Below are positions 1-64,000 of a DNA stretch of 64,000 nt, piece by piece. Below the pieces are notes generated by a model. It was not told the DNA's origin. It saw nothing but the letters and a program-made list of their open reading frames with translations, and did not search any database. The DNA is taken from the NCBI GenBank assembly GCA_022614805.1, contig JAKEHY010000019.1:43918-107917 (forward strand), read 5' to 3'. Every line of letters starts with the position of its first letter. Positions within the stretch are counted from its first letter, which is position 1. The position numbers and the translations under genes are program-made. The DNA is from Candidatus Zixiibacteriota bacterium. GTDB taxonomy: Bacteria; Zixibacteria; MSB-5A5; DSPP01.

Positions 1-1
1 G

Positions 2-259
2 CTTTTGCTTCTGGAATCCTCCGACTGGCAGTTTTTGATTTCGACTTTTTCCGCAAGGGATTATGCCGAAATGAGATTTGCCGAACATTGGGAGAAGTTT
101 AACCGGCTGGCGGGGATGGCGGATAAAATTTCGACGGGGGGAAAATTGGAGGAAGGGGAGAAAAATTATTTGAAGGATTGTGAGGAATCGGACCGGTTAT
201 TTACGGATTTTTCGGTGAAGTCGTTTTGGCCGTTGGAGTATTCGGTTGGGGGAATATAG
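2..259 (+). CDS. GH57-type glycosyl hydrolase / DUF1957 branching-enzyme-like protein, C-terminal end (5' partial)
   Basis: Only the last ~86 codons lie in the window. The frame is open from the first complete codon at position 2 and stops with TAG at 257-259. The residues SSDWQFLIST followed by ARDYAEMRFAEHWEKFNRL resemble the helical C-terminal region of GH57 1,4-alpha-glucan branching enzymes and DUF1957 proteins, where a 'SSDW' motif precedes a helix rich in E, H and F. Members of that family rearrange alpha-1,4/1,6 glucans in the cytoplasm. The catalytic part is off the window, so activity cannot be judged. The assignment rests on this short tail. Confidence 0.6.
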   Translation, partial: LLLLESSDWQFLISTFSARDYAEMRFAEHWEKFNRLAGMADKISTGGKLEEGEKNYLKDCEESDRLFTDFSVKSFWPLEYSVGGI

Positions 260-748
260 CCACACCCCATCATCCCCAACCTAGGGCAGGTTGTATCCCG
301 ACGAGTCGGGATAGTGAACCGGCCCCTTACGAAACAAATACGGGCGGGCACGGATTCAGCTACGCTCACCGCAGGCAAGACCCGCCCTACAAAAACAACT
401 CCTCACCCTCAATCCCTCTCCACAAAGTGGAGAGGGAGGTGGGCGGTTCACGAACCGCCCCTACAGAAACACTTGGATTGGGCCTAAAAAGCGGGAGCCG
501 CCTTCAGTTAGGCTGAAGGCGGCTCGATTGCAGAGTTCCGGACCCTCGTCCGGAACTTAGGGCAGGTTATTCCCAGACACAGCTATCTGGGAGGCTCTTG
601 GTAGAAGGGACTTGACCCTTGAGAAGAGCCAGGCATCCCTCCTGTGTGTTCCATAGAAGGCCAAAGGTTCGGTCGACCCGATTTTGACCTTCATTTATTA
701 TAACCCTGTCGGAGTGGAAAAGTTCCCACTGAAATAGATGCGTATCCT
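260..748. repeat. Gene-free stretch built of short hairpin repeats
   Basis: No convincing gene. The stretch is almost entirely short inverted repeats: 294-313 (arms TATCCCGAC/GTCGGGATA), 401-436 (the CCTCACCCT...CCCTCTCC/GGAGAGGG type), 441-460 (GGGCGGTTC/GAACCGCCC followed by CTAC), 495-525 (13-bp perfect arms GAGCCGCCTTCAG) and 534-557 (10-bp perfect arms AGTTCCGGAC). The word GGGCAGGTT occurs twice, near 285 and 562. Relatives of several of these hairpins recur between genes elsewhere in the window. There is no T-tract, so they are not obvious terminators. Confidence 0.75.
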
Positions 749-2527
749 TCATAGTGCCAACGAGATGGTTACGCCCCAGTTGAAGGGGTCTTTGGGGGGG
801 GCGGCGTTCCAATCCCCGGCGGAATGGCTGCCGTCGGTTACATATTTCACGGCGTAGCTGCCGGGGGGTAGTACAACGATGTCGTCAAAGAGCCGGTTTT
901 TGGAAGCACCGCCGGCGGGCAGCGTGTTGCGCCAGGTCATCTCCCAGACCGTGCGGCCGGTCTGGTTGTTTTCTATCCAAGCGTAGTCGTACATTTCGTC
1001 CCGGCTGCCTTCGCCGATGGCGTAGACGTGCAGGGAGGTGGTTTTGGTCAGGCGGATACGCTGCTCCCGCTCGTCGTCATCCCGAACACCGACCATCTTC
1101 ACCAAAATCTCTTTCGATTCAATCTCCTCGTTGTATGGACGGACCGCCTTGGGGTCGAAACTGCCGGGGACGCCGGCGACGACGATGCCCCAGTGGTCCT
1201 GGTCATAGGGAGGGGTGGAGTTCCATTCCCCAAAGGCGTGGGAACCATCCGTGACGTAGCGCACCAGGTATTTCCCGCGCCCAAAGTGGACAATGCCGTC
1301 GAACATCCGGTTTTTGTCGGCGCCGCCGGCCGGTTCCGTGTTGGCGCGGGTCATCTCCCAAACCCGCTCTCCCGTGGCGGCGTTTTCCATGTAGCCGTAG
1401 TCGGCGAAGAAATTATCTCCCTCGGAATACTCGCCGACGGCGTAAATCCGCAAATCCATCGGCTTGTCCAAAATGAAGCCGGAGGAGAGCAGTTCGTTGT
1501 CCCGCACGCGGAGGAATTGAACCACGACCGGCTCTTTGGCCGGCTCCACCGGAACGATTTTTTTCTGCCCCGGCTCGGCGATAAGGGAAATCCCCCAGAA
1601 TTCCGGGTCGTACGGGGGCGGGGAGTTCCAGCGGCCGAAAGTGTGGGAGTCGTCGGTGAAATAGACCAGCTGGTAATCCCCGGCCGGAAGGGTTAGTTTG
1701 CCGAAATACCGGCGGTTCTTTTCCGCTCCGCCGGCATGGTCGGAACGGGAATAGGCAAGCTCCCAGATTTTTTTGCGGCTGCGCATATCCTGAATGTAGC
1801 CGCCGTCGGCGGGCTGGTCGTAGGATTCCGGGTTTTCTCCGAGGCAGTAAATGGTGAGCGCGGCCGGAAGGGAAAGCTTGAAATTCAAACTTTTGAAGCT
1901 GGAGTTGCGTGGCTGGGTGATGGAAAGGGCGACTTTGGCTTCCAAGGGGTCGGCCGCCAGCGGACGGAAGAGGTTTTTCCCGGCCGTGACCGAAAGGAAA
2001 AGTTTTCTCCTGTCTTTTTCGGAATAATATTTGTCCGTGTTGCCGAAGAAGCGTTTGAGCCCTTCAAAAAAGCCGTGGTCGTTCCAGTCGGAGTTGAAGT
2101 AATAGAACTGATCCTTTCCGATGCCGCAGTAGTAATAAAGGGCGTACTCGCCCGCGGGCAGGTTGACTTTGGCGTCCACTTTGGCCGTCCCCTTTTTACC
2201 CCAGAATTTGCCGGGACGCAGCTCGCGCGCCATCGACCAGACCGGCTTTCTGGTTTCCAAGTCGAGAATCCAGCCGTAGGCCAAGGCGTAGTCCTGGAAG
2301 CCGTCCCAATCGTCCCAGTCATCCCGGTCGTAATCCGGCTTGATTCCCATTCCCGAAACCGTGACGGTAAGGGGCTGGCTGGTTTGGAACCGCTCCACTC
2401 GCAACTCGCCGGGGCCGAAGTCGTTCCAGTTGACGATGGGGATTTGTTGCGCCTCGGATAAAACGAAGGAAAAAAGGAGGTTTATCAGGATGCTAAGGAT
2501 TAAGGACAGAATACGCCACAGGCTCAT
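749..2527 (-). CDS. Secreted protein with four tandem ~120-135-residue repeats, function unknown
   Basis: The protein has 592 aa. A hydrophobic N-terminus (residues ~4-24, ending SEAQ) looks like a signal peptide. The rest divides into four repeats, starting at about 30, 190, 335 and 465. The last three share WE(M/L)-x-x-x-x-x-x-x-AGGA-x-KNR-x-F, then an LPxGxYxxxYxTDxSH stretch, a WN, PP and a final WG. The first repeat is divergent, has a DDWDDWDG insert and keeps only the outline. I recognise no named domain. The pattern of beta strands and invariant aromatics suggests repeated beta-sandwich modules for binding at the surface or in the periplasm (inference). It stands alone between repeat-rich spacers. 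The ATG is chosen because it begins the signal peptide; no good Shine-Dalgarno is visible. Confidence 0.8.
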   Translation of the reverse strand: MSLWRILSLILSILINLLFSFVLSEAQQIPIVNWNDFGPGELRVERFQTSQPLTVTVSGMGIKPDYDRDDWDDWDGFQDYALAYGWILDLETRKPVWSMARELRPGKFWGKKGTAKVDAKVNLPAGEYALYYYCGIGKDQFYYFNSDWNDHGFFEGLKRFFGNTDKYYSEKDRRKLFLSVTAGKNLFRPLAADPLEAKVALSITQPRNSSFKSLNFKLSLPAALTIYCLGENPESYDQPADGGYIQDMRSRKKIWELAYSRSDHAGGAEKNRRYFGKLTLPAGDYQLVYFTDDSHTFGRWNSPPPYDPEFWGISLIAEPGQKKIVPVEPAKEPVVVQFLRVRDNELLSSGFILDKPMDLRIYAVGEYSEGDNFFADYGYMENAATGERVWEMTRANTEPAGGADKNRMFDGIVHFGRGKYLVRYVTDGSHAFGEWNSTPPYDQDHWGIVVAGVPGSFDPKAVRPYNEEIESKEILVKMVGVRDDDEREQRIRLTKTTSLHVYAIGEGSRDEMYDYAWIENNQTGRTVWEMTWRNTLPAGGASKNRLFDDIVVLPPGSYAVKYVTDGSHSAGDWNAAPPKDPFNWGVTISLAL

Positions 2528-2903
2528 CAGTTTTTGATACGCCTTTTTGGGGGGTTAAGTTTCAGGTTTGTTGGGGGTTAAGCGCCGGACTGAAGTCCGG
2601 CCTACGGAGGCATTATTCAAACACCCCCAAAATCAACTCCGAATGAAACGGTGGAGGTCTGAAGACCTCCGTTACGCAAAACCCTGATGCATAATGAAAA
2701 GCCGGACTGAAGTCCGGCCTACGGGAAATTGTCGAGAAAACATTTATGGAAACCTCACCCCTGACACCACTCCGTAAAACGGAGAGGGGAAAAAGCAAGC
2801 ACAGGTTACCCTTCGGCTGCGCTCTGGGCAGGCAAAAACCAACCTGCGCTACGGCATTTTCCCGACACTGAAGTGTCGGCTACCATCGAAACATCTAAAG
2901 GAG
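2528..2903. repeat. Gene-free stretch with four TGAA-loop hairpins and other palindromes
   Basis: Four hairpins share one design: 7-bp perfect arms, a TGAA loop, then (C/G)(C/T)TAC. They lie at 2584-2601 and 2701-2718 (arms GCCGGAC/GTCCGGC), 2653-2670 (GGAGGTC/GACCTCC) and 2862-2879 (CCGACAC/GTGTCGG). The arms differ in sequence but stay complementary, and the loop is constant. A CCTCACCCC...ACTCC/GGAGAGG element lies at about 2754-2791. A long imperfect repeat ending AACCTGCGCTACGG lies at about 2803-2853. No open reading frame here looks coding. Confidence 0.75.
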
Positions 2904-4256
2904 TTAAAAGTCCGTTTTGCCGCTGAAGGTGAATTCCCGGATGCGCAGGGCGGGGACGTGGATGCCGCCCAAGGCGTCCCACCAGGTGTTCACCAACTTC
3001 CGCTCGCGGGAGAGCTCCACGACGTTGGAAAAGGCTTTTACCATACTTTCGGTAAAGCGCAGGTTTTTGACCCCGTGCTTGATTTGGCCTTCTTCCACCA
3101 GAAAGACGCCGTCCCGGGTCATTCCGGTCATCGTCGCCTGGGGCGGGTCTAAAAAGCCGTTCAAGTAATGGAAGCGGGTAACCAGAAACCCGCGGGCGAC
3201 GTTTTTGACCATTTTGGAAAGCCCGACCGGGCCGGCTTTCATTCCGATATGCAAGGGAACGGCCCCCTGCGCCGAAGCATCCGGCGTCAAGGCGTGACCG
3301 GTTGATTTCTTCCCCTCCTTGGCTCCGGTCAAAGTATCGTACACCACCCCCTTGGCAACCCCCTTATCGACCATCGTCACTTTTCTTTTGGCCGTCCCCT
3401 CGAAATCAAAGGGGAACGGCAGGGCTTCGGCGTCGGTGGCGTCGTCGTAGATGGTGACGTTTGGCCCGAAAAGCTGCTGGCCGATTCTTCCCGCCAGACA
3501 GGAGGATTTTTCCTGAAAGGCGACCGAGCCGAAGGAGACGAAGCTCAACCATTCGAACAAATTCCCGACCGCGACCGGCTCCAGAACGACTTCGTATTTT
3601 CCCGGCGGAATTTCTTGGGGATGATGGGCGGCGAGGCATTTTTCTATGGAGGTTTCCGCCAGTAGGTCGAAGTCCAGTTTCCTTGTGTTTTGGGCCAGCC
3701 CTTCGGCGTAGCCGGAGGAATCGTCCGACATGGTGATTAGATTGATGGAGGCGATGGTCTGGGGCTGGTAGGCCCGGACGCCGTTGCTGTTCAAGACCGC
3801 CAGTTCCCCCTCGCCTGTTTTCAGAGAGCCATAGGCTTGCAGGTTATGTTTGGCCGCTTTTTCAAAAATCTTTTTAAGCACCGCCGCCCGTTCCTTCGGA
3901 CCGAAGGCGGCCGTGGCTTTGTAGTAGGAGGTCAGTTTCGGGTATTTTTGCTTTCCAGGCAGACCGTTAAAATGAAGCGTTTCCCGCTGATGGCGGGCGA
4001 TTTCCAAAGCGGCGTTCAAGGCCCGCGAGAGTTCCCCTTTTTCGAAGGTATTGGTGGAAGCCACCCCGATTTTTTTCCCCAGCGCCACGCGGAAATAAAC
4101 TCTGGAATTACTCTCGGCCACGTTCTGGTGGATAATCGAGTTGGCGTAGCGGGTCAAACCGGAGTTGGAACCTACGTAAACCGCTTCAGCCTGGTCGGCC
4201 CCTGATTTTTTCAAAAGCGGCTCGAGCAAAGAAAAAATTTTCTCCCTGCCGGTCAT
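2904..4256 (-). CDS. tldE: TldE/PmbA-type metalloprotease partner subunit
   Basis: At 450 aa this is the usual length for PmbA/TldE. The N-terminal half has the conserved region around SNSGLTRYANSIIHQNVAE. The C-terminal half carries the NARGF-like segment (KNVARGFLVTRFHYLNGFLDP). It lacks the HExxxH zinc site, as expected for the non-catalytic partner. TldD and TldE form a heterodimeric protease that unfolds and cleaves small peptides, known in other bacteria for microcin and PQQ-like peptide maturation and for CcdA antitoxin decay. The gene starts inside the end of tldD (ATGA overlap, 4 nt), which implies translational coupling and 1:1 synthesis. No peptide substrate gene is evident next door. 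Confidence 0.9.
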   Translation of the reverse strand: MTGREKIFSLLEPLLKKSGADQAEAVYVGSNSGLTRYANSIIHQNVAESNSRVYFRVALGKKIGVASTNTFEKGELSRALNAALEIARHQRETLHFNGLPGKQKYPKLTSYYKATAAFGPKERAAVLKKIFEKAAKHNLQAYGSLKTGEGELAVLNSNGVRAYQPQTIASINLITMSDDSSGYAEGLAQNTRKLDFDLLAETSIEKCLAAHHPQEIPPGKYEVVLEPVAVGNLFEWLSFVSFGSVAFQEKSSCLAGRIGQQLFGPNVTIYDDATDAEALPFPFDFEGTAKRKVTMVDKGVAKGVVYDTLTGAKEGKKSTGHALTPDASAQGAVPLHIGMKAGPVGLSKMVKNVARGFLVTRFHYLNGFLDPPQATMTGMTRDGVFLVEEGQIKHGVKNLRFTESMVKAFSNVVELSRERKLVNTWWDALGGIHVPALRIREFTFSGKTDF

Positions 4257-5695
4257 CGCGACGCTCCTACCGTGACGCCTCGAAAGCGGGCCGGGGAGGC
4301 GCCGTGAGCCACGTGGGCGGTTTGAATCGGCTCCCCCTTGCCGCAGTTGGGCACGCCCCAGACGTGCCAGTGCTTTTCATTCGTGACCGCATCGCAGGAG
4401 TTCCAGAACTCCGGCGTGATGCCGGTGTAAACCGGATTGCGGTAGAGACCTCCCAGCTTGCCATCCTTGATTTCCCAGGCCGCCTCGCAACCGAACTGGA
4501 AGTTCAGCCGGCGGTCGTCAATCGACCAGCTTTTGTTGGTGTCGATTAAAAGCCCTTCCTTCGTGTCGGCAATCAAATCCGCGAGCTCCCATTCCCCCGG
4601 AAGCAGGTTGATGTTGGTCATCCGAATCAAAGGAATCCGGTTCCAGCCGTCGGCCCGCATGGTGCCGTTGGAGGCGGCGCCGATGACGGGAGCGGTCTCG
4701 CGCGAGGTGAGATAGCCGACGAAAAGCCCCCCGCGAATGATGTCGGAGCGCTGGGCCTTCACTCCTTCGTCGTCATAGCCGAAACTTCCCAACCCCCCCG
4801 GCGTGGTAGCGTCGGCAACGATGTTGACCTTGCCGGAACCGTAGCGCAGCTTACCGAGCTTATCCAGGGTCATAAAACTGCCCCCCGCCAGGGAAATTTC
4901 GGTACCCAGAACCCGGTCCAGCTCGATGGGATGGCCGCAGGATTCGTGCACCTGCAGGGCCATCTGCGACCCGGTGATAATCACATCTTTTTTTCCGGCC
5001 GGACAGTCCGGGGCCGAAAGCAGAGCCACGGCTTCATTGCGAACCCGCTCGGCGTTTCCCAACAAATCCATCTCTTCGATGAACTCCCAGCCGCGGGTGG
5101 CGAAATCGCCGCCGTGGGAGTTCGGGTAGCTGCGGCGCTGGAGGTTTCCCTCTTCCGCAGCCGTGGCGGTGTAGCCGGCGCCGGATTCGATGATTTTCTG
5201 CTCGATGACCGAGCCCTCGGTTGAGACAAACAGCTTTTCCGTGTTGTAAAAGTTCATCGCCGCTTCGGCCACGACAATTTTGGGATGCTTTTTCAGAACG
5301 TCGCAGCAGGAAACCAAAAGGTCAATTTTATCATCCAGCGACACGGAAAACGGGTCTTGCTTCACGACCGTAACGAACCGGTCCCGGTACGGCTGCACCG
5401 GAGCCAGGCGGACTTTTTCCCTGGCGACCGTGGCCGAGGCGCGGGCAATTTCCAAGGCCCGATTGGCGGTCTTTTTCAACTCTCCCTCCGAAAGTTTGGA
5501 ACTGGAAGCAAATCCCCAGCCGCCGCCGATTAGAACCCGGATGCCGAAACCGGCATCCTGCTGGCGGGAGAGCGACTCCACCTTGCCGTCTTTGACCACG
5601 ATGGCCTCCGTCTGGGCGCGGATGAAGCGGGCGTCGGCGTAGTCCGCTTTTTTGGACTTCAGATATTTGATTACTCCCAATAATTCTTCCTTCAC
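4253..5695 (-). CDS. tldD: TldD metalloprotease, catalytic subunit
   Basis: The protein has 480 aa. The zinc-binding HExxxH motif is present as H250-E-S-C-G-H254, followed by the family's ELDRVLGTE and GSFGYDDEG stretches, so this is the active half of the TldD/TldE pair. The start is GTG at 5693-5695, with GGGGAGG a few bases upstream. It is the first gene of a two-gene operon with tldE and is preceded by a good sigma-70-type promoter at 5762-5790. The substrate is unknown. Confidence 0.93.
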   Translation of the reverse strand: MKEELLGVIKYLKSKKADYADARFIRAQTEAIVVKDGKVESLSRQQDAGFGIRVLIGGGWGFASSSKLSEGELKKTANRALEIARASATVAREKVRLAPVQPYRDRFVTVVKQDPFSVSLDDKIDLLVSCCDVLKKHPKIVVAEAAMNFYNTEKLFVSTEGSVIEQKIIESGAGYTATAAEEGNLQRRSYPNSHGGDFATRGWEFIEEMDLLGNAERVRNEAVALLSAPDCPAGKKDVIITGSQMALQVHESCGHPIELDRVLGTEISLAGGSFMTLDKLGKLRYGSGKVNIVADATTPGGLGSFGYDDEGVKAQRSDIIRGGLFVGYLTSRETAPVIGAASNGTMRADGWNRIPLIRMTNINLLPGEWELADLIADTKEGLLIDTNKSWSIDDRRLNFQFGCEAAWEIKDGKLGGLYRNPVYTGITPEFWNSCDAVTNEKHWHVWGVPNCGKGEPIQTAHVAHGASPARFRGVTVGASR

Positions 5696-5761
5696 TTTTC
5701 CTCCCCTTTTTCAAAGGGTTTTCTGCCGCCGGGGCCAGGCCCGGCAGACGGTTAAGCGCCC

Positions 5762-5790
5762 AATTTAGACCGGCTTTTGGATATAGTCAA
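5762..5790 (-). promoter_or_regulatory. Sigma-70-like promoter of tldD-tldE
   Basis: Read on the minus strand, TTGACT (5785-5790) is followed by a 17-nt spacer and TAAATT (5762-5767), about 65 nt upstream of the tldD start. Both hexamers are close to consensus and the spacing is ideal. No experimental support. Confidence 0.55.
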
Positions 5791-5819
5791 GATTAACTCC
5801 ATAAACGGCCCGTCGATGA

Positions 5820-5877
5820 CCCCACCCTAGGCCTCCGCTAAAGCGAAGGCCTCCTCCCTCCCCTCAAGGGGAGGGAA
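5820..5877. repeat. CCCCACCCT-type palindromic repeat
   Basis: One copy of the dispersed element that begins CCCCACCCT, has an inner hairpin (GGCCTCCGCT/AGCGAAGGCC) and ends with CCCTCCCCT/AGGGGAGGG arms. It lies between tldD (start side) and the end of the PfkB gene. Similar copies occur at 7952-7987, 10777-10834 and 23397-23456. Confidence 0.7.
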
Positions 5878-5927
5878 AGAAAGACAGAAATTAAAGATCC
5901 GAGATTGGAGATTAGAAGAAAGACCGT

Positions 5928-6836
5928 TTATACAGATGCCAATTCTTGGCGATGTTTCAAGACATCCTCGATGCCGGCGTAGCGGCATTTCCAGCTGGCG
6001 GTGCGGACGCCATTTTTCAGAGCGGTCGAAAGGCTTTTTCCTTTGAGGATGGCAGAAATAAATCCGGCGGCAAAAAAATCACCCGCCCCCGTCTGTTCCG
6101 GCCGCTTCACCTTTGGGGCCGGATAGGAAAGGGTCTGGACGGCACCATCCCTATAGGCCAAAACGGCTCCTTTTTCGGCCAGGGTGACGATTATTCCTCT
6201 CCATCCTTTGCTTTTCCACCGGCGGCAAAAGCGAAGGAGGTTTTTCCGGTTGAAGGCCATCGCCGCCACCAGTTCCCATTCCTGTCGGTTCATTTGAACA
6301 TAATCGGCATTCAAAAATACATCCCAATCCTTAGGCACCCGCGGAAAGCGCTCTCCATTCTTTTTTATCCCCAAAAGCAACGAATGAATATCTACGTAAA
6401 CCAGGCCGGCAAAATTTTCCCGCAGCTTTCGAAATTGTTTCGGTGAAACTTCCCAGCCGGAGATGAAATTGAACAGGAGGGCATCCGCCCGCAAAGCCGG
6501 CTTCAGGTCCGGCCAAGCAAATTCCGGGACAGGGTGTTTGAGAATCTCTCTTTTTTCTCCGTTGGGCAGGTAAAAGAGGTTAACCCGATTGCCTGGTCGT
6601 TTCAGCTTCCGCGTGTTATCCCAATGGATGTTTTTCAAGCTTTGCGAGAGACTTTTTACACGGGGCCAGACATTAGTCCCCAAAAAAGCAACCGGGCGGA
6701 TTTTTGAATCGGGCAAGAGAAGGGAGAGCGCCGTCAGGTTGTATAAAATTCCCCCGTAGGAATGTCTTGTTGCTCCTTGATGGACGATGAAATCCTCGTT
6801 GATGGAGCCCAAAACGGCGATTTTAAGCGGTGCCAA
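5928..6836 (-). CDS. PfkB-family carbohydrate kinase
   Basis: The protein has 302 aa. The N-terminus (KIAVLGSINEDFIV) matches the first strand of ribokinase/PfkB folds, with a GG-containing sugar-site segment (SYGGILYNLTAL) after it. The C-terminal signature QTGAGDFFAAGF holds the anion hole and the catalytic Asp. Such enzymes phosphorylate sugars or nucleosides with ATP in the cytoplasm. The start overlaps the end of the heptosyltransferase gene by 14 nt, so the two are probably co-expressed with the acyltransferase upstream. A role in activating an LPS-core sugar, in the manner of HldE's kinase domain, is possible but not shown. Confidence 0.85.
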   Translation of the reverse strand: MAPLKIAVLGSINEDFIVHQGATRHSYGGILYNLTALSLLLPDSKIRPVAFLGTNVWPRVKSLSQSLKNIHWDNTRKLKRPGNRVNLFYLPNGEKREILKHPVPEFAWPDLKPALRADALLFNFISGWEVSPKQFRKLRENFAGLVYVDIHSLLLGIKKNGERFPRVPKDWDVFLNADYVQMNRQEWELVAAMAFNRKNLLRFCRRWKSKGWRGIIVTLAEKGAVLAYRDGAVQTLSYPAPKVKRPEQTGAGDFFAAGFISAILKGKSLSTALKNGVRTASWKCRYAGIEDVLKHRQELASV

Positions 6837-7893
6837 CCGGCTCTTCCGTTCTTTTCAGCCAATGCTCAACGGCCTGCCGGACTTCGTCAACATTGATTAA
6901 ATCCATACATTCGAGCGGGTGGTCTTTTCGGCGGCAGGTATTTCTGTAACAGGGAGAACAGAATATTTTTTTGAACAAAACCGTCTTTTTATCCGTCCAG
7001 GGGGCGATTTCGTCCGGGTCCCCCGCCCCTGCCAGGATGACGACCGGCACTCCGGCAGCGGCCGCCAGATGGCCGGCGCCGGAATCGTTCCCCAAAAACA
7101 GTCGGCTTTTTTGGAACACAAAGAAGAGTTCGGAAAGTGAGGTTTCACCAGATAGATTAAGCGGCGAGACACCCGAAAGTTCCGCCACTTGGTCGCAAGT
7201 CGGGCGGTCGTGGGGGGCACCAACCAGAACCACTTTAACTTGTCTTTCCCGAACCAGCCGTTGAACAATTTCTGCGTATCGTTTCGAAAACCAGCGTTTG
7301 GAGAGCCCTACCGAACCGGCCGCGACGGCCACCAAGCTCCCGAAACCGCCGATTTTTCTTAAAAGGTTCTCCTTTTTTTCATCCGCGAGCGGCCGGGGCC
7401 ACACGTTTAGAGCCGGAACGGACAATTTTTTTCCAGCGAAATGCTCCAGAAGCTGAAGGTAAAATTTAACCCGGTGCGGCCGTTCCCCGTCGAGCGGATA
7501 GGGCAGGGATTTGGTCAGAAAAATTTTGCGGCCTTCGGCGAAGTAGCCGAGCCGATGGGGAATGCCCGCCAGCCGGAACATCAGAGCGGAAGAGAAGGAA
7601 TGGGGAAAGCAGACGGCCAAATCAAACTTTTTCCTTCTCAAATTTCCCGCTACGCGGAAAACATGGGAAACTTTGGCCGGGCCCGAAACTTTTGGCAAGG
7701 GGATTACTTCATCCGCAAAAGGATAGGAAGTAAAAAGTTCGGCCAGTTGCTCCCGAACGAGAATCGTGACCGGGGCGTTCGGAAAAATCTGATGCAGCGC
7801 CTGCAGGGCCGGGGTGGCCATTACGGCGTCTCCCAGCCAGTTGGGAAGCCGGACGGCGATGCGGTTTACGTTCGTTGCATCCACGGATTGCAT
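6823..7893 (-). CDS. Glycosyltransferase family 9, ADP-heptose:LPS heptosyltransferase II-like
   Basis: GT9 enzymes add heptose to the LPS inner core at the cytoplasmic face of the inner membrane. The N-terminal RLPNWLGDAVMATPAL is the classic GT9/WaaF motif. The C-terminal GNDSGAGHLAAAAGVPVV and the CSPCYRNTC/CMDLI segment are those of heptosyltransferase II. A TTG at 7902 would extend the protein by three residues; ATG at 7893 is the more likely start, giving 356 aa. The gene sits between a PfkB kinase and a lipid A acyltransferase, all on the minus strand, so this is a small LPS-assembly operon. The exact acceptor sugar cannot be read from sequence. Confidence 0.87.
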   Translation of the reverse strand: MQSVDATNVNRIAVRLPNWLGDAVMATPALQALHQIFPNAPVTILVREQLAELFTSYPFADEVIPLPKVSGPAKVSHVFRVAGNLRRKKFDLAVCFPHSFSSALMFRLAGIPHRLGYFAEGRKIFLTKSLPYPLDGERPHRVKFYLQLLEHFAGKKLSVPALNVWPRPLADEKKENLLRKIGGFGSLVAVAAGSVGLSKRWFSKRYAEIVQRLVRERQVKVVLVGAPHDRPTCDQVAELSGVSPLNLSGETSLSELFFVFQKSRLFLGNDSGAGHLAAAAGVPVVILAGAGDPDEIAPWTDKKTVLFKKIFCSPCYRNTCRRKDHPLECMDLINVDEVRQAVEHWLKRTEEPVGTA

Positions 7894-7951
7894 TCCAAAC
7901 AAGAAACTAAACTCCGTCCGGTTTGAAAAGCAAAAGGTTTTTGCCGTGTCA

Positions 7952-7987
7952 ACCCCACCCTTAATCCCTCCCCTACAGGGGAGGGGA
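7952..7987. repeat. CCCCACCCT-type palindromic repeat
   Basis: Short copy of the dispersed element, ending in CCCTCCCCT/AGGGGAGGGG arms around a CA loop. It occupies most of the 105-nt gap between the acyltransferase and heptosyltransferase genes. Confidence 0.7.
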
Positions 7988-8007
7988 AAAACAAGATTAA
8001 GAAAAAA

Positions 8008-8949
8008 CTAAAGTTGGGAAGCTTGAGGCAAACGGGCTGCAACTTCAGGGGTTTTCAGGGCACCGGTTTTATAATCAATCAGGTTTTTCCATTTGCGGTG
8101 CATCCAGAGGTAGTGGTGGGGGTGCCGGCGGACGAGCTGTTCAAGACAGGAGGTGTAGGTCTGGGTCAAGCGGAAAATTTCCTCCTCCCGGTCGGCGGAG
8201 GGATTTGGCCAGAGGGCCGGAAAAATCACCGGCTTGTATTTCCACGGCCCGATTCGAACCAAAAAGCCGACAATTATGGGGGCTTGCAGCCGGACGGCAA
8301 AGGCGGCCGGGCCTTTGGAAACGGTGGTAGGCAGGCCCATGAAATCGACCACGATGCCGTCTTCGCCCACGTATTGGTCGGATACAAAAGCCACCAGCCG
8401 GCCCTCCGAAAGCGAACGCACCACCGAGCGGGTGGCCACACCGGTTTTGATAATGCCAACCCCCTGCCGCATCCGGTTTTTGTCAATCCATCGGTCAACC
8501 AATGGATTGCGCTGTTCCTTGACCACCACATCCAGCGGGAAACCGGATTGGCGGATAAAGGCACCTATGAGTTCCCAATTGCCGAAATGGCCGGTTACTA
8601 ACACAACCCCCTTTCCTGCTTGGGCCGCTTTCCGCAGGTGCTCGATATCCTCCCCGTTGAACCGGGATTCGAAAAAGTTTTTATCGAGCCGCCGGAAGCG
8701 GGCGAATTCGGCCATTGTCAGCCCGACGTTTTCGAACGCGGCTTTAGCCACTTTTGAATCCAGCTTTGCCAGGCTCAAATTGGTTTCTGCAACCCTGCGG
8801 CGAAAGGGAGCAAGATGGTAGTATATGCGCCCGAGCTTGCAATCGAGCCATGAAGCCATCCGCTCCGGTAAAAAAGCCAAAAACAGGCCGAAGCCAGCGA
8901 GAAGAAGATATTCAAAAAAATATTCCACCCTTCGAACTTTATTACTCAC
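8008..8949 (-). CDS. Lipid A biosynthesis acyltransferase (LpxL/HtrB family)
   Basis: The protein has 313 aa, the normal length for LpxL/LpxM. A membrane-anchoring hydrophobic segment lies at residues ~10-28. The HX4E catalytic motif is H121-F-G-N-W-E126 within VLVTGHFGNWEL, and the downstream SDQYVGEDGIVVDFMG block is the substrate-site region of this family. These enzymes add secondary acyl chains to lipid A at the inner membrane. The gene is the first of the minus-strand group acyltransferase-heptosyltransferase-PfkB, which together point to an LPS-bearing outer membrane. The acyl-chain specificity is unknown. Confidence 0.9.
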   Translation of the reverse strand: MSNKVRRVEYFFEYLLLAGFGLFLAFLPERMASWLDCKLGRIYYHLAPFRRRVAETNLSLAKLDSKVAKAAFENVGLTMAEFARFRRLDKNFFESRFNGEDIEHLRKAAQAGKGVVLVTGHFGNWELIGAFIRQSGFPLDVVVKEQRNPLVDRWIDKNRMRQGVGIIKTGVATRSVVRSLSEGRLVAFVSDQYVGEDGIVVDFMGLPTTVSKGPAAFAVRLQAPIIVGFLVRIGPWKYKPVIFPALWPNPSADREEEIFRLTQTYTSCLEQLVRRHPHHYLWMHRKWKNLIDYKTGALKTPEVAARLPQASQL

Positions 8950-9032
8950 TTTCCACCAGTCTCATACGGCTCCGAGCGTTGTAAGAAAGCAAAGCCAAGA
9001 TTCAAAAACAAGCAATTTGACATCAATTCACC

Positions 9033-9060
9033 TTGACAACCCTTTGGTCGCCTCTATCTT
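9033..9060 (+). promoter_or_regulatory. Sigma-70-like promoter of the first FG-GAP gene
   Basis: TTGACA (9033-9038), a 16-nt spacer and TATCTT (9055-9060), 23 nt before the ATG at 9084. A strong ribosome-binding site (AAAGGAGG) lies just upstream of the start. A second TTGACA lies at 9017-9022. Confidence 0.5.
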
Positions 9061-9083
9061 GAAGGAGAAAAGGAGGAAAAATT

Positions 9084-10748
9084 ATGCCTGAAAAGTTAAA
9101 ATTCAGCAGGGGCCTGTTTTACTTCGCTTTTTCAGCTCTAACCCTTCAATCGTTGGCCAAAGCGGAAACTACGGCTTTTCAGCTGCTTTATCAAAAAAAC
9201 GGCGACGTCGCCGATGCGTTTTTGAGCTACTCGGTCGCCGGGGCGGGAGACGTTAACGGCGACGGAAAGGCGGATTTTATCATCGGAGCTCCCTTTATCA
9301 GCCCCGGGGGGCGCACGAATGCCGGTTCGGCTTATGTCTATTCCGGGGCGGACGGGGCTTTGCTTCACCAAAAAGACGGTATCTCCTCCGGCGACCAACT
9401 GGGTTATTCCGTGGCTGGGGCTGGGGATATAGATGGCGACGGTAAAGCGGATTTCATCATCGGCGCCATCTACACCCTCAACGGAATACCACCTGATTTC
9501 TTCTACGGTGGGTCGGCTTACGTCTATTCCGGAGCCACCGGCGGCGTGCTTTACATAAAGCAGGGAGACGACCCCGGCGGCCAACTGGGTAATTCCGTGG
9601 CCGGGGCGGGAGATGTAAATGGGGATGGGAAAGCGGATTTTATCGTCGGCGCCCCTTTTTCCAGCCCGGGGAGTAGCTTGGCCGGTTCGGCTTATGTCTA
9701 TTCCGGGGCGGACGGAGCTCTGCTCTACCAAAAAGACGGCGAAAACGCCGATGACTTACTGGGTTTCTCCGTCGCCTCGGCCGGGGATGTCGATGGCGAC
9801 AGCAGAGCCGACTTCATCATTGGGGCACCGTTTGTCGACGTGGGTGTCGAGCCAGGCGGGCTTTTTTTTGATGCCGGCGAGGCCTATGTTTACTCCGGCG
9901 CCACTGGCAGCCTGCTTTACGGACCAGCCGGAAACAAAGCCTGCGAGCAACTGGGTTATTCCGTGGCCGGGGCCGGGGATGTGAACGGGGACACCAGGGC
10001 GGATTTTATAGTCGGAGCGATTGGCGCCGCGCCGGGCGGAACCGACATAGTCGGCTCCGCCTATGTTTATTCGGGGGCGGACGGCGCTCTTTTATATCAG
10101 AAAGACGGAAGCGGGCTTTTTGATGATTTCGGTTTTTCCGTTGCCGGGGCCGGAGACGCGGACGGCGACGGGAAAGCGGATTTTATCATCGGCGCCCGTT
10201 TTGCCGACCCGGGCGGGGTCAGTGACGCCGGCTCGGCCTTTCTGTATTCCGGACTGGACGGCTCCCTTCTATTCCAGAAAGACGGCACCGGCGCCGATGA
10301 CCATATGGGCTACGCCGTTGCCGGGGGTGGAGATGTAAACGAAGACGGCAACGCCGATTTCATCGTCGGGGCCGAAGCGGCCGATCCGGGGGGGAATACC
10401 GACGCCGGCTCGGCATTCGTGTACGGCCTTATTGTCACAGACGTTTCCGAACAAGAGAGCCCTCGTCCGGCCCATTTTGAGCTTGCCCAAAACTACCCCA
10501 ACCCGTTCAACCCGACAACAACCATTCAATACTACCTGCCCAAGCGGGAAAAGGTGACGCTGGAGATTTTCAATATTTTGGGGGAACAAGTGCGGGTACT
10601 GGTTGACGAAGAACAGGCGGCAGGAGAGCGCACGGCGGTTTGGGATGGGAAAGACGGGAAGGGGAAAATTCTGCCAAGCGGGATTTATTTCTACCGCCTA
10701 AAAACCAAAGATTATTCCGAAGTCAAGAAAATGATGTTTTTGAAATAA
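9084..10748 (+). CDS. Secreted seven-bladed FG-GAP (integrin-like) propeller with C-terminal sorting domain
   Basis: The protein has 554 aa. A signal peptide (residues ~1-27, ending AKAE) is followed by seven repeats of the GAGDVNGDGKADFIIGAP type. Each has a calcium-binding D-x-D-x-D-like loop and they are spaced ~55-65 residues apart, enough for one complete beta-propeller of the integrin-alpha kind. A C-terminal ~90-residue module starts FELAQNYPNPFNPTTTI and ends with a YRL-x-T...KMMFLK tail, the FlgD-like/type IX secretion sorting domain typical of FCB bacteria. It is therefore expected to be exported across the outer membrane and attached or released. Start: ATG with AAAGGAGG upstream. 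A paralogue follows at 10973. Confidence 0.9.
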   Translation: MPEKLKFSRGLFYFAFSALTLQSLAKAETTAFQLLYQKNGDVADAFLSYSVAGAGDVNGDGKADFIIGAPFISPGGRTNAGSAYVYSGADGALLHQKDGISSGDQLGYSVAGAGDIDGDGKADFIIGAIYTLNGIPPDFFYGGSAYVYSGATGGVLYIKQGDDPGGQLGNSVAGAGDVNGDGKADFIVGAPFSSPGSSLAGSAYVYSGADGALLYQKDGENADDLLGFSVASAGDVDGDSRADFIIGAPFVDVGVEPGGLFFDAGEAYVYSGATGSLLYGPAGNKACEQLGYSVAGAGDVNGDTRADFIVGAIGAAPGGTDIVGSAYVYSGADGALLYQKDGSGLFDDFGFSVAGAGDADGDGKADFIIGARFADPGGVSDAGSAFLYSGLDGSLLFQKDGTGADDHMGYAVAGGGDVNEDGNADFIVGAEAADPGGNTDAGSAFVYGLIVTDVSEQESPRPAHFELAQNYPNPFNPTTTIQYYLPKREKVTLEIFNILGEQVRVLVDEEQAAGERTAVWDGKDGKGKILPSGIYFYRLKTKDYSEVKKMMFLK

Positions 10749-10775
10749 GGGGCGAAGCAGCCGGCCTCTTTTTTT
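10748..10775 (+). terminator. Possible rho-independent terminator after the first FG-GAP gene
   Basis: A 6-bp stem AGGGGC/GCCTCT (one G-U pair, 10-nt loop) is followed directly by six more T. It starts at the last base of the stop codon. The stem is short, so the call is tentative. Confidence 0.4.
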
Positions 10776-10776
10776 G

Positions 10777-10834
10777 ACCCCACCCCTCGGCCCGCCTCCG
10801 GCGGGCCTCGTTCCTTCCCCTGCCGGGGAGGGAA
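10777..10834. repeat. CCCCACCCCT-type palindromic repeat
   Basis: Copy of the dispersed element. It has an inner GCCCGCCTC/GGCGGGC hairpin and a terminal TTCCCCTGCCGGGGAGGGAA palindrome, and lies between the two FG-GAP genes. Confidence 0.7.
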
Positions 10835-10972
10835 CGGACTTGACAAGTTAGCGGTCAGGGGGAAGTAAAAAATGACCTCCGAGGAAAACGACCCTCGCTT
10901 GAAAAGCATTATTTCCATTTGGAACTTGCAAACCGACTTCCACCAAACCGGCTGTCAGCTTATATTATAAAT

Positions 10973-12598
10973 ATGTTCGGCAGGCCTTGCGTGGCAGGCG
11001 CGCTCCTGCTTTTGATTGGCTTCGGCAAAAATGTTGCACTTGAAACACTCCCCTTCCAATTGCTTCACCAGAAAAATGGTTCCGCCCCGGAAGCCTTCGG
11101 CTCTTCCATCGCCGGAGTGGGGGACGTGAACGGGGATGGGAAGGCCGACTTTGTCGTGGGGAACCCTCTCGCCAATCCGGACGGGTTTTCCAAAGTGGGT
11201 GCCATTTACGTTTATTCGGGGGCGGACGGCGACCTCTTGTATCAAGTCGATGGGGTTTCCCCCGAAGGTGGATTTGGGTATTCGGTGGCCCAAACTGGAG
11301 ACTTGGATGGGGATAGTAAAAGCGACCTCATCGTGGGGGCCCCTTATACTTCCCCCAACGCGAAGTTTCAGGCCGGCTCCGTTTTTATCCTTTCCGGCTC
11401 AAACGGCTCAACAATGTTGCAGAAGGATGGAGCCGCCCAGCTCGACTACTTTGGCACTTCCGTGGCGGGAGCCGGAGATGTAAACAACGACGGGAAAACC
11501 GATTTTATGGTGGGAGCCACCGGAACCGACGTGGGAGGACACCCCAACGCCGGCTCGGTCTTCGTCTATTCGGGAACCGATGGCTCCCCGCTTTTTCGAA
11601 AAGATGGAAGTTCAATGTCGGAGTTTTTCGGAACTTCCGTGGCCGGCACCGGGGATGTGGATGGGGACGGCTATGCTGATTTTGTCATTGGAACTCCTTA
11701 CGCGGAAGATCCGGATAGCGCTCAAAGTTTTAACTCCGGGGCCGCTTTTGTTTATTCGGGCCGGGATGGTTCTCTACTTTTCAACTTTCAAAGCGACAAG
11801 GAAGACGATAATTTGGGTTATTCCGTCAGCGGGGCCGGAGACGTGAACGGGGACGGCCGAAGCGACTTCGTCGTGGGAGTACCACATATCAATAACATCG
11901 GCCCCTCGGACGTTGGCAGGGCAATCATCTATTCCGGAGGGGACGGCTCGGCCCTTTGGATTTTACACGGCGACGCCGTTGGCGACTACTTTGGAACCTC
12001 GGTGGCGGGAACCGGCGACGTGGACGGCGATGGGAAGGGGGACGTGGCGGTTGGCGCCTTTGGCGCTGAAAACGGAGGACAGTTTCAGGCCGGCGCAGCC
12101 TTTGTTTTTTCCGGGGCGGACGGCGCACTGTTGTTCCGGCTGAACGGCGCGCGGGCCTACGACCGGATGGGAGTGCCGGTTGCCGGGGCCGGCGACGTCA
12201 ATGCGGACGGTTACGCCGATTTCATAATAAGCGCGCCGCAAGCCGATACGGGGCGGGGTCAGGTGTTCGTGTACGGCCTTGTTCCCACCGACGCACCGGA
12301 TGAGATTGCGAACCGGCCGGCGCGCTTTGAGCTTGCCCAAAATTATCCCAACCCCTTCAACCCGGCCACCACGATTCGTTACCGCCTGCCCAGACAGGAA
12401 CGGGTTGCGCTGGAGATTTTCAACCTGCTGGGGGAACGGGTGAACCTTTTGGCAGACGGCCTGCAAGCCGCCGGAGAATACGCTTTCAGCTGGAATGGAA
12501 CGGATAAAAAAGGGAAAACGCTGCCCAGCGGGATTTATTTTTACCGATTACGAGGAAGGGATTTTTCGGAAACGAAGAAGATGTTGTTGTTAAAGTAG
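10973..12598 (+). CDS. Second secreted FG-GAP propeller with C-terminal sorting domain
   Basis: Paralogue of the preceding gene. It has seven GAGDVNGDGKADFVVG-like repeats and the same sorting tail (FELAQNYPNPFNPATTI ... KKMLLLK). The reading frame is open from a TTG at 10919, but ATG at 10973 begins a good signal peptide (MFGRPCVAGALLLLIGFG), so that start is preferred, giving 541 aa. No clear Shine-Dalgarno precedes it. The repeats are more divergent than in the first gene (QTGDLDGDSKSDLIVG, GAGDVNADGYADFIIS), which points to an old duplication. Probable role: extracellular adhesion or ligand-binding propeller exported by a type IX-like system (inference from the family). Confidence 0.87.
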   Translation: MFGRPCVAGALLLLIGFGKNVALETLPFQLLHQKNGSAPEAFGSSIAGVGDVNGDGKADFVVGNPLANPDGFSKVGAIYVYSGADGDLLYQVDGVSPEGGFGYSVAQTGDLDGDSKSDLIVGAPYTSPNAKFQAGSVFILSGSNGSTMLQKDGAAQLDYFGTSVAGAGDVNNDGKTDFMVGATGTDVGGHPNAGSVFVYSGTDGSPLFRKDGSSMSEFFGTSVAGTGDVDGDGYADFVIGTPYAEDPDSAQSFNSGAAFVYSGRDGSLLFNFQSDKEDDNLGYSVSGAGDVNGDGRSDFVVGVPHINNIGPSDVGRAIIYSGGDGSALWILHGDAVGDYFGTSVAGTGDVDGDGKGDVAVGAFGAENGGQFQAGAAFVFSGADGALLFRLNGARAYDRMGVPVAGAGDVNADGYADFIISAPQADTGRGQVFVYGLVPTDAPDEIANRPARFELAQNYPNPFNPATTIRYRLPRQERVALEIFNLLGERVNLLADGLQAAGEYAFSWNGTDKKGKTLPSGIYFYRLRGRDFSETKKMLLLK

Positions 12599-12620
12599 GG
12601 GTATGATAAATCAAACCCCG
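12597..12620. repeat. Imperfect GGGGT-TGAT palindrome overlapping the stop of the FG-GAP gene
   Basis: GGGGTATGAT/ATCAAACCCC inverted repeat followed by GACGGG. It is nearly the same element as the perfect palindrome at 46345-46370, which is followed by CGGG. Confidence 0.5.
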
Positions 12621-12629
12621 ACGGGCCCG

Positions 12630-15035
12630 CTATTTCGGCTTCAGCCGTTTCAAAAGCTCGCTTCCCTTTTCCTTCAACTCTTCTTTTTTCTCTTCAACCA
12701 AACTTTCCTTTTTCTCACGGGCGCCGGGGAGGGTCAGGTTGATTTTCGGGTCGGCGCCTGTGCCGGTGAGGGCGAAGGTGACCGGAATTTTCCCCTGCGC
12801 GTCTTTCATCATTTCCAAAAGCGCCGGCGGAAGACCGAAACGCTCCGCCGCTTCGGCGGTGATTTTGGAATCCACCACAAAGTCCAAGGCCCCGTTCAGG
12901 CCCAGACTTCCGGTCGATTTGAAATCCCCGAGCGGCAGACCAAAGTTGAGCGGGTTGAAGATGAGTTTGCCATCCTGCATCCGGAAAAGCGCTTTAAGAT
13001 TTTTCAGGGGCAACTCTTTTTTCCAATCCTGGCCCATTTTTTCCCCCAGTTTGGCCACCGGGCCGAAGCGCACCAGTTTTCCGGAGTCGATGTTCCAGTT
13101 GCCGTTGGCGGACATCGAACGCATTATTTCCGAGGCGACCAGACCGGCACCGGAAAAATTGCCGGAGAGATTCATTTTGCCAAAAACCGTCCCCTTTAAC
13201 GGGGTAACGGCGGAGAACAGCTCGTTGGCCTCTATTCCGGTGGCTTGGATTTTGGCGTCGAACTTGGGGCGAGAGAAGTCGGTCAGGTTGCGAGTCAATT
13301 CCCCCGCTACTTTCCCCTGCAACATATCCATTGTAAAGCCATTCATACGGATGATTCCATCATCGATTTTCACCGGCGAGCGAAAGTTGGAAAAAGGGAG
13401 TTTGTTGAAAACCCCTTTTTTCACTTCAACCGTGCCGCTGCCGTTCCAGTCGGGCAGGGGGACGGTATCAACCTTGACGCCGCCCCCGGGCAGCCGTTCC
13501 GGCGGCGGGAAAAGCTGGTCCAAGTCGAGAAACTCCGAACGAAGAGTAAAAGTAACCGCGGCCGGAACTTTTCTTTTCGTTGCCGCCCAAGCGACCGCGT
13601 TGGCGACCTTGCCGGCAACGGAAATGTCCGAGTTGCCGGCCTTGAGTGAAAGTTTAAGCTGGCTGATGTCTTTGCCGGAAAGGCCGATGTCGGCGTTCAA
13701 ATCGCTGATTGGGTACTTGGATTTGGGCGAGGAGTATTCCACATCCTTCACCAACAGCCGCCCGTTCAGCCGGAAACTTTCCTTGTTTTTGGCCGAACCG
13801 GAGAGGGATAAATCGGGGGTAAGTTCGCCGGAGAGTTTGGTGTCGGCCATATCCAAAAGCCCGGGCAGCACGGCCAGGTTCAGTTTTCCCTTTACATCCA
13901 GATTGATATCCTGCTTTTCCCAATCCGAGAGGCCCAAACCGACTTGAAACGGTTCGCCGCCCCAGTAGCCGTTGGAGGTGGTCAAATTCAGCCGCTTGGC
14001 CCCCAAATCCACCTTGGTTTCCAATTTTTCAACCCGGATTTTTTCCTTTACTCGAGGCGCAGCAAGCTCGAAGCTATTCACCACCAAACCCAACTGTCCC
14101 TGCAAAGGGGAAGCGAAACGTATTTGGCCCGCAACCCTTCCCTTTCCTGAAAGTTTCCATTCCTTGGCGGCAGCCGGCAGAAAGGCGGCAAAGCTTTCCT
14201 TCAATTCAGCGGCCGAGAATTCCTCCGATTTGATGTCGAGGCGCCCCTTCTTCTCTCCCCGCAGGCCGGAAAATTCCCCAGAGGCCAAAAGGGCAATTTC
14301 ACCGAAGCGGAAGGAGGCGCTTTTGACTTCCATCCGGTCTTGGACCAAGGAATAATCGAGATTATAAGATATTTCAGGCACCAGCTTTTCGGTTTCAAAT
14401 TTTTGTTTGGGGGACCGATAGCGAACCAGGCCGGAGGTGAGCTTGCCGGAAAAATCCAGCTTCTTCTCCCCCTCATGATAGGCCGACTTGCTGTTCCAGT
14501 TTAGACGGGAAAGAAAAAAAATGGTTCCGGTGGAATCGTTGCGGTAGCGAATCTGGCCGTTGGAAAGGGACAGGTTTTCCACCAGCAGAAAAACGGTCCC
14601 GCCGCCCTTTGTTTTCTCGGTTCCGGCCGTGGCGGCGAACCAATCGGCAATGTTGCTTTTCCCGCTGGAAGAAACCTCGTAGCTGATGACCGGCTCGACC
14701 AGCTCCAGCGAGGTGACTTCCGCCTGTTTTTTCAAAAGCGGCAGAATTTTGACCGCCAGGGCAATTTTTTGAGCCGAAAACAAAAGGGAATCGTTAAAAC
14801 CGGTGCGGTTTTTGACCTTTACGCTGGATAGATTGATTTTGATTTTTCCCCAGGCGGAAAAGGAAGCGTCGCCGACGGAGACCGGGCGGCCGAGGGCTTG
14901 TTCAGCTTTGGGTAAAACGAGCGCCAAAATCCGCTCTTTGGTGAAATAAAAGTACAGAACCGTGGCGGCAACCACCCATAGCAAAAGGAGCCCGCCGAAA
15001 AGCCAGAGGAGTCCCTTGAAGATTTTTTTCATCAA
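12630..15035 (-). CDS. AsmA-family envelope protein
   Basis: The protein has 801 aa, with one N-terminal transmembrane helix (residues ~4-30) and a long periplasmic beta-rich region. The opening ILALVLPKAEQALGRPVSVGDASFS is the AsmA N-terminal signature. The C-terminal ~200 residues (GTVFGKMNLSGNFSGAG, then the dimension of AsmA_2) close the domain. AsmA-like proteins are related to the bridge-type lipid transporters YhdP and TamB and affect phospholipid and LPS delivery to the outer membrane. The gene overlaps the end of its own start region with the UPF0173 gene by 4 nt (ATGA-like), so it is translated after it. Role assigned from the family. Confidence 0.85.
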   Translation of the reverse strand: MMKKIFKGLLWLFGGLLLLWVVAATVLYFYFTKERILALVLPKAEQALGRPVSVGDASFSAWGKIKINLSSVKVKNRTGFNDSLLFSAQKIALAVKILPLLKKQAEVTSLELVEPVISYEVSSSGKSNIADWFAATAGTEKTKGGGTVFLLVENLSLSNGQIRYRNDSTGTIFFLSRLNWNSKSAYHEGEKKLDFSGKLTSGLVRYRSPKQKFETEKLVPEISYNLDYSLVQDRMEVKSASFRFGEIALLASGEFSGLRGEKKGRLDIKSEEFSAAELKESFAAFLPAAAKEWKLSGKGRVAGQIRFASPLQGQLGLVVNSFELAAPRVKEKIRVEKLETKVDLGAKRLNLTTSNGYWGGEPFQVGLGLSDWEKQDINLDVKGKLNLAVLPGLLDMADTKLSGELTPDLSLSGSAKNKESFRLNGRLLVKDVEYSSPKSKYPISDLNADIGLSGKDISQLKLSLKAGNSDISVAGKVANAVAWAATKRKVPAAVTFTLRSEFLDLDQLFPPPERLPGGGVKVDTVPLPDWNGSGTVEVKKGVFNKLPFSNFRSPVKIDDGIIRMNGFTMDMLQGKVAGELTRNLTDFSRPKFDAKIQATGIEANELFSAVTPLKGTVFGKMNLSGNFSGAGLVASEIMRSMSANGNWNIDSGKLVRFGPVAKLGEKMGQDWKKELPLKNLKALFRMQDGKLIFNPLNFGLPLGDFKSTGSLGLNGALDFVVDSKITAEAAERFGLPPALLEMMKDAQGKIPVTFALTGTGADPKINLTLPGAREKKESLVEEKKEELKEKGSELLKRLKPK

Positions 15036-15715
15036 AACTCCAAAGACTTTCCGGGCTCCAGAATTACCACCTTGGAGCCCTTAACTTTCGAAGCGAAAGA
15101 TTTGGGGTCCTGTTTGATGATATCCCAGGTGCTGTAGTGCATCGGCACCACCGTCTTGGGTTTTAAGAATTCGACCGCCTTGGCGGCATCCTCCGGCCCC
15201 ATCGTGAAGTTGTCGCCGATGGGCAAAAGGGCCACTTCCAAAGGATGCATCTGCCCAATAAGCTGCATATCCATAAATAGCCCGGTATCCCCGGCATGGT
15301 AAACGTTTTTACCCTCCACGTTCACCACAAATCCGCAGGGATTCCCCAAATAGAGCATTTTTCCATCTATTTCGTCCCCCGAGCCGTGATGGGCAATGGT
15401 CAGCTTCACCCGGCCGAAAGGAAATGCATAGCTCCCGCCGATATGCATCGGATGAATCTTGCATCCTTTGGAAGCGCAATAGCCTTCCGCCAGCTCGAAG
15501 GGGCCAATGACTGTTGCCTGGGTGCGTTTGGCGATGGCCACCGTGTCGCCGAGATGGTCGCCGTGGCCGTGGGAGACCAGAATGTGAGTGGCTTGAAGCT
15601 GTTCCGCCTTCACCGGAGCGGCGGGGTTTCCGGTGATGAATGGGTCAAAAAGGATTTTGTATTGGCCCGTTTCCAGCAAAAAAGCGGCGTGTCCGTACCA
15701 GGTAAGCTTGGCCAT
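15032..15715 (-). CDS. UPF0173 metal-dependent hydrolase (metallo-beta-lactamase fold)
   Basis: The protein has 227 aa, typical of the UPF0173/YtkL family. The metal-binding motif HGHGDH occurs in HILVSHGHGDHLGD, with further ligands in AHHGSGDE, YHAGDTG and PMHYSTWD. The natural substrate of the family is not established. The gene lies 20 nt downstream of mnmA and overlaps the AsmA-like gene by 4 nt, so the three may form one minus-strand operon. Confidence 0.88.
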   Translation of the reverse strand: MAKLTWYGHAAFLLETGQYKILFDPFITGNPAAPVKAEQLQATHILVSHGHGDHLGDTVAIAKRTQATVIGPFELAEGYCASKGCKIHPMHIGGSYAFPFGRVKLTIAHHGSGDEIDGKMLYLGNPCGFVVNVEGKNVYHAGDTGLFMDMQLIGQMHPLEVALLPIGDNFTMGPEDAAKAVEFLKPKTVVPMHYSTWDIIKQDPKSFASKVKGSKVVILEPGKSLEF

Positions 15716-15735
15716 AGTCCCTCCTCAAGGAAACT

Positions 15736-16830
15736 CTAATCGTCTATAATCTGCTCTATGATGCCGCCCCCCAGCAGGTACTCACCGTCGTAAAAAACGG
15801 CCGATTGGCCGGGGGTAATCGCCCGCTCCGGGGCGTCAAAAACCACTCCTGCCTTCCCGTCGCCAAGCGGAGTTATGGCTGCCGGTTTCTCCTTGGCAAG
15901 ATAGCGGATGCGAACCGAAGCGTTGATTTCTTTCCTGGGCGGCGCGACCGAAACCCAATTCACTTCGCGGAGGATGAAAGCCCGTTTCCAGAGTTCGGAA
16001 TCGTAGGCCAAATAGACCGCCCGCCGGGACGGGTCGATTTTCTTGACATATACCGGCTGGCCGAAGGAGACTCCCAAGCCGTGGCGCTGGCCGATGGTAT
16101 AGCGGTAAACACCATTATGCGCCCCTACCTCGCGGCCGTCCGGCCCAATAATCGGTCCGGAAGCGTTTCCACCGACCCGTTCGGAAACGAAGCGGGCATA
16201 GTCGCCATCCGGAACGAAGCAAATCTCGCGGCTTTCCGGCTTGTCGGCAACGGATAACCTCATTTGACGCGCCTTTTCGCGCACTTCAAGCTTGGTCATA
16301 TTGCCGAGCGGAAACAGCGTTTTTGCCAATTCATCTTGCCTTTGGCCCCAGAGAAAATAGCTCTGGTCGCGGGACAAATCGACGGCTTTCTTCAGAACAA
16401 ACCGTTCGCGCTCTTCGGAAAATTCCACCCGGGCGTAATGTCCGGTGGCGATTTTCTTTGCTCCAAAATGACGAACCTTTTCCCATAGCGCCCGGAACTT
16501 GATAAAGCGGTTGCACTGCACGCAGGGGTTGGGGGTGCGGCCGGAGAGATATTCGGAGGCGAAGTCGGAAATCACCGCCTCGAAAAACGGCTCCTGAAAA
16601 TCCAGAACATAATGCGGAAAGCCAAAGCGCACGGCGGCCTGGCGGGCATCCGCCATCGATTCCAAAGAACAGCAGCGGCCGTCCTGATGGGTATCGCCGC
16701 CGACTTTGGAATAATCCCAGAGTTTCATCGTGACGCCGATTACCGGATGGCCTTCCGAAACGAGAAGGCAGGCCGCGACGGTGGAATCGACGCCGCCGGA
16801 CATTGCGGCTAAAATCAAATTCTTACTCAT
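15736..16830 (-). CDS. mnmA: tRNA-specific 2-thiouridylase MnmA
   Basis: The protein has 364 aa, full length. The PP-loop SGGVDST at residues 11-17 binds ATP. The catalytic cysteines are C103 (NPCVQCN) and C204 (SREICFVPDGDY). MnmA installs the 2-thio group on U34 of the Glu, Gln and Lys tRNAs in the cytoplasm, using sulfur relayed from a cysteine desulfurase. That desulfurase is encoded just upstream on the same strand (18252-19418), separated only by a foreign-looking gene. The intervening gene has probably split an ancestral desulfurase-mnmA pair. Confidence 0.96.
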   Translation of the reverse strand: MSKNLILAAMSGGVDSTVAACLLVSEGHPVIGVTMKLWDYSKVGGDTHQDGRCCSLESMADARQAAVRFGFPHYVLDFQEPFFEAVISDFASEYLSGRTPNPCVQCNRFIKFRALWEKVRHFGAKKIATGHYARVEFSEERERFVLKKAVDLSRDQSYFLWGQRQDELAKTLFPLGNMTKLEVREKARQMRLSVADKPESREICFVPDGDYARFVSERVGGNASGPIIGPDGREVGAHNGVYRYTIGQRHGLGVSFGQPVYVKKIDPSRRAVYLAYDSELWKRAFILREVNWVSVAPPRKEINASVRIRYLAKEKPAAITPLGDGKAGVVFDAPERAITPGQSAVFYDGEYLLGGGIIEQIIDD

Positions 16831-16846
16831 CTCTTCACGCTTGCTG

Positions 16847-18193
16847 TCACCGACAATGTATGACCGCGGCTTTAACCATACCCCAAAAAGATAAACGGAG
16901 TTTTTCCTGTGGGGACCCGGCTGTTGTTAGTGAACTGTGATCCATTGTCAGCACCTCGGCCACGCGTTCTATTACTTTTTCGTTTTCGTAGTAGACGCTG
17001 TGCCGCAGGCGGATTTGCGCCTTCAGGTTGCGTACTACCGAATCCAGTTTTTGGTACAGGGTTCGCGCCCGCCGATCGGCTTGAATAGCCGCCGACGGTG
17101 GCGAAACCGATGTGGCCTCCACAACCGGGAGCCCTCGTTGAGCGGCGTGGATGGCGGGTAGGAGGTGTTCGCTTACGTCGACGCGCTCGACAAGGGTAGG
17201 AGGGTACGCCACGCCACGGTTCAAGTCCGCCATCTCGCTGTCCATAAAGAGCACGTGCCACCACGGAAAACCCAGGACGTATCGCTCCAGCACGGCCTCA
17301 AGCATTCCCAACACCATTCCATACACCAACGGTCGCATCACGATCCTCTCCGCGACACGCAACACAGGGTGCAACTTTTTCTGCACAAACTCGGAGTAGA
17401 GGCGGCGCGGTGCGGCCCCGAACTGAAGAGCGAGGTCAGCTTCATCATCGTGAGTAGTAAATAAGGTGATCTTACCACTCGCAATCGTGCGAACTACCCG
17501 GTGCGGAGCCGGTCCGTAGACCTGTCCCATCCCCCGACCTACTGCCAAGGCCAGCGGCCAAGTCAACACCCGAAGCAATACATCCACGAGCGCCGCCGCT
17601 CCTAAGAGCAGCCAGCCGTAAAACACCAAGACGAGCGCCAAGGAACCGACGAGCATAAGAAGCGAGTATTTTCCTGCGGTCGGGACGATGAGCTTACCGA
17701 TGATAGCGAGAACACCGAGCGAGAGAAGACCGAACAGGACGACCGCGATAACAGCACGCAGGAGTCGCAAGGCCGGGCGAGCTGCAATCAGTGGAGTACC
17801 AAGCAACACAATTTGGCGGACCTGCACCCCACGCCCAAGCCGTCGCAGTGCTTCGAGCACCACATTCCCGCCATGCGAGTGTGCAACGAAGTTCACTTCG
17901 AGCGGAATCTCCGCAGTGGCCCCACTGGCAACCGCCAAGCGTTGAAGGGTGGCTGCAAGCTTTCGCGCCCCACGATGACGATCGGGGTGGTAATTCTGCC
18001 CCGACCAGTTGAACGCATCATAATCGAGTCCGGCATCGAGGGCCGACCGCCAGACTGTCCCTTTTAACCCCCGTCTGGCAAGTGCCGCCTCGAGTCGGCT
18101 CGCGAACGAAGCACGGTCGGAGTCCAGTCGCCACCACGTCTCGTCTCGAGCGAACGTGCCGTGAATTACGAGGGTTACAATTTGTCCGGCCAT
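16847..18193 (-). CDS. Alpha/beta-hydrolase (lipase-like) with membrane segments, probably acquired
   Basis: The protein has 448 aa. It opens with an LVIHGTFARDETWWR strand-loop like the oxyanion region of lipases. The nucleophile elbow is VAHSHGGNVV (GxSxG-like, H-S-H-G-G). Three or four hydrophobic helices lie at ~150-240, a feature of some plasmid or integron-borne esterases. No close family is recognised. ATG at 18193 is preferred because GGGAGAGA lies just upstream; an ATG five codons earlier is possible. Codon choice, with more CGA, ACG and CTC, differs visibly from the neighbours, and the gene interrupts a natural desulfurase-mnmA pair. Horizontal transfer is likely (inference). Confidence 0.75.
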   Translation of the reverse strand: MAGQIVTLVIHGTFARDETWWRLDSDRASFASRLEAALARRGLKGTVWRSALDAGLDYDAFNWSGQNYHPDRHRGARKLAATLQRLAVASGATAEIPLEVNFVAHSHGGNVVLEALRRLGRGVQVRQIVLLGTPLIAARPALRLLRAVIAVVLFGLLSLGVLAIIGKLIVPTAGKYSLLMLVGSLALVLVFYGWLLLGAAALVDVLLRVLTWPLALAVGRGMGQVYGPAPHRVVRTIASGKITLFTTHDDEADLALQFGAAPRRLYSEFVQKKLHPVLRVAERIVMRPLVYGMVLGMLEAVLERYVLGFPWWHVLFMDSEMADLNRGVAYPPTLVERVDVSEHLLPAIHAAQRGLPVVEATSVSPPSAAIQADRRARTLYQKLDSVVRNLKAQIRLRHSVYYENEKVIERVAEVLTMDHSSLTTAGSPQEKLRLSFWGMVKAAVIHCR

Positions 18194-18251
18194 GTTGTCT
18201 CTCCCCATCCCTATCCTCTGCTATCGTTTACCGCAAGCAAATTTCGACGAC

Positions 18252-19418
18252 CTATTTCGCTTCAACGACTTCTTTGGACAATGCTTTTAAACGTTCCACG
18301 ATTGGCGGAAGGACGGCAAGAAAATAATCGACGTCCTCTTCCGTATTGTCCCGGCCGAGGCTGACGCGGATGGAGCCCAGAGCTTCCCGTTCCGACAAAC
18401 CCAAAGCCACGAGAACGTGAGAGGGTTCGGTGGCGCCGGAGGTGCAGGCGGAGCCGGAGGCAACGGCGACGCCTTCCATATCCAGCCCGACGATAATCGC
18501 TTCGCCGTCCAAGCCGGGGAACGAGATGTTCAGCGTATTGGGCAGGCGCCGCTCGAGCGAACCGTTTATCCGAAAATCCTCCACTTTCTCCTTCAAACCG
18601 GCCTGCAGCTTTTCGCTCAAAGCGAGAAACTTCTTTTCATCCGTTTCCATACGCGCAACCGCCAGCTCGCAGGCCCGGGCGAAGCCGATGATGGAGATGA
18701 AATTTTCCGTGCCAGCCCTTCTATTTTGCTCGTGGCCGCCGCCGACCAAAATCGGGTTTAGCTTTACACCCCGGCGGACCCAGAGAGCGCCCACCCCCTT
18801 TGGACCGTAGAGCTTGTGAGCGGAAATCGAGAGCAAATCAACTCCGAGTTCGGCCACGTTGATAGGCCGTTTGCCGGCTATTTGCACGGCATCGGTGTGG
18901 AACAAAACGCCCCGCTCGCGGGCAATTTTGGCCAGTTCGGCAATGGGCTGAATGGTGCCGGTTTCGTTGTTGGCGGCCATAATCGAGACCAGAATCGTAT
19001 CCGGCCGCAGCGCTTTCATCAATTCTTCCGGCAAAACGATTCCTTCCCTCGTTGAAGCAAGGCGGGTGACTTCAAACCCCTGCTTTTCCAATTGGTGAGC
19101 TGATTCCAAAACGGCGTGGTGCTCGATTTGGGAGATGATGATATGCCGTCCGCGATGGGCGAAGGCGTGGGCAACGCCGAAAAGGGCCAGATTATCCGCT
19201 TCCGTGCCGCCGGAGGTGAAAATAATCTCCGAGGGCCTGGCACCAATGAAATGGGCGACTTTCTCCCTTGCCGATTCCAGAGCCACCTTGACTTCGCGGC
19301 CGAAGGCGTGGATGGAGGAGGGATTGCCGAAATTGGAAACAACTTCCCCCATCGCCTGCCAGACTTCCGGGGCCAAGGGAGTCGTCGCGTTGTGGTCGAA
19401 ATAGACCCTGCGCTTCAT
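18252..19418 (-). CDS. iscS: Cysteine desulfurase (IscS/NifS)
   Basis: The protein has 388 aa. It is a PLP enzyme that takes sulfur from cysteine for Fe-S clusters and tRNA thiolation. The first residues MKRRVYFDHNATTPL are the family start, so ATG 19418 is chosen over an in-frame start 43 codons earlier. The PLP lysine is K202 (SISAHKLYGPKG). The catalytic loop cysteine is C325 (ASGSACTSG), and an SGGTEADNLA cofactor segment lies near 69. The order desulfurase then mnmA fits sulfur delivery to tRNA. If selenoproteins are made here (see 60571 and 60882), such an enzyme could also supply selenide, though nothing in the sequence proves that. Confidence 0.95.
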   Translation of the reverse strand: MKRRVYFDHNATTPLAPEVWQAMGEVVSNFGNPSSIHAFGREVKVALESAREKVAHFIGARPSEIIFTSGGTEADNLALFGVAHAFAHRGRHIIISQIEHHAVLESAHQLEKQGFEVTRLASTREGIVLPEELMKALRPDTILVSIMAANNETGTIQPIAELAKIARERGVLFHTDAVQIAGKRPINVAELGVDLLSISAHKLYGPKGVGALWVRRGVKLNPILVGGGHEQNRRAGTENFISIIGFARACELAVARMETDEKKFLALSEKLQAGLKEKVEDFRINGSLERRLPNTLNISFPGLDGEAIIVGLDMEGVAVASGSACTSGATEPSHVLVALGLSEREALGSIRVSLGRDNTEEDVDYFLAVLPPIVERLKALSKEVVEAK

Positions 19419-19652
19419 AGCAATCGAAATATAACCAAATCCAAAAAAAGCCGCCAATCTTTCTTGGGGAACCGGGGGGATTGCGCGGCCTTGCTTAAAA
19501 CAAGAATCTCCGCTTAAACCCTCAAAAAAAACCTTCCCGGCAGCCAAATAATTATTGCAACTTCTTTACATTTCCATGACAACTCTCGAAGCGCCATCCA
19601 GTATATAAAGCTGAAAGAAAAAAATGGAAACCGGAAAACAAGGGAGGTCGAA

Positions 19653-20369
19653 ATGAAAACTTTTTGGACGCTGCTTTTGGCCCTGGGGGGGATTTTCCTG
19701 CCGGGCCGGCTGGAGGCGCAGGAAAACGGCGGGGAAGGCCCTGGCCGGCCGCCGCTCCGCCGGTTTGGATTCGGCTTCGGAATCTCCAGTTATTCGCCGG
19801 ATTTTTCCGAGCTTAACAAGGCCTTCACTTTTGTTGAGGACCAATACCGCAATCAAGGATATACCATATCCGGCTACGGCTCCGATTTCGGCGCTGCGCC
19901 GCTTTTATGGTTCACCCTCCGGCTTCGGCCGGCCACCCCGATAGGCGTGCTTCTGGAGGCCGGCACCACGGCCGACGCGGATAGATTGGATTTCAAGGCG
20001 GTCTCGGCTTCTCTTTTGTGGTACCCATTCCTGCTCGGAAAGGCGTTTGAACCCTGTTTGGGGGCCGGCATCGGCCGCTATCATTTTTTAGCCACCCGAA
20101 ACTACGGGGAAGGGAGCCAAATCAGCCCAACCCGCTCGGACGGAACCTACACCTACTTGGATAAAATTGAAAGCGAAGGGGGAGGGATGGGGCTGAAGCT
20201 ACTGGGTGGTCTGGACTTGAGCGACCCTACTTCCAAAGTATCGCTGGGGGGATTTATAAGCTACCTGATAATGCTTGAATCGGTTGAGGGGACAATAGCA
20301 AATGGACCAAAATTCAAGATAGGACTGAACGGCCTCCTCTTGGGGGGTCGAATGGTGATTAATCTATGA
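19653..20369 (+). CDS. Predicted outer-membrane beta-barrel protein
   Basis: The protein has 238 aa. The signal peptide ends near GRLEAQ (residue ~23). What follows is a run of alternating, glycine-rich amphipathic strands (FGFGFGISSYS, LLWFTLRLRP, GGRMVINL), as in small porin-like barrels. The start ATG has AGGGAGG upstream. The gene overlaps the ketosynthase gene at its 3' end (ATGA), so the two are coupled. There is no recognisable family name and the function is unknown. The 234-nt gap upstream, divergent from the desulfurase gene, holds no gene; a TATATAAA at about 19600 could be a -10 region. Confidence 0.75.
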   Translation: MKTFWTLLLALGGIFLPGRLEAQENGGEGPGRPPLRRFGFGFGISSYSPDFSELNKAFTFVEDQYRNQGYTISGYGSDFGAAPLLWFTLRLRPATPIGVLLEAGTTADADRLDFKAVSASLLWYPFLLGKAFEPCLGAGIGRYHFLATRNYGEGSQISPTRSDGTYTYLDKIESEGGGMGLKLLGGLDLSDPTSKVSLGGFISYLIMLESVEGTIANGPKFKIGLNGLLLGGRMVINL

Positions 20370-21637
20370 GAAGTCTGCTTATGAAACGACGGGTGGTCAT
20401 TACGGGCGTCGGCGTGGTCGCTCCGGGTGGTGTGGGAAAGGAAAAGTTCTGGAGCCGGGTGAAGGAAGGCCGGCCCGCCGCCGGTCCACTTACCCGATTT
20501 GAATCAGACGGCCTGCCGGTTAAAATCGCCGCCGAGGCGGCCGACTTCGACCCCCGGGAGTTTCTGTCCCAGCGCTGGATGAGCCGAACGGAACGCTATA
20601 CCCAGTTTGCCCTGGCCGCTTCCATTCTGGCCGCCGGCGATGCCGGGCTGGTTCTGGAGGGAGCCGCGACCCGGCGGGCGGGCGTGTTCGAGGGGACTTC
20701 GGCGGGAAGTTTGAGCGCCATCTTCGACCAGCACCGAAAGTTTCTTGCCAATGGCTCCCGGCCGGTCGACCCGACCGACCTCGTTCGCGGGATGAGCGGA
20801 AACGCTTCCGGCAGCATCGCCCTGTTCTTTCACCTGAACGGCCCGGCGGTAACCTTTTCCCAGGGATGCGTCTCCTCCTCGTACGCCATTCATTACGGTT
20901 TTAGAAAAATCCAGACGGGGGAGCTGGAAGTCGCTTTTGTCGGGGGGGCGGAGGCTCCGATTTCAAAAGAGCTGTTTGCCCTGCTTTCCAGCGTCCGGCT
21001 TTTGTCCACTCAAAACGACGACCCCCCATCGGCCTGCAAACCGTTTGACGCCCGCCGGGACGGCATTGTGGTGGGGGAAGGAGGCGCCATTCTGATTCTG
21101 GAGGAGTTGAACCGGGCCCTGAAACGGGGGGCGCCCATTTACGCCGAGGTGGCCGGAGTCGGCGAGACCACGGACGCCTACCACCCAACCGCTCCGGAGC
21201 CGGAAGGGGAAATGATTGCCGAAGCGATGCGCCGGGCCCTGGCCGAAGCCGGGCTTGAAGCGGAAGAGGTGGACTATTTGAACGCGCACGGAAGCGCCAC
21301 CCGCTTAAACGACGTTGTCGAAACGAAGGCCATCAAGAAAGCCTTTGGGGCTTCCGCCCAAAAGCTGCCGGTAAGCTCCACCAAGGCAACCACCGGCCAT
21401 CTCTTGGGCGCCTGCGGGGCTTTGGAACTGGCCGCCTGCGCTTTGGCGATGAAGGAAGGATGGCTTCCCCCCACGGCCAATTTTGAGGTGGCCGACCCCT
21501 CTTGCGACCTGGATTACATTCCCCGCCGGGGGCGGGCGGCCCGGATACGGGCGGCGATGTCGAACACCTTCAGCTTTGGAGGACGAAACGCCTCCGTGGT
21601 CATCAAAGCGTTCACTCATAACCAAAAAGGAGGATGA
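20366..21637 (+). CDS. Beta-ketoacyl-ACP synthase (FabF-like) with unusual active-site context
   Basis: The protein has 423 aa and the thiolase/KAS fold. The catalytic triad is intact: C168, H308 (NAHGSAT) and H345 (TTGHLLGACGA). The nucleophile lies in SQGCVSSS rather than the usual (D/T)xACSSS of housekeeping FabF. Such enzymes condense acyl-ACP with malonyl-ACP. The variation and the location, between an outer-membrane barrel and a lipoprotein rather than in a fab cluster, suggest a specialised acyl chain product. ATG 20366 overlaps the previous stop; ATG 20381 (MKRRVVITG) is an alternative start that matches the family better. Confidence 0.88.
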   Translation: MRSLLMKRRVVITGVGVVAPGGVGKEKFWSRVKEGRPAAGPLTRFESDGLPVKIAAEAADFDPREFLSQRWMSRTERYTQFALAASILAAGDAGLVLEGAATRRAGVFEGTSAGSLSAIFDQHRKFLANGSRPVDPTDLVRGMSGNASGSIALFFHLNGPAVTFSQGCVSSSYAIHYGFRKIQTGELEVAFVGGAEAPISKELFALLSSVRLLSTQNDDPPSACKPFDARRDGIVVGEGGAILILEELNRALKRGAPIYAEVAGVGETTDAYHPTAPEPEGEMIAEAMRRALAEAGLEAEEVDYLNAHGSATRLNDVVETKAIKKAFGASAQKLPVSSTKATTGHLLGACGALELAACALAMKEGWLPPTANFEVADPSCDLDYIPRRGRAARIRAAMSNTFSFGGRNASVVIKAFTHNQKGG

Positions 21638-21640
21638 ACC

Positions 21641-23200
21641 ATGTTTAAGAAAAACGTCTCATACGGCTTGATTTTTCTGGCCCTGTCCGGCCTGCATTCG
21701 GGCTGTTCCTCGACGAAGGAATTCACCCGCCGGCCGGAGCCTAAAACCGTTCCGGCATCCCCCCTGTCGGTCCTGACCAAAGACGGCGGGCTTTATCGGG
21801 TCAAGAACTACCGCTTCGCCGACTCGCTTTTTTGGGCCGCCGGAGCTCTGGAAAAGGATGGAAAAATCCGTCCCTTCGAGGGGAGACTTGCGCTGGGAGA
21901 CATCGATTACGTGCAGGCCAAAAACAACTGGGGTGCGGGGAAGATACTTTTGGCCACCGGAGCGGCCGTAATCTTCAGCGCCGTAGCCATCTCCTATTTA
22001 AACAAGGGAAGCGATGGGTTTTCGGTGCAGGAGGTTCACGGAACCTACTACCCTCCATCTTCGGGCGGCGGCGACGGATGGTACTCCTGCCCCTTCATTT
22101 ACAGCTACGACGGAGGCCAATACCATCTCGAATCGGAAACTTTTGCGGGAGCGGTTTTCAAAGGGGCCGAGCGGGCCAGCTTTGACAAGCTGGAACGGCT
22201 GCGTCCCGTCAAAGGCCAATACCGCTTGAAGCTGGCCAATGAAAGCGAGGAGACCGAATACGTGAATGAAATCAAGCTCCTCGTGGTGGACGCTCCTCCC
22301 GGGGTGAAAGTCATTCCCGACGCAAAAGGGAGTCTCCACACCCTTTCCCGGCCGGTTTATCCGTTCCGCTGCGTGGACGGGGAAAACAAGGACGTTCTTT
22401 CGGCCGTGCGGGAAAAGGACGACCGCTGGTGGGAAAGCGAGCTGGCGGCCAAGGACTTGAGCCGGGATGAAAAACTTCGGGACGGGCTCGTTTTGGAGTT
22501 TGAAAAACCGCGGGAGGCGAAAGCCGCCAAGTTGGTGGTCAGCGGCGTCAACACGGCTTTGGGCATCTTTGCCTTTGAACAGCTTTTCCAATTGAAAGGA
22601 GAGAACCAACTGCGCTGGTATCAAAAGCTGGAAGGCGACCCGGCGGAACGGGGAAAACTGATTGCCTGGATGAGGCGGGAAGGGATGCTGCACGTGAAAG
22701 TCTGGAAAGAGGGGGAGTGGGTGGAGCAAACGGCCCTTCCGGACGTGGGGCCCGGAATCAGCAAAGACCAGGTCGCGGTTCTGGACTTGAGCCAAATACC
22801 GAGCGGCACCGTCAAGCTCAAACTGGAATCGGCCACCGACCTCTGGCGGATTAATCAGGTGTATCTGGATTATTCCCCGGATTTGCCGGTCGAAGTCGCG
22901 GAAATCGAACCGGCCGGCGCAGTCGACGAGCGGGGAAACGATGTAGCCAGCTCGCTGCGGCGGAACGACGACCGGTATTACGTGACCATAAAAGGACAGT
23001 ATGCCCATCTGACGTTCGAGGAAGTGCCCGCTCGAGCCGGCCGGCAGCGGCACTATGCCGTGAAGGCAAAAGGATATTATCACCAATGGTTTGAGGCCGA
23101 GGGAGCGGAAGAGACCGCCCTTTTGGAACGGGTTTTAACCGAACCTTTGTTCGGGAGTCGGACTTTTATGCCGCTTTGGAAAGCGCGAAAGGGTCAATAG
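21641..23200 (+). CDS. Large lipoprotein of unknown function
   Basis: The protein has 519 aa. A lipoprotein signal ends in the lipobox LHSGC (Cys ~22). A hydrophobic helix at ~110-125 (ILLATGAAVIFSAVAIS) is followed by a Gly/Ser-rich linker. The following segment CPFIYSYDGGQYHLESETFAGAVFKG begins what looks like a conserved beta-rich domain, with a hydrophobic or carbohydrate-binding look in the middle and C-terminal parts. I cannot name the family. It has a very strong ribosome-binding site (AAAAAGGAGG) and starts 3 nt after the ketosynthase, so barrel, ketosynthase and lipoprotein form one operon. Confidence 0.8.
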   Translation: MFKKNVSYGLIFLALSGLHSGCSSTKEFTRRPEPKTVPASPLSVLTKDGGLYRVKNYRFADSLFWAAGALEKDGKIRPFEGRLALGDIDYVQAKNNWGAGKILLATGAAVIFSAVAISYLNKGSDGFSVQEVHGTYYPPSSGGGDGWYSCPFIYSYDGGQYHLESETFAGAVFKGAERASFDKLERLRPVKGQYRLKLANESEETEYVNEIKLLVVDAPPGVKVIPDAKGSLHTLSRPVYPFRCVDGENKDVLSAVREKDDRWWESELAAKDLSRDEKLRDGLVLEFEKPREAKAAKLVVSGVNTALGIFAFEQLFQLKGENQLRWYQKLEGDPAERGKLIAWMRREGMLHVKVWKEGEWVEQTALPDVGPGISKDQVAVLDLSQIPSGTVKLKLESATDLWRINQVYLDYSPDLPVEVAEIEPAGAVDERGNDVASSLRRNDDRYYVTIKGQYAHLTFEEVPARAGRQRHYAVKAKGYYHQWFEAEGAEETALLERVLTEPLFGSRTFMPLWKARKGQ

Positions 23201-23520
23201 GGAGAGGATTTTTGCAGGGGCGGGGTTCCCGCCCCTGCAAAACCTTTAACCTCTCCCCTGCCCTCTTTTGCGAGGAGAGAGGAAAAAACACCTCACCCTC
23301 GGCCCCTCTCCATCGGATGGAGAGGGAAGATGGAGGTCTGAAGACCTCCGCTACGCTGACCTGTTTTTACCCCTCTACTTGCCGCCAAGGAGCTTGACCC
23401 CACCCTTCGGCCCCGCTAAAGCGGAGCCTCCATCCCTCCCCTCAAGGGGAGGGAAAAATGACTTACGGTTGACAGGTATTGGCGGAAAAAGTAAATTCTC
23501 TCTGCTTTTGTGAAAACTTT
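23201..23520. repeat. Gene-free stretch with five palindromic repeats before the tRNA
   Basis: Elements in order: 23214-23238, perfect 11-bp arms GCAGGGGCGGG; 23249-23282, CCTCTCCCC...GAGGAGAGG; 23291-23327, CCTCACCCTC...CCCTCTCC/GGAGAGGG; 23332-23349, a TGAA-loop hairpin with arms GGAGGTC/GACCTCC followed by GCTACG; 23397-23456, CCCCACCCTT-type element. No gene is seen. All types recur elsewhere in the window. Confidence 0.75.
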
Positions 23521-23593
23521 GGCCCCATCGTCTAGTGGCCCAGGACGGGTGGTTCTCAGCCATCAAACCGGGGTTCGACTCCCCGTGGGGCTA
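23521..23593 (+). tRNA. tRNA-Glu (anticodon CTC)
   Basis: The 73-nt cloverleaf folds by eye. The acceptor stem is GGCCCCA/TGGGGCT (first pair G-U). The D arm GTCTAGTGGCCCAGGAC is typical of tRNA-Glu. The anticodon stem is GGTGG/CCATC with loop TTCTCAG, anticodon CTC. The T arm is CGGGGTTCGACTCCCCG and the discriminator is A. CCA is not encoded. The TonB receptor gene starts 25 nt downstream. Confidence 0.95.
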
Positions 23594-23618
23594 TTTAGAA
23601 GTTCGGTAGGAGAATAGT

Positions 23619-26270
23619 ATGAGAACCTTATCAGAGTTTCTACCCTGGTTGCTGGTCTTGATTTTACCAGCTACGCAGTCTGCGCCAACTGGTACACTCA
23701 TGGGGCAGCTCACGGAAGCTAGAACCGGCAATTCTCTCATTGGTGCGACTATTCGCGTAATGAGTGCACGCGATACCACGATTGTACGAGGGGCGTTTAC
23801 GGACATGAAAGGCAACTACAATATCCCGGCTCTCTCACCGGGTGCTTATCGAGTAACCGTCACCTCGATTGGTTATGAGCCCGTGTCCATTCCATCCGTG
23901 GTGATCGCTTCCGGTGATACACTGCGTCGGGATATTGCGCTTGAACCGCAAACAATTTACGGGGATGCTATTATTGTCTCGGCGTCGCGCCGGCAAGAAA
24001 AGATACTCAATGCGCCCGCATCGGTTTCGGTGATAGAATCGAGACAAATTTCGGAGCGACCGAGTTTGGCGCCGTCCGATCATCTCCGTGCAATTGCCGG
24101 CGTGGATATTGCACAATCCGGGCTGGTGCAGCAGAGCGTGGTAACTCGCGGCTTCAACAATGTCGCCTCCGGCTCGCTCACCATGCTGACCGACACCCGA
24201 ATAGCGTCCACGCCCTCACTGCGTGTGAACATTCCTTACTTTACCCCCTTAGTCGACGATGACATCGATCGGATTGAAGTGGTGCGCGGTCCTGGATCGG
24301 CTTTGTATGGTCCCAATGCATCCCAGGGCGTCGTGAACATTATTACTCGTTCCCCTTTTGCCTCGAGAGGCACATCGGTATCGCTCACTTTTGGCAATCA
24401 ATCACTGATTCAGGGAGCCTTTCGGCATGCCAGCGTATTCGGCACACATATGGGATATAAAATCTCGGGCCAGTATTTTCGGGGTGCCGATTGGGAATTT
24501 GAAGACTCCACTGAAGTAGCGCAACGCGCGGCGGCGATTGCTCAGGGGGCGCTCGAAGATACTCTCAGGATTGCCAAACGCGACCCGGTCATTGAACGCC
24601 TGGGTGGCGAAGCTCGCTTGGATTTCGTTCCTTCGGGTAACCTGGGCGCCAATGTAACTTTTGGACTCAACCAAGCAACTCGCGCAATTGAGCTTACGGA
24701 CATAGGAGCGGCGCAGGTGAAAAACTGGCGCTACCTCTACCATCGAGTGCGAGTGAATTATGGAGAATTGTTCGTTCAGGCCTACTTGAACCAGAGCGAT
24801 GCAGGGGAGACGTACCTGCTCCGTACCGGTGACCGCGTCGTGGATAAATCGAAACAAATCGTTGCCCAGGCCCAGCATTCCTCTTCGTTCAACGAGAGGG
24901 AACAACTGACGTACGGCGTGGATCTGTTCCTGACCAGACCTTTCACTGCCGGAACAATTAATGGACGAAACGAGGCAAAGGACAATATCAACGAATATGG
25001 AGGTTACGTTCAGTCCGAAACCCGCGTTATTCGTCACGCGGTCGATCTTGTGCTCACGGGCCGGATTGACATGCACAGCCAGATTAACGATCCAGCCTTC
25101 TCACCGAGAGCGGCTCTTGTTTACAAACCCGGTGAGAATCAGAACTTCCGCTTAACGTACAATCGCGCGTATTCTACTCCGTCGACCGCTCAACTCTTCC
25201 TGGATGTCCTGGCGAACGCGGACGTGTTTGGATTTGGAGCGGATCAGGCTGTTCAGGTTCGGGCAAGCGGTGTACCGACAACGGGTTTTATTTTTGAGCG
25301 TGACAGTAATGGCCGGCCGTTCATGCACTCCACATTCTCTCCTGACCGGTCAGCCGCGATTCCTGTGGATGCGGCAGCTTCCCTGTGGCCGGCGGTGGTT
25401 CAAATTCTCGGTGCTCAAGGTAAGAATATCTCTCAAATACCCGCACCCACGCCCGCCGATATCCGGGCCGTGATGGGAAAATTGGATCTCGAAGCCCAAG
25501 CCTTCAATCCAGCCGCTGGACCGGCTGATCTTTCTACATTAAAGCCCACCCTTACGCGAACGATCGAATTGGGATACAAGGGGGTTCTTTCCCGGAAACT
25601 CCAGGCAAACATAGACCTCTATTATTCTCAGGTCGCGAATTTCATAGGGCCATTTCAGGTGATTACCCCAAGTGTGTTTCTGAATGAAGCGGACACAAAG
25701 GCGTATTTGCAACAGCAGGGGCTTTCGGAGCCAGAAGCGGATAGCTGTGCAGCCCTGATTGCACAAATTCCGCTCGGAACCGTGACGCCCAAGGAGGCGG
25801 CCGATCCGACCGCGATTATAGTCGCACCGCGTAACTATGGTAAAGTTAATCTCGCGGGCATTGACCTCTCATTGGAATATCAACCGAATGAGCGGTTCTC
25901 ACTTGCGGGGACATATTCCCATATCAACAAAAACTTGTTTAAAAGACTTGACGGAGTCGCAGATCTCGCTCTTAACGCACCGCGGAATAAGGGGTCTTTC
26001 ACGGTAAAGTATCGATACGCAAAGCTAGGCCTTAACGTAGAAGTGCGAAATCGCTGGACGGAAGGTTTTCGCATGAGTTCGGGGGTGTACGTCGGCTCGA
26101 TTAGATCGACGGCCCTCTTTGACGTAAACATCGGTTACACGATTGTCAAACCCAAACGTACAACGCTGATACTTTCGGCGCTCAACCTTCTTGACAAGAA
26201 GCACCAGGAATTTATTGGCGCACCGAAAATCGGACGTCTGGTTTTGGGAAAATTAGCCTACACGTTTTGA
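23619..26270 (+). CDS. TonB-dependent outer-membrane receptor with carboxypeptidase-regulatory-like N-domain
   Basis: The protein has 883 aa. A signal peptide (~1-21) is followed by a CarboxypepD_reg-like beta-sandwich (GTLMGQLTEARTGNSLIGAT ... ~27-110) and a plug domain. The plug has the conserved IEVVRGPGSALYGPNASQG segment (~225) and VVNIITR. A 22-strand barrel follows, ending ...LVLGKLAYTF with C-terminal Phe. Such receptors import siderophores, cobalamin, oligosaccharides or peptides using TonB energy. No substrate partner is adjacent. Its codon use is less GGC/GCC-biased than the neighbours and it directly follows a tRNA gene, which suggests acquisition. An AGGAG lies before the ATG. 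Confidence 0.93.
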   Translation: MRTLSEFLPWLLVLILPATQSAPTGTLMGQLTEARTGNSLIGATIRVMSARDTTIVRGAFTDMKGNYNIPALSPGAYRVTVTSIGYEPVSIPSVVIASGDTLRRDIALEPQTIYGDAIIVSASRRQEKILNAPASVSVIESRQISERPSLAPSDHLRAIAGVDIAQSGLVQQSVVTRGFNNVASGSLTMLTDTRIASTPSLRVNIPYFTPLVDDDIDRIEVVRGPGSALYGPNASQGVVNIITRSPFASRGTSVSLTFGNQSLIQGAFRHASVFGTHMGYKISGQYFRGADWEFEDSTEVAQRAAAIAQGALEDTLRIAKRDPVIERLGGEARLDFVPSGNLGANVTFGLNQATRAIELTDIGAAQVKNWRYLYHRVRVNYGELFVQAYLNQSDAGETYLLRTGDRVVDKSKQIVAQAQHSSSFNEREQLTYGVDLFLTRPFTAGTINGRNEAKDNINEYGGYVQSETRVIRHAVDLVLTGRIDMHSQINDPAFSPRAALVYKPGENQNFRLTYNRAYSTPSTAQLFLDVLANADVFGFGADQAVQVRASGVPTTGFIFERDSNGRPFMHSTFSPDRSAAIPVDAAASLWPAVVQILGAQGKNISQIPAPTPADIRAVMGKLDLEAQAFNPAAGPADLSTLKPTLTRTIELGYKGVLSRKLQANIDLYYSQVANFIGPFQVITPSVFLNEADTKAYLQQQGLSEPEADSCAALIAQIPLGTVTPKEAADPTAIIVAPRNYGKVNLAGIDLSLEYQPNERFSLAGTYSHINKNLFKRLDGVADLALNAPRNKGSFTVKYRYAKLGLNVEVRNRWTEGFRMSSGVYVGSIRSTALFDVNIGYTIVKPKRTTLILSALNLLDKKHQEFIGAPKIGRLVLGKLAYTF

Positions 26271-26374
26271 GGTCACCTTATGGAGAATGAGAAGCTAAAA
26301 GTTCTACCTATTGTTGCTTTAGGGCTATTTTGAATATTTCATGATTCATTTTGATTTCTTATGGAGGTGAGGTT

Positions 26375-27256
26375 GTGACAAACAGTTTACAGTATGTCAA
26401 GAACACAAAAATATGGCTAAAGGATCATCCTGAGTTTGACGAGAATTGGCTTCAAGGCATAATCGAAAATGACCCTTCAATCTTAGGACTTGGCGATATC
26501 GTGTTGAAGGAAAGCCAAAGAGTGCAACCCAAAGCTGGACGCCTGGATTTACTTTTTCAGGACGCAGAAGAAGACAAAAGGTTTGAAGTTGAAATAATGC
26601 TTGGAAAAGTCGATGAAAGCCACATTATCCGATGCTTGGAATACTGGGACATGGAGAAAAAAAGGTTTCCCAATTATGATCATTGCGCAGTTTTAGTCGC
26701 GGAGGACATAACCTCCCGTTTTTTAAACGTTATTTCACTGCTAAATCGAACGGTCCCCCTCATAGTGCTCCAAATGAATGCCCTCCAAATAGAAAATAAG
26801 GTCACACTCCACTTCACCAAAGTTCTTGACGAATTTGAGCCCGGAACAGATGAGGATGAAGAACGACTCTCCGAAAGGGAAATCGCCGATCGCGCCTATT
26901 GGGAAAAAAGGGGGACAGCTACAACAATGGGAATGGCTGATGAGTGCCTGAAAATCCTAAAAGAAATAAGCTCCTCACTAACATTCAAATATAACAAATA
27001 CTACATCGGATTGGTTGACAATAACAGGGTTAACAATTTCATCCAACTTCGACCTAAAAAGAAATATTTAGACGTTGGAATCCGCATAGCTGACCTCGAA
27101 TCACTAAAGGAAAGTGCCACAAAAGAAGGAATTGAGACAACACACGACAAAAGATGGGGGTACATTTATCTAACTCTATACGAAGGTGAAGTGCCCACAT
27201 ACAAAGATTTCTTAAAGGGAGTTTTTGATGAAGCATATAAGGAATCGATTACTTAA
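26375..27256 (+). CDS. Predicted PD-(D/E)XK nuclease-like protein
   Basis: The protein has 293 aa from GTG 26375, which has GGAGG exactly 7 nt upstream; a TTG at 26351 would add 8 residues. The N-terminal half has GLGDIVLKESQ ... GRLDLLF followed by FEVEIM, the D...ExE spacing of PD-(D/E)XK nucleases similar to the NucS/DUF91 group. The C-terminal half (~190-293) is a separate domain with no name I know. The DNA is clearly more AT-rich than its surroundings and codon use is different. Together with the TonB gene and the tRNA, this looks like a small acquired segment. No methyltransferase or helicase partner is present. Confidence 0.6.
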   Translation: MTNSLQYVKNTKIWLKDHPEFDENWLQGIIENDPSILGLGDIVLKESQRVQPKAGRLDLLFQDAEEDKRFEVEIMLGKVDESHIIRCLEYWDMEKKRFPNYDHCAVLVAEDITSRFLNVISLLNRTVPLIVLQMNALQIENKVTLHFTKVLDEFEPGTDEDEERLSEREIADRAYWEKRGTATTMGMADECLKILKEISSSLTFKYNKYYIGLVDNNRVNNFIQLRPKKKYLDVGIRIADLESLKESATKEGIETTHDKRWGYIYLTLYEGEVPTYKDFLKGVFDEAYKESIT

Positions 27257-27414
27257 CAATGAGTAAAATTATCGGCCCCAATAAGCGTGGCTAGCTCCTC
27301 CATACTTCAAAAACTTAAAATTTCCCTCTCTCGCTTTCCCCATTCCAATTATTTCTTGAATATTGATCCTCTCGAGCCAAGGGAAGTTGGCGCCTCTCTG
27401 GTTTTTTTTGAAAG

Positions 27415-28176
27415 TTACCAGCGCATCAGCTTTTGAATCGTGGCGACGGCGGCCGGGTCGTCGGGGAAGATGACTGGCTGGTCTTTGGTGCGGACAGTGC
27501 GGTTTCCCGACGGCTTGGCCATAACCTTGACCGGGCAGCCGCAGGCGCTGTAGATGAAGGTTACCTCTCTTTCAATGCCGTCCGGCCAAAAGGATTTTAT
27601 CGGCTGTCCCGATCCTTTCAGTTTGGCTTCCAAAATAGAACCGGGATTGCCGGAGCCATCCACCTGAAAGGTCTCCCCCTTGCCGTTGTCGATGTAAATG
27701 GTCAGGTTTTTTCCGGTGAAGGCAGAAGCTCCCGGGTTTTTGGCCGGTTCGATTTTACTCTGCCACAGAACCTCCCCCGTGCGGCTGAAAACCAGAGCGC
27801 CGGTGCCCGGCTTTTCCGTGCTGACGTGCATCGAGAGATGCAGTTTGCCTTCTGGGGTCGGCTCGCCGTAGGCGTCGATGATGGCAAAAGTCCGCCCCTG
27901 CCCGTCGGCCGGTTGGTGGATGCGCTGAATTTGGCGCAGGGCTTCCACAATGGAGGGGATTTTTTCCCCAAAGTCCAGCTCGACGGTGACCATAATGGCC
28001 TTGTTTACCTCCATCGTCATCATCTTGGGGGGCTTGGCTGGCTCTCCAACAGAGCTGGCTGGGCCTAATAGTGGAGGGGCCTGCTCTGTGTTCTCCTGGG
28101 CCTGACGCTTATCCGCCTCGCCGCAGGAAGCAAGAATAAACGCAACAAAGAGAGCCGCAAACGGAACGGTTTTCAT
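27415..28176 (-). CDS. Predicted lipoprotein, function unknown
   Basis: The protein has 253 aa from ATG 28176 (MKTVPFAALFVAFILASCG), where lipobox LASC places the lipid on Cys18; the open frame extends nine codons further upstream. After a low-complexity linker comes a beta-rich domain. Its segment ALVFSRTGEVLWQSK is reminiscent of a beta-propeller blade or PQQ-like strand, but it is a single unit. A CGCPVKV near the C-terminus could bind metal or form a disulfide. I do not recognise the family. The 158-nt gap upstream of its 3' end (27257-27414) holds no gene. Confidence 0.7.
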   Translation of the reverse strand: MKTVPFAALFVAFILASCGEADKRQAQENTEQAPPLLGPASSVGEPAKPPKMMTMEVNKAIMVTVELDFGEKIPSIVEALRQIQRIHQPADGQGRTFAIIDAYGEPTPEGKLHLSMHVSTEKPGTGALVFSRTGEVLWQSKIEPAKNPGASAFTGKNLTIYIDNGKGETFQVDGSGNPGSILEAKLKGSGQPIKSFWPDGIEREVTFIYSACGCPVKVMAKPSGNRTVRTKDQPVIFPDDPAAVATIQKLMRW

Positions 28177-28259
28177 CCTCGATTTTTTACACCCAATCGC
28201 CACGAGCCGTTCCTGCAGTGACCTGGAATCGAAAAGTAGTTTAAATTGAAACCTTCGGG

Positions 28260-29603
28260 CTATTGGGAGAACAAAATCTCCTGCCCTTCCACGACGTTGG
28301 CCGCAGAATAGGTGACTTTGTGCCGGCTCGCTCCCTGCGCATCAAGTAGAGTCACCTCGTCCCCGCCGTTGTTCAAAGGCATGGAGAAACTGGTCATCGT
28401 TATTCTTGACTCGCTTCCGCCCGCGATGGTTCCCTGCAAGAGGTACTCGTTTCCGGCCTTATCCCGCAGCTTCCACCCGGCCAGGTCAACCGGACCGGAG
28501 CCATCGTTACGCAGCGCCACGACCTCCCGGCTGTTATCTTCTCCCGCCGGATTGGGGAGCAAAGCCGAGATGCGAACGGCGGCAAGACCGCCCCCATTCG
28601 GCTCCGCCCCAAAAACAAACTCCGCGAATACCGGCAGGTGGTCGGAGGCACGGGTTTGGGCATTTCCCTTTACCGCCACCGCATTGTTGAACACCCCGGC
28701 CGAGTTTTGCACGTAGTTGGGGGCCATCCGCACGGGAATCAGTATCTGGTCAAAAAGTATGTCACCAGTGTTCAGGTTGGTTCCGCGCAACTGGTTGTTG
28801 GTATCGCGGCTTAAGACGTCAATCGTGTTTACTGTGCCGTTCTCAATATTCGCGCTGTTGCGGCCGTGGCTGACGTGGCCGGCGGCGCAGAGCGGTTCCA
28901 TTAAGTTCATCAGAAACGGGCCATCGGTTTCTTCCTGACCGGCCAGAGCGTTCGGATCGCCGGTTTCAAGGATGTTCAAGGATTTGTCGTCGGGATTGTC
29001 GTTAAAATCCCCCAGGAGGATGAAGTTTTTTTCATCAAACCGCTGCTCCAGAGCTTTTACCAGTTCTTTGGCGGCTCCCTCCCGGCGCAAGTCTGTGGTG
29101 GCCCGCCCTTCGAGGCGTGATTTGGCGTGGTGCACCATAACAAAAAAAGATTCTTCGGAATTGGGAAATCCGATTTCAACGGCCAAAACGTCCCGGCGTT
29201 TTGGGAAAAAATCGTCGGAACCGGCAGCGGGAAACAGGAAATGTTCGTCATCGGCATCCGGATTATTTCCCGAAAACCCCTTAACGCTCAAGACTTTCTT
29301 CACGACTATTGCCAAATCCTGTTTCTCCGGGCTGTCGTCGTCGATTATCAGGTGCCACTGCGAGGTTGGAAAAACCAGCCTTAGCGCGTCCCGGCTGTCT
29401 ATTTCCTGCAAGCCGATAACCTGCGCATCCAGGAGGTCGATAACCTGTTTCAATTTCGCCAGCCGGTCTCCCTGCTGGGTAACGCCGGTGCTCAAAAACT
29501 TGATGTTGTAGCTGGCGACGCGCACCTCCTGCTGTCCAAAAAGACTGGAGGCCCAGAGAAAAAAGCCCGCGGCTGCGGTAAGAAGCAACTTGCGCCTAAC
29601 CAT
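28260..29603 (-). CDS. Secreted endonuclease/exonuclease/phosphatase-family protein with lamin-tail domain
   Basis: The protein has 447 aa from ATG 29603, preceded by AGGAGGGGGG; upstream in-frame codons belong to the spacer. The signal peptide is ~1-23. The EEP fold follows, with VRVASYNIKFL, the metal-binding E of GLQEIDSRD, the central LLGDFNDNPDD and the catalytic SDHLPVFAEF at its end. The C-terminal ~110 residues (RISALLPNPAGEDNSREVV ... NDGSGPVDLAGWKLRD) form a lamin-tail/LTD domain common in secreted nucleases of this group. Likely role: extracellular or periplasmic DNA/RNA degradation for nutrient use. Confidence 0.88.
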   Translation of the reverse strand: MVRRKLLLTAAAGFFLWASSLFGQQEVRVASYNIKFLSTGVTQQGDRLAKLKQVIDLLDAQVIGLQEIDSRDALRLVFPTSQWHLIIDDDSPEKQDLAIVVKKVLSVKGFSGNNPDADDEHFLFPAAGSDDFFPKRRDVLAVEIGFPNSEESFFVMVHHAKSRLEGRATTDLRREGAAKELVKALEQRFDEKNFILLGDFNDNPDDKSLNILETGDPNALAGQEETDGPFLMNLMEPLCAAGHVSHGRNSANIENGTVNTIDVLSRDTNNQLRGTNLNTGDILFDQILIPVRMAPNYVQNSAGVFNNAVAVKGNAQTRASDHLPVFAEFVFGAEPNGGGLAAVRISALLPNPAGEDNSREVVALRNDGSGPVDLAGWKLRDKAGNEYLLQGTIAGGSESRITMTSFSMPLNNGGDEVTLLDAQGASRHKVTYSAANVVEGQEILFSQ

Positions 29604-29820
29604 CCCCCCTCCTGCGGTGAAAAATTCCTGCCATTTTGAGAACAAAGTACAATTCGACCAAGAACCTGTCAACCAACCATTCACGGATTTGAGTTGACAC
29701 CCCGACACAAAAACCTGAATTTCCCCGCGCGGTAGTGAAAACATTGCCCCCTCCGTTCGGTTTGAACGGACGAACCCCGGTTCGCCTGCCCGGCCAAGGA
29801 TTCCCCACAGGACTATCTTT

Positions 29821-30558
29821 TTGCTTCGTAAAATTGTGACCCCGCCCTCTGTGGTCCAAAAACTTCTTTCTGCCCTTTCCAGTTTTTCCCATTCCCAATA
29901 TTTTATGAACATGCAGCGGTTTGAAAAGGAGAAATTGGAAAACCCGATGGTTTTGCGGACGCCGGTTGTGAGAAAGATTTCGGCGGAACATTTCAAAGAA
30001 ATAAAAAGCTTGCCCAAAGATGAAATTTTCAAACTTTGTGAGGAGTTGCTCAAAAACGGAGATGGCAACCTTGGAGAAATAGCGAGAGATTGGGCTTACC
30101 GTTGCCGAAGGCGTTACGAAAAGAAGGATTTTAAAACGTTTGAAAGCTGGCTGAAAAAATATGTCAAGAGTTGGGGGCCGTGCGACCATTTGTGCGCGCA
30201 TCCTTTGGGGCATTTGATTCTGCAATATCCCGAACTGGCGCCCAAGGTCAAAAAATGGGCAAAATCGAAAAACCGCTGGGAAAGAAGAGCGGCAGCGGTG
30301 ACTTTGATACCGGCGTTGAGGAGAAGACTGTTGTTGAAGGAAGCGTTTCAAACGGCGGATATTCTTTTGCAGGATGAAGAGGATTTGGTGCAAAAGGGGT
30401 ATGGGTGGATGTTGAAGGAGGCGAGCAACCGGTTCCCGAAGGAAGTTTTTCGGTATGTGATGAAAAACCGGAAAAAGATGCCCCGGACGGCCTTGCGGTA
30501 TGCAATAGAAAAGATGCCCGCGGGATGGAAAAAGAAGGCGATGCGGAAAGAGGAATGA
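29821..30558 (+). CDS. DNA alkylation repair protein (AlkD-like HEAT-repeat glycosylase)
   Basis: The protein has 245 aa. It has an all-helical HEAT-like arrangement, with motifs typical of the family: FKLCEELLKNG, ARDWAYRCRR, WGPCDHLCAHPLG (~120) and WERRAAAVTLIPALRR. AlkD-type enzymes remove N3- and N7-alkylated purines. The N-terminal 28 residues are atypical, and ATG at 29905 (MNMQRFEKEKLE) could be the true start. The neighbour on the minus strand starts 217 nt away (29604-29820 is spacer with no gene seen). It is followed by a short hairpin repeat and a cation transporter gene. Confidence 0.8.
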   Translation: MLRKIVTPPSVVQKLLSALSSFSHSQYFMNMQRFEKEKLENPMVLRTPVVRKISAEHFKEIKSLPKDEIFKLCEELLKNGDGNLGEIARDWAYRCRRRYEKKDFKTFESWLKKYVKSWGPCDHLCAHPLGHLILQYPELAPKVKKWAKSKNRWERRAAAVTLIPALRRRLLLKEAFQTADILLQDEEDLVQKGYGWMLKEASNRFPKEVFRYVMKNRKKMPRTALRYAIEKMPAGWKKKAMRKEE

Positions 30559-30567
30559 AAAAGGAAA

Positions 30568-30594
30568 GGGCAACCACGGAGGGTTGTCCCTACA
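30568..30594. repeat. GGGCAACC/GGTTGTCCC hairpin followed by CTAC
   Basis: Inverted repeat with loop ACGGAG, ending CCCTACA. It belongs to the same family as 441-464, 44144-44183 and 51095-51121. It is followed by a T-run at 30600-30607 and may add termination after the AlkD-like gene. Confidence 0.55.
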
Positions 30595-30632
30595 AATACA
30601 TTTTTTTGAAGATTGGATTATATTGAATTTTG

Positions 30633-31244
30633 ATGAGCGCCCCGCTTCATAGAAAAGCACTGCTTCTCTCCTACTTCACCGTAGGTTATAACCTCATAGA
30701 AGGGCTGGTTTCGGTGCTGGCGGGAGTTTTAGCCCGGAGCACGGCGCTTTTGGGGTTTGGGTTCGACAGTTTTGTGGAATCGCTTTCCGGCGGGATTATG
30801 GTCTGGCGGTTCGGCAAGCGGGAATGGGCTTCGGAAGCGGAGGAGATGAAAGTTGAAAAGAAGGCCATCCGGCTGGTGGCGGTCACTTTCTTCATTCTCG
30901 GTGCGTACGTGATTTTTGAATCCGGGAGGAAGCTCTATTTGAAAGAAGCGGCGGAACCATCCCTTTTCGGCATCATCATTGCCATTATTTCATTAATTGT
31001 AATGCCGGTCTTATTCTGGATGAAATACAAGACCGGAAAATCGCTTGAAAGCCGGAGCCTGGTGGCCGATTCCAAGCAGACTTTGGCCTGCATGCTGCTT
31101 TCCGTTGCGCTCTTAATCGGACTGGGGCTAAATTACTTTTTCCACCTCTGGTGGGCCGACCCGCTGGCGGGAATTCTGATTGCCGGTTATCTTTTGCGGG
31201 AGGGGTACGAAACGTGGCAGGAAGAAAAGCTGTGTTCGTGTTAA
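30633..31244 (+). CDS. Cation-diffusion-facilitator-like transporter
   Basis: The protein has 203 aa from ATG 30633 and about six transmembrane helices. The second helix carries FGFDSFVESLSGG, with Asp and Glu where CDF proteins hold their metal site. A later helix has ADSKQTLACMLLSV and WWADPLAG, giving further acidic residues. The cytosolic C-terminal domain of classical CDF exporters is absent, so it belongs to the short TMEM163-like type. It probably moves zinc or another divalent ion (family inference). The C-terminal CSC could bind metal. Confidence 0.78.
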   Translation: MSAPLHRKALLLSYFTVGYNLIEGLVSVLAGVLARSTALLGFGFDSFVESLSGGIMVWRFGKREWASEAEEMKVEKKAIRLVAVTFFILGAYVIFESGRKLYLKEAAEPSLFGIIIAIISLIVMPVLFWMKYKTGKSLESRSLVADSKQTLACMLLSVALLIGLGLNYFFHLWWADPLAGILIAGYLLREGYETWQEEKLCSC

Positions 31245-31418
31245 GGCCGATATCTTTCTATCGCCGCCGGAGGTAGCCCAGCACGGCTGGGCCTTGGGAA
31301 TTTTGAAACGTATAATGAATGGGCGGTAAAAAAACTTGACCGAATCCACAAAACAAAGAAGTAGCATGACAGGCGTAACGGGTCAACGGAAACATCCAGT
31401 CTGTCGATAAACCAACCG

Positions 31419-32999
31419 ATGACGACAACCGCCATACCAAAGCCGCCGGAAAGCGTGCCGGATCGGCCTGAAATGGGAGACAAAACGCGTTTGGGGTTGT
31501 CCGTTCTCGGGACGGCACTGATTTTGGGGGTCTTGGGCGACCTTTTACTGCGCGAAACTCCCTGGGGGCTTAATTTCTGTCTGTGGACGCTTTCCCTATT
31601 CGGCGCAATCGGCTGGATTGTGCGCCGCTGGAATACCGGATTGACAAAAGATTTCAACCGGGCAGCCCTGACAATCATTCCTTTCGCCGTCGGTGTCGTC
31701 TGGCGGGATTCCGTTATGCTCAAGTTTCTAAATACCGTCGCCATTCTCACCGCTTTGGCGCTTTTGACGATGCGGGCACAGGCCATCCAGCTTCGTGTTG
31801 CCGGGCTGATAAAATACGTGTGGGGAATTGCCTTCACGGCATTAAACGTCATCGTTGGCGTTTTTTCCCTTCTATTTATCAACATTAAGTGGGGTGAAAC
31901 CCAGCGCGAAGGGTGGAGCAAAAGCGCCTTGCCCGTTGGGCGCGGGATTTTGATCGCTTTTCCCATTGTTTTGATTTTCGGCGTGCTTTTGATGGCGGCC
32001 GACGCCGTCTTCGAGGGAATGGTAAAAAAGATTATCGACATCGACCTCACCGAGATTCTTCGGCATCTTTTCATAACGGGTTTGGTTGCCTGGATTGCGG
32101 CAGGGACACTTCACGGCATTTTCTTCTCCAAGGGTGGCCGGCTGCCCGAAAACCCGTCTTCCCATTCACTGGTCATCGGTAATACTGAAACAACCATTGC
32201 TTTGGGACTTTTGAATCTGCTTTTCTTAAGCTTTGTCATTGTCCAATTCCGTTATTTTTTTGGAGGGGCCAATCTGGTGGAAGTTACACCCGGGCTGACC
32301 TATGCTGAATACGCCCGCCGGGGGTTTTTTGAACTGGTGGCGGTTGCCGGTCTGGTTTTGCCTTTACTTTTGGGTTGGCAGTGGCTTTTGCCAAAAGAAA
32401 ACCCAAAATCGAAAAAACTTTTTCAGGTGCTGGCGGGAACTATGATTGTTCTGCTCTTTGTAATAATGGCTTCCGCCGTCAAAAGGATGCGTCTCTATCA
32501 GAGCGAATACGGGCTCACCGAGCTGCGGCTTTACACCACTGCCTTTATGGGTTGGCTTGCGGCAGTATTCGTCTGGTTTGGGCTGACGGTTCTGCGCAAC
32601 CATCGTGAACGCTTTATGTTCGGAGCGGTAGTGACCGGTTTCGTCGCCATCTTTGCACTTCAGGTCATCAATCCAGACAATCTCATTATTCGTACCAACG
32701 TTTCCCTGGCGCAGTCGGGTAAAAGCTTTGACGTCACTTATGCCGCTACTTTGAGCGACGACGTTCTTCCTGCCATAGTTGAAGCGCTGCCATCTCTAAA
32801 CGAAGCAGATCGGAAAAAGGTCGTTGACAGCATTATTGTCCCTGAATTTGTTTCCTTAAAATCGGACTGGCGCTCCTGGAGTTGGAGCCGGTATCAAGCC
32901 GCAAAAACGCTTGAAAAATACCGAACACCTTTTCAGAAGATTATGAATTCGTTGAATTATGATAATCCGCCCATTTTGAGTTATTCAATACCTTTTTAA
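31419..32999 (+). CDS. DUF4173-type polytopic membrane protein
   Basis: The protein has 526 aa with about 11 transmembrane helices. The central ARRGFFELVAVAGLVLPLLL and the later VKRMRLYQSEYGLTELRLYTTAFMGW segments are hallmarks of the DUF4153/DUF4173 family. The C-terminal ~80 residues are soluble and include DWRSWSWSRYQAAKTLEKY. The family has no fixed function; genes often sit beside membrane sensors or sigma-factor systems. Here the ECF sigma operon begins 226 nt downstream. No Shine-Dalgarno is clear for the ATG. Confidence 0.8.
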   Translation: MTTTAIPKPPESVPDRPEMGDKTRLGLSVLGTALILGVLGDLLLRETPWGLNFCLWTLSLFGAIGWIVRRWNTGLTKDFNRAALTIIPFAVGVVWRDSVMLKFLNTVAILTALALLTMRAQAIQLRVAGLIKYVWGIAFTALNVIVGVFSLLFINIKWGETQREGWSKSALPVGRGILIAFPIVLIFGVLLMAADAVFEGMVKKIIDIDLTEILRHLFITGLVAWIAAGTLHGIFFSKGGRLPENPSSHSLVIGNTETTIALGLLNLLFLSFVIVQFRYFFGGANLVEVTPGLTYAEYARRGFFELVAVAGLVLPLLLGWQWLLPKENPKSKKLFQVLAGTMIVLLFVIMASAVKRMRLYQSEYGLTELRLYTTAFMGWLAAVFVWFGLTVLRNHRERFMFGAVVTGFVAIFALQVINPDNLIIRTNVSLAQSGKSFDVTYAATLSDDVLPAIVEALPSLNEADRKKVVDSIIVPEFVSLKSDWRSWSWSRYQAAKTLEKYRTPFQKIMNSLNYDNPPILSYSIPF

Positions 33000-33011
33000 A
33001 TAAACCCTAAT

Positions 33012-33089
33012 CTAAACCTTCGCCGCTTCTTCTTTTTTCACCCAGCCCTTGACGCCGTTGGGCGAAAGCATCCGCTAATATCTGCCCGG
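33012..33089 (-). pseudogene. Remnant of the 3' end of a batE-like gene (SH3 tail)
   Basis: The minus strand reads LSPNGVKGWVKKEEAAKV and a TAG stop, nearly the same as the end of BatE at 35706 (LLPNGVKGWVKKSEAGKV). Immediately before it the frame reads GRY-stop-RM, where TAG replaces what should be Trp (GRYWRM), so the piece is dead. An 18-bp core, CCCTTGACGCCGTTGGGC, is identical in both places. The two copies lie in the same orientation and flank the ECF sigma operon. Confidence 0.7.
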
Positions 33090-33225
33090 TTGCCCAGCCG
33101 CAATAAACCCGCTTAATTGACCCCTCAAATGATGCTCTGCAATGTTAAAAAACTCCAAATAGCAGTATGGGGGCATTCAAACCTTTTCATCCCGGGCGGC
33201 ATCCTATATCCGGAAAAGAGGATAG

Positions 33226-33828
33226 ATGTCGGCAGAACCAGCAGTCGTTGAGAACCCCGCGGAATGTCGAGGGATGGAGATAATCCTGAAAGAGGGTGAA
33301 CAAAACCCCGGGTACGAATGGGAACTGGTGCGCCGGGCACAAAAAGGAGACCGGGCGGCTTTTGAGGAAATCTACCGCCGGAACGCGGGACGGGTGTATG
33401 CCGTTTGCCTGCGAATCACGGCCCATACAGGCAAAGCGGAAGAGCTGACGCAGGATGTTTTCGTAAAATGCTGGGAAAAACTCCCATCTTTTCGCGGGGA
33501 AAGCGCTTTTTTCTCCTGGCTGCACCGTCTGGCGGTCAACTTGGTTCTGATGGAGCAACGCTCTCAAAAAAGACGGGCCGCAAAGGAGATAACGACGGAT
33601 GCTCTGGAAATGCTGGAACAATCGGAGCCGTTCAACTCTTCCATCGGGCCGTTTGACTTGGAAAAAGCGATTGCCCAACTGCCGCCGCAGGCACGGACGA
33701 TTTTTGTTTTGCACGACGTGGAGGGCTACCGGCACGGCGAGATTGCCGAAATGCTGAAACTTTCCCTGGGAACCTGCAAGGCCCAGCTTTTTCGGGCGCG
33801 CAAGCTTTTGAAAGAGGTGTTGAAATGA
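33226..33828 (+). CDS. ECF-type RNA polymerase sigma factor
   Basis: The protein has 200 aa. Region 2 is visible at ~45-110 (FEEIYRRNAGRVYAVCLRIT, ELTQDVFVKCWEKL, FFSWLHRLAVN). Region 4 is at ~145-198 (AIAQLPPQARTIFVLHDVEGYRHGEIA, then LGTCKAQLFRARKLL). It redirects RNA polymerase to stress or envelope genes and would be held by the anti-sigma factor encoded next, which overlaps by 4 nt. An AGAGGA lies upstream of the ATG. Confidence 0.93.
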   Translation: MSAEPAVVENPAECRGMEIILKEGEQNPGYEWELVRRAQKGDRAAFEEIYRRNAGRVYAVCLRITAHTGKAEELTQDVFVKCWEKLPSFRGESAFFSWLHRLAVNLVLMEQRSQKRRAAKEITTDALEMLEQSEPFNSSIGPFDLEKAIAQLPPQARTIFVLHDVEGYRHGEIAEMLKLSLGTCKAQLFRARKLLKEVLK

Positions 33829-34961
33829 ACTGCCAAGAGATTGAAGTTCGACTGAATGACCACCTGGACGGCATTCTGTCTGCAAGTGAAAACGCAGAAG
33901 TCGAAAGGCACTTGGAAAGTTGCCTGAATTGCAAGGAAGAGCTGTTGCGCCTGCGCAATTTGATGGCGGAAACGGCCGCACTGCCAAAGGAAATGATACC
34001 GGCGCGGGATTTGTGGCCGAAGGTTGCCGGGCGCATCGCTTTGACCAAGCAAACAGCTTCTCGCTCATTCTTCGGCCTGCCTTTGAACCGAACTGTTGGA
34101 GCTTTGGCCGTTGCCGCTGTTTTGATTTTAGTTGCCGCCGGAATTTTCTGGAAAATCAAGCAGTCATCCACTCCGTTCTGGGAAGTCGGGCGACTGGCCG
34201 GGAGTCCGAAAGTCGGTTCGGAAAAACTATTCGACACCGGCAAACTGCGGGTGGGGGAATGGCTGGAAACGGATGACAGCTCGCGAGCGGTGATCAGCGT
34301 CGGCAACATCGGGCATGTGCAGGTGGAGCCGAACTCCCGCATCCGGCTGGTGGAAGCCCGGCTGACCGAACATCGGCTGGCTTTGCAGAAAGGGGGGTTG
34401 GAAGCCCAGATTTCCGCCCCGCCTCGTCTTTTCTTCGTGGAAACCCCCTCGGCCACCGCAGTCGATATGGGCTGCGTCTACCGGCTGACGGTGGATGAAT
34501 CTGGCGGCGGGCAGCTGGAAGTTACTTTCGGTTGGGTTTCCTTGGTACGGGACGGGCGGGAATCGATGGTGCCAGCTGGCGCGGTCTGCCTGATTCGCTC
34601 CGCCATTGGGCCGGGAACGCCCTTTTTCAAAAACAAGCCGGCCCGTTTCCAGCAGGCGCTGGAACGGCTGGACTTTGAACAAGGCGGACTCCCGGAATTG
34701 GAAATCATTCTAAATGAGTCCCAGTCTTCAGACGCTTTCACTCTCTGGCATCTCTTGCCGCGCGTTGCGGGAGTCGAGCGGGAGCTTCTGTACGGCCGGA
34801 TGGCCGAACTGACTCCCCTGCCGGAGGGGGTAACCAGCGAAGGAATCCTGCGACTGGATGCCGAAATGCTTTTGCGATGGAAGGAGGAAATCGACCTGAA
34901 AACAGAATTCTTTTCCGAGCCCCAAACCAAAACCCCCTTAACGGAAAGGAGTACTTTATGA
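33825..34961 (+). CDS. Anti-sigma factor with zinc-finger N-domain and FecR-like periplasmic domain
   Basis: The protein has 378 aa. The N-terminal anti-sigma zinc-finger motif is H-x3-C-x2-C (HLESCLNC, residues ~29-36). A single transmembrane helix at ~90-110 (VGALAVAAVLILVAAGIFW) follows. The periplasmic part has a FecR-type domain (GEWLETDDSSRAVISVGNIG ... IRLVEARLTEHRL). The C-terminal part (~260-378) is unique. In FecR systems an outer-membrane signal reaches the sigma factor through this domain. No TonB receptor is adjacent, so the signal source is unknown. It is coupled to the sigma gene (4-nt overlap) and to the next gene (ATGA). Confidence 0.88.
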   Translation: MNCQEIEVRLNDHLDGILSASENAEVERHLESCLNCKEELLRLRNLMAETAALPKEMIPARDLWPKVAGRIALTKQTASRSFFGLPLNRTVGALAVAAVLILVAAGIFWKIKQSSTPFWEVGRLAGSPKVGSEKLFDTGKLRVGEWLETDDSSRAVISVGNIGHVQVEPNSRIRLVEARLTEHRLALQKGGLEAQISAPPRLFFVETPSATAVDMGCVYRLTVDESGGGQLEVTFGWVSLVRDGRESMVPAGAVCLIRSAIGPGTPFFKNKPARFQQALERLDFEQGGLPELEIILNESQSSDAFTLWHLLPRVAGVERELLYGRMAELTPLPEGVTSEGILRLDAEMLLRWKEEIDLKTEFFSEPQTKTPLTERSTL

Positions 34962-35626
34962 AGAAGTGGTCTTTTACATTCCCAAGCGCCGGATTGACAA
35001 TTCTCGGGCTTTTGACCTTGGTTGTTGTTCAACCGGCAAAGCTTTTGGCCGGGCCGCCTTTGGTCTGCCATCCGTTTGAAATCGGCAACGCCTCTTCTCT
35101 GCCGGCGGGCAGCGGCCCATTTGGGATGAAGGGGAATTACGATCGCTCGCAGCTGGTGGAGCAAACGCTGACATTGTTGAAATCGGAAACGCCAGTCATC
35201 GTCCGGATGGAAACCCTTCGCCGGGCGGCGGTTTACGTCAGCCGCGGCCTGGCGGGTTTGGAGGGAAATAAAGGATATTCCAACGAGGATAAGGCGCTCG
35301 CCTTTGCGCTTGTCTCCCGCCTCTCGGCCCGTGCTCTCGATGCCGAATCGGAAGGCCGGTCGGATGCGCTCGCCTGGTTTGATGCGGGCTACTTCATCGA
35401 ATCCTGCGAGCAGGCCGGTTTCCGTACCGGACTGGCTGGTTACGATTGGGTCAAAAAAGCGCTGGCTTTGCGCGGCGGGGATTCCGAAATCGAATTTGCC
35501 GCCGCTTTAATGTGTTCAATGAAAGGGCGCGGCAGCCGCGATGAGCATTTGCGCAAGGCTTCCGCCGGGGCGCGCAAAGGGTCGCTTTTGGCTGCAAACA
35601 TCGACAAGCATTTCGGGAAACGGTAG
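34958..35626 (+). CDS. Exported protein co-encoded with the ECF/FecR system, function unknown
   Basis: The protein has 222 aa from ATG 34958, which overlaps the anti-sigma stop and has AAAGGAG upstream. The signal peptide is residues 1-~31. The mature part is helical: RMETLRRAAVYVSRGL, KALAFALVSRLSARAL, ALAWFDAGYFIESCEQAGF. It starts with a Cys-containing segment PPLVCHPFEIGNA. Proteins with this opening appear beside zinc-finger anti-sigma genes in other phyla, as far as I can recall, but I cannot give a function. It may be the sensed or regulated periplasmic component. Confidence 0.75.
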   Translation: MKKWSFTFPSAGLTILGLLTLVVVQPAKLLAGPPLVCHPFEIGNASSLPAGSGPFGMKGNYDRSQLVEQTLTLLKSETPVIVRMETLRRAAVYVSRGLAGLEGNKGYSNEDKALAFALVSRLSARALDAESEGRSDALAWFDAGYFIESCEQAGFRTGLAGYDWVKKALALRGGDSEIEFAAALMCSMKGRGSRDEHLRKASAGARKGSLLAANIDKHFGKR

Positions 35627-35705
35627 CGAGGGCGGCGGCCCAAACGTCGGGCAGAAGGAAGATGATTCTATCCGGCGTTTGGGTTGTCGTCAAAAACAAA
35701 GGGAG

Positions 35706-36446
35706 TTAAACTTTGCCCGCCTCCGATTTTTTTACCCACCCCTTGACGCCGTTGGGCAAGAGAACTTCGAAGTAATCTTCCCGCTCTTCCAAAATCTGGA
35801 ACGTGAGTCCCTCGTGGCCCAACAACTGGGTGACGAAATCGTCGCCCGGGCCGGATTTGACCGGCGCTTCTTTGGCCAAAAGCACTCCTTTCGGCACCTT
35901 CGACCAGTTCCAGCTCAAGTAGAACCCCAGCGCAAACACCGTCAAAAGAACCCCGACGACCCATGTGCCGAGCCGCAACGGAAAGGCCCGCGATTTAAAC
36001 CAGATGCGGAAGACAATTAAACCGGCCAAAAAAAAGTAGAAAACTGTAGTCCAGACGGCCCAGCCCCCCAAAGAGAGCCGCTCGGTGAAGAAGGCCAAAG
36101 GAGGGGCAGAGAGCGTGCCTTTGTCCAGCGTGAACTGGGAAACGAAGCGGAGGTTGCCTTCGATGTCGTCATCCCCGGGCGAAAGCTTTTGCGCCCGCAA
36201 CAAATAGAGAACCGATTTGCCGATGGCTTTGGTCTTGAAACAGGCCGAGGCCAAATTGTAGTACAAAGCCGGCGTGCGCGCGCCCCGCTCTGCCAGTTGC
36301 TCGTAGAGTTGAATGGCAGCGGGGTAGTTTTGACTGTCGTAGAGACGGTTGGCTTCGGCAAAAAGTTTCTTGGGGTCGTTTTCCTGTCCCCAAGCGGGAA
36401 GAGCGGCAACGAACAAAACGAGGATTGGGAACAAAAATTTTTTCAC
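35706..36446 (-). CDS. batE: BatE-like TPR/SH3 protein
   Basis: The protein has 246 aa. A signal peptide (~1-20) is followed by two TPR units (KLFAEANRLYDSQNYPAAIQLYEQL, PALYYNLASACFKT), two transmembrane helices at ~125-150 and ~160-180, and a C-terminal bacterial SH3 domain (PVKSGPGDDFVTQLLGHEGLTFQIL). This is the layout of BatE at the end of Bacteroides-type aerotolerance operons. It overlaps batD by 4 nt. The 3' end is repeated as a dead fragment at 33012. Confidence 0.88.
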   Translation of the reverse strand: MKKFLFPILVLFVAALPAWGQENDPKKLFAEANRLYDSQNYPAAIQLYEQLAERGARTPALYYNLASACFKTKAIGKSVLYLLRAQKLSPGDDDIEGNLRFVSQFTLDKGTLSAPPLAFFTERLSLGGWAVWTTVFYFFLAGLIVFRIWFKSRAFPLRLGTWVVGVLLTVFALGFYLSWNWSKVPKGVLLAKEAPVKSGPGDDFVTQLLGHEGLTFQILEEREDYFEVLLPNGVKGWVKKSEAGKV

Positions 36447-38230
36447 CGGCTCCCCTCGAGGGCGCGGATTACCCGCTCCGCTTTGGCCAGGGCTTCTTCC
36501 CGTTCGGGCAAAGAGGGCCGCCAGCCGGAAAAGCGGGCTCGGTCGGCCAAATCCAAAAGCTCCAGAAGCGAAGTTTTGTCTTCGTCCGAAACCCGGTTGG
36601 AATCGAGCAGGGCCTTGATTTCCCCCCGTGTCATTCCCCAGCTGGCGACGTTGAAACGGTCGCCGAGATATTCCAAAAGCAGTTTATGCAAACGGCCAAA
36701 GTATTCGACCGCCGGCAGGCGGGAGGCGGCGCGAATCTCCTTCAACCCCTTTTTGACCATCCGGGAGGCCCGCCGGGAACGGAAATAGGAAACGTCCGTC
36801 TCTTCCTTATCCCGCACCCGGCGCAGCGCCACGGCGGCGCCGAGCAAAATCAGGGGGAAAGTCTGCAAAGCCCAGAAGCCGGCCGAGCCGACGAAACTTC
36901 CGTGTTCTCCCCCCAGCTCCCTTTTCAAGTAGCGCAGGTCGGTCTGCTTTACGTCCAGCTCCTTCTGGGTGACGCCGGAATACCCTCCCGCCAGTTCGCG
37001 GGTGCCGGTGACGGTCAAATGGAGGGGCTGGCCCTTCAAATTGACATACCTTTTTTTGGCCGGGTCAAAATAGGAGAAGGAAACCGGCGGCAGGGAAAAA
37101 CTGCCCGGCTCGCGCGGGACAAACGAGAGTTCAAAGGTTTTCCCTCCCCCGATCCTAACCCCCTCGCGGGTCAAACGCTCGGATGAGCCGGACAAAAAAA
37201 CCCGGAAGTTCTGCGGAGTGGCAACCTTCGGCTCGGCAATCGATTTGACGTTGCCGGCGCCCCAGAGGGTGATTTTGGCCGTCACCGGTTCATTCACCTC
37301 GGTGGTTTTTTTGTTCCATTCGGAACGCATCTGAAACTGCCCGACGGCGCCGGTGAAGTCGTCCGGCCGGCCCCCTTCCGGCAGGGGGAGAACCTCCACG
37401 CTTAGCGGCTGGGAGCGCAGCACCCGGTCCCGCATCCCCCGGTTGAAAAACTGGTTCAAATCGACGTTGAACGGGTCACGGTTGAAGAGGGCGTCCAAAT
37501 CCTCCACCTTGCATTTTACCGTCGCTTCGCCGATGGTCTGCCGGCCGGAGGCGGTCGGGAAAAGGGCCATTTTCACTTCGGACACCAGGTAGCGGCGGCC
37601 GCTCACGGTTTCGTAGCGGGAGGTATTCGGCGGCAGGTCTTCTTTCCAGAATCCGGTCACGGAGGGAGGGTAGTACTCCGGGTTATCGAAAAGCCGGACG
37701 GCCTGGTAGAACTTCACCGTGTAGGTCACCTGCTCGGACACGTACACCCTCGATTTATCCACCGAGGCGGTGACGAAAATATCCTTCAGCCCTTCCCGCA
37801 CCTGTGCTTCGGTCGGAGCCGGGGCCGGCTGTTTGGGGGCGCTGCCGGAGGGCAATACGGTGACGGAAATCGGCGACGTTTGTAAAAGCTTTCCACCGAT
37901 TTCCAACTCCGCCGGGCCGACCGTGAAGGTGCCGGCTTTTTTGGGGACCAATACAAAGTTGAACTGGGTGGTGGAGGTGACCACGCCGTTTACGAAGGTG
38001 ATGTTCTGGGAACGGCCGGAGGCATAGAGGGCGAAATCCCCCACGTTTTTCACCTTCGGCTCCGGGATTTTCTGCACGTTGCCGGTGACCGTCAGGGTGA
38101 GCGTGAGCTGGTCGCCGATTTCCAGCCGGTCCTTGTCCACCGCTGCCGAAAAGTTCAACCCCTGGCCAAAAACCAACGCCGCCAGACCGGTGATGATTGC
38201 GAAAGCAAGGAAGCCTGTCTTTTTCATCAC
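36443..38230 (-). CDS. batD: BatD-like oxygen-tolerance protein
   Basis: The protein has 595 aa. The signal peptide (~1-22) is followed by Ig-like beta domains of the BatD family. The opening NFSAAVDKDRLEIGDQLTLTLTVTG and the block PAELEIGGKLLQTSPISVTVLP are typical. A transmembrane helix lies near ~450 (FWALQTFPLILLGAAVAL) with a cytoplasmic tail to the end. The family is needed for oxygen tolerance in Bacteroides and is thought to help build a membrane complex with the VWA proteins BatA and BatB. Overlaps batC and batE by 4 nt each. Confidence 0.92.
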   Translation of the reverse strand: MMKKTGFLAFAIITGLAALVFGQGLNFSAAVDKDRLEIGDQLTLTLTVTGNVQKIPEPKVKNVGDFALYASGRSQNITFVNGVVTSTTQFNFVLVPKKAGTFTVGPAELEIGGKLLQTSPISVTVLPSGSAPKQPAPAPTEAQVREGLKDIFVTASVDKSRVYVSEQVTYTVKFYQAVRLFDNPEYYPPSVTGFWKEDLPPNTSRYETVSGRRYLVSEVKMALFPTASGRQTIGEATVKCKVEDLDALFNRDPFNVDLNQFFNRGMRDRVLRSQPLSVEVLPLPEGGRPDDFTGAVGQFQMRSEWNKKTTEVNEPVTAKITLWGAGNVKSIAEPKVATPQNFRVFLSGSSERLTREGVRIGGGKTFELSFVPREPGSFSLPPVSFSYFDPAKKRYVNLKGQPLHLTVTGTRELAGGYSGVTQKELDVKQTDLRYLKRELGGEHGSFVGSAGFWALQTFPLILLGAAVALRRVRDKEETDVSYFRSRRASRMVKKGLKEIRAASRLPAVEYFGRLHKLLLEYLGDRFNVASWGMTRGEIKALLDSNRVSDEDKTSLLELLDLADRARFSGWRPSLPEREEALAKAERVIRALEGSR

Positions 38231-38973
38231 CAGTCCCGGCCCCCCATAATTGGTATGGCCTCCGCTTTCTTTTGTTTTTTGACTTTCATCTCTTCGTTTT
38301 TCAAAGCCGCCAGAATCCGCTCTGCCTCCTCCCTGGTCATCTGCTGTCTGGGGCGGGCCATTTTTTGCTGTTCTTTCTGGTCCGGCGACTTCTGCTTTTC
38401 CTGATTCTGCGGCTGGCTCTGATTCTGTTTTTGCCGGGTCGAGTCGGAATCGGAGGAGCCGTCCTTATCCTTCTTTTCGTTTTTCTGGTTCTGTTTCTGA
38501 TTTTGTTTTTGATTTTGCTGGTTTTTCTTCTGTTCTTCAAGCATCTTTAAGGCCAGTTCCAGATTGTACTTGGCGTCCCGGTCGCTCGGGTTTATTTCCA
38601 AGGTCTTTTTATAAGCCCCGACCGCTTCCTCGAATTTGCCGGCGCCGAAAAGTCCGTTGCCGATGTTGTAATACGCTTTGGCCGCATCCGGCCCGGTCAA
38701 CTTGGAGGCCGCTTCCCCCAATTTGGGGAGGGCCAGCTCGTAATTTTTTCCGGTTACCAGAGCGGTTCCGAGATTGTAGGCGGCGACCGGAGAGCCGGGG
38801 CGGTCGATTTCCGCCGAGCGGTAGTGGCTGGCCGCCCCGTTGAAATCCCTTTGTCTATAGGCCTTGTTGCCTTTGGAGATTTCTTTTTTGAAGGAATCGG
38901 AAAAAACCGGCCCGGCGGTCAGGGAAAAAACAGCCGCCACACCCAAAACCAACCGGAACAATCCGTTCATCAT
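38227..38973 (-). CDS. batC: BatC-like TPR protein
   Basis: The protein has 248 aa from ATG 38973 (MMNGLFRLVLGVAAVFSLT), the start of a signal peptide. The open frame extends 23 codons upstream, but those codons read through a palindromic repeat and are not believed. Three TPRs lie at ~30-145 (GNKAYRQRDFNGAASHYRSA, VAAYNLGTALVTGKNYELALPKL, AYYNIGNGLFGAGKFEEAVGAY). A very charged, Q/N/K-rich tail (~155-225) of coiled or disordered nature follows. Coupled to batD. Confidence 0.85.
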   Translation of the reverse strand: MMNGLFRLVLGVAAVFSLTAGPVFSDSFKKEISKGNKAYRQRDFNGAASHYRSAEIDRPGSPVAAYNLGTALVTGKNYELALPKLGEAASKLTGPDAAKAYYNIGNGLFGAGKFEEAVGAYKKTLEINPSDRDAKYNLELALKMLEEQKKNQQNQKQNQKQNQKNEKKDKDGSSDSDSTRQKQNQSQPQNQEKQKSPDQKEQQKMARPRQQMTREEAERILAALKNEEMKVKKQKKAEAIPIMGGRDW

Positions 38974-38989
38974 TCCCACATTTGCTTTC

Positions 38990-39036
38990 CCGACACTTCC
39001 CTCGACTCCGCTCGGGACAAGAAAGTGTCGGCTACC
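38990..39036. repeat. Nested palindromic repeat between batB and batC
   Basis: Outer arms CCGACACTT/AAAGTGTCGG enclose a second inverted repeat (CTCGACTCCGCTCGGGAC) and end GGCTACC. The outer arms match the TGAA-loop hairpin at 2862-2879, as if the loop had been replaced by an insert. Confidence 0.6.
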
Positions 39037-39062
39037 AATCAAGGGTTTAATATATTAACCCT

Positions 39063-40130
39063 CTACGAATTCCTGCCTTGTTTCTTTCCAACTGTCTCAT
39101 AGGTCGCGGCCGATAGCGTTTCAGCCCGCCGCCGGCGCCGTTCGTTCAATAGAAATTCTACACCCAAAAGGGCGAAAGCGGCGGCCAGAAAAGCTCGGAA
39201 GCGCTCCTCCCAGCGAGCCATGAACTGGCCGGTCAATTCCTTCCGCTCCATTTTGGATATATCGTCAAAAATCTTGTCCAATTCCAACTCCCCGGCGGTG
39301 GCCCGGTAGTACTTTCCGCCGGTTTTAAGGGCCGCTTCCTGCAGGCCGGCCTCGTCCAGCCGGCTCATCACCACCTGCCCATTATCATCTTTTTTATACC
39401 CGATTACCTGCCCGGCGGCGTTACGCACCGGTATCGGCTCGCCGGAGGGGGTTCCGATGCCGATGGTGTACATCACGACGCCGGCTCTGCGGGCTTCTTC
39501 GGCCGCTTTCATTGGGTCCGAGTCACCGGTCTCCTCCCCGTCGGAAATCAAAATCAGAACCTTGTATTTTCGTTCCTTCTCTACAAAAGCTCCGATTGCC
39601 TTTCGGATTCCCTCGCCGAGCGCAGACCCCGGCCGGGGAACCGAGCCATAATCGATATCGGAAAGAAACATCTTGGCCGCCGAGTAGTCCAAAGTAAGCG
39701 GACACTGCACGTAGGCCTCGCCGGCAAAAACCACGAGACCGATGCGGTCCCCCTTCAGCAAATCAATCAGGTTGGCGGTTTCCGATTTGGCCTTGGCCAG
39801 CCGGGAGGGGGGCATATCGGCCGCCAGCATCGAGGCGGAAACGTCCATCGCCACGATGATGTCCAGCCCCTCCCGCTTCACCAGTTCCATTTTCTTCCCC
39901 CATTGCGGCCGGGCCAAAGCTAAAATCACAAAAGCCGAGGCGAGCAAAACGAGCGCATATTTCCAGCGGCGGATTTTTTCCGAAAATCCTTCCAAAAGCC
40001 GCAGAACCATCTCCAAATCGCCGATTCGCCCCAACGCCTTTTTGCGGCGGCGCTCCAGCCAAAGGAAGAAAAGCAACAACAGCGGCAGAGCCAGAAGCCC
40101 CCAGAGAAAAATCGGTTCGGCGAAACGCAT
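39063..40130 (-). CDS. batB: BatB-like von Willebrand factor A membrane protein
   Basis: The protein has 355 aa. Two N-terminal transmembrane helices (~6-25, ~58-78) precede a VWA domain at ~88-290. The MIDAS metal motif is D-V-S-A-S in IIVAMDVSASML, with T and D partners in QCPLTLDY and LISDGEETGDSD. A third helix lies near ~315. It pairs with BatA (stop/start overlap of 1 nt) in the inner membrane, with the VWA domain facing the periplasm or cytoplasm depending on family model. The repeat at 38990-39036 separates it from batC. Confidence 0.9.
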   Translation of the reverse strand: MRFAEPIFLWGLLALPLLLLFFLWLERRRKKALGRIGDLEMVLRLLEGFSEKIRRWKYALVLLASAFVILALARPQWGKKMELVKREGLDIIVAMDVSASMLAADMPPSRLAKAKSETANLIDLLKGDRIGLVVFAGEAYVQCPLTLDYSAAKMFLSDIDYGSVPRPGSALGEGIRKAIGAFVEKERKYKVLILISDGEETGDSDPMKAAEEARRAGVVMYTIGIGTPSGEPIPVRNAAGQVIGYKKDDNGQVVMSRLDEAGLQEAALKTGGKYYRATAGELELDKIFDDISKMERKELTGQFMARWEERFRAFLAAAFALLGVEFLLNERRRRRAETLSAATYETVGKKQGRNS

Positions 40131-41119
40131 TACGGTAGTCTCCGAAAGACCGTGCCGGAAAGAAAGAGTTCAAAAACCAAAACCGCCAAGGCCGCCAAGG
40201 CCCAATTTCTGAATTTTTCGTCGAATTCCCAGTGCTCCTTGACTTTTATCCTGGTTTTTTCGAGGACGTCAATTTCTTTGAAAATCCGGGAAAAGGTCTC
40301 CGGGTCTTTGGCCCGGAAGTACCGCCCTCCGGTCAACTGGGCCATTTTTCGCAGGGTTTCCTCGTCCACATCGGACGGAACCTGCATATAGCGGCGGCCC
40401 AAAACCGGGTCGTCCACGGGAAACGGCACCATCCCGGGCCGGCCGACGCCGATGGTGTACACCTTGATACCCAAAGCCTGGGCGACACCGGCGGCGGTCA
40501 AAGGGTCGATGGCGCCGGCATTGTTGGCCCCGTCGGTGAACAGGACAATGACTTTATTTTTCGCCTGGGAATCCTTCAGCCGGTTCACGCCGTTGATTAA
40601 CCCCATCCCGATGGCGGTGCCGTCCTCAATCATCCCGAAGCGAACCTCGTCCACCAAATGAAGCAGGACGCCGTAATCTATGGTGAGCGGGCACTGGGTG
40701 AAACTTTCCTTGGAGAAAATGACCAAACCGATTCGATCCGTGCTGCGCCCCATAATAAATTTTTTGACGACATCCTTGGCCACATAGAGCCGGTTCTGCG
40801 GGTGGAAGTCTTCGGCCTTCATACTGCCGGAAATGTCCATCACCAGCATAATGTCGATGCCCGCGGTCGAACTTTCGAGATTGCGGGTCCCTTTTTGCGG
40901 CCGGGCCATTCCAAGAATTAAAAACGACAGGGCCGCCAGCCGCAAAAAATCGGGCAGGAAGGAGAATTTCTGCCGCCAGCTTTTACGCACCCCGGCGGCG
41001 CGGTTGATGTCGGAGAAACGGAGGGTGGGCAATTTCCCCTTCCGCCAGTATCGAAGCAACCACAGGATGGGAAGCAAAGTGAACAACCAGAAGGCCTCCG
41101 GGTGGGCGAATTGAAACAT
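40130..41119 (-). CDS. batA: BatA-like von Willebrand factor A membrane protein
   Basis: The protein has 329 aa with the same plan as BatB: N-terminal helices (~9-24, ~57-75), a VWA domain with canonical MIDAS D-I-S-G-S (LVMDISGSMKAED) and VLFTDGANNAGA, and a C-terminal helix (~305-325). The upstream and downstream genes each meet it with 1-nt overlaps, so the operon is tightly coupled. Confidence 0.9.
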   Translation of the reverse strand: MFQFAHPEAFWLFTLLPILWLLRYWRKGKLPTLRFSDINRAAGVRKSWRQKFSFLPDFLRLAALSFLILGMARPQKGTRNLESSTAGIDIMLVMDISGSMKAEDFHPQNRLYVAKDVVKKFIMGRSTDRIGLVIFSKESFTQCPLTIDYGVLLHLVDEVRFGMIEDGTAIGMGLINGVNRLKDSQAKNKVIVLFTDGANNAGAIDPLTAAGVAQALGIKVYTIGVGRPGMVPFPVDDPVLGRRYMQVPSDVDEETLRKMAQLTGGRYFRAKDPETFSRIFKEIDVLEKTRIKVKEHWEFDEKFRNWALAALAVLVFELFLSGTVFRRLP

Positions 41120-42099
41120 CAGACCGCCGCCTCCTCCACTTCAGCGACCGTTTCCGCTTCGGGTCTCGGACGGGTGGCCTCAATCAGTTTTTTCAAAAGT
41201 TCCACGTTTTCCGATATTTGTTTTTCATCCGGCTCCCAGCGGGCGAATTTGACCCAGTCGCAGAAGACGAGAAAACGCTTCGATTCTGCCCAGCAGTCAT
41301 CAGACAAAAACCTCCGCAAATGCTCCAGTTGTTCCTCCGTGGTCAAATCCTCGGCCGGGATGCGGTACATTCGATGAGCATACCAGCGGAAAATTTCCGA
41401 AAGCCGGATGTGAAAATGCTTGAGGTTTCCCTCCGACAAAAGCAGGGAAAGCAAAAGTTCCCGCAGCTCGGCCAGAGCTATTTCCCAGGGCGGCCGCAAA
41501 TCCGGTTTTTCCTTTTCCACAATTTCAACCTTCTTGTGCTTCATGACCCAAAGAATGAAGGCCAGGGCGGCCAGCGCCCAAAGAGAAAGCCCTATCCAGG
41601 GCCACCAATTGAGGCCGACTTCAAACGGGGGTTTTTCGGCTTTCAACCGTCGTTTTGTGCTGTCCGGCTCAAGAAGAGAAACGACCGCCAGTTTCAAGGG
41701 GGGGGAAAAAACCATCCCGCCGCTGTCCCCCTTCAGGTTCCGATACACCACGGGCAGAGGGGGAATCGTGTGCGTATCCACGGCAAAGGCGGTGATGTCG
41801 AAGACGGCCCGGCGAATCTCGCGGCCCTTCAGCCGGCGCACCGGCAGAACCGTATCTTTTCTCACGTCAAAACCGACGAGGTTGGAGCCGAAGGGAATTG
41901 AGTCCAGTCTGACTTCCGGGTAGCTGAAGACCTCGACCGTGTAGGTGGCGAACTCCCCTACCGTGATTTTGTCCTTGGATAAGGAAGCCTTCACTTCCAC
42001 CGGCGGAAGATTGGCTTGGCCATAAGTCAGAGAAACAGCAAATAGAAAGCCGCCACAGAAGACGGCAACCCGTAGAAATATCCGTCTCCCCACCGCCAC
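41119..42099 (-). CDS. Bat-operon membrane protein of the DUF58-to-BatA gap (DUF4381-like)
   Basis: About 326 aa if it starts at GTG 42099 (or GTG 42093), just before a signal peptide (GRRIFLRVAVFCGGFLFAVSLTYGQA). The open frame continues to ATG 42216, but that extension only translates a dispersed repeat (VIPSAAPARAEAR, SVIPSVARNL) and is rejected. The mature part has a periplasmic Ig-like domain (~35-150), a transmembrane helix (~165-185) and a helical cytoplasmic tail (LRELLLSLLLSEGN, HIRLSEIFRWYAHRMY). This gene is usual in MoxR-Bat operons. Role unknown beyond envelope stress/aerotolerance. Confidence 0.8.
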   Translation of the reverse strand: MAVGRRIFLRVAVFCGGFLFAVSLTYGQANLPPVEVKASLSKDKITVGEFATYTVEVFSYPEVRLDSIPFGSNLVGFDVRKDTVLPVRRLKGREIRRAVFDITAFAVDTHTIPPLPVVYRNLKGDSGGMVFSPPLKLAVVSLLEPDSTKRRLKAEKPPFEVGLNWWPWIGLSLWALAALAFILWVMKHKKVEIVEKEKPDLRPPWEIALAELRELLLSLLLSEGNLKHFHIRLSEIFRWYAHRMYRIPAEDLTTEEQLEHLRRFLSDDCWAESKRFLVFCDWVKFARWEPDEKQISENVELLKKLIEATRPRPEAETVAEVEEAAV

Positions 42100-42108
42100 C
42101 CCACCCAG

Positions 42109-42205
42109 ATTCCTCGCTACGCTCGGAATGACAGAGGAGGCGGTCAGATTCCCCCCTGGCCGAATCCGAGCTTCGGCTCGGGCAGGCGCTGCGCTCGGAA
42201 TGACA
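42109..42205. repeat. Two copies of a CGGAATGACAG repeat
   Basis: GCTCGGAATGACAG occurs at 42121-42134 and in a near copy at 42193-42205 (CTCGGAATGACAG). Each is preceded by a short palindrome: TCCTCGCTACGCTCGGA, and TCCGAGCTTCGGCTCGGGCA at about 42165-42184. It is the common 'TGTCATTCCGAGCG' type of intergenic repeat. It lies between the DUF58 gene and the next gene of the operon and gives a false N-terminal extension in one frame. Confidence 0.7.
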
Positions 42206-42221
42206 GTTGCGGCCATTTCCT

Positions 42222-43100
42222 TTATCGGAAACGCCGTTCCCGTTCTTTGAAGAATTTCATCAAGGGGATTAAATAAGGCCGTCCGTTTTGAATGGGGATG
42301 AAATCGGTCTGGTAGCGCCGGAAGGTGCGCTCCAGATTGGCGCGGAAGGCCCGGGCTCGGCCCTTGTAGATCCGGCGGAATTGAAAATCGGCGGCATCCA
42401 CCACCACCCGCTTTCCGGTTTCGGCATCCTCCAGCGCCACCAGCCCGACGGGCGGCAGCTCTTCCTCGCGCGGGTCGGACAAAACCAGGGCGATGACGTC
42501 GTGCTTGCGGGCGGCGACAGAGAGGGCCCGCTCCCAGCCGGAATCGATGAAATCGGAGACGATAAAAACGATGCTGCGCCGTTTCAAGGCTTTCAAGACG
42601 TATTCGAGCCCGACCGCCAGCGAAGTCTTTTTACCCTGCGGGGAAAAATACAAAAGCTCCCGAATTTGCCGCAAAACGTGGCTTTTCCCCTTGGCCGGGG
42701 GGACGAAGCGCTCGACTTGTCCGGTGAACAAAATCAAGCCGGTCTTGTCGTTGTTGAAAGCGGCGGCAAAAGCCAGAATGGCGCAGACTTCCGCCGCGGT
42801 TTCCGATTTCCACTTGCCGGCGGTGCCGAAGCGGCCGGAGGCGGAAACGTCCACCAGAAAGACCAGGGTTAACTCCCGTTCTTCCCGAAATTTCTTGACG
42901 AAAGGTGCACCGGTACGGGCGGTGACGTTCCAGTCAATCAGGCGGATGTCATCCCCGGGCTGGTATTCCCGCACCTCTTCAAACTCCATCCCCCGTCCCT
43001 TAAAGGTGGAATGGTATTCGCCGGAAAAAACCTCGTTGACCAGCCGGCGGGAGTGAATTTCAATGCGGCGGATTTTATCCTTGATTTCCTTCGGAATCAC
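42222..43100 (-). CDS. DUF58 domain protein of the Bat operon
   Basis: The protein has 292 aa. The conserved DUF58 core is visible: GRGMEFEEVREYQPGDDIRLIDWNVTAR (~35-62), FVKKFREERELTLVFLVDVSASG and a VWA-like remainder. These proteins are regularly encoded after a MoxR ATPase and are thought to be its substrate or adaptor. The gene overlaps moxR by 4 nt. Confidence 0.92.
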   Translation of the reverse strand: MIPKEIKDKIRRIEIHSRRLVNEVFSGEYHSTFKGRGMEFEEVREYQPGDDIRLIDWNVTARTGAPFVKKFREERELTLVFLVDVSASGRFGTAGKWKSETAAEVCAILAFAAAFNNDKTGLILFTGQVERFVPPAKGKSHVLRQIRELLYFSPQGKKTSLAVGLEYVLKALKRRSIVFIVSDFIDSGWERALSVAARKHDVIALVLSDPREEELPPVGLVALEDAETGKRVVVDAADFQFRRIYKGRARAFRANLERTFRRYQTDFIPIQNGRPYLIPLMKFFKERERRFR

Positions 43101-44083
43101 GGCACTTCAATCTGGTCGAAAACCTTGCGCACCACGGCGTCCGAGCTCATTTCCTCGGCTTCCGCCTCGAAGGTCAGAAGCACCCGGTGGCGCAAAACGT
43201 CCAGTCCGATGGCCTTGACGTCCTCCGGAGTGACGTATCCCCGCCCGGCCATAAAGGCGTGGGCTTTGGCGGCCAAAGTCAGGAAAATGGTGGCGCGGGG
43301 GGAAGCGCCGTAGGCAATCAGCCCCTCCACCGGCACCTTGTAGGCCTTCGGTTCACGGGTGGCGAAAACAATGTTCAGGATGTACTCTTTGACTTTTTCG
43401 TCCACGTAAATTTTGTGGACGACCTCCCGCGCCGCAAGAATTTCCTTAGGCTTGATGACGGCTTCGACTTTGTGATTGGTTCCCGCCGTCTCCCGGTTCA
43501 GAATCTCCAGCTCCTCCTTGCGGTTGGGATAGCCGACGGAAAGCTTGAAGATGAAACGGTCCAGTTGCGCTTCCGGGAGGGGATAGGTTCCCTCCTGTTC
43601 GATGGGATTCTGGGTGGCCATCACCAGAAACGGCTCTTCGAGGGGAAAGGTTTTCTCCCCGATGGTCACCTGCTTTTCCTGCATCGCCTCCAAAAGGGCC
43701 GACTGGACTTTGGCCGGAGCGCGGTTGATTTCGTCGGCGAGGATGAAATTGGCGAAAATCGGCCCCTTTTTGACCGAGAATTCCCCCTTTTGGGGGGAAT
43801 AAATCATCGTGCCGATTAAATCGGCCGGCAAAAGGTCGGGCGTGAACTGGATGCGTTGGAAACCGGCGTCGATGGCGGCGGAAAGGGTGCGCACGGCCAA
43901 CGTCTTTGCCAGGCCGGGGACGCCTTCGATTAGAATGTGGCCGCCGGTTAGAAGCCCGATGAGCATCCGGTCAACCATATATTTTTGGCCGACGATGACT
44001 TTGCCGACTTCGTCCTGCAAGGGACGGACGAAAAAGGCGGCTTTTTCTACTTGAGATTGAATTTTTTCAATCTCTTCGTGCAT
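43097..44083 (-). CDS. MoxR-family AAA+ ATPase
   Basis: The protein has 328 aa from ATG 44083, which has AAGGAGGG upstream; the in-frame ATG eight codons earlier lacks such a site. The Walker A motif is GVPGLAKT (~54-61), Walker B is ILADEINRA, and the sensor region is MATQNPIEQEGTYPLPEAQLDRF. MoxR ATPases act as chaperones that activate or assemble VWA-protein complexes. It is the first gene of the eight-gene operon MoxR-DUF58-DUF4381-like-BatA-BatB-BatC-BatD-BatE, which is complete here. A plausible promoter lies at 44111-44139. Confidence 0.95.
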   Translation of the reverse strand: MHEEIEKIQSQVEKAAFFVRPLQDEVGKVIVGQKYMVDRMLIGLLTGGHILIEGVPGLAKTLAVRTLSAAIDAGFQRIQFTPDLLPADLIGTMIYSPQKGEFSVKKGPIFANFILADEINRAPAKVQSALLEAMQEKQVTIGEKTFPLEEPFLVMATQNPIEQEGTYPLPEAQLDRFIFKLSVGYPNRKEELEILNRETAGTNHKVEAVIKPKEILAAREVVHKIYVDEKVKEYILNIVFATREPKAYKVPVEGLIAYGASPRATIFLTLAAKAHAFMAGRGYVTPEDVKAIGLDVLRHRVLLTFEAEAEEMSSDAVVRKVFDQIEVP

Positions 44084-44110
44084 TATACCCTCCTTCTGTA
44101 AAAGCATATA

Positions 44111-44139
44111 AACTTATACCCCAAAAGGACTAAAAGCAA
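44111..44139 (-). promoter_or_regulatory. Possible promoter of the MoxR/Bat operon
   Basis: On the minus strand, TTGCTT (44134-44139), a 17-nt spacer and TAAGTT (44111-44116), 28 nt before the moxR start. Fair match to sigma-70 hexamers. Confidence 0.35.
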
Positions 44140-44143
44140 TCTG

Positions 44144-44183
44144 TTTGTAGGTAGGGGCACCCACGAGGAGTTGCTCCTACAAA
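44144..44183. repeat. TTTGTAG...CTACAAA hairpin repeat
   Basis: Outer arms TTTGTAG/CTACAAA enclose GGGGCACCCACGAGGAGTTGCTCC. It is related to the GGGCAACC...GGTTGTCCC elements. Its CTA on the plus strand supplies the stop codon of the UbiA gene. Confidence 0.55.
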
Positions 44184-45040
44184 TTCCCCAGCCAGAGGGC
44201 CAGAAGGCCGGCGGCCATTGAGAATTTAAGATAACGGTTGACCCGGCACAAAACGGCGGGGACAGGATTGGCAAGAGCACGGTAAAGGGTGATAAACAGA
44301 ACCAAGTCGATTCCGAGAATCACCAAAAACAAATAGAGCCAGTTAAAGCCCCCCGTGAAAAAAGGAAGCCAGGCAACAACAGCCAGAAGGGCGAGAATGG
44401 CGGCGGCAACCCGTGCGGAGAGTTTGGCCGAAGTCAATACGGCGAAAGTTTTGGCGCCTTGCTGCAAATCGGCTTCTCTATCCTCGGCGGCTTTCATAAA
44501 CTCGCGCCCCAAATGAAAAAGGAATCCGAAGAGGAAAGCATAGAGCGGCAGACGGATTCCGGAGTAACCGGAGGCCCAGGCGCCGAAAAGAAAGCCGAAG
44601 GCGGAGAGAAAGGCGGTGACGACGTGCCCGATAATCATCACCCGCTTGAAAATCATCGCATACTGCGCCGCCAAGAGACCGGAGATGAAAGCGGCAAAGA
44701 AGCTTTTTGAATTGATGAAGTAGGAAATGACAACCCCGGTTAACAGGCACAAGAAACCAAAAAAAGCGGCGGCGGGGCCGGAAAGTTCCCCGGCCGGGAG
44801 GGGGCGGGTCGGCTTGTTGATTTTGTCTATTTTCCAGTCGAAAAAATCGTTCAGAGCATAGGCGCCGGTGGCTATCAAAAAGGCGGACAGGCAGCCCAGA
44901 TAAACGCCGGAGTTTATCCAGGCTGTGTCCCGGCTTTCTCCACCGGCGGCAAAAAAAGCACCCACAAGAACGGAAGCGATGACCAGAAAACCGTTCCAGA
45001 CCCTTCCCAGCCGGGCAAAGGCCCAGAATCGATTTATCAT
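44177..45040 (-). CDS. UbiA-family prenyltransferase, (di)geranylgeranylglycerol-phosphate synthase-like
   Basis: The protein has 287 aa from ATG 45040, which overlaps the peptidase stop (ATGA); the long upstream extension overlaps that gene and is rejected. It has eight or nine transmembrane helices. The first Asp-rich motif is NDFFDWKIDKINKPTRPLPAG (~65-85), as in archaeal DGGGP synthase and bacterial homologues; the second is EDREADLQQGAKT. UbiA enzymes transfer prenyl chains to aromatic rings, protohaem or glycerol phosphate. The KPTRPLPAGELS wording favours the glycerol-phosphate or chlorophyll-synthase side (inference). No other prenyl-lipid gene is adjacent. Confidence 0.8.
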   Translation of the reverse strand: MINRFWAFARLGRVWNGFLVIASVLVGAFFAAGGESRDTAWINSGVYLGCLSAFLIATGAYALNDFFDWKIDKINKPTRPLPAGELSGPAAAFFGFLCLLTGVVISYFINSKSFFAAFISGLLAAQYAMIFKRVMIIGHVVTAFLSAFGFLFGAWASGYSGIRLPLYAFLFGFLFHLGREFMKAAEDREADLQQGAKTFAVLTSAKLSARVAAAILALLAVVAWLPFFTGGFNWLYLFLVILGIDLVLFITLYRALANPVPAVLCRVNRYLKFSMAAGLLALWLGNL

Positions 45041-46203
45041 TTTATATAGAACCAGTCCAGTTGCGGAGTGGAAAGAAACTCCGCTCCGTTCTGCGTGACC
45101 AACAGGTCTTCTTCGAGTGAAACCCATCCCGCGCCGGGGATTTGCACTTCCAGTTCGAGAGTGAACACGTTGCCCGCTTCCACTTTTCCATACGGGGTTT
45201 GCCCATACCGCTCCCAACGGGGGCCCAAAAGGGTTCCGCCGTCGTGCACGGCCCGGCCTAACTGATGCCCCAAGGCGTGCTGGTAGTCCGGAAAGCCGTG
45301 GCTTTTTATCACCGTGCGGGCCATATCATCGATTTCAGCGCCGACCGCGCCGGGCTTGAGGGCATCCTTGGCTTTAAGAATTGTGTCTTTCACGGCTTCA
45401 AACCCCTTTTTGACCGGCGGGGGAGGTTCTTTCTCCCCGGTTCGCAAAAAGTAGGCGAGACGCTGGATGTCGGAGCAGTAGCCATCCAACCGGTGGCCAA
45501 AGTCGATGTGGAAAATGTCGCCCGGCTCCAGTCTGGCATCGGTTGGCCCGACGTGGCCAACCGGGGATTTGTCGCCGTGAGTAATGATGGGGGCGAAGGA
45601 TTTGGCAGCGCCATAGGCTTTGCTCCGGTCGGCCACAAAGCCGTCCACCTCCTTTTCGGTGACCCCGGTTTTGAGCCAGCCCAAAAGCTCCTGCCAGATT
45701 TTTTCGGTGATTTTTATCGCCGCTTTGATTTTGGCCACTTCGGCCGTCCGCTTGCGACCGCGCAAAGCAGAAATTACCGGGTCGGCGGAAATCAGCCGGT
45801 TGCGGTAGGGAGTGGCTTGCAGTGCCTTCTCCAGAAGCAAAAACATCCCGTAGGTCAGCCCGTCCGAGAGGTTGTTATCGGGAGAGTAGTTGATGGCAAT
45901 CGTTTTCGGGTCGAGCCGCTTCAACTCTTCGAGTAAAAACGGCGCAAAATCCTGATGGTAGCCGATGATTTTGTCGTACACCCCCATCCGCTTGAAATTT
46001 TCGGTGTCGTAGTGACCCATTATGGCGATTTTATCGCCACGCGCGGAGACCAGAAAAGCGGCCTGCCAGACAATCATTGAATTTCCAAAGTAGTCGTAGG
46101 CCGGGTCGGGGACGACGTCCGTTTCGCGCACGAAAGTGAGCCACAAATCGATTTTCTTCTCTTTCAGGATTTCGACGGCCTGGGCCAATTTTTCGGCAAT
46201 CAC
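45037..46203 (-). CDS. M24-family metallopeptidase (Xaa-Pro aminopeptidase-like)
   Basis: The protein has 388 aa from GTG 46203, which has GGGAGGAG upstream (a TTG at 46215 is possible). It has an N-terminal creatinase-like domain (~1-165) and a C-terminal pita-bread domain. Metal ligands are seen in HIDFGHRLDGYCSDIQR (two Asp), HALGHQLG (His), TLELEVQ and SLEEDLLV (Glu). It releases N-terminal residues next to proline in the cytoplasm, or cleaves a related small substrate. It is followed by the UbiA gene in the same operon. Confidence 0.9.
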   Translation of the reverse strand: MIAEKLAQAVEILKEKKIDLWLTFVRETDVVPDPAYDYFGNSMIVWQAAFLVSARGDKIAIMGHYDTENFKRMGVYDKIIGYHQDFAPFLLEELKRLDPKTIAINYSPDNNLSDGLTYGMFLLLEKALQATPYRNRLISADPVISALRGRKRTAEVAKIKAAIKITEKIWQELLGWLKTGVTEKEVDGFVADRSKAYGAAKSFAPIITHGDKSPVGHVGPTDARLEPGDIFHIDFGHRLDGYCSDIQRLAYFLRTGEKEPPPPVKKGFEAVKDTILKAKDALKPGAVGAEIDDMARTVIKSHGFPDYQHALGHQLGRAVHDGGTLLGPRWERYGQTPYGKVEAGNVFTLELEVQIPGAGWVSLEEDLLVTQNGAEFLSTPQLDWFYIK

Positions 46204-46344
46204 AACTCCTCCCAAGAGATGTCCGGCAAACCGATTTTCATATCCGGCGAATTTAGGTTATATTCGCTCCCTTAACAAGGAGAAAAATGCAACCGGAAGC
46301 TGAAAATCACGTAGTAAAAAATCAAATGGTTTCCGATTTCATGA

Positions 46345-46370
46345 TAGGGGTTTGATTAATCAAACCCCTA
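46345..46370. repeat. Perfect 26-bp palindrome
   Basis: Arms TAGGGGTTTGATT/AATCAAACCCCTA with no loop, followed by CGGG, just upstream of the NatA-like gene. The same element, imperfect, lies at 12597-12620. It could be a dispersed repeat rather than an operator. Confidence 0.6.
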
Positions 46371-46388
46371 CGGGAAACCGATGAGCAA

Positions 46389-47300
46389 ATGGTTGAAGTT
46401 TTTCTAAAAATCGATTCGATTTGCAAAAGTTTCGGCGCCTTCAAGGCCGTCGACGGGCTGTCGTTGGAAGTTCCGGCCGGGTCGGTCTATGGCATATTGG
46501 GGCCGAACGGCGCCGGCAAGACCACCACCATCCGGATGCTTTTGAACATCATCGCCCCGGATTCCGGCAAAATTGAAATCGGCGGCAGGCCGTTTTCCGA
46601 AGAGTTGAAAAAGCAGGTCGGTTATCTGCCGGAGGAACGGGGGATTTTCAAAAAAATGAAAATCCTCGACTTATTGGGTTACTTCGGCGAATTGAAGGGG
46701 CTTTCATCCAAAGAAGCCAAGCAGCGGGGAACGGAATGGGCGGAACGGCTGGGGTTAAAAGATTGGCTGAAGAAAAAGGGGGAAGAGCTTTCCAAGGGAA
46801 TGCAGCAGAAGATTCAGTTTGTCTGCACAATTTTGCACGAGCCGAAGCTTTTGATTTTGGACGAGCCGTTCTCCGGCCTGGACCCCATCAGCATGGATTT
46901 ATTGAAGGATACCATCCTCGAACTGAAATCCAAGGGGTCGACGATTCTTTTTTCCACCCACCAAATGGACAGCGCCGAGCGGCTCTGTGAATATATCTGC
47001 TTAATCAATCGGGGAAAAAAGGTGTTGGATGGGCGGCTGTCGGAGGTGAAAAGGGGGTTCGGCAAATCCTCCCTTGCAGTTTCGGTGGAAGGGGATTCCT
47101 CCTACTTATCGAGTCTGCCCGGGGTGGCCCGAGTGGACGATTACGGCACCTATAAGGAGATTCGACTGGCCAACGGGGGAAATCCTCAAAAGCTCTTGCA
47201 GGAAATTTCTGCCCGGAGCGCGGTGCACCGCTTCGAGCTGATGGAGCCTTCCCTGCACAACATTTTCATCGAGGCGGTCCGGGCATCGGAGGGGAAATGA
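46389..47300 (+). CDS. ABC transporter ATP-binding protein (NatA-like)
   Basis: The protein has 303 aa. Walker A is GPNGAGKTT (~39-47), the ABC signature is LSKGMQQKIQF, Walker B is LLILDEPFSGLDP and the switch His is in STHQMDSAERL. A C-terminal ~75-residue domain with HNIFIEAV is typical of ABC-2 exporter ATPases. It overlaps the permease gene by 4 nt. The pair likely exports sodium, drugs or another small substrate, as NatAB does (family level only). Confidence 0.93.
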   Translation: MVEVFLKIDSICKSFGAFKAVDGLSLEVPAGSVYGILGPNGAGKTTTIRMLLNIIAPDSGKIEIGGRPFSEELKKQVGYLPEERGIFKKMKILDLLGYFGELKGLSSKEAKQRGTEWAERLGLKDWLKKKGEELSKGMQQKIQFVCTILHEPKLLILDEPFSGLDPISMDLLKDTILELKSKGSTILFSTHQMDSAERLCEYICLINRGKKVLDGRLSEVKRGFGKSSLAVSVEGDSSYLSSLPGVARVDDYGTYKEIRLANGGNPQKLLQEISARSAVHRFELMEPSLHNIFIEAVRASEGK

Positions 47301-48559
47301 GAAATTTGTGGGTGGTCACTAAGAAGGAATTTTTGGGGATGGTGAAAACCAAGGGGTTTGTCATCGGCATTTTTTTGGGGCCGCTCATTTTGGGAGCTTT
47401 TATGTTTCTGCCCGCTTTTCTGGCCCGCAAGTCGAAGGAGCCGCAACTGAAAATGGCAGTAATCGATAAATCCGGCTGGCTCTTCAACAAGTTGGACAGC
47501 GTCTTGGTCGACACCCTGCCGGACGGACAGAGAGCCTATATCCTTTCCCGGGAACCCTACCGCCCGCAAGCGTTCAAAGAGGACGAGAATAAACTCCGGG
47601 GGCGGGTTCTGAAAAAGAAACTGGATGCCTATCTGGTGATACCGGCCGGAGTCGATACCGGCGCCCCGCCGGAATATTATGCCCGGTCGGTGGGGAACGT
47701 AATAACCCAAAGCCGGCTGGAAAACCGGATTAATGACCTCTTGGTATCGAGGCGTCTGGAGGCCCAGGGGATTGTGGTGGGGAATTTGAAAAGTTTATTG
47801 AAGGAGACGGAAATCGAGCTCCGCCAGGTGACCGAAAAGGGGACGGCTAAAACCAGCTTCCTCACGGTGTATCTCACTTCCTTTTTTCTGGTCATGATTT
47901 TATTCACCACCGTTCTGGGATACGGGCAACATCTGGCCCGCTCCATCGTGGAGGAAAAAAACACCCGCATCATCGAGGTGCTCACCTCCTCGGCCACGCC
48001 GTTCCAACTGTTGATGGGAAAAACCATCGGGTTGGGGGGGGCGGCTTTGACCGCCGTTCTGGGAATGTTTCTTTTGGGTTTCCTTTTCGGCGCCCCCCTG
48101 GTACGAATACTTGAAATGGAAAACATCAAAAACGTTTTCAACCCGGTTCTATTGATCAATTTCGTCCTCTATCTTTTGCTTGGATACTTTCTTTTTATGA
48201 CCATCTTTACCATTTTGGGGGCCATCTCCAACTCAGACCAGGAAGTCCAGAGCATGGTGGCGCCGATTGTCTGGATGATGATTCTCCCGATCATCATCGG
48301 TTTTCTGGTGGCGCAGAACCCCAACGCCGGCTGGATTACCGTCCTTTCCCTTATCCCCTTCTTCACCCCCACCTTGATGGTTATGCGGATTTCCTACCTG
48401 CCTCCTTCCTGGCCGGAGTTGGCGGCCAGCTACGCTATAATGTTCTTTTCGATTCTGGCGATGGGCTGGCTGGCCGCCAAGATTTATCGGGTGGGGATTT
48501 TGATGTACGGCAAGCGGCCGACTTTGCCGGAACTGGCGCGCTGGGTGCGCTATCGGTAA
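47297..48559 (+). CDS. ABC-2 type permease (NatB-like)
   Basis: The protein has 420 aa. It has one N-terminal transmembrane helix (~22-42), a ~140-residue extracytoplasmic domain and five more helices (~195-400). The conserved VEEKNTRIIEVLTSSATPFQLLMGK segment (~220-245) is characteristic of NatB/YhaP permeases. It forms the export channel with the ATPase just upstream. Confidence 0.92.
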   Translation: MRNLWVVTKKEFLGMVKTKGFVIGIFLGPLILGAFMFLPAFLARKSKEPQLKMAVIDKSGWLFNKLDSVLVDTLPDGQRAYILSREPYRPQAFKEDENKLRGRVLKKKLDAYLVIPAGVDTGAPPEYYARSVGNVITQSRLENRINDLLVSRRLEAQGIVVGNLKSLLKETEIELRQVTEKGTAKTSFLTVYLTSFFLVMILFTTVLGYGQHLARSIVEEKNTRIIEVLTSSATPFQLLMGKTIGLGGAALTAVLGMFLLGFLFGAPLVRILEMENIKNVFNPVLLINFVLYLLLGYFLFMTIFTILGAISNSDQEVQSMVAPIVWMMILPIIIGFLVAQNPNAGWITVLSLIPFFTPTLMVMRISYLPPSWPELAASYAIMFFSILAMGWLAAKIYRVGILMYGKRPTLPELARWVRYR

Positions 48560-48597
48560 TTCCGCGTCCTGACTTGACCTCCTCATTCGGAAACTGA

Positions 48598-49482
48598 ATG
48601 CAACTGGCCATTGAACAGGTCAGCAAACGATACAAAGGCAATCAGTGGGGCTTGCGTGAGTTCAGCCTGAATCTCTCGTCGGGTATCCTGGGACTTTTGG
48701 GACCGAACGGCGCCGGCAAATCTACCCTGATGCGCATTCTGGCAACCGTCACCAAACCGACTGCCGGAAGGGTAACCTGGAACGAAGTGGACATTCTCCG
48801 CTTTCCCGATGAAATCCGGCAAGTGTTGGGCTATCTCCCCCAGGATTTTGGAGTCTATCCAAACCTGAATTCGGTCGAGTTTTTGGAATATATGGCGGCG
48901 GTAAAAGGCATCGACCGCTCGCTGGCCCGCCGCCGTATCGAGGAGCTTTTGCAACTGGTCAATTTGAGGGAGTTCCGCAAGCGCCCGCTGGGAGGATTTT
49001 CAGGAGGGATGAAACAGCGCTTGGGAATAGCCCAGGCGCTTTTGAACGACCCCAAACTGTTAATCGTTGATGAGCCGACCGCCGGGTTGGACCCGGAGGA
49101 GCGGGTACGCTTCCGCAACTTGCTCTCCGAGCTTTCCGGTGAAAGAATAGTCATACTCTCCACCCATATCGTTTCCGATGTGGAGGCGGCCGCCACGCAC
49201 ATTGCCCTGATTTCGCACGGCAAACTATTGATGCACGCTGCTCCCGAAAAGTTACTCCAGGGAGTCGAAGGAAAGGTGTGGGAATGGGTGATTCCGAGTG
49301 AAAATCTCCCGACAGTAAAGCAAAAACATTTAATCAGCGGCACCATCCGCCGCTCCGATGGCCTTCATTTGCGGGTGGTGGCAGAGGCTTCTCCTGCCCC
49401 CGGGGCTCAACCGGTTTCACCCACGCTGGAAGACGCGTATCTTTATTTTATTTCCAGAAGCCGTACGGAAGAAGAGCGTTGA
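48598..49482 (+). CDS. ABC transporter ATP-binding protein, second exporter
   Basis: The protein has 294 aa. Walker A GPNGAGKST (~36-44), signature FSGGMKQRLG, Walker B LLIVDEPTAGLDP and switch His STHIVSDVEA are all intact. It overlaps the following permease gene by 4 nt and lies 38 nt after the NatB-like gene, so all four genes may be transcribed together. The C-terminal ~75 residues are family specific. Substrate unknown. Confidence 0.92.
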   Translation: MQLAIEQVSKRYKGNQWGLREFSLNLSSGILGLLGPNGAGKSTLMRILATVTKPTAGRVTWNEVDILRFPDEIRQVLGYLPQDFGVYPNLNSVEFLEYMAAVKGIDRSLARRRIEELLQLVNLREFRKRPLGGFSGGMKQRLGIAQALLNDPKLLIVDEPTAGLDPEERVRFRNLLSELSGERIVILSTHIVSDVEAAATHIALISHGKLLMHAAPEKLLQGVEGKVWEWVIPSENLPTVKQKHLISGTIRRSDGLHLRVVAEASPAPGAQPVSPTLEDAYLYFISRSRTEEER

Positions 49483-50528
49483 GAACTTTCCACCTACTCT
49501 ATCACCTCGCCCGGGCTGATTTTTTGGAGCGGGTTCGGCGCTACAGTTTTTTGGTGACGGTGGCGGCGACCATTTATCTGGGATACGCCGTCAACGCCGG
49601 ATACGTAACGCTGAATCTGGATAAATACCGAGGCGTTTACAACTCCGCCTGGGTGGGGATTTTGATGACCCTTTCCACCACTTTTCTGGTTTCGGTGGTC
49701 GGATTTTACATCGTAAAAAACGCCATTGACCGGGACCGACAAACCCGGGTGGGGCAGATTCTGGCGGCCACTCCTCTTTCCAAACTTCAATACTGTTTGG
49801 GAAAATGGTTGAGCAATTTCGCCGTTTTGGCCGTTATCGTGCTGATTTTGGCGGCTGCCGGCGTGATTATGCAGCTTCTGCGAGGCGAGGCAGCCCATTT
49901 GGAATGGTGGCCGCTTTTGACTCCCTTTCTTTTGATAGCCCTGCCGGCGATGGCCGTGGTAGCGGCCCTGGCGGTCGCTTTTGAGTCCATTAGCTGGCTT
50001 TCCGGCGGTTTCGGCAATGTGGCCTACTTTTTCCTTTGGGCCTTTATGCTGATTTATCCGGTGGAATCCAAAAACCGCAACCTGGATTTGTTCGGCATCG
50101 GCTTTGTGGAGAGGGATTTGCGCGCGGCTGCCCGTGCGGAATTTCCGGACTACAACGGCAATTTTTCGTTGAACGCCGGCCCGCGTGATAACCGGGCTTA
50201 CCTGACCTTCGTCTGGAAAGGCATTGACTGGACTACACAAAAAGTCGCCGTTCGTTTCGTGTGGTATTTCGCTGCCATTTTTCTGGTTTTCATTGCAGCC
50301 CTGTTTTTCGACCGCTTTGACTCGGCGGCGGAACGGCAGGTACGAGCCCCGGCTTTACCCCAACCCATAGTAACATCCGGTTCCTCACAAGTGAGTTCAC
50401 AACCACTAACCGTTCATCTGACTCCTTTGCCAAAGGAAAGAGGTTATCGATTTAGTTTCACTTCGATTTTTCTGGCGGAATCAAAGCTGATGTTAAAGGG
50501 GCTGCGCTGGTGGTGGCTGGCGGGCTGA
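49479..50528 (+). CDS. ABC-2 permease, N-terminal part (frame broken at 50510-50528)
   Basis: The reading frame gives 349 aa with six or seven transmembrane helices and a soluble segment (~200-250: NRNLDLFGIGFVERDLRAA). It ends GLRWWWLAG-stop. The next frame, shifted by -1, continues LILAGLLAP and has the missing C-terminal helices, so this appears to be one ~520-aa permease split by a one-base loss in the TGGTGGTGGCTGGCGGG run (or a sequencing error, or programmed -1 shifting). A C-terminal soluble end right at helix seven would be unusual for this family. It overlaps the ATPase gene by 4 nt. Confidence 0.75.
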   Translation: MRTFHLLYHLARADFLERVRRYSFLVTVAATIYLGYAVNAGYVTLNLDKYRGVYNSAWVGILMTLSTTFLVSVVGFYIVKNAIDRDRQTRVGQILAATPLSKLQYCLGKWLSNFAVLAVIVLILAAAGVIMQLLRGEAAHLEWWPLLTPFLLIALPAMAVVAALAVAFESISWLSGGFGNVAYFFLWAFMLIYPVESKNRNLDLFGIGFVERDLRAAARAEFPDYNGNFSLNAGPRDNRAYLTFVWKGIDWTTQKVAVRFVWYFAAIFLVFIAALFFDRFDSAAERQVRAPALPQPIVTSGSSQVSSQPLTVHLTPLPKERGYRFSFTSIFLAESKLMLKGLRWWWLAG

Positions 50529-51043
50529 TTCTCGCCGGTCTTTTGGCGCCGGTGGCTGCCGGTCGAGCTTTTATTCTGCCAATAAGCTGGCTTTGGCCCG
50601 TTTTGCTTTGGTCGCCAATGGGGGTTCGCGAAATACGAAATCAAACCAACCAGCTTTTCTTTTCCACCCCCTATCCTTTGCGGAGGCAATTGCCCGCGAT
50701 TTGGCTGGCCGGTGTTGCTGTCGCCGTATTGACCGGGGCAGGGGCCGGTCTGCGTTTCGTTTTTACCGGAGAGTGGCAAAACCTTTTCGCGTGGGCTTCG
50801 GGGGCCTTGCTTATTCCTTCCCTGGCTTTGGCCCTTGGAACATGGAGCGGCACCACCAAACTGTTTGAAGCAGTCTATACCGCCATCTGGTATATGGGCC
50901 CGATAAACGGAATTCCGGCGCTCGATTACACCGGGGCCACACCTCAATCCATCGCCGCTGGGATGCCGACGGTTTTTTTACTGATCTCCATTATTCTGCT
51001 CGGATTGGCGGTTCTCGGCCGGAAAAGGCACCTACAAGCCTGA
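50510..51043 (+). CDS. ABC-2 permease, C-terminal part in the -1 frame
   Basis: The 177-aa frame opens GLILAGLLAPVAAGRAFILPISWLW and contains four or five membrane segments, continuing the permease above without a gap. There is no ribosome-binding site of its own; the apparent GTG start lies inside the previous coding region. Best read as the second half of a single frameshifted gene. Confidence 0.7.
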   Translation: MVAGGLILAGLLAPVAAGRAFILPISWLWPVLLWSPMGVREIRNQTNQLFFSTPYPLRRQLPAIWLAGVAVAVLTGAGAGLRFVFTGEWQNLFAWASGALLIPSLALALGTWSGTTKLFEAVYTAIWYMGPINGIPALDYTGATPQSIAAGMPTVFLLISIILLGLAVLGRKRHLQA

Positions 51044-51094
51044 ACAAAGATTTTTAAATGTATCGGAATAACTCCCAACACCACTCCAAAAAAG

Positions 51095-51121
51095 AACGGG
51101 CGAACACAAGGTTCGTTCCTA
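51095..51121. repeat. GGGCGAAC/GTTCGTTCC hairpin followed by CTAC-like end
   Basis: Inverted repeat with loop ACAAG in the gap between the convergent ABC and ribA genes, ending CCTACG. It belongs to the same family as 441-464 and 30568-30594. Confidence 0.55.
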
Positions 51122-51145
51122 CGAGTTCTTGCTTAAAGTATTACT

Positions 51146-51889
51146 TCAATCACCCTTGCCCTGGCTGGGCAAGCCATCTTCGTCAACCAAAAGCTCATCC
51201 ATCTGCTCCAAAAAACGCAAAGAACTCTTATCCCCCAAAAGGTGGGCGCCCCGGCGGGCCTTGGTTTCGAGATATTTGCGGTTAAACTCGTTGGGTTGAA
51301 CAATAAGGGGAATTCGTTCCACCACGTTGATGCCCAAATCGGTCAACTGTTTGATTTTTTTGGGGTTGTTGGTCAAAAGTTTTATTGACCCGACTTTCAA
51401 GGAGGAAAGCATATGGGCGGCGATGCGATAGTCCCGTTCGTCTTCGCGAAAACCCAAAGCCCGGTTGGCGTCGAAGGTGTCCAGCCCTTCTTCCTGCAGG
51501 GCGTAGGCCTTGATTTTGTTGGACAGCCCGATGCCCCGCCCTTCCTGCCGGAGATAAAGCAGGATGCCGAAGTTTTGCTGGCCGATATAGCGGAAGGCCG
51601 CTTCCAGCTGTTCGCGGCAGTCGCAGCGAAGCGAACCGGCCACGTCGCCGGTCAGACATTCGGAATGCAAACGCACAGGCACATTCTCGGCGCCGTAAAC
51701 ATCCCCTGCCAGAAAAGCGGCGTGGTCCAAATTGTCAAAGTTGTTGTGAAAGGCGGCCACCTGAAATTGGCCGAATCGGGAGGGCAAATCCGCCATTGCC
51801 ACCAACCGGACGCAGAGGACCTCTTCGGGACAGACGTGTTTTTCGTTTTCGGACAGAATTTTTTTGACTCGTTCCTTGGAAAGAGGCAT
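51146..51889 (-). CDS. ribA: GTP cyclohydrolase II
   Basis: The protein has 247 aa and stands alone rather than fused to RibB. The zinc ligands are C78, C89 and C91 in SECLTGDVAGSLRCDC. The catalytic region YLRQEGRGIGLSNKIKAY and the TNNPKKIKQL stretch are intact. It converts GTP to the first riboflavin precursor, releasing formate and pyrophosphate. The last ~30 residues (KSSLRFLEQMDELLV) are an extra tail. The start overlaps the creatininase gene's stop by 1 nt. Confidence 0.95.
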   Translation of the reverse strand: MPLSKERVKKILSENEKHVCPEEVLCVRLVAMADLPSRFGQFQVAAFHNNFDNLDHAAFLAGDVYGAENVPVRLHSECLTGDVAGSLRCDCREQLEAAFRYIGQQNFGILLYLRQEGRGIGLSNKIKAYALQEEGLDTFDANRALGFREDERDYRIAAHMLSSLKVGSIKLLTNNPKKIKQLTDLGINVVERIPLIVQPNEFNRKYLETKARRGAHLLGDKSSLRFLEQMDELLVDEDGLPSQGKGD

Positions 51890-52611
51890 TAAATCGCCTC
51901 CCAGCGCTGGAAAACATCTTCGAGGTGAACGGCCACCTTCTCAATGGCTCCAAGAGCATACTTTTTGGCCTTGGCCAAATCAAAATCCAAATGCCCCTCC
52001 CCTTTCGTGTAGGTGATTATCGAGCCTGGATTGGGATAAGCTTCCAGACCCTCTTGGTGCAGGTAAATCATTTCCGGTTTGTAGCGCTCCTTTTTCACCA
52101 ACTCCGGCCAAAAGGCCAGAATGAAAGCGTTTTCATCCAAGGCGGCGTGTCCCCCCGACTCGCGATACACCTCCCGGCAGACCTCGGCCGCCAAAATCCA
52201 CCAATGCACCACGGCAATTTTCAACCCGGTGCGGTGGAATCCTTCCAATCCAACCTTGTTTAAGCTAGAACTGTTCCCGCCGTGGCCGTTCAAAATGACG
52301 ACTTTTCGGAATTTGTGGTCGGCGCAGGAATCCAGTATTTCGGAGAGGTAGGCCTCGAAGGCGGCCGGTTTGACGGTAAGGGAACCGGGATAGCCGTACA
52401 GCGAGCGGGTGAGACTGTAGGCAACGGCGGGCAAAACGACCGCTTTCAAGCGGTCGGCAATTTCCTCGGCGATTTTTTCCGGAATTAAAACGTCGGTCGC
52501 GAGCGAGGTGACGCCGTGGGCTTCGATAGTGCCGACCGGCAGAATCGCGGCATCCCGCCGGCCCGGAACGTTTTCGGAAAATTCCTGCCAGGTAAGGCGG
52601 GCCAGCTTCAT
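51889..52611 (-). CDS. Creatininase-family amidohydrolase
   Basis: The protein has 240 aa. Metal ligands are seen in LPVGTIEAHG (Glu, His), TDVLIPEKIAEEI (Asp), ILNGHGGNSSS (His) and SGGHAALDENAFIL (His, Glu). The family includes creatininase, the MftE peptidase and archaeal FAPy deformylase, which acts in riboflavin and F420 synthesis. Being wedged between ribA and a DUF2064 gene, with overlaps on both sides, a role in the riboflavin/deazaflavin branch is worth considering (inference). True creatinine use is unlikely in this context. Confidence 0.82.
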   Translation of the reverse strand: MKLARLTWQEFSENVPGRRDAAILPVGTIEAHGVTSLATDVLIPEKIAEEIADRLKAVVLPAVAYSLTRSLYGYPGSLTVKPAAFEAYLSEILDSCADHKFRKVVILNGHGGNSSSLNKVGLEGFHRTGLKIAVVHWWILAAEVCREVYRESGGHAALDENAFILAFWPELVKKERYKPEMIYLHQEGLEAYPNPGSIITYTKGEGHLDFDLAKAKKYALGAIEKVAVHLEDVFQRWEAI

Positions 52612-53342
52612 TCCGCCTTCAATACTCTGGCCAGCACGTCCTCGGTATGCTTCAGGCTTTTTTCATCCCCCGCCAGCCGCAACTGGTTGATGTCCCGCAC
52701 CAGAAATTCCAAATCGTCGGTGGTGTCCACGTCATACCACAGTTCCAGCTCTTCCCATTCCAGCCCGAGTTTTTTTAACCGTTCGACCGTTTCGCGGTAC
52801 ACCCCACCCGTCCCCCAGGGGATGTTTTCGAAAAGTTGGGGATGAAGTTTTTTCAGCCCCAAAAGATAGTAGCCGCCATCCAAGGTGGGGCCCAAAACGA
52901 CGTCTTTTTTGTGCAGCACTTTGAAGGCCCGGTCCAGGGTCTTTTTGGGCAGGCTGGGGCTGTCGATGCCGATGACGACGACTTCCTTATACCCTTCCTG
53001 AAAAACTTGCCGGAAGGTTTTTTCCAGCCGTTCTCCCAACTGCCGGCCGCGCTGGTCGATTAACACCAGTTTCTCCTTCAAAAATTCCCGTTTCTTTCCC
53101 TTAAGTTCGGCGGCGAAGCTGGTCAACAACTCGTTTAAGTGGACTTTGGGGCCGTTGGCCAGACAGGCAACGTACAGATGCCCCACTTCGGCGGAGAATG
53201 CCAAGTGCAGGGTGTCCAAAACGAAGGCTTGGTACAAATCCAGGGTGTCCCGGGCGGAAAGGTCTTGGTTCAAACGGGTTTTGACCTTCCCTTCCTCCGG
53301 TTCCCGGGCCAAAACCACCAATGCGCGTTCAGAATTGTTCAT
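52608..53342 (-). CDS. DUF2064 / TIGR04282-type nucleotidyl- or glycosyltransferase
   Basis: The protein has 244 aa. The GT-A-like start LVVLAREPEEGKVKTRLN, the central VVVIGIDSPSLPKKTLD and the LGPTLDGGYYLLGL motif are the family's three conserved blocks; WYDVDTTDDLEFL closes it. Members occur in arsenosugar synthesis and related pathways. The stop/start overlap with the creatininase gene (ATGA) shows an operon of three. The exact reaction is not known. Confidence 0.83.
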   Translation of the reverse strand: MNNSERALVVLAREPEEGKVKTRLNQDLSARDTLDLYQAFVLDTLHLAFSAEVGHLYVACLANGPKVHLNELLTSFAAELKGKKREFLKEKLVLIDQRGRQLGERLEKTFRQVFQEGYKEVVVIGIDSPSLPKKTLDRAFKVLHKKDVVLGPTLDGGYYLLGLKKLHPQLFENIPWGTGGVYRETVERLKKLGLEWEELELWYDVDTTDDLEFLVRDINQLRLAGDEKSLKHTEDVLARVLKAE

Positions 53343-53463
53343 AACCAGCCCGCCTTTAATCTAACGTCCCGGAAAGATAAATCAACCCCTTTCGGCGCCA
53401 GCGGCGAATTCAAAACAATCATCGAAAAACACCCCCTGCTCGCTCCAATGCATCGGGGCGAGC

Positions 53464-53484
53464 GTCCCCCTTATCAAGGGGGAC
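53464..53484. repeat. GTCCCCCTT/AAGGGGGAC palindrome
   Basis: Perfect 9-bp arms with loop ATC, directly after a GCTCGC/GCGAGC inverted repeat (53438-53463). In the gap between the DUF2064 gene (start side) and the anti-sigma gene. No gene lies in 53343-53528. Confidence 0.6.
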
Positions 53485-53528
53485 AGGAAGAAAAAGTCGA
53501 ATAAAAATTGAGGATTGGAAATTAAAGT

Positions 53529-54311
53529 TTAAACCGACCAGGTAAAATCGAGAAGCTCTTTTTCCGAGCACTTCCCGACGCTGCAGCAAAGCATACCGTC
53601 CCAGACCCAGAAAACCATCCGCACCCCTTCATGCTCGGCAAGGACATATTCCCTGCCTTCGTACAAGTATTTTTCCCCCTCGGGCAAAGACTCTTCTATC
53701 TCCTTGCAAATTAAAAGTGAGAGGGGGTTACCGTTTGCCCCGGCCAGATACAGACAGGCGGTCGGCCGGCCGTTCCAGCTGGCTGCGTGGAAGGCCTTCA
53801 GACGGGAGGCAATGTTTTTTAGGTGGTTAAGTTCCGGGTCGAAACCCAATTGGGCGGCCAGAACGGCGTTGACGGAATCGAGGGAGATGCCCGGCGGCAG
53901 AATGCGGTTCCCCACAGTAAGGTGATTCTGATGCTCGGCGGCCGCCTGGAGAACCAAGGGGTTATCGGAAGAGGTCAAATCCGGCAGACCGAAGGCGAAA
54001 AACAAAACCACGGCGGCCGCCGCCGTTGCCACACCCCCCCATAGCCAGAGGCGCTTGGCCCTCGAGGTTTCCACCGGCGGCCGGGAAGCAATCTGGGCCA
54101 GTTCGGCCAGAATCCGCACCTTCAGTTTTTCGGCCTGGGGCGAGGCGGCCATCCGCTGGCGCACCAATTCTTTAATTTTGAATTCCACATCGAAGGCGTC
54201 GAAGCAGTGTCCGCAGATTTTGAGGTGGGCTTCCACTTCCGCCATCGTCTGGCCATCCAGTTCCCGGTCGACGTATTCGTACAGGTATTGCGCGGCTTTA
54301 CTGCAGTCCAT
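53529..54311 (-). CDS. Anti-sigma factor with zinc-finger domain
   Basis: The protein has 260 aa. N-terminal ZAS motif HLKICGHC (H-x3-C-x2-C, ~29-36), one transmembrane helix at ~89-107 (LWLWGGVATAAAAVVLFFA) and a ~150-residue extracytoplasmic domain with two paired cysteine sites (LICKEIEE, LCCSVGKC). It overlaps the sigma gene by 1 nt and would sequester that ECF factor at the membrane. The thiols in the outer domain could sense redox or metal (inference). Confidence 0.87.
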   Translation of the reverse strand: MDCSKAAQYLYEYVDRELDGQTMAEVEAHLKICGHCFDAFDVEFKIKELVRQRMAASPQAEKLKVRILAELAQIASRPPVETSRAKRLWLWGGVATAAAAVVLFFAFGLPDLTSSDNPLVLQAAAEHQNHLTVGNRILPPGISLDSVNAVLAAQLGFDPELNHLKNIASRLKAFHAASWNGRPTACLYLAGANGNPLSLLICKEIEESLPEGEKYLYEGREYVLAEHEGVRMVFWVWDGMLCCSVGKCSEKELLDFTWSV

Positions 54312-54886
54312 TACTCGCTTTTTTCCTTTGCAAACCCCGACTTCTTGGCGAATTCCCAGAGCATTTTTTGCAACAGCTTGCGGCCCCGGTGCAGCCGGGA
54401 CTTTACGGTTCCCAATTCGATGCCCAAAATTTCCGCCACTTCCTGATAGGAAAAACCTTCCACAAAATTCAGCAATACCACCATCTTAAACTCTTCCGGC
54501 AGGCGGTCCAAAGCCCGCTGGACTTCGTCGCCGTATAATTTATCAAACAGCTCCTTCTCCGGATTGGTTCCATTTTTTTGGGCCTCGCCGGCGAGCTTGC
54601 TGTAGAGGGAGAACTCCTCGATGTCGTCAAAGGAGGTTTCCTCCGGGCGCTTGGCTTTGTCCCGGTAGGAGTTGATGAACAAGTTGGTCATTATTTTGAA
54701 AAGCCAGGCGCGGATGTTGGTCCCCCGTTCAAAGCGGTCGAAGAAGCGGTAGGCCTTAAGGTAGGTTTCCTGCACCAAATCTTCCGCATCGGAGGAATTG
54801 CGGGTCATTCGCGCGGCCGTGCGCAACAGCGCATCGGCGTGCGGCATTGCCAGTTGCTCGAATTCCTTGTGGTCTTGACCGGCCAT
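54311..54886 (-). CDS. ECF-type RNA polymerase sigma factor (RpoE-like)
   Basis: The protein has 191 aa. Region 2 (~25-95) includes DAEDLVQETYLKAYRFFDRF and NIRAWLFKIMTNLFINSYR. Region 4 (~135-185) includes RLPEEFKMVVLLNFVEGFSYQEVAEILG and GTVKSRLHRGRKLLQ. A typical autoregulated stress sigma, divergent from the zincin gene at 55010. The 123-nt intergenic region is GC-rich and I see no certain promoter motif. Confidence 0.94.
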   Translation of the reverse strand: MAGQDHKEFEQLAMPHADALLRTAARMTRNSSDAEDLVQETYLKAYRFFDRFERGTNIRAWLFKIMTNLFINSYRDKAKRPEETSFDDIEEFSLYSKLAGEAQKNGTNPEKELFDKLYGDEVQRALDRLPEEFKMVVLLNFVEGFSYQEVAEILGIELGTVKSRLHRGRKLLQKMLWEFAKKSGFAKEKSE

Positions 54887-55009
54887 AACCGTTCGGCGGA
54901 AAGGTAGGCTGTCACGGGAGAAAAGTAAAGCAGCGGGGCGGGCCGCCCGCCGCCCAACCGACGCGCGGCGTGAAACTTTCCTTCAAAAAACCCATATCTT
55001 CCGTGAAGG

Positions 55010-55375
55010 ATGAAACCGGCCGAATTCGAACAGGTCGTCAAAGAGGCGCTCGTCCGGCTGCCGCAAAAACTGCGGAGGAAAATCGAGAACGTGCAAATCG
55101 TGGTCCGAAATGCGCGCCGGCCAAAACGGCGCCCGGGCGCCCCCGACGAACGGGAGCTCTATGGACTGTACACGGGAACGCCCCTTCCCCACCGCCGGGA
55201 CGACGAGCCGGCACGGCTGCCGGACACGGTTATCCTTTTCAAAAACACCATCGAAAAGGACTTTGAGAAAGACCGGGCCGGAATGATACGATGCATACAA
55301 GAGACGGTGCTCCACGAGTTGGGGCACTATTTTGGGTTTGACGACGAAGACCTGGAGAAGTTGGGGATTGGGTGA
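55010..55375 (+). CDS. Small zincin-like metallopeptidase-family protein (DUF1025 type)
   Basis: The protein has 121 aa, the usual size. The zinc site is HELGHYFGFDDEDLEKLG (HExxH plus a downstream Asp). DTVILFKNTIEKDF is the family's central strand. The function of these small cytosolic zincins is unknown. It sits divergent to the ECF sigma operon and ahead of a lipoprotein gene. Confidence 0.85.
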   Translation: MKPAEFEQVVKEALVRLPQKLRRKIENVQIVVRNARRPKRRPGAPDERELYGLYTGTPLPHRRDDEPARLPDTVILFKNTIEKDFEKDRAGMIRCIQETVLHELGHYFGFDDEDLEKLGIG

Positions 55376-55501
55376 CTGGTGGGCAGACGCACCGGTTTGC
55401 CCCTTCGCTGTGGGGGTCGATTGAGCTATATTCGCCCCTATGCGGCTTTGTCCCAAACGCAAGCAACGGTTCGCAAACAAAAGCCGGTGGATGGGAAGCA
55501 A

Positions 55502-56053
55502 ATGAAAATCGTTTCGGTTTTGCTCCTTTGCCTGCTGGTCAGCTGCGGGCGTTCCGGGAGGGTGCGGATGAGCGGCGAAGAGAGCCACTTTGTCCGGGAG
55601 GGAAAACCGGAGAGGCAGCAGGAATGGCTCCTCCAGGAGGCGGTCGCCAGTTCCAAGCAAGCGGCAAGCTTTCGGCTGAAAAACGAGCGGAAAAGAGAGC
55701 CGGATGTCGAGTTCAGGTATTACCTGGACGAGTTGGGCCAGGCCCGGGCGTACGAAATTTGGGCAGTGGGCGGGAAGAGACAAAAATGGTACGTGTTCGA
55801 GACCCCCTGGCCTTTTCCCCGGGAACGGTTCGAGCGGGACTGGGTCTTTCGGCACTTTGCGTCCGAACTGAACCTGCCAGCCGACTCCGCCACCCTTGTG
55901 CTCCCTTATCTGGGACCGGCCGACCCCTACCGGCTGCCGGCCTGGCACATCTGGTCGGACGGTGGGGAGTGGTATTTGTTCATCGATTCCGGCTACCTGA
56001 TGCACCGCGAAAGAATCCTGCAGGAAAAAACGGGGCAGCCCGAAGAGAGGTAA
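55502..56053 (+). CDS. Predicted lipoprotein, function unknown
   Basis: The protein has 183 aa from ATG 55502 (MKIVSVLLLCLLVSCG). Lipobox LVSC places the lipid on Cys15; GGGAAG lies upstream. Earlier in-frame codons have no signal sequence and are not used. The mature part is charged and probably alpha/beta with a WHIWSDGGEWYLF stretch near the end. No family is recognised. Confidence 0.7.
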   Translation: MKIVSVLLLCLLVSCGRSGRVRMSGEESHFVREGKPERQQEWLLQEAVASSKQAASFRLKNERKREPDVEFRYYLDELGQARAYEIWAVGGKRQKWYVFETPWPFPRERFERDWVFRHFASELNLPADSATLVLPYLGPADPYRLPAWHIWSDGGEWYLFIDSGYLMHRERILQEKTGQPEER

Positions 56054-56129
56054 AACCGTTAAACCGAAAAAAACCATGCAGAAATATTGAAAGATTCACA
56101 CCGCCCATCAAAGACCAACCGAGGGAAAT

Positions 56130-57041
56130 ATGAGAACGATAGCGTGCGCACTGACGGTTTTTTTGTGGTTTCCTCCCGCTAATACGATGGCCGAACGGCA
56201 GTCCTCGTTTGAAAAAGAAATCCAGCAGTACGCCAAAGAATTCGGCGGCCGGGTGGGGGTGGCCGCCAAATCGATGGCAACCGGCGAAAGCATACTGATT
56301 AACGCCGACACGCTTTTCCCGACTGCCAGCGTAATCAAATTGCCCGTTTTGGTGGAATTGTTTTACCAATTTCACGGGGGGAAGCTTTCACCCGGTCAAC
56401 CGATTGCCCTCTTGGACAGCGTAAAGAAGCCCGGCTCCGGCATTTTGCAATTTCTTCACGGCGGCCAGACCCTTCAACTCATCGATATCGCCACTTTGAT
56501 GATTATTTTGAGCGACAACACGGCAACCAACTACGTCATCGACCAATTGGGCAACCAGCACGATGAAAAACTTGAGGCCGTGAACAACCGGATGCGCTCT
56601 TTAGGCTTGAAGAATACCAAGCTGCTCAACAAACTTTATTCCTTTGCCACCAAGAAGAAAACGGAAGAAGCCCAGCGGTTTGGAATCGGGGTGAGTTGCC
56701 CAAAGGATATGATGGTGCTGTTGGAAAAAATTGTTCGCGGTGACATCATCAGCAAGTCTTCGTCTGATTCCATCATCGCGATTATGCGCAAACAGCAGGA
56801 CTTTCAGCAAGCTGCGCGGCTTTTGCCGTTTGCCGAAGACACGACCCTCTGGATTGCCAACAAAACCGGCTCGTTGGACGACCGGAAAATAGACGCGGGC
56901 ATTGTATCTTCGTCCAGGGGAACGTACGTCTTTGCCATATTTTGCGATAATTCCCAGGACTTGGGAGAGCATCTGGATAACAAGGCCACTTTGGCCGTGG
57001 CCAAAATTTCCCGGCTTTTGTATGACCACTTTATTAGATAG
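56130..57041 (+). CDS. Class A beta-lactamase-fold serine hydrolase
   Basis: The protein has 303 aa with a signal peptide (~1-22). The active-site motifs are S67-V-I-K70, S128-D-N130 and K245-T-G247, in normal order and spacing. The omega-loop Glu166 motif (ExxLN) is not visible; the region reads NTKLLNKLYSF. Without it deacylation of penicillins would be poor, so it may be a DD-peptidase-like or cell-wall hydrolase rather than a true resistance enzyme. It lies alone after the lipoprotein gene. Confidence 0.85.
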   Translation: MRTIACALTVFLWFPPANTMAERQSSFEKEIQQYAKEFGGRVGVAAKSMATGESILINADTLFPTASVIKLPVLVELFYQFHGGKLSPGQPIALLDSVKKPGSGILQFLHGGQTLQLIDIATLMIILSDNTATNYVIDQLGNQHDEKLEAVNNRMRSLGLKNTKLLNKLYSFATKKKTEEAQRFGIGVSCPKDMMVLLEKIVRGDIISKSSSDSIIAIMRKQQDFQQAARLLPFAEDTTLWIANKTGSLDDRKIDAGIVSSSRGTYVFAIFCDNSQDLGEHLDNKATLAVAKISRLLYDHFIR

Positions 57042-57352
57042 GAGTCCGAGTGGCCGCCAAAGCCTGTCAACCGCTCCTAAAATTCCATTTTCACCAATTG
57101 GTCATAACACCCGGACAAAAGAAATAGTTCGTTCAATCTTGACAGGCAAAGAGAGTTGCCTATTTTACCGGCAGTTATATAAAAGCATTCCCGGAAGTAC
57201 GGTTTCGAGGGGGAACCCGCAGAAGGGAGAGAGCATCTTTTTATTTAGAAAGGAGGTGCTAAACTTTAACGGTCCCATAGAAAGCCCTTAGGGGGTGTAT
57301 GCCTTTTGTGTCCAAACAGAGAGGCATCACAAAGCAAAAAGGAGGATTAAAA
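57042..57352 (+). promoter_or_regulatory. Long leader with promoter and inner inverted repeat (57139-57166)
   Basis: TTGACA (57139-57144), 16-nt spacer and TATTTT (57161-57166). The spacer carries a perfect inverted repeat AGGCAA/TTGCCT (57144-57161), positioned like an operator. Further down, an AAAGGAGGTG at about 57247-57256 is not followed by a start codon. The transcript leader to the ATG at 57353 would be ~185 nt. No gene was found in the stretch. Confidence 0.5.
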
Positions 57353-57793
57353 ATGAAATCGAGAGCCTTAGCCATATTGGCCGTAGTTGCGGTCGGTCTT
57401 GTGTTTCTAACATACCCTTTCAAAAATGCTCAGGCCGAACCTGGAACGGTTGTTAGCATAAGCGGCAACGTCACTTTGGCTGAAGGGTTCACGCTCCAAG
57501 TTGGAGCTACCGCTTCGGGGCCGTCGAACGCCCTGGTTGGACAGGGATTCGATTCCCCATTTCGCGGCAATCCTACGGCTACCACCCCTCCCGGATACTG
57601 CCGATTTCCTTTAACCGGCTCGGCGAGCGGAAATGTGGTCAGCTTAAGCGGGAACGTCAGTTTTTCGAACGACCCGTCCAACCTTGGGGTGGCGGTGAGC
57701 ATAACGGCTGATGCCTCAACCAGTGCAATAACCTTTGTTTTCGGGCCGTTCACTCTGACGGACACCGGCTCCGTGGTTATAGCCCACGAATAG
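57353..57793 (+). CDS. Small exported beta-rich protein, function unknown
   Basis: The protein has 146 aa from ATG 57353, with AAAAAGGAGG upstream; 18 in-frame codons before it lack any signal. The signal peptide ends ...KNAQAE (~28). The mature part contains two related stretches (VVSISGNVTLAEGF and VVSLSGNVSFSNDP), which suggest a short repeated beta-hairpin. A Cys lies in GYCRFPL. No known family. The gene ends before a strong bidirectional terminator. Confidence 0.7.
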   Translation: MKSRALAILAVVAVGLVFLTYPFKNAQAEPGTVVSISGNVTLAEGFTLQVGATASGPSNALVGQGFDSPFRGNPTATTPPGYCRFPLTGSASGNVVSLSGNVSFSNDPSNLGVAVSITADASTSAITFVFGPFTLTDTGSVVIAHE

Positions 57794-57836
57794 ATTGTGA
57801 ATGGGCCTCATCGGATGGGGCCAGCCTGTTTGAAAT

Positions 57837-57866
57837 AAAAAGCCCCCGAGATTTCGGGGGCTTTTT
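57837..57866. terminator. Bidirectional rho-independent terminator
   Basis: 9-bp stem AGCCCCCGA/TCGGGGGCT, 4-nt loop GATT, with AAAA before and TTTT after, so it works in both directions. It separates the convergent exported-protein gene and the metal cluster's last gene. Confidence 0.9.
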
Positions 57867-57881
57867 CACTTTTACGAAAAA

Positions 57882-58268
57882 CTACTTCACTTCCTCAACC
57901 GACTCCACGGCGATAGACGGACTTCCGCCAAAGTTGGAAACTTTGCCGGTTACCTTCACCTGCTTGTTCACCAACGGCGTAAGCAAATCGCGGTGCTTAC
58001 TGGACATCATCTGGCTCGAGACGGCCACGTACAGCTTCTTGTCCTTGGTTAAAATGCCAATCGGCAGACCATTTTTCAAACAGGTCTCCGCGCATTCCTG
58101 ATGGTCGCCGCCCAGCATCGTCCCTTTGGACTTCGAGCAACACTCGTAGTCCACCACTTGACCTGTGATGGTTTTCAGCGGCTCCTCCTTCTTGCCTTTT
58201 TCCTGGGCCCAAACGAGACCAAAAAGCGCTATGGAGAGCGCCAGGATCGTCACTGCTACCTTTTTCAT
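57882..58268 (-). CDS. Exported Cys-rich OB-like protein of the metal cluster
   Basis: The protein has 128 aa with a signal peptide (~1-21, ending VWAQ). The mature part begins with a strand TITGQVVDYECCSKSKG, then GGDHQECAETCLKNGLPIG, giving four cysteines and a His. The later LLTPLVNKQVKVTGKVSNFGG resembles an OB-fold strand pair. The Cys set and its position as the last gene of a metal operon suggest periplasmic metal or thiol handling. Very strong AAGGAGGTGATT ribosome-binding site. Family not recognised. Confidence 0.75.
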   Translation of the reverse strand: MKKVAVTILALSIALFGLVWAQEKGKKEEPLKTITGQVVDYECCSKSKGTMLGGDHQECAETCLKNGLPIGILTKDKKLYVAVSSQMMSSKHRDLLTPLVNKQVKVTGKVSNFGGSPSIAVESVEEVK

Positions 58269-58349
58269 TCAATCACCTCCTTCGTTGTGTCAAAGATTCA
58301 ACGTTGATTTTTTTGCGCTATCTCAAATAAAAGAACTAAATGCAGATAT

Positions 58350-58811
58350 TTAGGCCATGCGTGGCTGGGCGACTGGTTGCGTACCGTAAATAAGACCAAG
58401 TATGGCTCCATAGATTATGTGGCCCATCAAACTGCCGAACACGGTTATAAACGGCTGCAGGGTTTTGCTGGCAAAGAATCCGGCACCCATTATCGGCATC
58501 ACCATTGCCTGCGCCAGAAACCAGAGGATTAGACCCCACAGGATACCTTTTACAACGGGAGCACCCGGAAAACGGCTGTAAAGCAGGAAGGCAAAAATTA
58601 GGGGAAAGATGACCGTTCCATTCACAAAATGAATCAACATACCCATAAGCCAAGACCCACTCATTGCTGCGGGCATCCCTCCTCCCAGCATTCCGCCAAG
58701 CATCGATGCAATGTCCATTTTGGGCATCCCCATCATCGGGGCGATGTACATCAGCATCGTCATCGCCAGCGTGGCGACGAATCCTGCCAATAAAGCTTTT
58801 TTGAAACTCAC
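58350..58811 (-). CDS. DUF6789-like membrane protein
   Basis: The protein has 153 aa from GTG 58811 (AGGAGG upstream), with four transmembrane helices. The Met-rich opening LAMTMLMYIAPMMGMPKMDIASMLGG and the GSLMGHIIYGAILGLIYG end resemble the DUF6789/YagU-like group. Met-rich membrane segments can bind soft metals, which would suit the neighbourhood (inference). Function unknown. Confidence 0.75.
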   Translation of the reverse strand: MSFKKALLAGFVATLAMTMLMYIAPMMGMPKMDIASMLGGMLGGGMPAAMSGSWLMGMLIHFVNGTVIFPLIFAFLLYSRFPGAPVVKGILWGLILWFLAQAMVMPIMGAGFFASKTLQPFITVFGSLMGHIIYGAILGLIYGTQPVAQPRMA

Positions 58812-58937
58812 AAAACCTCCTTCTCCGTTACCTTGTTGTGCATTCTTTCCTTCGAATCCTTGTTGCTTAAAACCACATCGGCCAATTTCCTGTTCCCTGA
58901 TTTTGAAAAATCTTTTGAGGCCTTCGGCGCGGCAGCG

Positions 58938-59093
58938 TTATTTTTTCCTTCCGCAGCATTCCTCAAACTTTTCGCCGGAACCGCACGGGCAGAGACTGCC
59001 GGATGTCGGAATCTTCTTTTCGGTCTTTTTTCCGCAGTATTCTCCGTAGGAATGTCCCGAACCACAGGTACAGGTATCGTTACTATGTGGCAT
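58938..59093 (-). CDS. 51-residue protein with two SEC-C zinc-binding motifs
   Basis: A short frame preceded by AAGGAGGTGAGG. It encodes CTCGSGHSYGEYCG near residue 8 and CPCGSGEKFEECCG near 36. Both are SEC-C motifs (CxCxSx~8C[CH]), the zinc knuckle known from the SecA C-terminus and YchJ. Two such motifs in 51 residues leave almost no other sequence. A role in metal or protein binding within the cluster is likely. A longer overlapping frame (58808-59212) is a shadow. Confidence 0.8.
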   Translation of the reverse strand: MPHSNDTCTCGSGHSYGEYCGKKTEKKIPTSGSLCPCGSGEKFEECCGRKK

Positions 59094-59141
59094 ATTCCCT
59101 CACCTCCTTCAACGTTTGATAAAATGTATTTGTCGAGAAAC

Positions 59142-59531
59142 TTACTCACTTGCCGGAACGGTGCAGCAACTGGGATCAGGCGAAGGACCCTGGTGCTCAA
59201 CCAATTCCTCATAAGCGGCCAGGGCCTTGAGTGCCCATTCTTCGCCGGGGCAGCCCTGCATAGTCATCGCCACGTTGAGGAACTCGACCAGTTCCTCTTT
59301 GGTGGCGCCCGACTTTCCGGCCCATTCCACATAGGCCCGGATGCAGGGTTCGCAGCGGATGGCGACCGAAATCGCGGCAGCGGTCAAGAGTTTGTATTTG
59401 CCCAAAACTTTGCCGTCCGCATATGCCGCCTGACGCATCCGCACGATGCCGGAGGTCACTTGCGGAGACAGCTTGCGCAATTCGGCGTTGATGTCTTTGG
59501 TGCTTTCTCTGGATGTCAAAGTTAAAGCCAT
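59142..59531 (-). CDS. AhpD-like carboxymuconolactone-decarboxylase-family protein
   Basis: The protein has 129 aa. The redox site is C60-E-P-C63 in AIRCEPCIRAYVEWAGKSGA, where AhpD-type proteins have CxxC. The helical bundle around it (EELVEFLNVAMTMQGCPG) fits the CMD fold. Both cysteines are normal cysteines here. In AhpD the pair reduces a peroxiredoxin through lipoyl or thioredoxin systems. A CC pair near the C-terminus (PSCCTVP) may add metal binding. It follows merTP by 11 nt. Confidence 0.88.
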   Translation of the reverse strand: MALTLTSRESTKDINAELRKLSPQVTSGIVRMRQAAYADGKVLGKYKLLTAAAISVAIRCEPCIRAYVEWAGKSGATKEELVEFLNVAMTMQGCPGEEWALKALAAYEELVEHQGPSPDPSCCTVPASE

Positions 59532-59542
59532 TTAATCCTCCT

Positions 59543-60139
59543 TTAATTTGTTTTCTCTGGTTTGGAGACGACCTTGTATCCCGACTTCTCCACGGCTAAC
59601 TTCAATCGATTCTTTTCGACCGAATCCGAAACCTTTACCACTGCTTTGCCTTCCTCCCAATTAACCTCTGCATCCACCACGCCGGGAACGCCGACAAGGG
59701 CGTTCTTCACATTCTGGGCGCACCCTTCGCAGGTCATCCCGGATATTCCCAATTCCACGGTTTGTGAAGCTTGAGTCGCTTGAATCACGGGGGCTTTGGT
59801 AGCGCCGATGCCCAGAGCCGGTCCCCACTGGGGATAAAAAGCCAGTGCAACGGCAAAAACTGCCACTGTCCAGAGAGTGATTTTCTGGGTCCTGCCCGCA
59901 GTTTTGACCTTGCAAGTTCCATCTTCGCAAGCAACCTCTCTTTTACGGTAGGTTAAAAAGAAAGCCAGCCCCAAAAAACCAAAGGTGACCATCATAAACA
60001 ACGGCCGCCACTTTTCCAGCGCGACGGCGAAGCCGAAGCTGCCGAAACCCAATAGCGAAAAAACCAAAGGCCCGATACAGCAAGCCGAAGCCACCAGTCC
60101 CGATAGTATTGAACCGCCTTTAATCCATCCTGTACGCAT
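59543..60139 (-). CDS. merTP: MerT-MerP fusion, mercuric ion transporter
   Basis: The protein has 198 aa. The MerT part has three transmembrane helices and the paired cysteines C20-C21 (ASACCIGPL) of helix 1; C71 and C76 lie in the loop (ACEDGTC). The C-terminal MerP/HMA domain (~127-195) has the metal site GMTC137EGC140. MerT takes Hg(II) through the inner membrane, and MerP hands it over in the periplasm; a fused form is known in FCB bacteria. No merA reductase is in the window. Ribosome site TAGGAGG. Copper transport is the alternative, given CsoR upstream. Confidence 0.9.
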   Translation of the reverse strand: MRTGWIKGGSILSGLVASACCIGPLVFSLLGFGSFGFAVALEKWRPLFMMVTFGFLGLAFFLTYRKREVACEDGTCKVKTAGRTQKITLWTVAVFAVALAFYPQWGPALGIGATKAPVIQATQASQTVELGISGMTCEGCAQNVKNALVGVPGVVDAEVNWEEGKAVVKVSDSVEKNRLKLAVEKSGYKVVSKPEKTN

Positions 60140-60163
60140 ATCTCATCCTCCTAAAAAATGTGG

Positions 60164-60475
60164 TTAACTTCTTAAAACTTGAGCTAAAGCCCGTTTCAAA
60201 CTGGTCAAGGCCTGGTTGGCCTTGCCCTTTTGGGCACTTTCCAAAACGCAGGTTTCCATATGCCCTTCCAGAAGCTGAAGGGTTACCTCGTCCAAAGCCC
60301 GCTTTACGGCCGCCAGTTGAACCAGCATCGCATCGCAGTCCTCGTGCCTTAAAAGCATTCCGCGAACCCCTTCCACGTGGCCGCGGATGCGGGCCAGCCG
60401 GTCGGAGAGTTCTTTCTCGGTGTCCGGAGTCAAATAGACCGAGGAATCACACTTAATTATCTCCTTTGTTTTCAT
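60164..60475 (-). CDS. csoR: CsoR-type metal-sensing repressor
   Basis: The protein has 103 aa from ATG 60475 (AAGGAG upstream). It is all-helical DUF156. The metal ligands are C47, H72 and C76 (HMETCV), with the 25- and 4-residue spacing of CsoR C36-H61-C65. Cu(I) is the expected inducer; the RcnR/FrmR subtypes have different N-terminal ligands. It is the first gene of a run CsoR-MerTP-AhpD. Two copies of a GC-rich palindrome, at 60527 and 60819, are its likely operators. Confidence 0.93.
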   Translation of the reverse strand: MKTKEIIKCDSSVYLTPDTEKELSDRLARIRGHVEGVRGMLLRHEDCDAMLVQLAAVKRALDEVTLQLLEGHMETCVLESAQKGKANQALTSLKRALAQVLRS

Positions 60476-60526
60476 CTCTTCTCCTTCTTCAAAGCCGCTT
60501 GTGACCATTTACATACCGTATAACAT

Positions 60527-60543
60527 ATCCCCCCCAGGGGGAT
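60527..60543 (-). promoter_or_regulatory. CsoR-type operator upstream of csoR
   Basis: ATCCCCCCCAGGGGGAT, a G/C-block palindrome of the CsoR operator kind, 51 nt upstream of the csoR start. It matches the site at 60819-60835 in 15 of 17 positions. Confidence 0.65.
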
Positions 60544-60570
60544 GTTCCCGAAAATAAAAAATCTTTTGGT

Positions 60571-60804
60571 CTATCCGGCCAAAAGACTTTCCAGTTTTTT
60601 AACGTCAAACCCCACCACTGCTTCCCCGTCAATAATAGTCACTGGCGTGGAGTAGTAACCCAACTTTTGCAATTCTTCCATTGCCTTCTCATCCTCGGCC
60701 ACATTTCGCTCGGTGTAGGCAATACCTTTCTTCGAAAGAAACTCTTTCGCTTTCGTGCAGAAGATTCAACCGGGCTGGCTGTAAACAGTTACCGCTTTCG
60801 GCAT
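60571..60804 (-). CDS. Selenocysteine-containing glutaredoxin-like protein (in-frame TGA)
   Basis: The 77-residue frame runs from ATG 60804 (GAGGAGG upstream) to TAG 60571. One TGA at 60766-60768 falls at residue 13, where glutaredoxins have the first active-site Cys: VYSQPG-U-IF-C-TKAKEFL. The rest is a complete small glutaredoxin (NrdH-like), including the STPVTIIDGE cis-Pro region at ~52-61 and the VVGFDVKKLESLLAG end. A hairpin at 60733-60749, starting 16 nt after the TGA, fits the bacterial SECIS model. Likely a U-x-x-C selenoprotein. A nonsense mutation is the alternative. Confidence 0.8.
60733..60749 (-). promoter_or_regulatory. Predicted SECIS hairpin of the seleno-glutaredoxin
   Basis: 6-bp stem CGAAAG/CTTTCG with loop AGTTT, inside the coding region. 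The loop starts 22 nt after the TGA (bacterial SECIS elements: about 16-37 nt) and has a G within its first two bases, as required for SelB binding. Confidence 0.6.
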
Positions 60805-60818
60805 CTTTCCTCCTCATT

Positions 60819-60835
60819 ATCCCCCCTTGGGGGAT
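60819..60835 (-). promoter_or_regulatory. CsoR-type operator upstream of the seleno-glutaredoxin gene
   Basis: ATCCCCCCTTGGGGGAT, 14 nt before the ATG at 60804. Same block palindrome as at 60527. It is flanked by TTGGAC and TAATGA in the minus-strand direction with 17 nt between. The site overlaps the promoter or early leader, so repression by CsoR seems likely. Confidence 0.6.
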
Positions 60836-60881
60836 AGTCCAAAATAATAAAAAGCCCTCTGCGGTCAAGCTTTTTTTGCAT

Positions 60882-61853
60882 TCAACCGCCAAAAAGATGG
60901 AAGCCGTAACCCAAGCCGAACCGCAAGGTCCAGTCCTCGGTCAACTGGCTTCCGTTAACGAATTGATAGACCGGAACCTCCCAGTTGGCCCACACCTGCA
61001 CTCCGTGAATGCCCCGCCCGAAAAACGAAGTAGTGACCCCGGGGGTGACAAAAATCCAGTTGCCGCCGCTGTTGGCAAACGGCTGCCCGTCAATTTCGTC
61101 TCTCGCGCGGTGAAGGCCGCTGAATCTCAAGGACAAATCCAAGCCAGAATTTTCGGAAAATACGAAGGAATAGCCGGTCCCGGCTCCCAACAGCACAAAG
61201 CTTCCCGTTTTCGTTCCATCCTCGGCTTCATCCAAAACGAGACGAGTGTAAAAATTGGCATTTGCGCTCCAAGGGCCGGTCAAGGAGAAAAGAACGGAAC
61301 CGAGAAGAACCGGGTCCACCGTGCCGGAAACAAAATTCCGGTCGGAGGCCACCGGATTCTTGATTCCCCCTCCGGTGGGAAGATTGACCCCACCCCCCAC
61401 GGAAACCATCGTAGGAGCGGCAAAGTAACCCAACGACCAGTAGTATTGGGCCGCCACGCTCAACTCGCCCAGCTTTGTATCTTGGGTATTTACAGGTTGA
61501 TTTTGTAGGGTCCGGCCCTTAAAGGCCACGTCAATGAGCGGAAGGACAGCCCGCAGGGCCAGCCGGTCGGTCACCCCGTAACTTGCCTCCGAAGTCCAGA
61601 CCCAAGAGCGCGAGGATTGACCAAGCGGATTGCTTCCCACCGTCTTTCCACTCCGGAGGTCCGCCCGCCGAGTATAGCCCGTAGAAAGGCCGAACTGTAG
61701 GTGGCCTTTATGCAGCGCGCTGGCTTCCGTCCTGCCGACCGGCAGGTGAGGCGACCCTCAAAGTCCTCACTGGCCTTTGGCGCCGGGGGCCGTCAGCATT
61801 CCTAACACCCACATAGCCGCCAAGCCCCAAAAATTCCTAAGAAGCCGTTTCAT
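60882..61853 (-). CDS. Outer-membrane beta-barrel protein with UxxU (two in-frame TGA), predicted selenoprotein
   Basis: The 323-codon frame starts at ATG 61853, which overlaps the thioredoxin-like stop (ATGA). A signal peptide (MKRLLRNFWGLAAMWVLG ... GAKGQ) is followed directly by TGA-Gly-Leu-TGA-Gly-Ser (residues 29-34), then an uninterrupted barrel-type frame to 60882. The TGAs at 61767-61769 and 61758-61760 are the only stops and sit as U-x-x-U, where a CxxC would be natural. A hairpin with GGUC loop lies 17 nt after the second TGA. The mature strands (LQFGLSTGYTRR, TVDPVLLGSVLFSL, GLGYGFHLFGG) suggest a phenol-degradation-porin-like channel. Conventional calling would report only the part from GTG 61640. 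Confidence 0.78.
61731..61746 (-). promoter_or_regulatory. Predicted SECIS hairpin of the UxxU barrel protein
   Basis: Perfect 6-bp stem CCTGCC/GGCAGG with loop GGTC (GGUC in RNA), the loop sequence of the E. coli formate dehydrogenase SECIS. The loop begins 17 nt after the second TGA and 26 nt after the first, within the range for both. One hairpin could serve both codons. Confidence 0.72.
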
Positions 61854-62113
61854 AATTTCACCCCAAGCCCAAGGCCCCGAAGAACGACGGCATCTATTCC
61901 TTCCTGACAACAGTCCGCCAGTTTTCCATTCACGGCCACGGCTGGCACCCGCTTCACGCCGTACTGCTGGGCCCGGGCTTGAGCTTCCTTCTCGTTGCGC
62001 AGGTCCAAAATCCGAATGTCGCAGCTCGGACAGGCAAGACTCTCTACCTGTTTTACGGCCTCGTCGCAGACCGGGCAGCCGACCGTAAATATTTCGATGG
62101 TGCGGGTTTTCAT
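61850..62113 (-). CDS. Thioredoxin-like redox or metal-relay protein
   Basis: The protein has 87 aa from ATG 62113 (AAAGGAG upstream), overlapping the merR stop (ATGA). The active site C13-P-V-C16 lies in EIFTVGCPVCDEAVK. The cis-Pro region is VKRVPAVAVNGKLAD (~60-74). Further cysteines lie in LACPSCD and DCCQEG. There is no signal peptide, so it is cytosolic. It sits between the mercury sensor and the UxxU barrel gene and would act in thiol reduction or metal relay. Confidence 0.87.
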   Translation of the reverse strand: MKTRTIEIFTVGCPVCDEAVKQVESLACPSCDIRILDLRNEKEAQARAQQYGVKRVPAVAVNGKLADCCQEGIDAVVLRGLGLGVKL

Positions 62114-62541
62114 AGTTTTACTCCTTTCTTCTGCTTGGAGTTGTCGAGCGATTCTAAGATTGGGCACTCACGGGTGGAACCATTATGCACACACGTCTTA
62201 ACCAGCACCTGAAGGGCGTGACGCACGGCGCATAAACTGTCTATTTTATGGTCAATGTCGGCAATCTTGGCGTTGGCTCTGGCACGCACATCCGCACAGC
62301 TTGCGTCGTGGTCATCCCGCAACCATAAGAGCTCCTGAATCTCTGTCAGCATAAAGCCAAGCTCCTGGGCTCGTTTTATGAATCGAATCAACTGGACGGT
62401 GTCCGGTGAGTACTCCCGGTACCCGGATGGCCGCCGGTCGGGCTTCTTTAAGAGCCCGCGCCTTTCGTAATAGCGCAGGGTTTGGATGTTGACGCCCGCT
62501 TCTCTTGCCACCTCTCCGATACGAAACCGTTCTTTGCTCAC
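62110..62541 (-). CDS. merR: MerR, mercury-responsive transcriptional regulator
   Basis: The protein has 143 aa from GTG 62541 (GGAG upstream). The DNA-binding winged helix is FRIGEVAREAGVNIQTLRYYERRGL. With this start the metal ligands fall exactly at C82, C117 and C126, the numbers of Tn501 MerR (ASC, KTC, RECPIL), which both confirms the start and points to Hg(II). It is the first gene of the operon merR-thioredoxin-UxxU barrel, and its promoter carries a MerR-type operator. Confidence 0.95.
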   Translation of the reverse strand: MSKERFRIGEVAREAGVNIQTLRYYERRGLLKKPDRRPSGYREYSPDTVQLIRFIKRAQELGFMLTEIQELLWLRDDHDASCADVRARANAKIADIDHKIDSLCAVRHALQVLVKTCVHNGSTRECPILESLDNSKQKKGVKL

Positions 62542-62559
62542 ATTCAACTCCACGCCTGC

Positions 62560-62591
62560 AATATACACCCTATACCTAAGTATAGAGTCAA
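62560..62591 (-). promoter_or_regulatory. MerR-type promoter with operator in a 20-nt spacer
   Basis: TTGACT (62586-62591), 20-nt spacer, TATATT (62560-62565). The over-long spacer contains the palindrome CTATAC/GTATAG (62570-62585). This arrangement is diagnostic of MerR-family activation by promoter untwisting. The start codon follows 18 nt later. Confidence 0.82.
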
Positions 62592-62648
62592 GAGAAAAGA
62601 TGAAAGTTTTTTTGGGATTAAAGACCCTCGAATAAGAGGCCTCGGTAA

Positions 62649-62870
62649 TTACTGACTAAACGAACCCGACCAGGGAGTCGAAGCTTTTGCCGCCGGACAA
62701 AATCCGGCCTTCAAACAATCCTGGCCAGCTGCACAGCAGGAAGCTCGCGCCGAAAAAGCGGTGTTCCCGCAGCAATCACGGGTGGCCCACCATTCAGCAA
62801 ACATAAGCCCGAAAGTTGTTATGGCTATAAGGGACCAGAACAGGATTTGGTCCGATACTTTCAGTTTCAT
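62649..62870 (-). CDS. Small Cys-rich membrane-anchored protein next to ccdA
   Basis: The protein has 73 aa. One transmembrane helix (~9-28: LFWSLIAITTFGLMFAEWW) is followed by a tail with seven cysteines: DCCGN, SCCAAGQDC, GFCPA. It starts 9 nt after ccdA, so it is probably co-translated. CcdA passes electrons outward, and this tail would sit on the outer face as a possible thiol partner or metal binder. No known family. Confidence 0.7.
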   Translation of the reverse strand: MKLKVSDQILFWSLIAITTFGLMFAEWWATRDCCGNTAFSARASCCAAGQDCLKAGFCPAAKASTPWSGSFSQ

Positions 62871-62879
62871 AACTTCTTC

Positions 62880-63623
62880 TTACCCCACGTTCTGCAGGCC
62901 GGGAAAGGTCTCCAAAAACCAGTTGGCGATAATCCCCAGCTGGTTAAAGAACATCAAAAGCCCGATGCCGACCAAAAGCAGGCCGGAGAGGATTTCGATG
63001 GCGCGGAAATGCTTTTTGAAGAAGCCGGAAAAACCGATAAACCAGTTAAAGCTGACTGCGGTTACCAGAAACGGGATGCCTAAGCCCAAGGAGTAAAACG
63101 TTAAAAGCAGCATCCCTTCCCCCACCGTTCCCTGGTTGGCCGCCAGGCCCAAAATTCCGCCTAAAATCGGCCCGATGCAGGGGGTCCAACCGAAGGCAAA
63201 GGCGATTCCGACTAAAAAGGTGCCGAGAGCGCCCAAGGGCTTGGAGCGGGTTTGAAAACGCTTTTCGTAATTCAAGAACGGGATACGAATGATGCCCATC
63301 ACGTGCAGCCCCAGAATCACGATGACGACCCCGGCGATGCGGTTGAAAAGCCCGATTTTGTTGGAGAGCAGAAATTTTCCGACCGCCGTGGCGGAAGCGC
63401 CCAAGGTTATGAAAACGGCTGAAAAGCCCAAAACGAAAATAAAGGAGCTTAAGGCCACCTTGCGCAAAACCTCCCCCCGTTTTTCCACTGCGCTCATATC
63501 CGCCACCGAAACGCCGGAGATAAAAGACAAGTACCCCGGAATCAGGGGCAGAACGCAGGGGGAGATGAAAGAGATGAAGCCCGCGCCGAGCGCCGCTATT
63601 AAGCTGATGTTCTCTGTAAACAT
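62880..63623 (-). CDS. ccdA: CcdA-type cytochrome c biogenesis/thiol-disulfide transmembrane protein
   Basis: The protein has 247 aa with six transmembrane helices. Cysteines lie in helix 1 (ISPCVLPLIPG, C23) and helix 4 (GWTPCIGP), as in DsbD/CcdA. It carries reducing power from cytosolic thioredoxin across the inner membrane to periplasmic thiols. Here it precedes the Cys-rich peptide and the metal-redox cluster, and could keep their thiols (and selenols) reduced. Confidence 0.93.
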   Translation of the reverse strand: MFTENISLIAALGAGFISFISPCVLPLIPGYLSFISGVSVADMSAVEKRGEVLRKVALSSFIFVLGFSAVFITLGASATAVGKFLLSNKIGLFNRIAGVVIVILGLHVMGIIRIPFLNYEKRFQTRSKPLGALGTFLVGIAFAFGWTPCIGPILGGILGLAANQGTVGEGMLLLTFYSLGLGIPFLVTAVSFNWFIGFSGFFKKHFRAIEILSGLLLVGIGLLMFFNQLGIIANWFLETFPGLQNVG

Positions 63624-63671
63624 ACCTTTCCTCTAACCTTCCGCGGCAGATTTAAGTTCCCCAATTTAAAC

Positions 63672-64000
63672 TCAATTCAATTTATCGGCAAACCGAACGG
63701 AGGTTCGGACTTCGGAAAACTCCCGACCGTCTATCACTACGTGGGGATAAATCAGATAGTTGACCGGTTTCACCGTCGGGTCAACGGATATATCCCGCCC
63801 CAGGGTGAAGGCCACCCGGTTGGGGTCGAGGTTGCCGAAAAAGAATTCTTTCTTCCCGGGATTTTTCCAGGCCTCGGAGGCATCCACCGGAACCCAGCCC
63901 ATTTCGGGAACGTAAAACTCCGCCCAGCAGTGGTAACCGGGTATTTCTCCTTCCCTTTGGTCGTCCGGAATGGGAAACCCCATAACAAACCGGGCCGGGA
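63672..64000 (-). CDS. Transglutaminase-like protease-fold protein, C-terminal part (continues past window)
   Basis: The frame is open to the window's end. GYHCWAEFYVPEMGWVPVDAS carries the His and Asp of the Cys-His-Asp triad of the transglutaminase-like superfamily (with the Cys upstream, outside). Ends RFADKLN. Such domains occur in bacterial proteases and peptidoglycan-linked enzymes. Only the C-terminal ~109 codons are visible, so its N-terminal partners and localisation are unknown. Confidence 0.8.
   Translation of the reverse strand, partial: PARFVMGFPIPDDQREGEIPGYHCWAEFYVPEMGWVPVDASEAWKNPGKKEFFFGNLDPNRVAFTLGRDISVDPTVKPVNYLIYPHVVIDGREFSEVRTSVRFADKLN

Follow-up and report, generated by a model that had tools for sequence, protein, structure and literature searches.

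A predicted double-selenocysteine outer-membrane barrel of Zixiibacteriota, encoded largely in mer-type gene clusters

A gene for an outer-membrane beta-barrel with two in-frame TGA codons was identified in a 64,000-nucleotide stretch of Candidatus Zixiibacteriota DNA (hereafter the window), and both codons very likely encode selenocysteine (Sec, U) in the arrangement UxxU. No mass spectrometry or 75Se data are available, and the assignment is a prediction. The conserved UxxU motif, the SECIS hairpin, the Sec machinery, the match of the barrel fold and the mer-type gene neighbourhood are shown by sequence. The double-Sec reading, in which we have high confidence, rests on the conserved TGAs, the covarying SECIS, the suppressed synonymous variation and the Sec machinery. 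An earlier note, made from the sequence alone, had proposed a U-x-x-U double-selenocysteine protein; this proposal is supported, and every test named in it that could be run gave a favourable result.

The gene occupies the minus-strand frame 61853-60882. It runs for 324 codons from ATG to TGA, with in-frame TGAs at codon 29 (Sec1, 61767-61769) and codon 32 (Sec2, 61758-61760), and gives a protein of 323 amino acids when both TGAs are read as Sec, followed by the terminal TGA. The translation begins MKRLLRNFWGLAAMWVLGMLTAPGAKGQ-U-GL-U-GSPHLPVGRTEAS, and the rest of the frame is uninterrupted and barrel-like. Codons 1-27 (61773-61853) were assigned by inspection as a signal peptide, with a predicted helix at residues 2-21. 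The TGAs sit right behind it and are followed by the intact barrel (codons 51-322, 60888-61703), which was assigned a COG4313-like fold from a predicted model and its structural match. The ATG is part of an ATGA overlap, and the upstream thioredoxin-like gene (61850-62113, minus strand; CxxC in the form GCPVC) terminates at that TGA. Therefore, TGA is also a genuine stop in the window. The frame, its length, the TGA positions, the intact downstream frame, the terminal TGA and the overlapping start described in the earlier note all held. The possibility that U serves as the lipid anchor of a lipobox was rejected, as Q or G precedes the first U (AQU/GQU/FGU) and no lipobox fits.

Ten further Zixiibacteriota genomes carry both TGAs in identical alignment columns at a protein identity of only 26-36%, bringing the carriers in this phylum to 11. 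A search of 98 related genomes yielded seven homologues (28-37% identity), each with exactly two in-frame TGAs, and a profile search of all 132 available genomes of the phylum yielded 10 complete genes and one gene split over two contigs (G113). The UxxU homologues share the motif QUALU(S/T)(S)PNLPVGRSE..IHKGDL and form a single clade in the tree with a support of 100/99. With 11 independent genomes, an assembly error at the two codons is improbable. An alternative explanation is that the TGAs are ordinary stops, the upstream sequence is dead and a shorter barrel is made from an internal GTG (61640). Gene callers using table 11 would indeed report only 60882-61640. Against this, the signal peptide, the TGAs and the flanking stretch are conserved in frame across the 11 genomes at the identities given above, a barrel from 61640 would have neither the signal peptide nor complete first strands, and the SECIS and the Sec machinery are present. 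The UxxU is kept in the homologues and none of them begins downstream without the motif; homologues of the latter kind were what the earlier note would have taken as a refutation. The ordinary-stop explanation is very unlikely and is refuted in practice by the conservation.

The SECIS candidate is the hairpin CCTGCC-GGTC-GGCAGG (61731-61746, minus strand). It begins 11 nt past the second TGA, and the distance to the start of its GGUC loop is 17 nt from that codon and 26 nt from the first TGA. The bSECIS model calls for a loop of 3-9 nt with an early G, a stem of 4-16 bp, a spacing of 16-37 nt and a minimum free energy of at most -7.5 (PMC13188914). The window hairpin meets this model with its GGUC loop, a stem of 6-7 bp and -18.0 kcal/mol, and so do most of the homologue hairpins, the exception being L064, whose value of -6.3 is above the energy limit. 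An Rfam search of 60400-62200 was without a match. Synonymous resampling also met a SECIS-like test in 199 of 3000 cases (6.6%). By itself, the hairpin of the window would thus carry little weight; it is the conservation that makes the SECIS convincing. The hairpin core, CTGCC-GGTC-GGCAG, lies at the same place in every homologue compared. Over 11 sequences, 94.8% of the cells are paired and three pairs are changed on both sides, against 23-56% paired cells in the control in which the partner was slid by 1-3 columns. The synonymous codon identity at codons 37-41 is 0.85 versus a mean of 0.40 (89 scored codon columns), and the top-scoring four-codon windows for synonymous conservation all fall within these hairpin codons. 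The hairpin noticed earlier, with its GGUC loop 17 nt after the second TGA, has thus held as a conserved and covarying SECIS candidate. This single hairpin within the reading frame would serve both UGAs via SelB and tRNA-Sec, being within the permitted distance of each.

The machinery for Sec insertion was found in the genome to which the window belongs (2.56 Mb, 93% complete). The selB, selA and tRNA-Sec (tca) genes are neighbours on contig C12; a selD gene is also present and has its own in-frame TGA. The earlier suggestion to check the genome for selA, selB, selC and selD is met by the presence of all four genes. Full-length selA was found in 11 of 11 Zixiibacteriota carriers; the SelA frame of one of them (G084, contig C64, 9957-11036) contains one in-frame TGA. 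A genome-wide reassignment of TGA, for example to Trp, could also account for in-frame TGAs in several genes. This is all but excluded: the barrel gene and the thioredoxin-like gene terminate at TGA, the tRNA with the tca anticodon is tRNA-Sec beside selA and selB, and the TGAs fall at redox or metal motifs (the glutaredoxin UxxC and SelD).

Cys-containing orthologues are usual for nearly all known selenoprotein families, and are not strictly defining. Cys at both U positions was found in no homologue among the 132 phylum genomes. A Cys orthologue was seen neither in 395 sampled genomes of the phylum of G132, where only CxC/CC relatives occur besides the UxxU metagenome-assembled genome (MAG), nor among the tblastn-confirmed matches of a pattern scan of 84,980 genomes. 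The profile search for Cys orthologues was limited to the Zixiibacteriota phylum and the sample from the phylum of G132. Without a known Cys orthologue, the UxxU barrel would escape selenoprotein searches that are based on Cys. The query of the genome-collection scan was built from six aligned relatives, cut off behind the UxxU motif; the window protein alone retrieved nothing, since the peptides sampled from it are not conserved. The contigs with a UxxU barrel in this collection were titled Candidatus Zixiibacteriota, save for one MAG labelled Bacteroidetes, in which the UxxU mer cluster L064 lies on JAJRQT010000162. Spread to another phylum was considered for this carrier and rejected, as the genome is without a real SelA and has only a partial weak match. 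The gene order of the L064 contig from the mer cluster onward is common to a Zixiibacteriota contig of the same sample series. The missing SelA and the shared gene order make misbinning more likely than spread, and L064 is probably a Zixiibacteriota contig. The only match among the plasmids searched was a 'transporter' of 23% identity in Candidatus Manganitrophus, and the SECIS-plus-UxxU DNA pattern had no match in viral contigs. One paralogous barrel (L024:1531, on contig C15 of G051) has just one TGA, in the place of the second Sec (GVKUASPNLPVGR), and its hairpin, TCTCCC-GGTC-GGGAGA, is a further compensated form. The remaining non-UxxU homologues carry CSCGG, CCAP or CGAAIC behind the signal peptide and group in separate clades.

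The window protein is very likely an outer-membrane channel, as predicted by modelling. It had no Pfam or NCBIfam match, and only the L003 member of the family passed the gathering score of PF13557 (22.5 versus 22), with no match for the window protein and the other members. The AlphaFold2 model obtained with nine aligned sequences is a barrel (pLDDT 74.5) with 12 listed strands, the last of which is long (285-319). The model has an N-terminal helix corresponding to the signal peptide, and residues 25-44, which hold the UxxU, are poorly determined. The best structural match was the COG4313 channel 4rl8, with a Z score of 21.5 and an rmsd of 2.8 over 248 residues at 14% identity, and the second was FapF. 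The COG4313 or Phenol_MetA_deg channels (Pput2725, PDB 4rl8; TcpY and SphA) are likewise 12-strand barrels of the same length class. The pore of 4rl8 is nearly closed from the periplasmic side by about 14 residues preceding strand 1, which fold into the lumen (PMC4493636). Where 4rl8 has this plugging segment, the window barrel has about 23 residues from the expected cleavage site to strand 1 (residue 51), with U at mature positions 2 and 5. By analogy with 4rl8, the selenols may therefore lie in or near the pore plug. This location is inferred, and it rests on analogy because residues 25-44 are poorly determined. Neither selenocysteine nor a linkage to mer genes is described for COG4313 channels in the sections of PMC4493636 bearing on it, whereas the window barrel has both, the former by prediction. 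The substrates of those channels are thought to be hydrophobic (PMC4493636).

The barrel gene lies in a mer-type operon in 7 of the 11 genomes (G000, G023, G046, G112, G084, G087 and G113). In the window, where all of these genes are on the minus strand, the order is MerR, thioredoxin-like, barrel, glutaredoxin-like UxxC, CsoR and MerTP. The MerR-type regulator (62110-62568) has Hg(II) MerR proteins as its nearest solved relatives and keeps the three metal-binding Cys positions; CadR also keeps Cys at these positions. The top model of the MerR proteins is the mercury model TIGR02051 at 130-141 bits, below the cut-off of 150.85. Similarly, the MerTP fusion (MerT plus HMA, 59543-60139) scores best against mercury models, yet below the NCBIfam cut-off. 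A CsoR-type metal-sensing repressor is encoded at 60164-60508. The glutaredoxin-like gene (60571-60804) carries UxxC (SQPGUIFC) with a TGA at 60766-60768 and its own SECIS-like hairpin, whose loop begins 23 nt after that TGA; it is a second selenoprotein of the cluster, of the known YruB/NrdH-type family. A CcdA/DsbD-type transmembrane protein for periplasmic electron supply is encoded at 62880-63623, and its membership of the same operon is inferred. A Met/Gly-rich membrane protein (58350-58811) and a secreted multi-Cys protein (57882-58268), both on the minus strand, have no confident NCBIfam match.

Two other gene orders were found. In G084, G087 and G113 the order is MerR, a DF-family protein (NF049942), MerC (PF03203) and the barrel, and a MerP/HMA gene lies between MerC and the barrel in G084 and L064. 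In G023, G046 and G112 it is MerR, a MerT/HMA fusion, the DF-family protein and the barrel, the DF gene having been read in G046 and G112 only. Upstream of the barrel, the genes overlap or are separated by a short gap, of 2-30 nt where it was read. In four carriers (G035, G051, G068 and G125) the barrel gene is outside a recognisable mer cluster; HMA and arsenate-reductase genes lie about 2-3 kb from it in G035. No MerA was seen in the barrel clusters. Only G051, G068 and G132 have a MerA above the cut-off, at a genomic site away from the barrel gene. Thus, with such a MerA in only two Zixiibacteriota carriers and away from the barrel, the cluster is not a classical mer operon.

We propose that the protein is an outer-membrane channel associated with mer genes and bearing a diselenol site for Hg(II) or another soft metal in or near the pore, a model that we favour by a modest margin in the absence of biochemical data. 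The earlier guess of a metal trap or redox site on a channel gains support from the mer-type neighbourhoods and the COG4313 fold. In the proposed model, a secreted 12-strand channel of the COG4313 fold would carry two selenocysteines in its mature N-terminus, QUxLU..PxLPVGR. If the N-terminal segment ahead of strand 1 behaves as in the solved COG4313 channel, it would enter the pore on the periplasmic side and place the selenols at the plug. The two selenols may bind Hg(II), another soft metal or an organomercurial. The metal would then be handed to a periplasmic HMA/MerP domain and the MerT/MerC inner-membrane transporter of the same cluster, or be held at the plug, and the thioredoxin- and glutaredoxin-like partners would keep the selenols reduced. 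The position of UxxU in the pore, the identity of the metal and the direction of transfer are all inferred. That metal binding is the job of UxxU is likewise an inference without biochemical data, and the case for it is evenly balanced.

The main rival, which remains possible, is a double-Sec barrel whose UxxU is a redox centre for diselenide/diselenol exchange, coupled to the thioredoxin- and glutaredoxin-like neighbours and CcdA, rather than a metal site. The CxxC-type spacing, the genes for a thioredoxin-like CxxC protein, the glutaredoxin UxxC and CcdA in the window cluster, and the thioredoxin-fold DF-family protein in other clusters are in its favour, and known selenoproteins are mostly redox proteins (PMC13188914). 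On the other hand, CcdA, the glutaredoxin and the CxxC thioredoxin were seen in the window cluster only, the partners found repeatedly are metal genes (MerR, MerC or MerT-like, HMA), and the N-terminal segment of a channel is no thioredoxin fold. In another alternative, the channel exports or sheds metal, through efflux or as an outer-membrane trap keeping Hg outside, without delivery to MerP. MerA above the cut-off is missing from most carriers, a P-type heavy-metal ATPase adjoins the cluster in L063/L064, and the COG4313 channel is almost impassable for hydrophilic solutes (PMC4493636). However, the ATPase is on the opposite strand and was found in one lineage only. MerP, MerT and MerC homologues are importers in classical systems. 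Export or shedding is considered unlikely.

The mer-associated metal channel can also be read more boldly, as a dedicated outer-membrane mercury port in which the obligate diselenol of the plug captures Hg(II) or methylmercury and passes it to MerP/MerT. Here 'obligate' means that the site is never Cys in any genome searched. The affinity of mercury for selenols is exceptional. To our knowledge, no dedicated mercury entry protein is known at the outer membrane. We hold the port to be more doubtful than the general model, with the balance tipping slightly against it. If true, it would give a mer system an outer-membrane component and be the first case of a selenium-based metal site in a channel of the outer membrane. 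The UxxU barrel would link selenium to mercury at the outer membrane, and its UxxU offers a concrete two-residue site in a channel of known fold.

A 2026 review lists 119 selenoprotein families (PMC13188914), from which the UxxU barrel is apparently missing; standard annotation cuts off its signal peptide and active motif. The statement of the earlier note that no beta-barrel selenoprotein was known to it needs correction, as two outer-membrane barrel selenoproteins are already in that list, namely the GSU2204 family (MtrB/PioB-like; NF041027) and the TonB-dependent receptor of FCYXU type (NF049945). Like the window protein, they are outer-membrane barrels with predicted Sec. Unlike it, they belong to other barrel families and have one Sec each and no UxxU. 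The window protein is thus not the first barrel selenoprotein but represents a new family that differs from these in fold and motif. No model of the NCBIfam library matched the tested UxxU barrels above its cut-off, the inventory of PMC13188914 has no COG4313-type channel, and the open-access literature searched held no description of a UxxU barrel for Zixiibacteriota or of an outer-membrane mer selenoprotein. The combination of the COG4313 fold, the UxxU motif and the mer linkage appears to be new.

UxxU or Sec in mercury-type metal transfer is already represented by NF041115, a UxxU metal-binding selenoprotein listed as a putative mercuric reductase, and by Sec-containing MerT-type proteins (NF045683) (PMC13188914). 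NF041115 is an HMA-type domain and the MerT-type proteins reside in the inner membrane, whereas the window protein is an outer-membrane channel. The sister barrels with CSCGG, CSCAG or CCSxG are of the same superfamily as the UxxU barrels and have a thiol motif right after the signal peptide; they differ in having CxC or CC instead of UxxU, a DUF3179 (PF11376) partner and a separate clade. Such sister barrels (L023, L010, L025, L019; L096, L098-L106) adjoin DUF3179 genes in Zixiibacteriota and Bacteroidota, and DUF3179 itself is among the listed selenoprotein families (PMC13188914).
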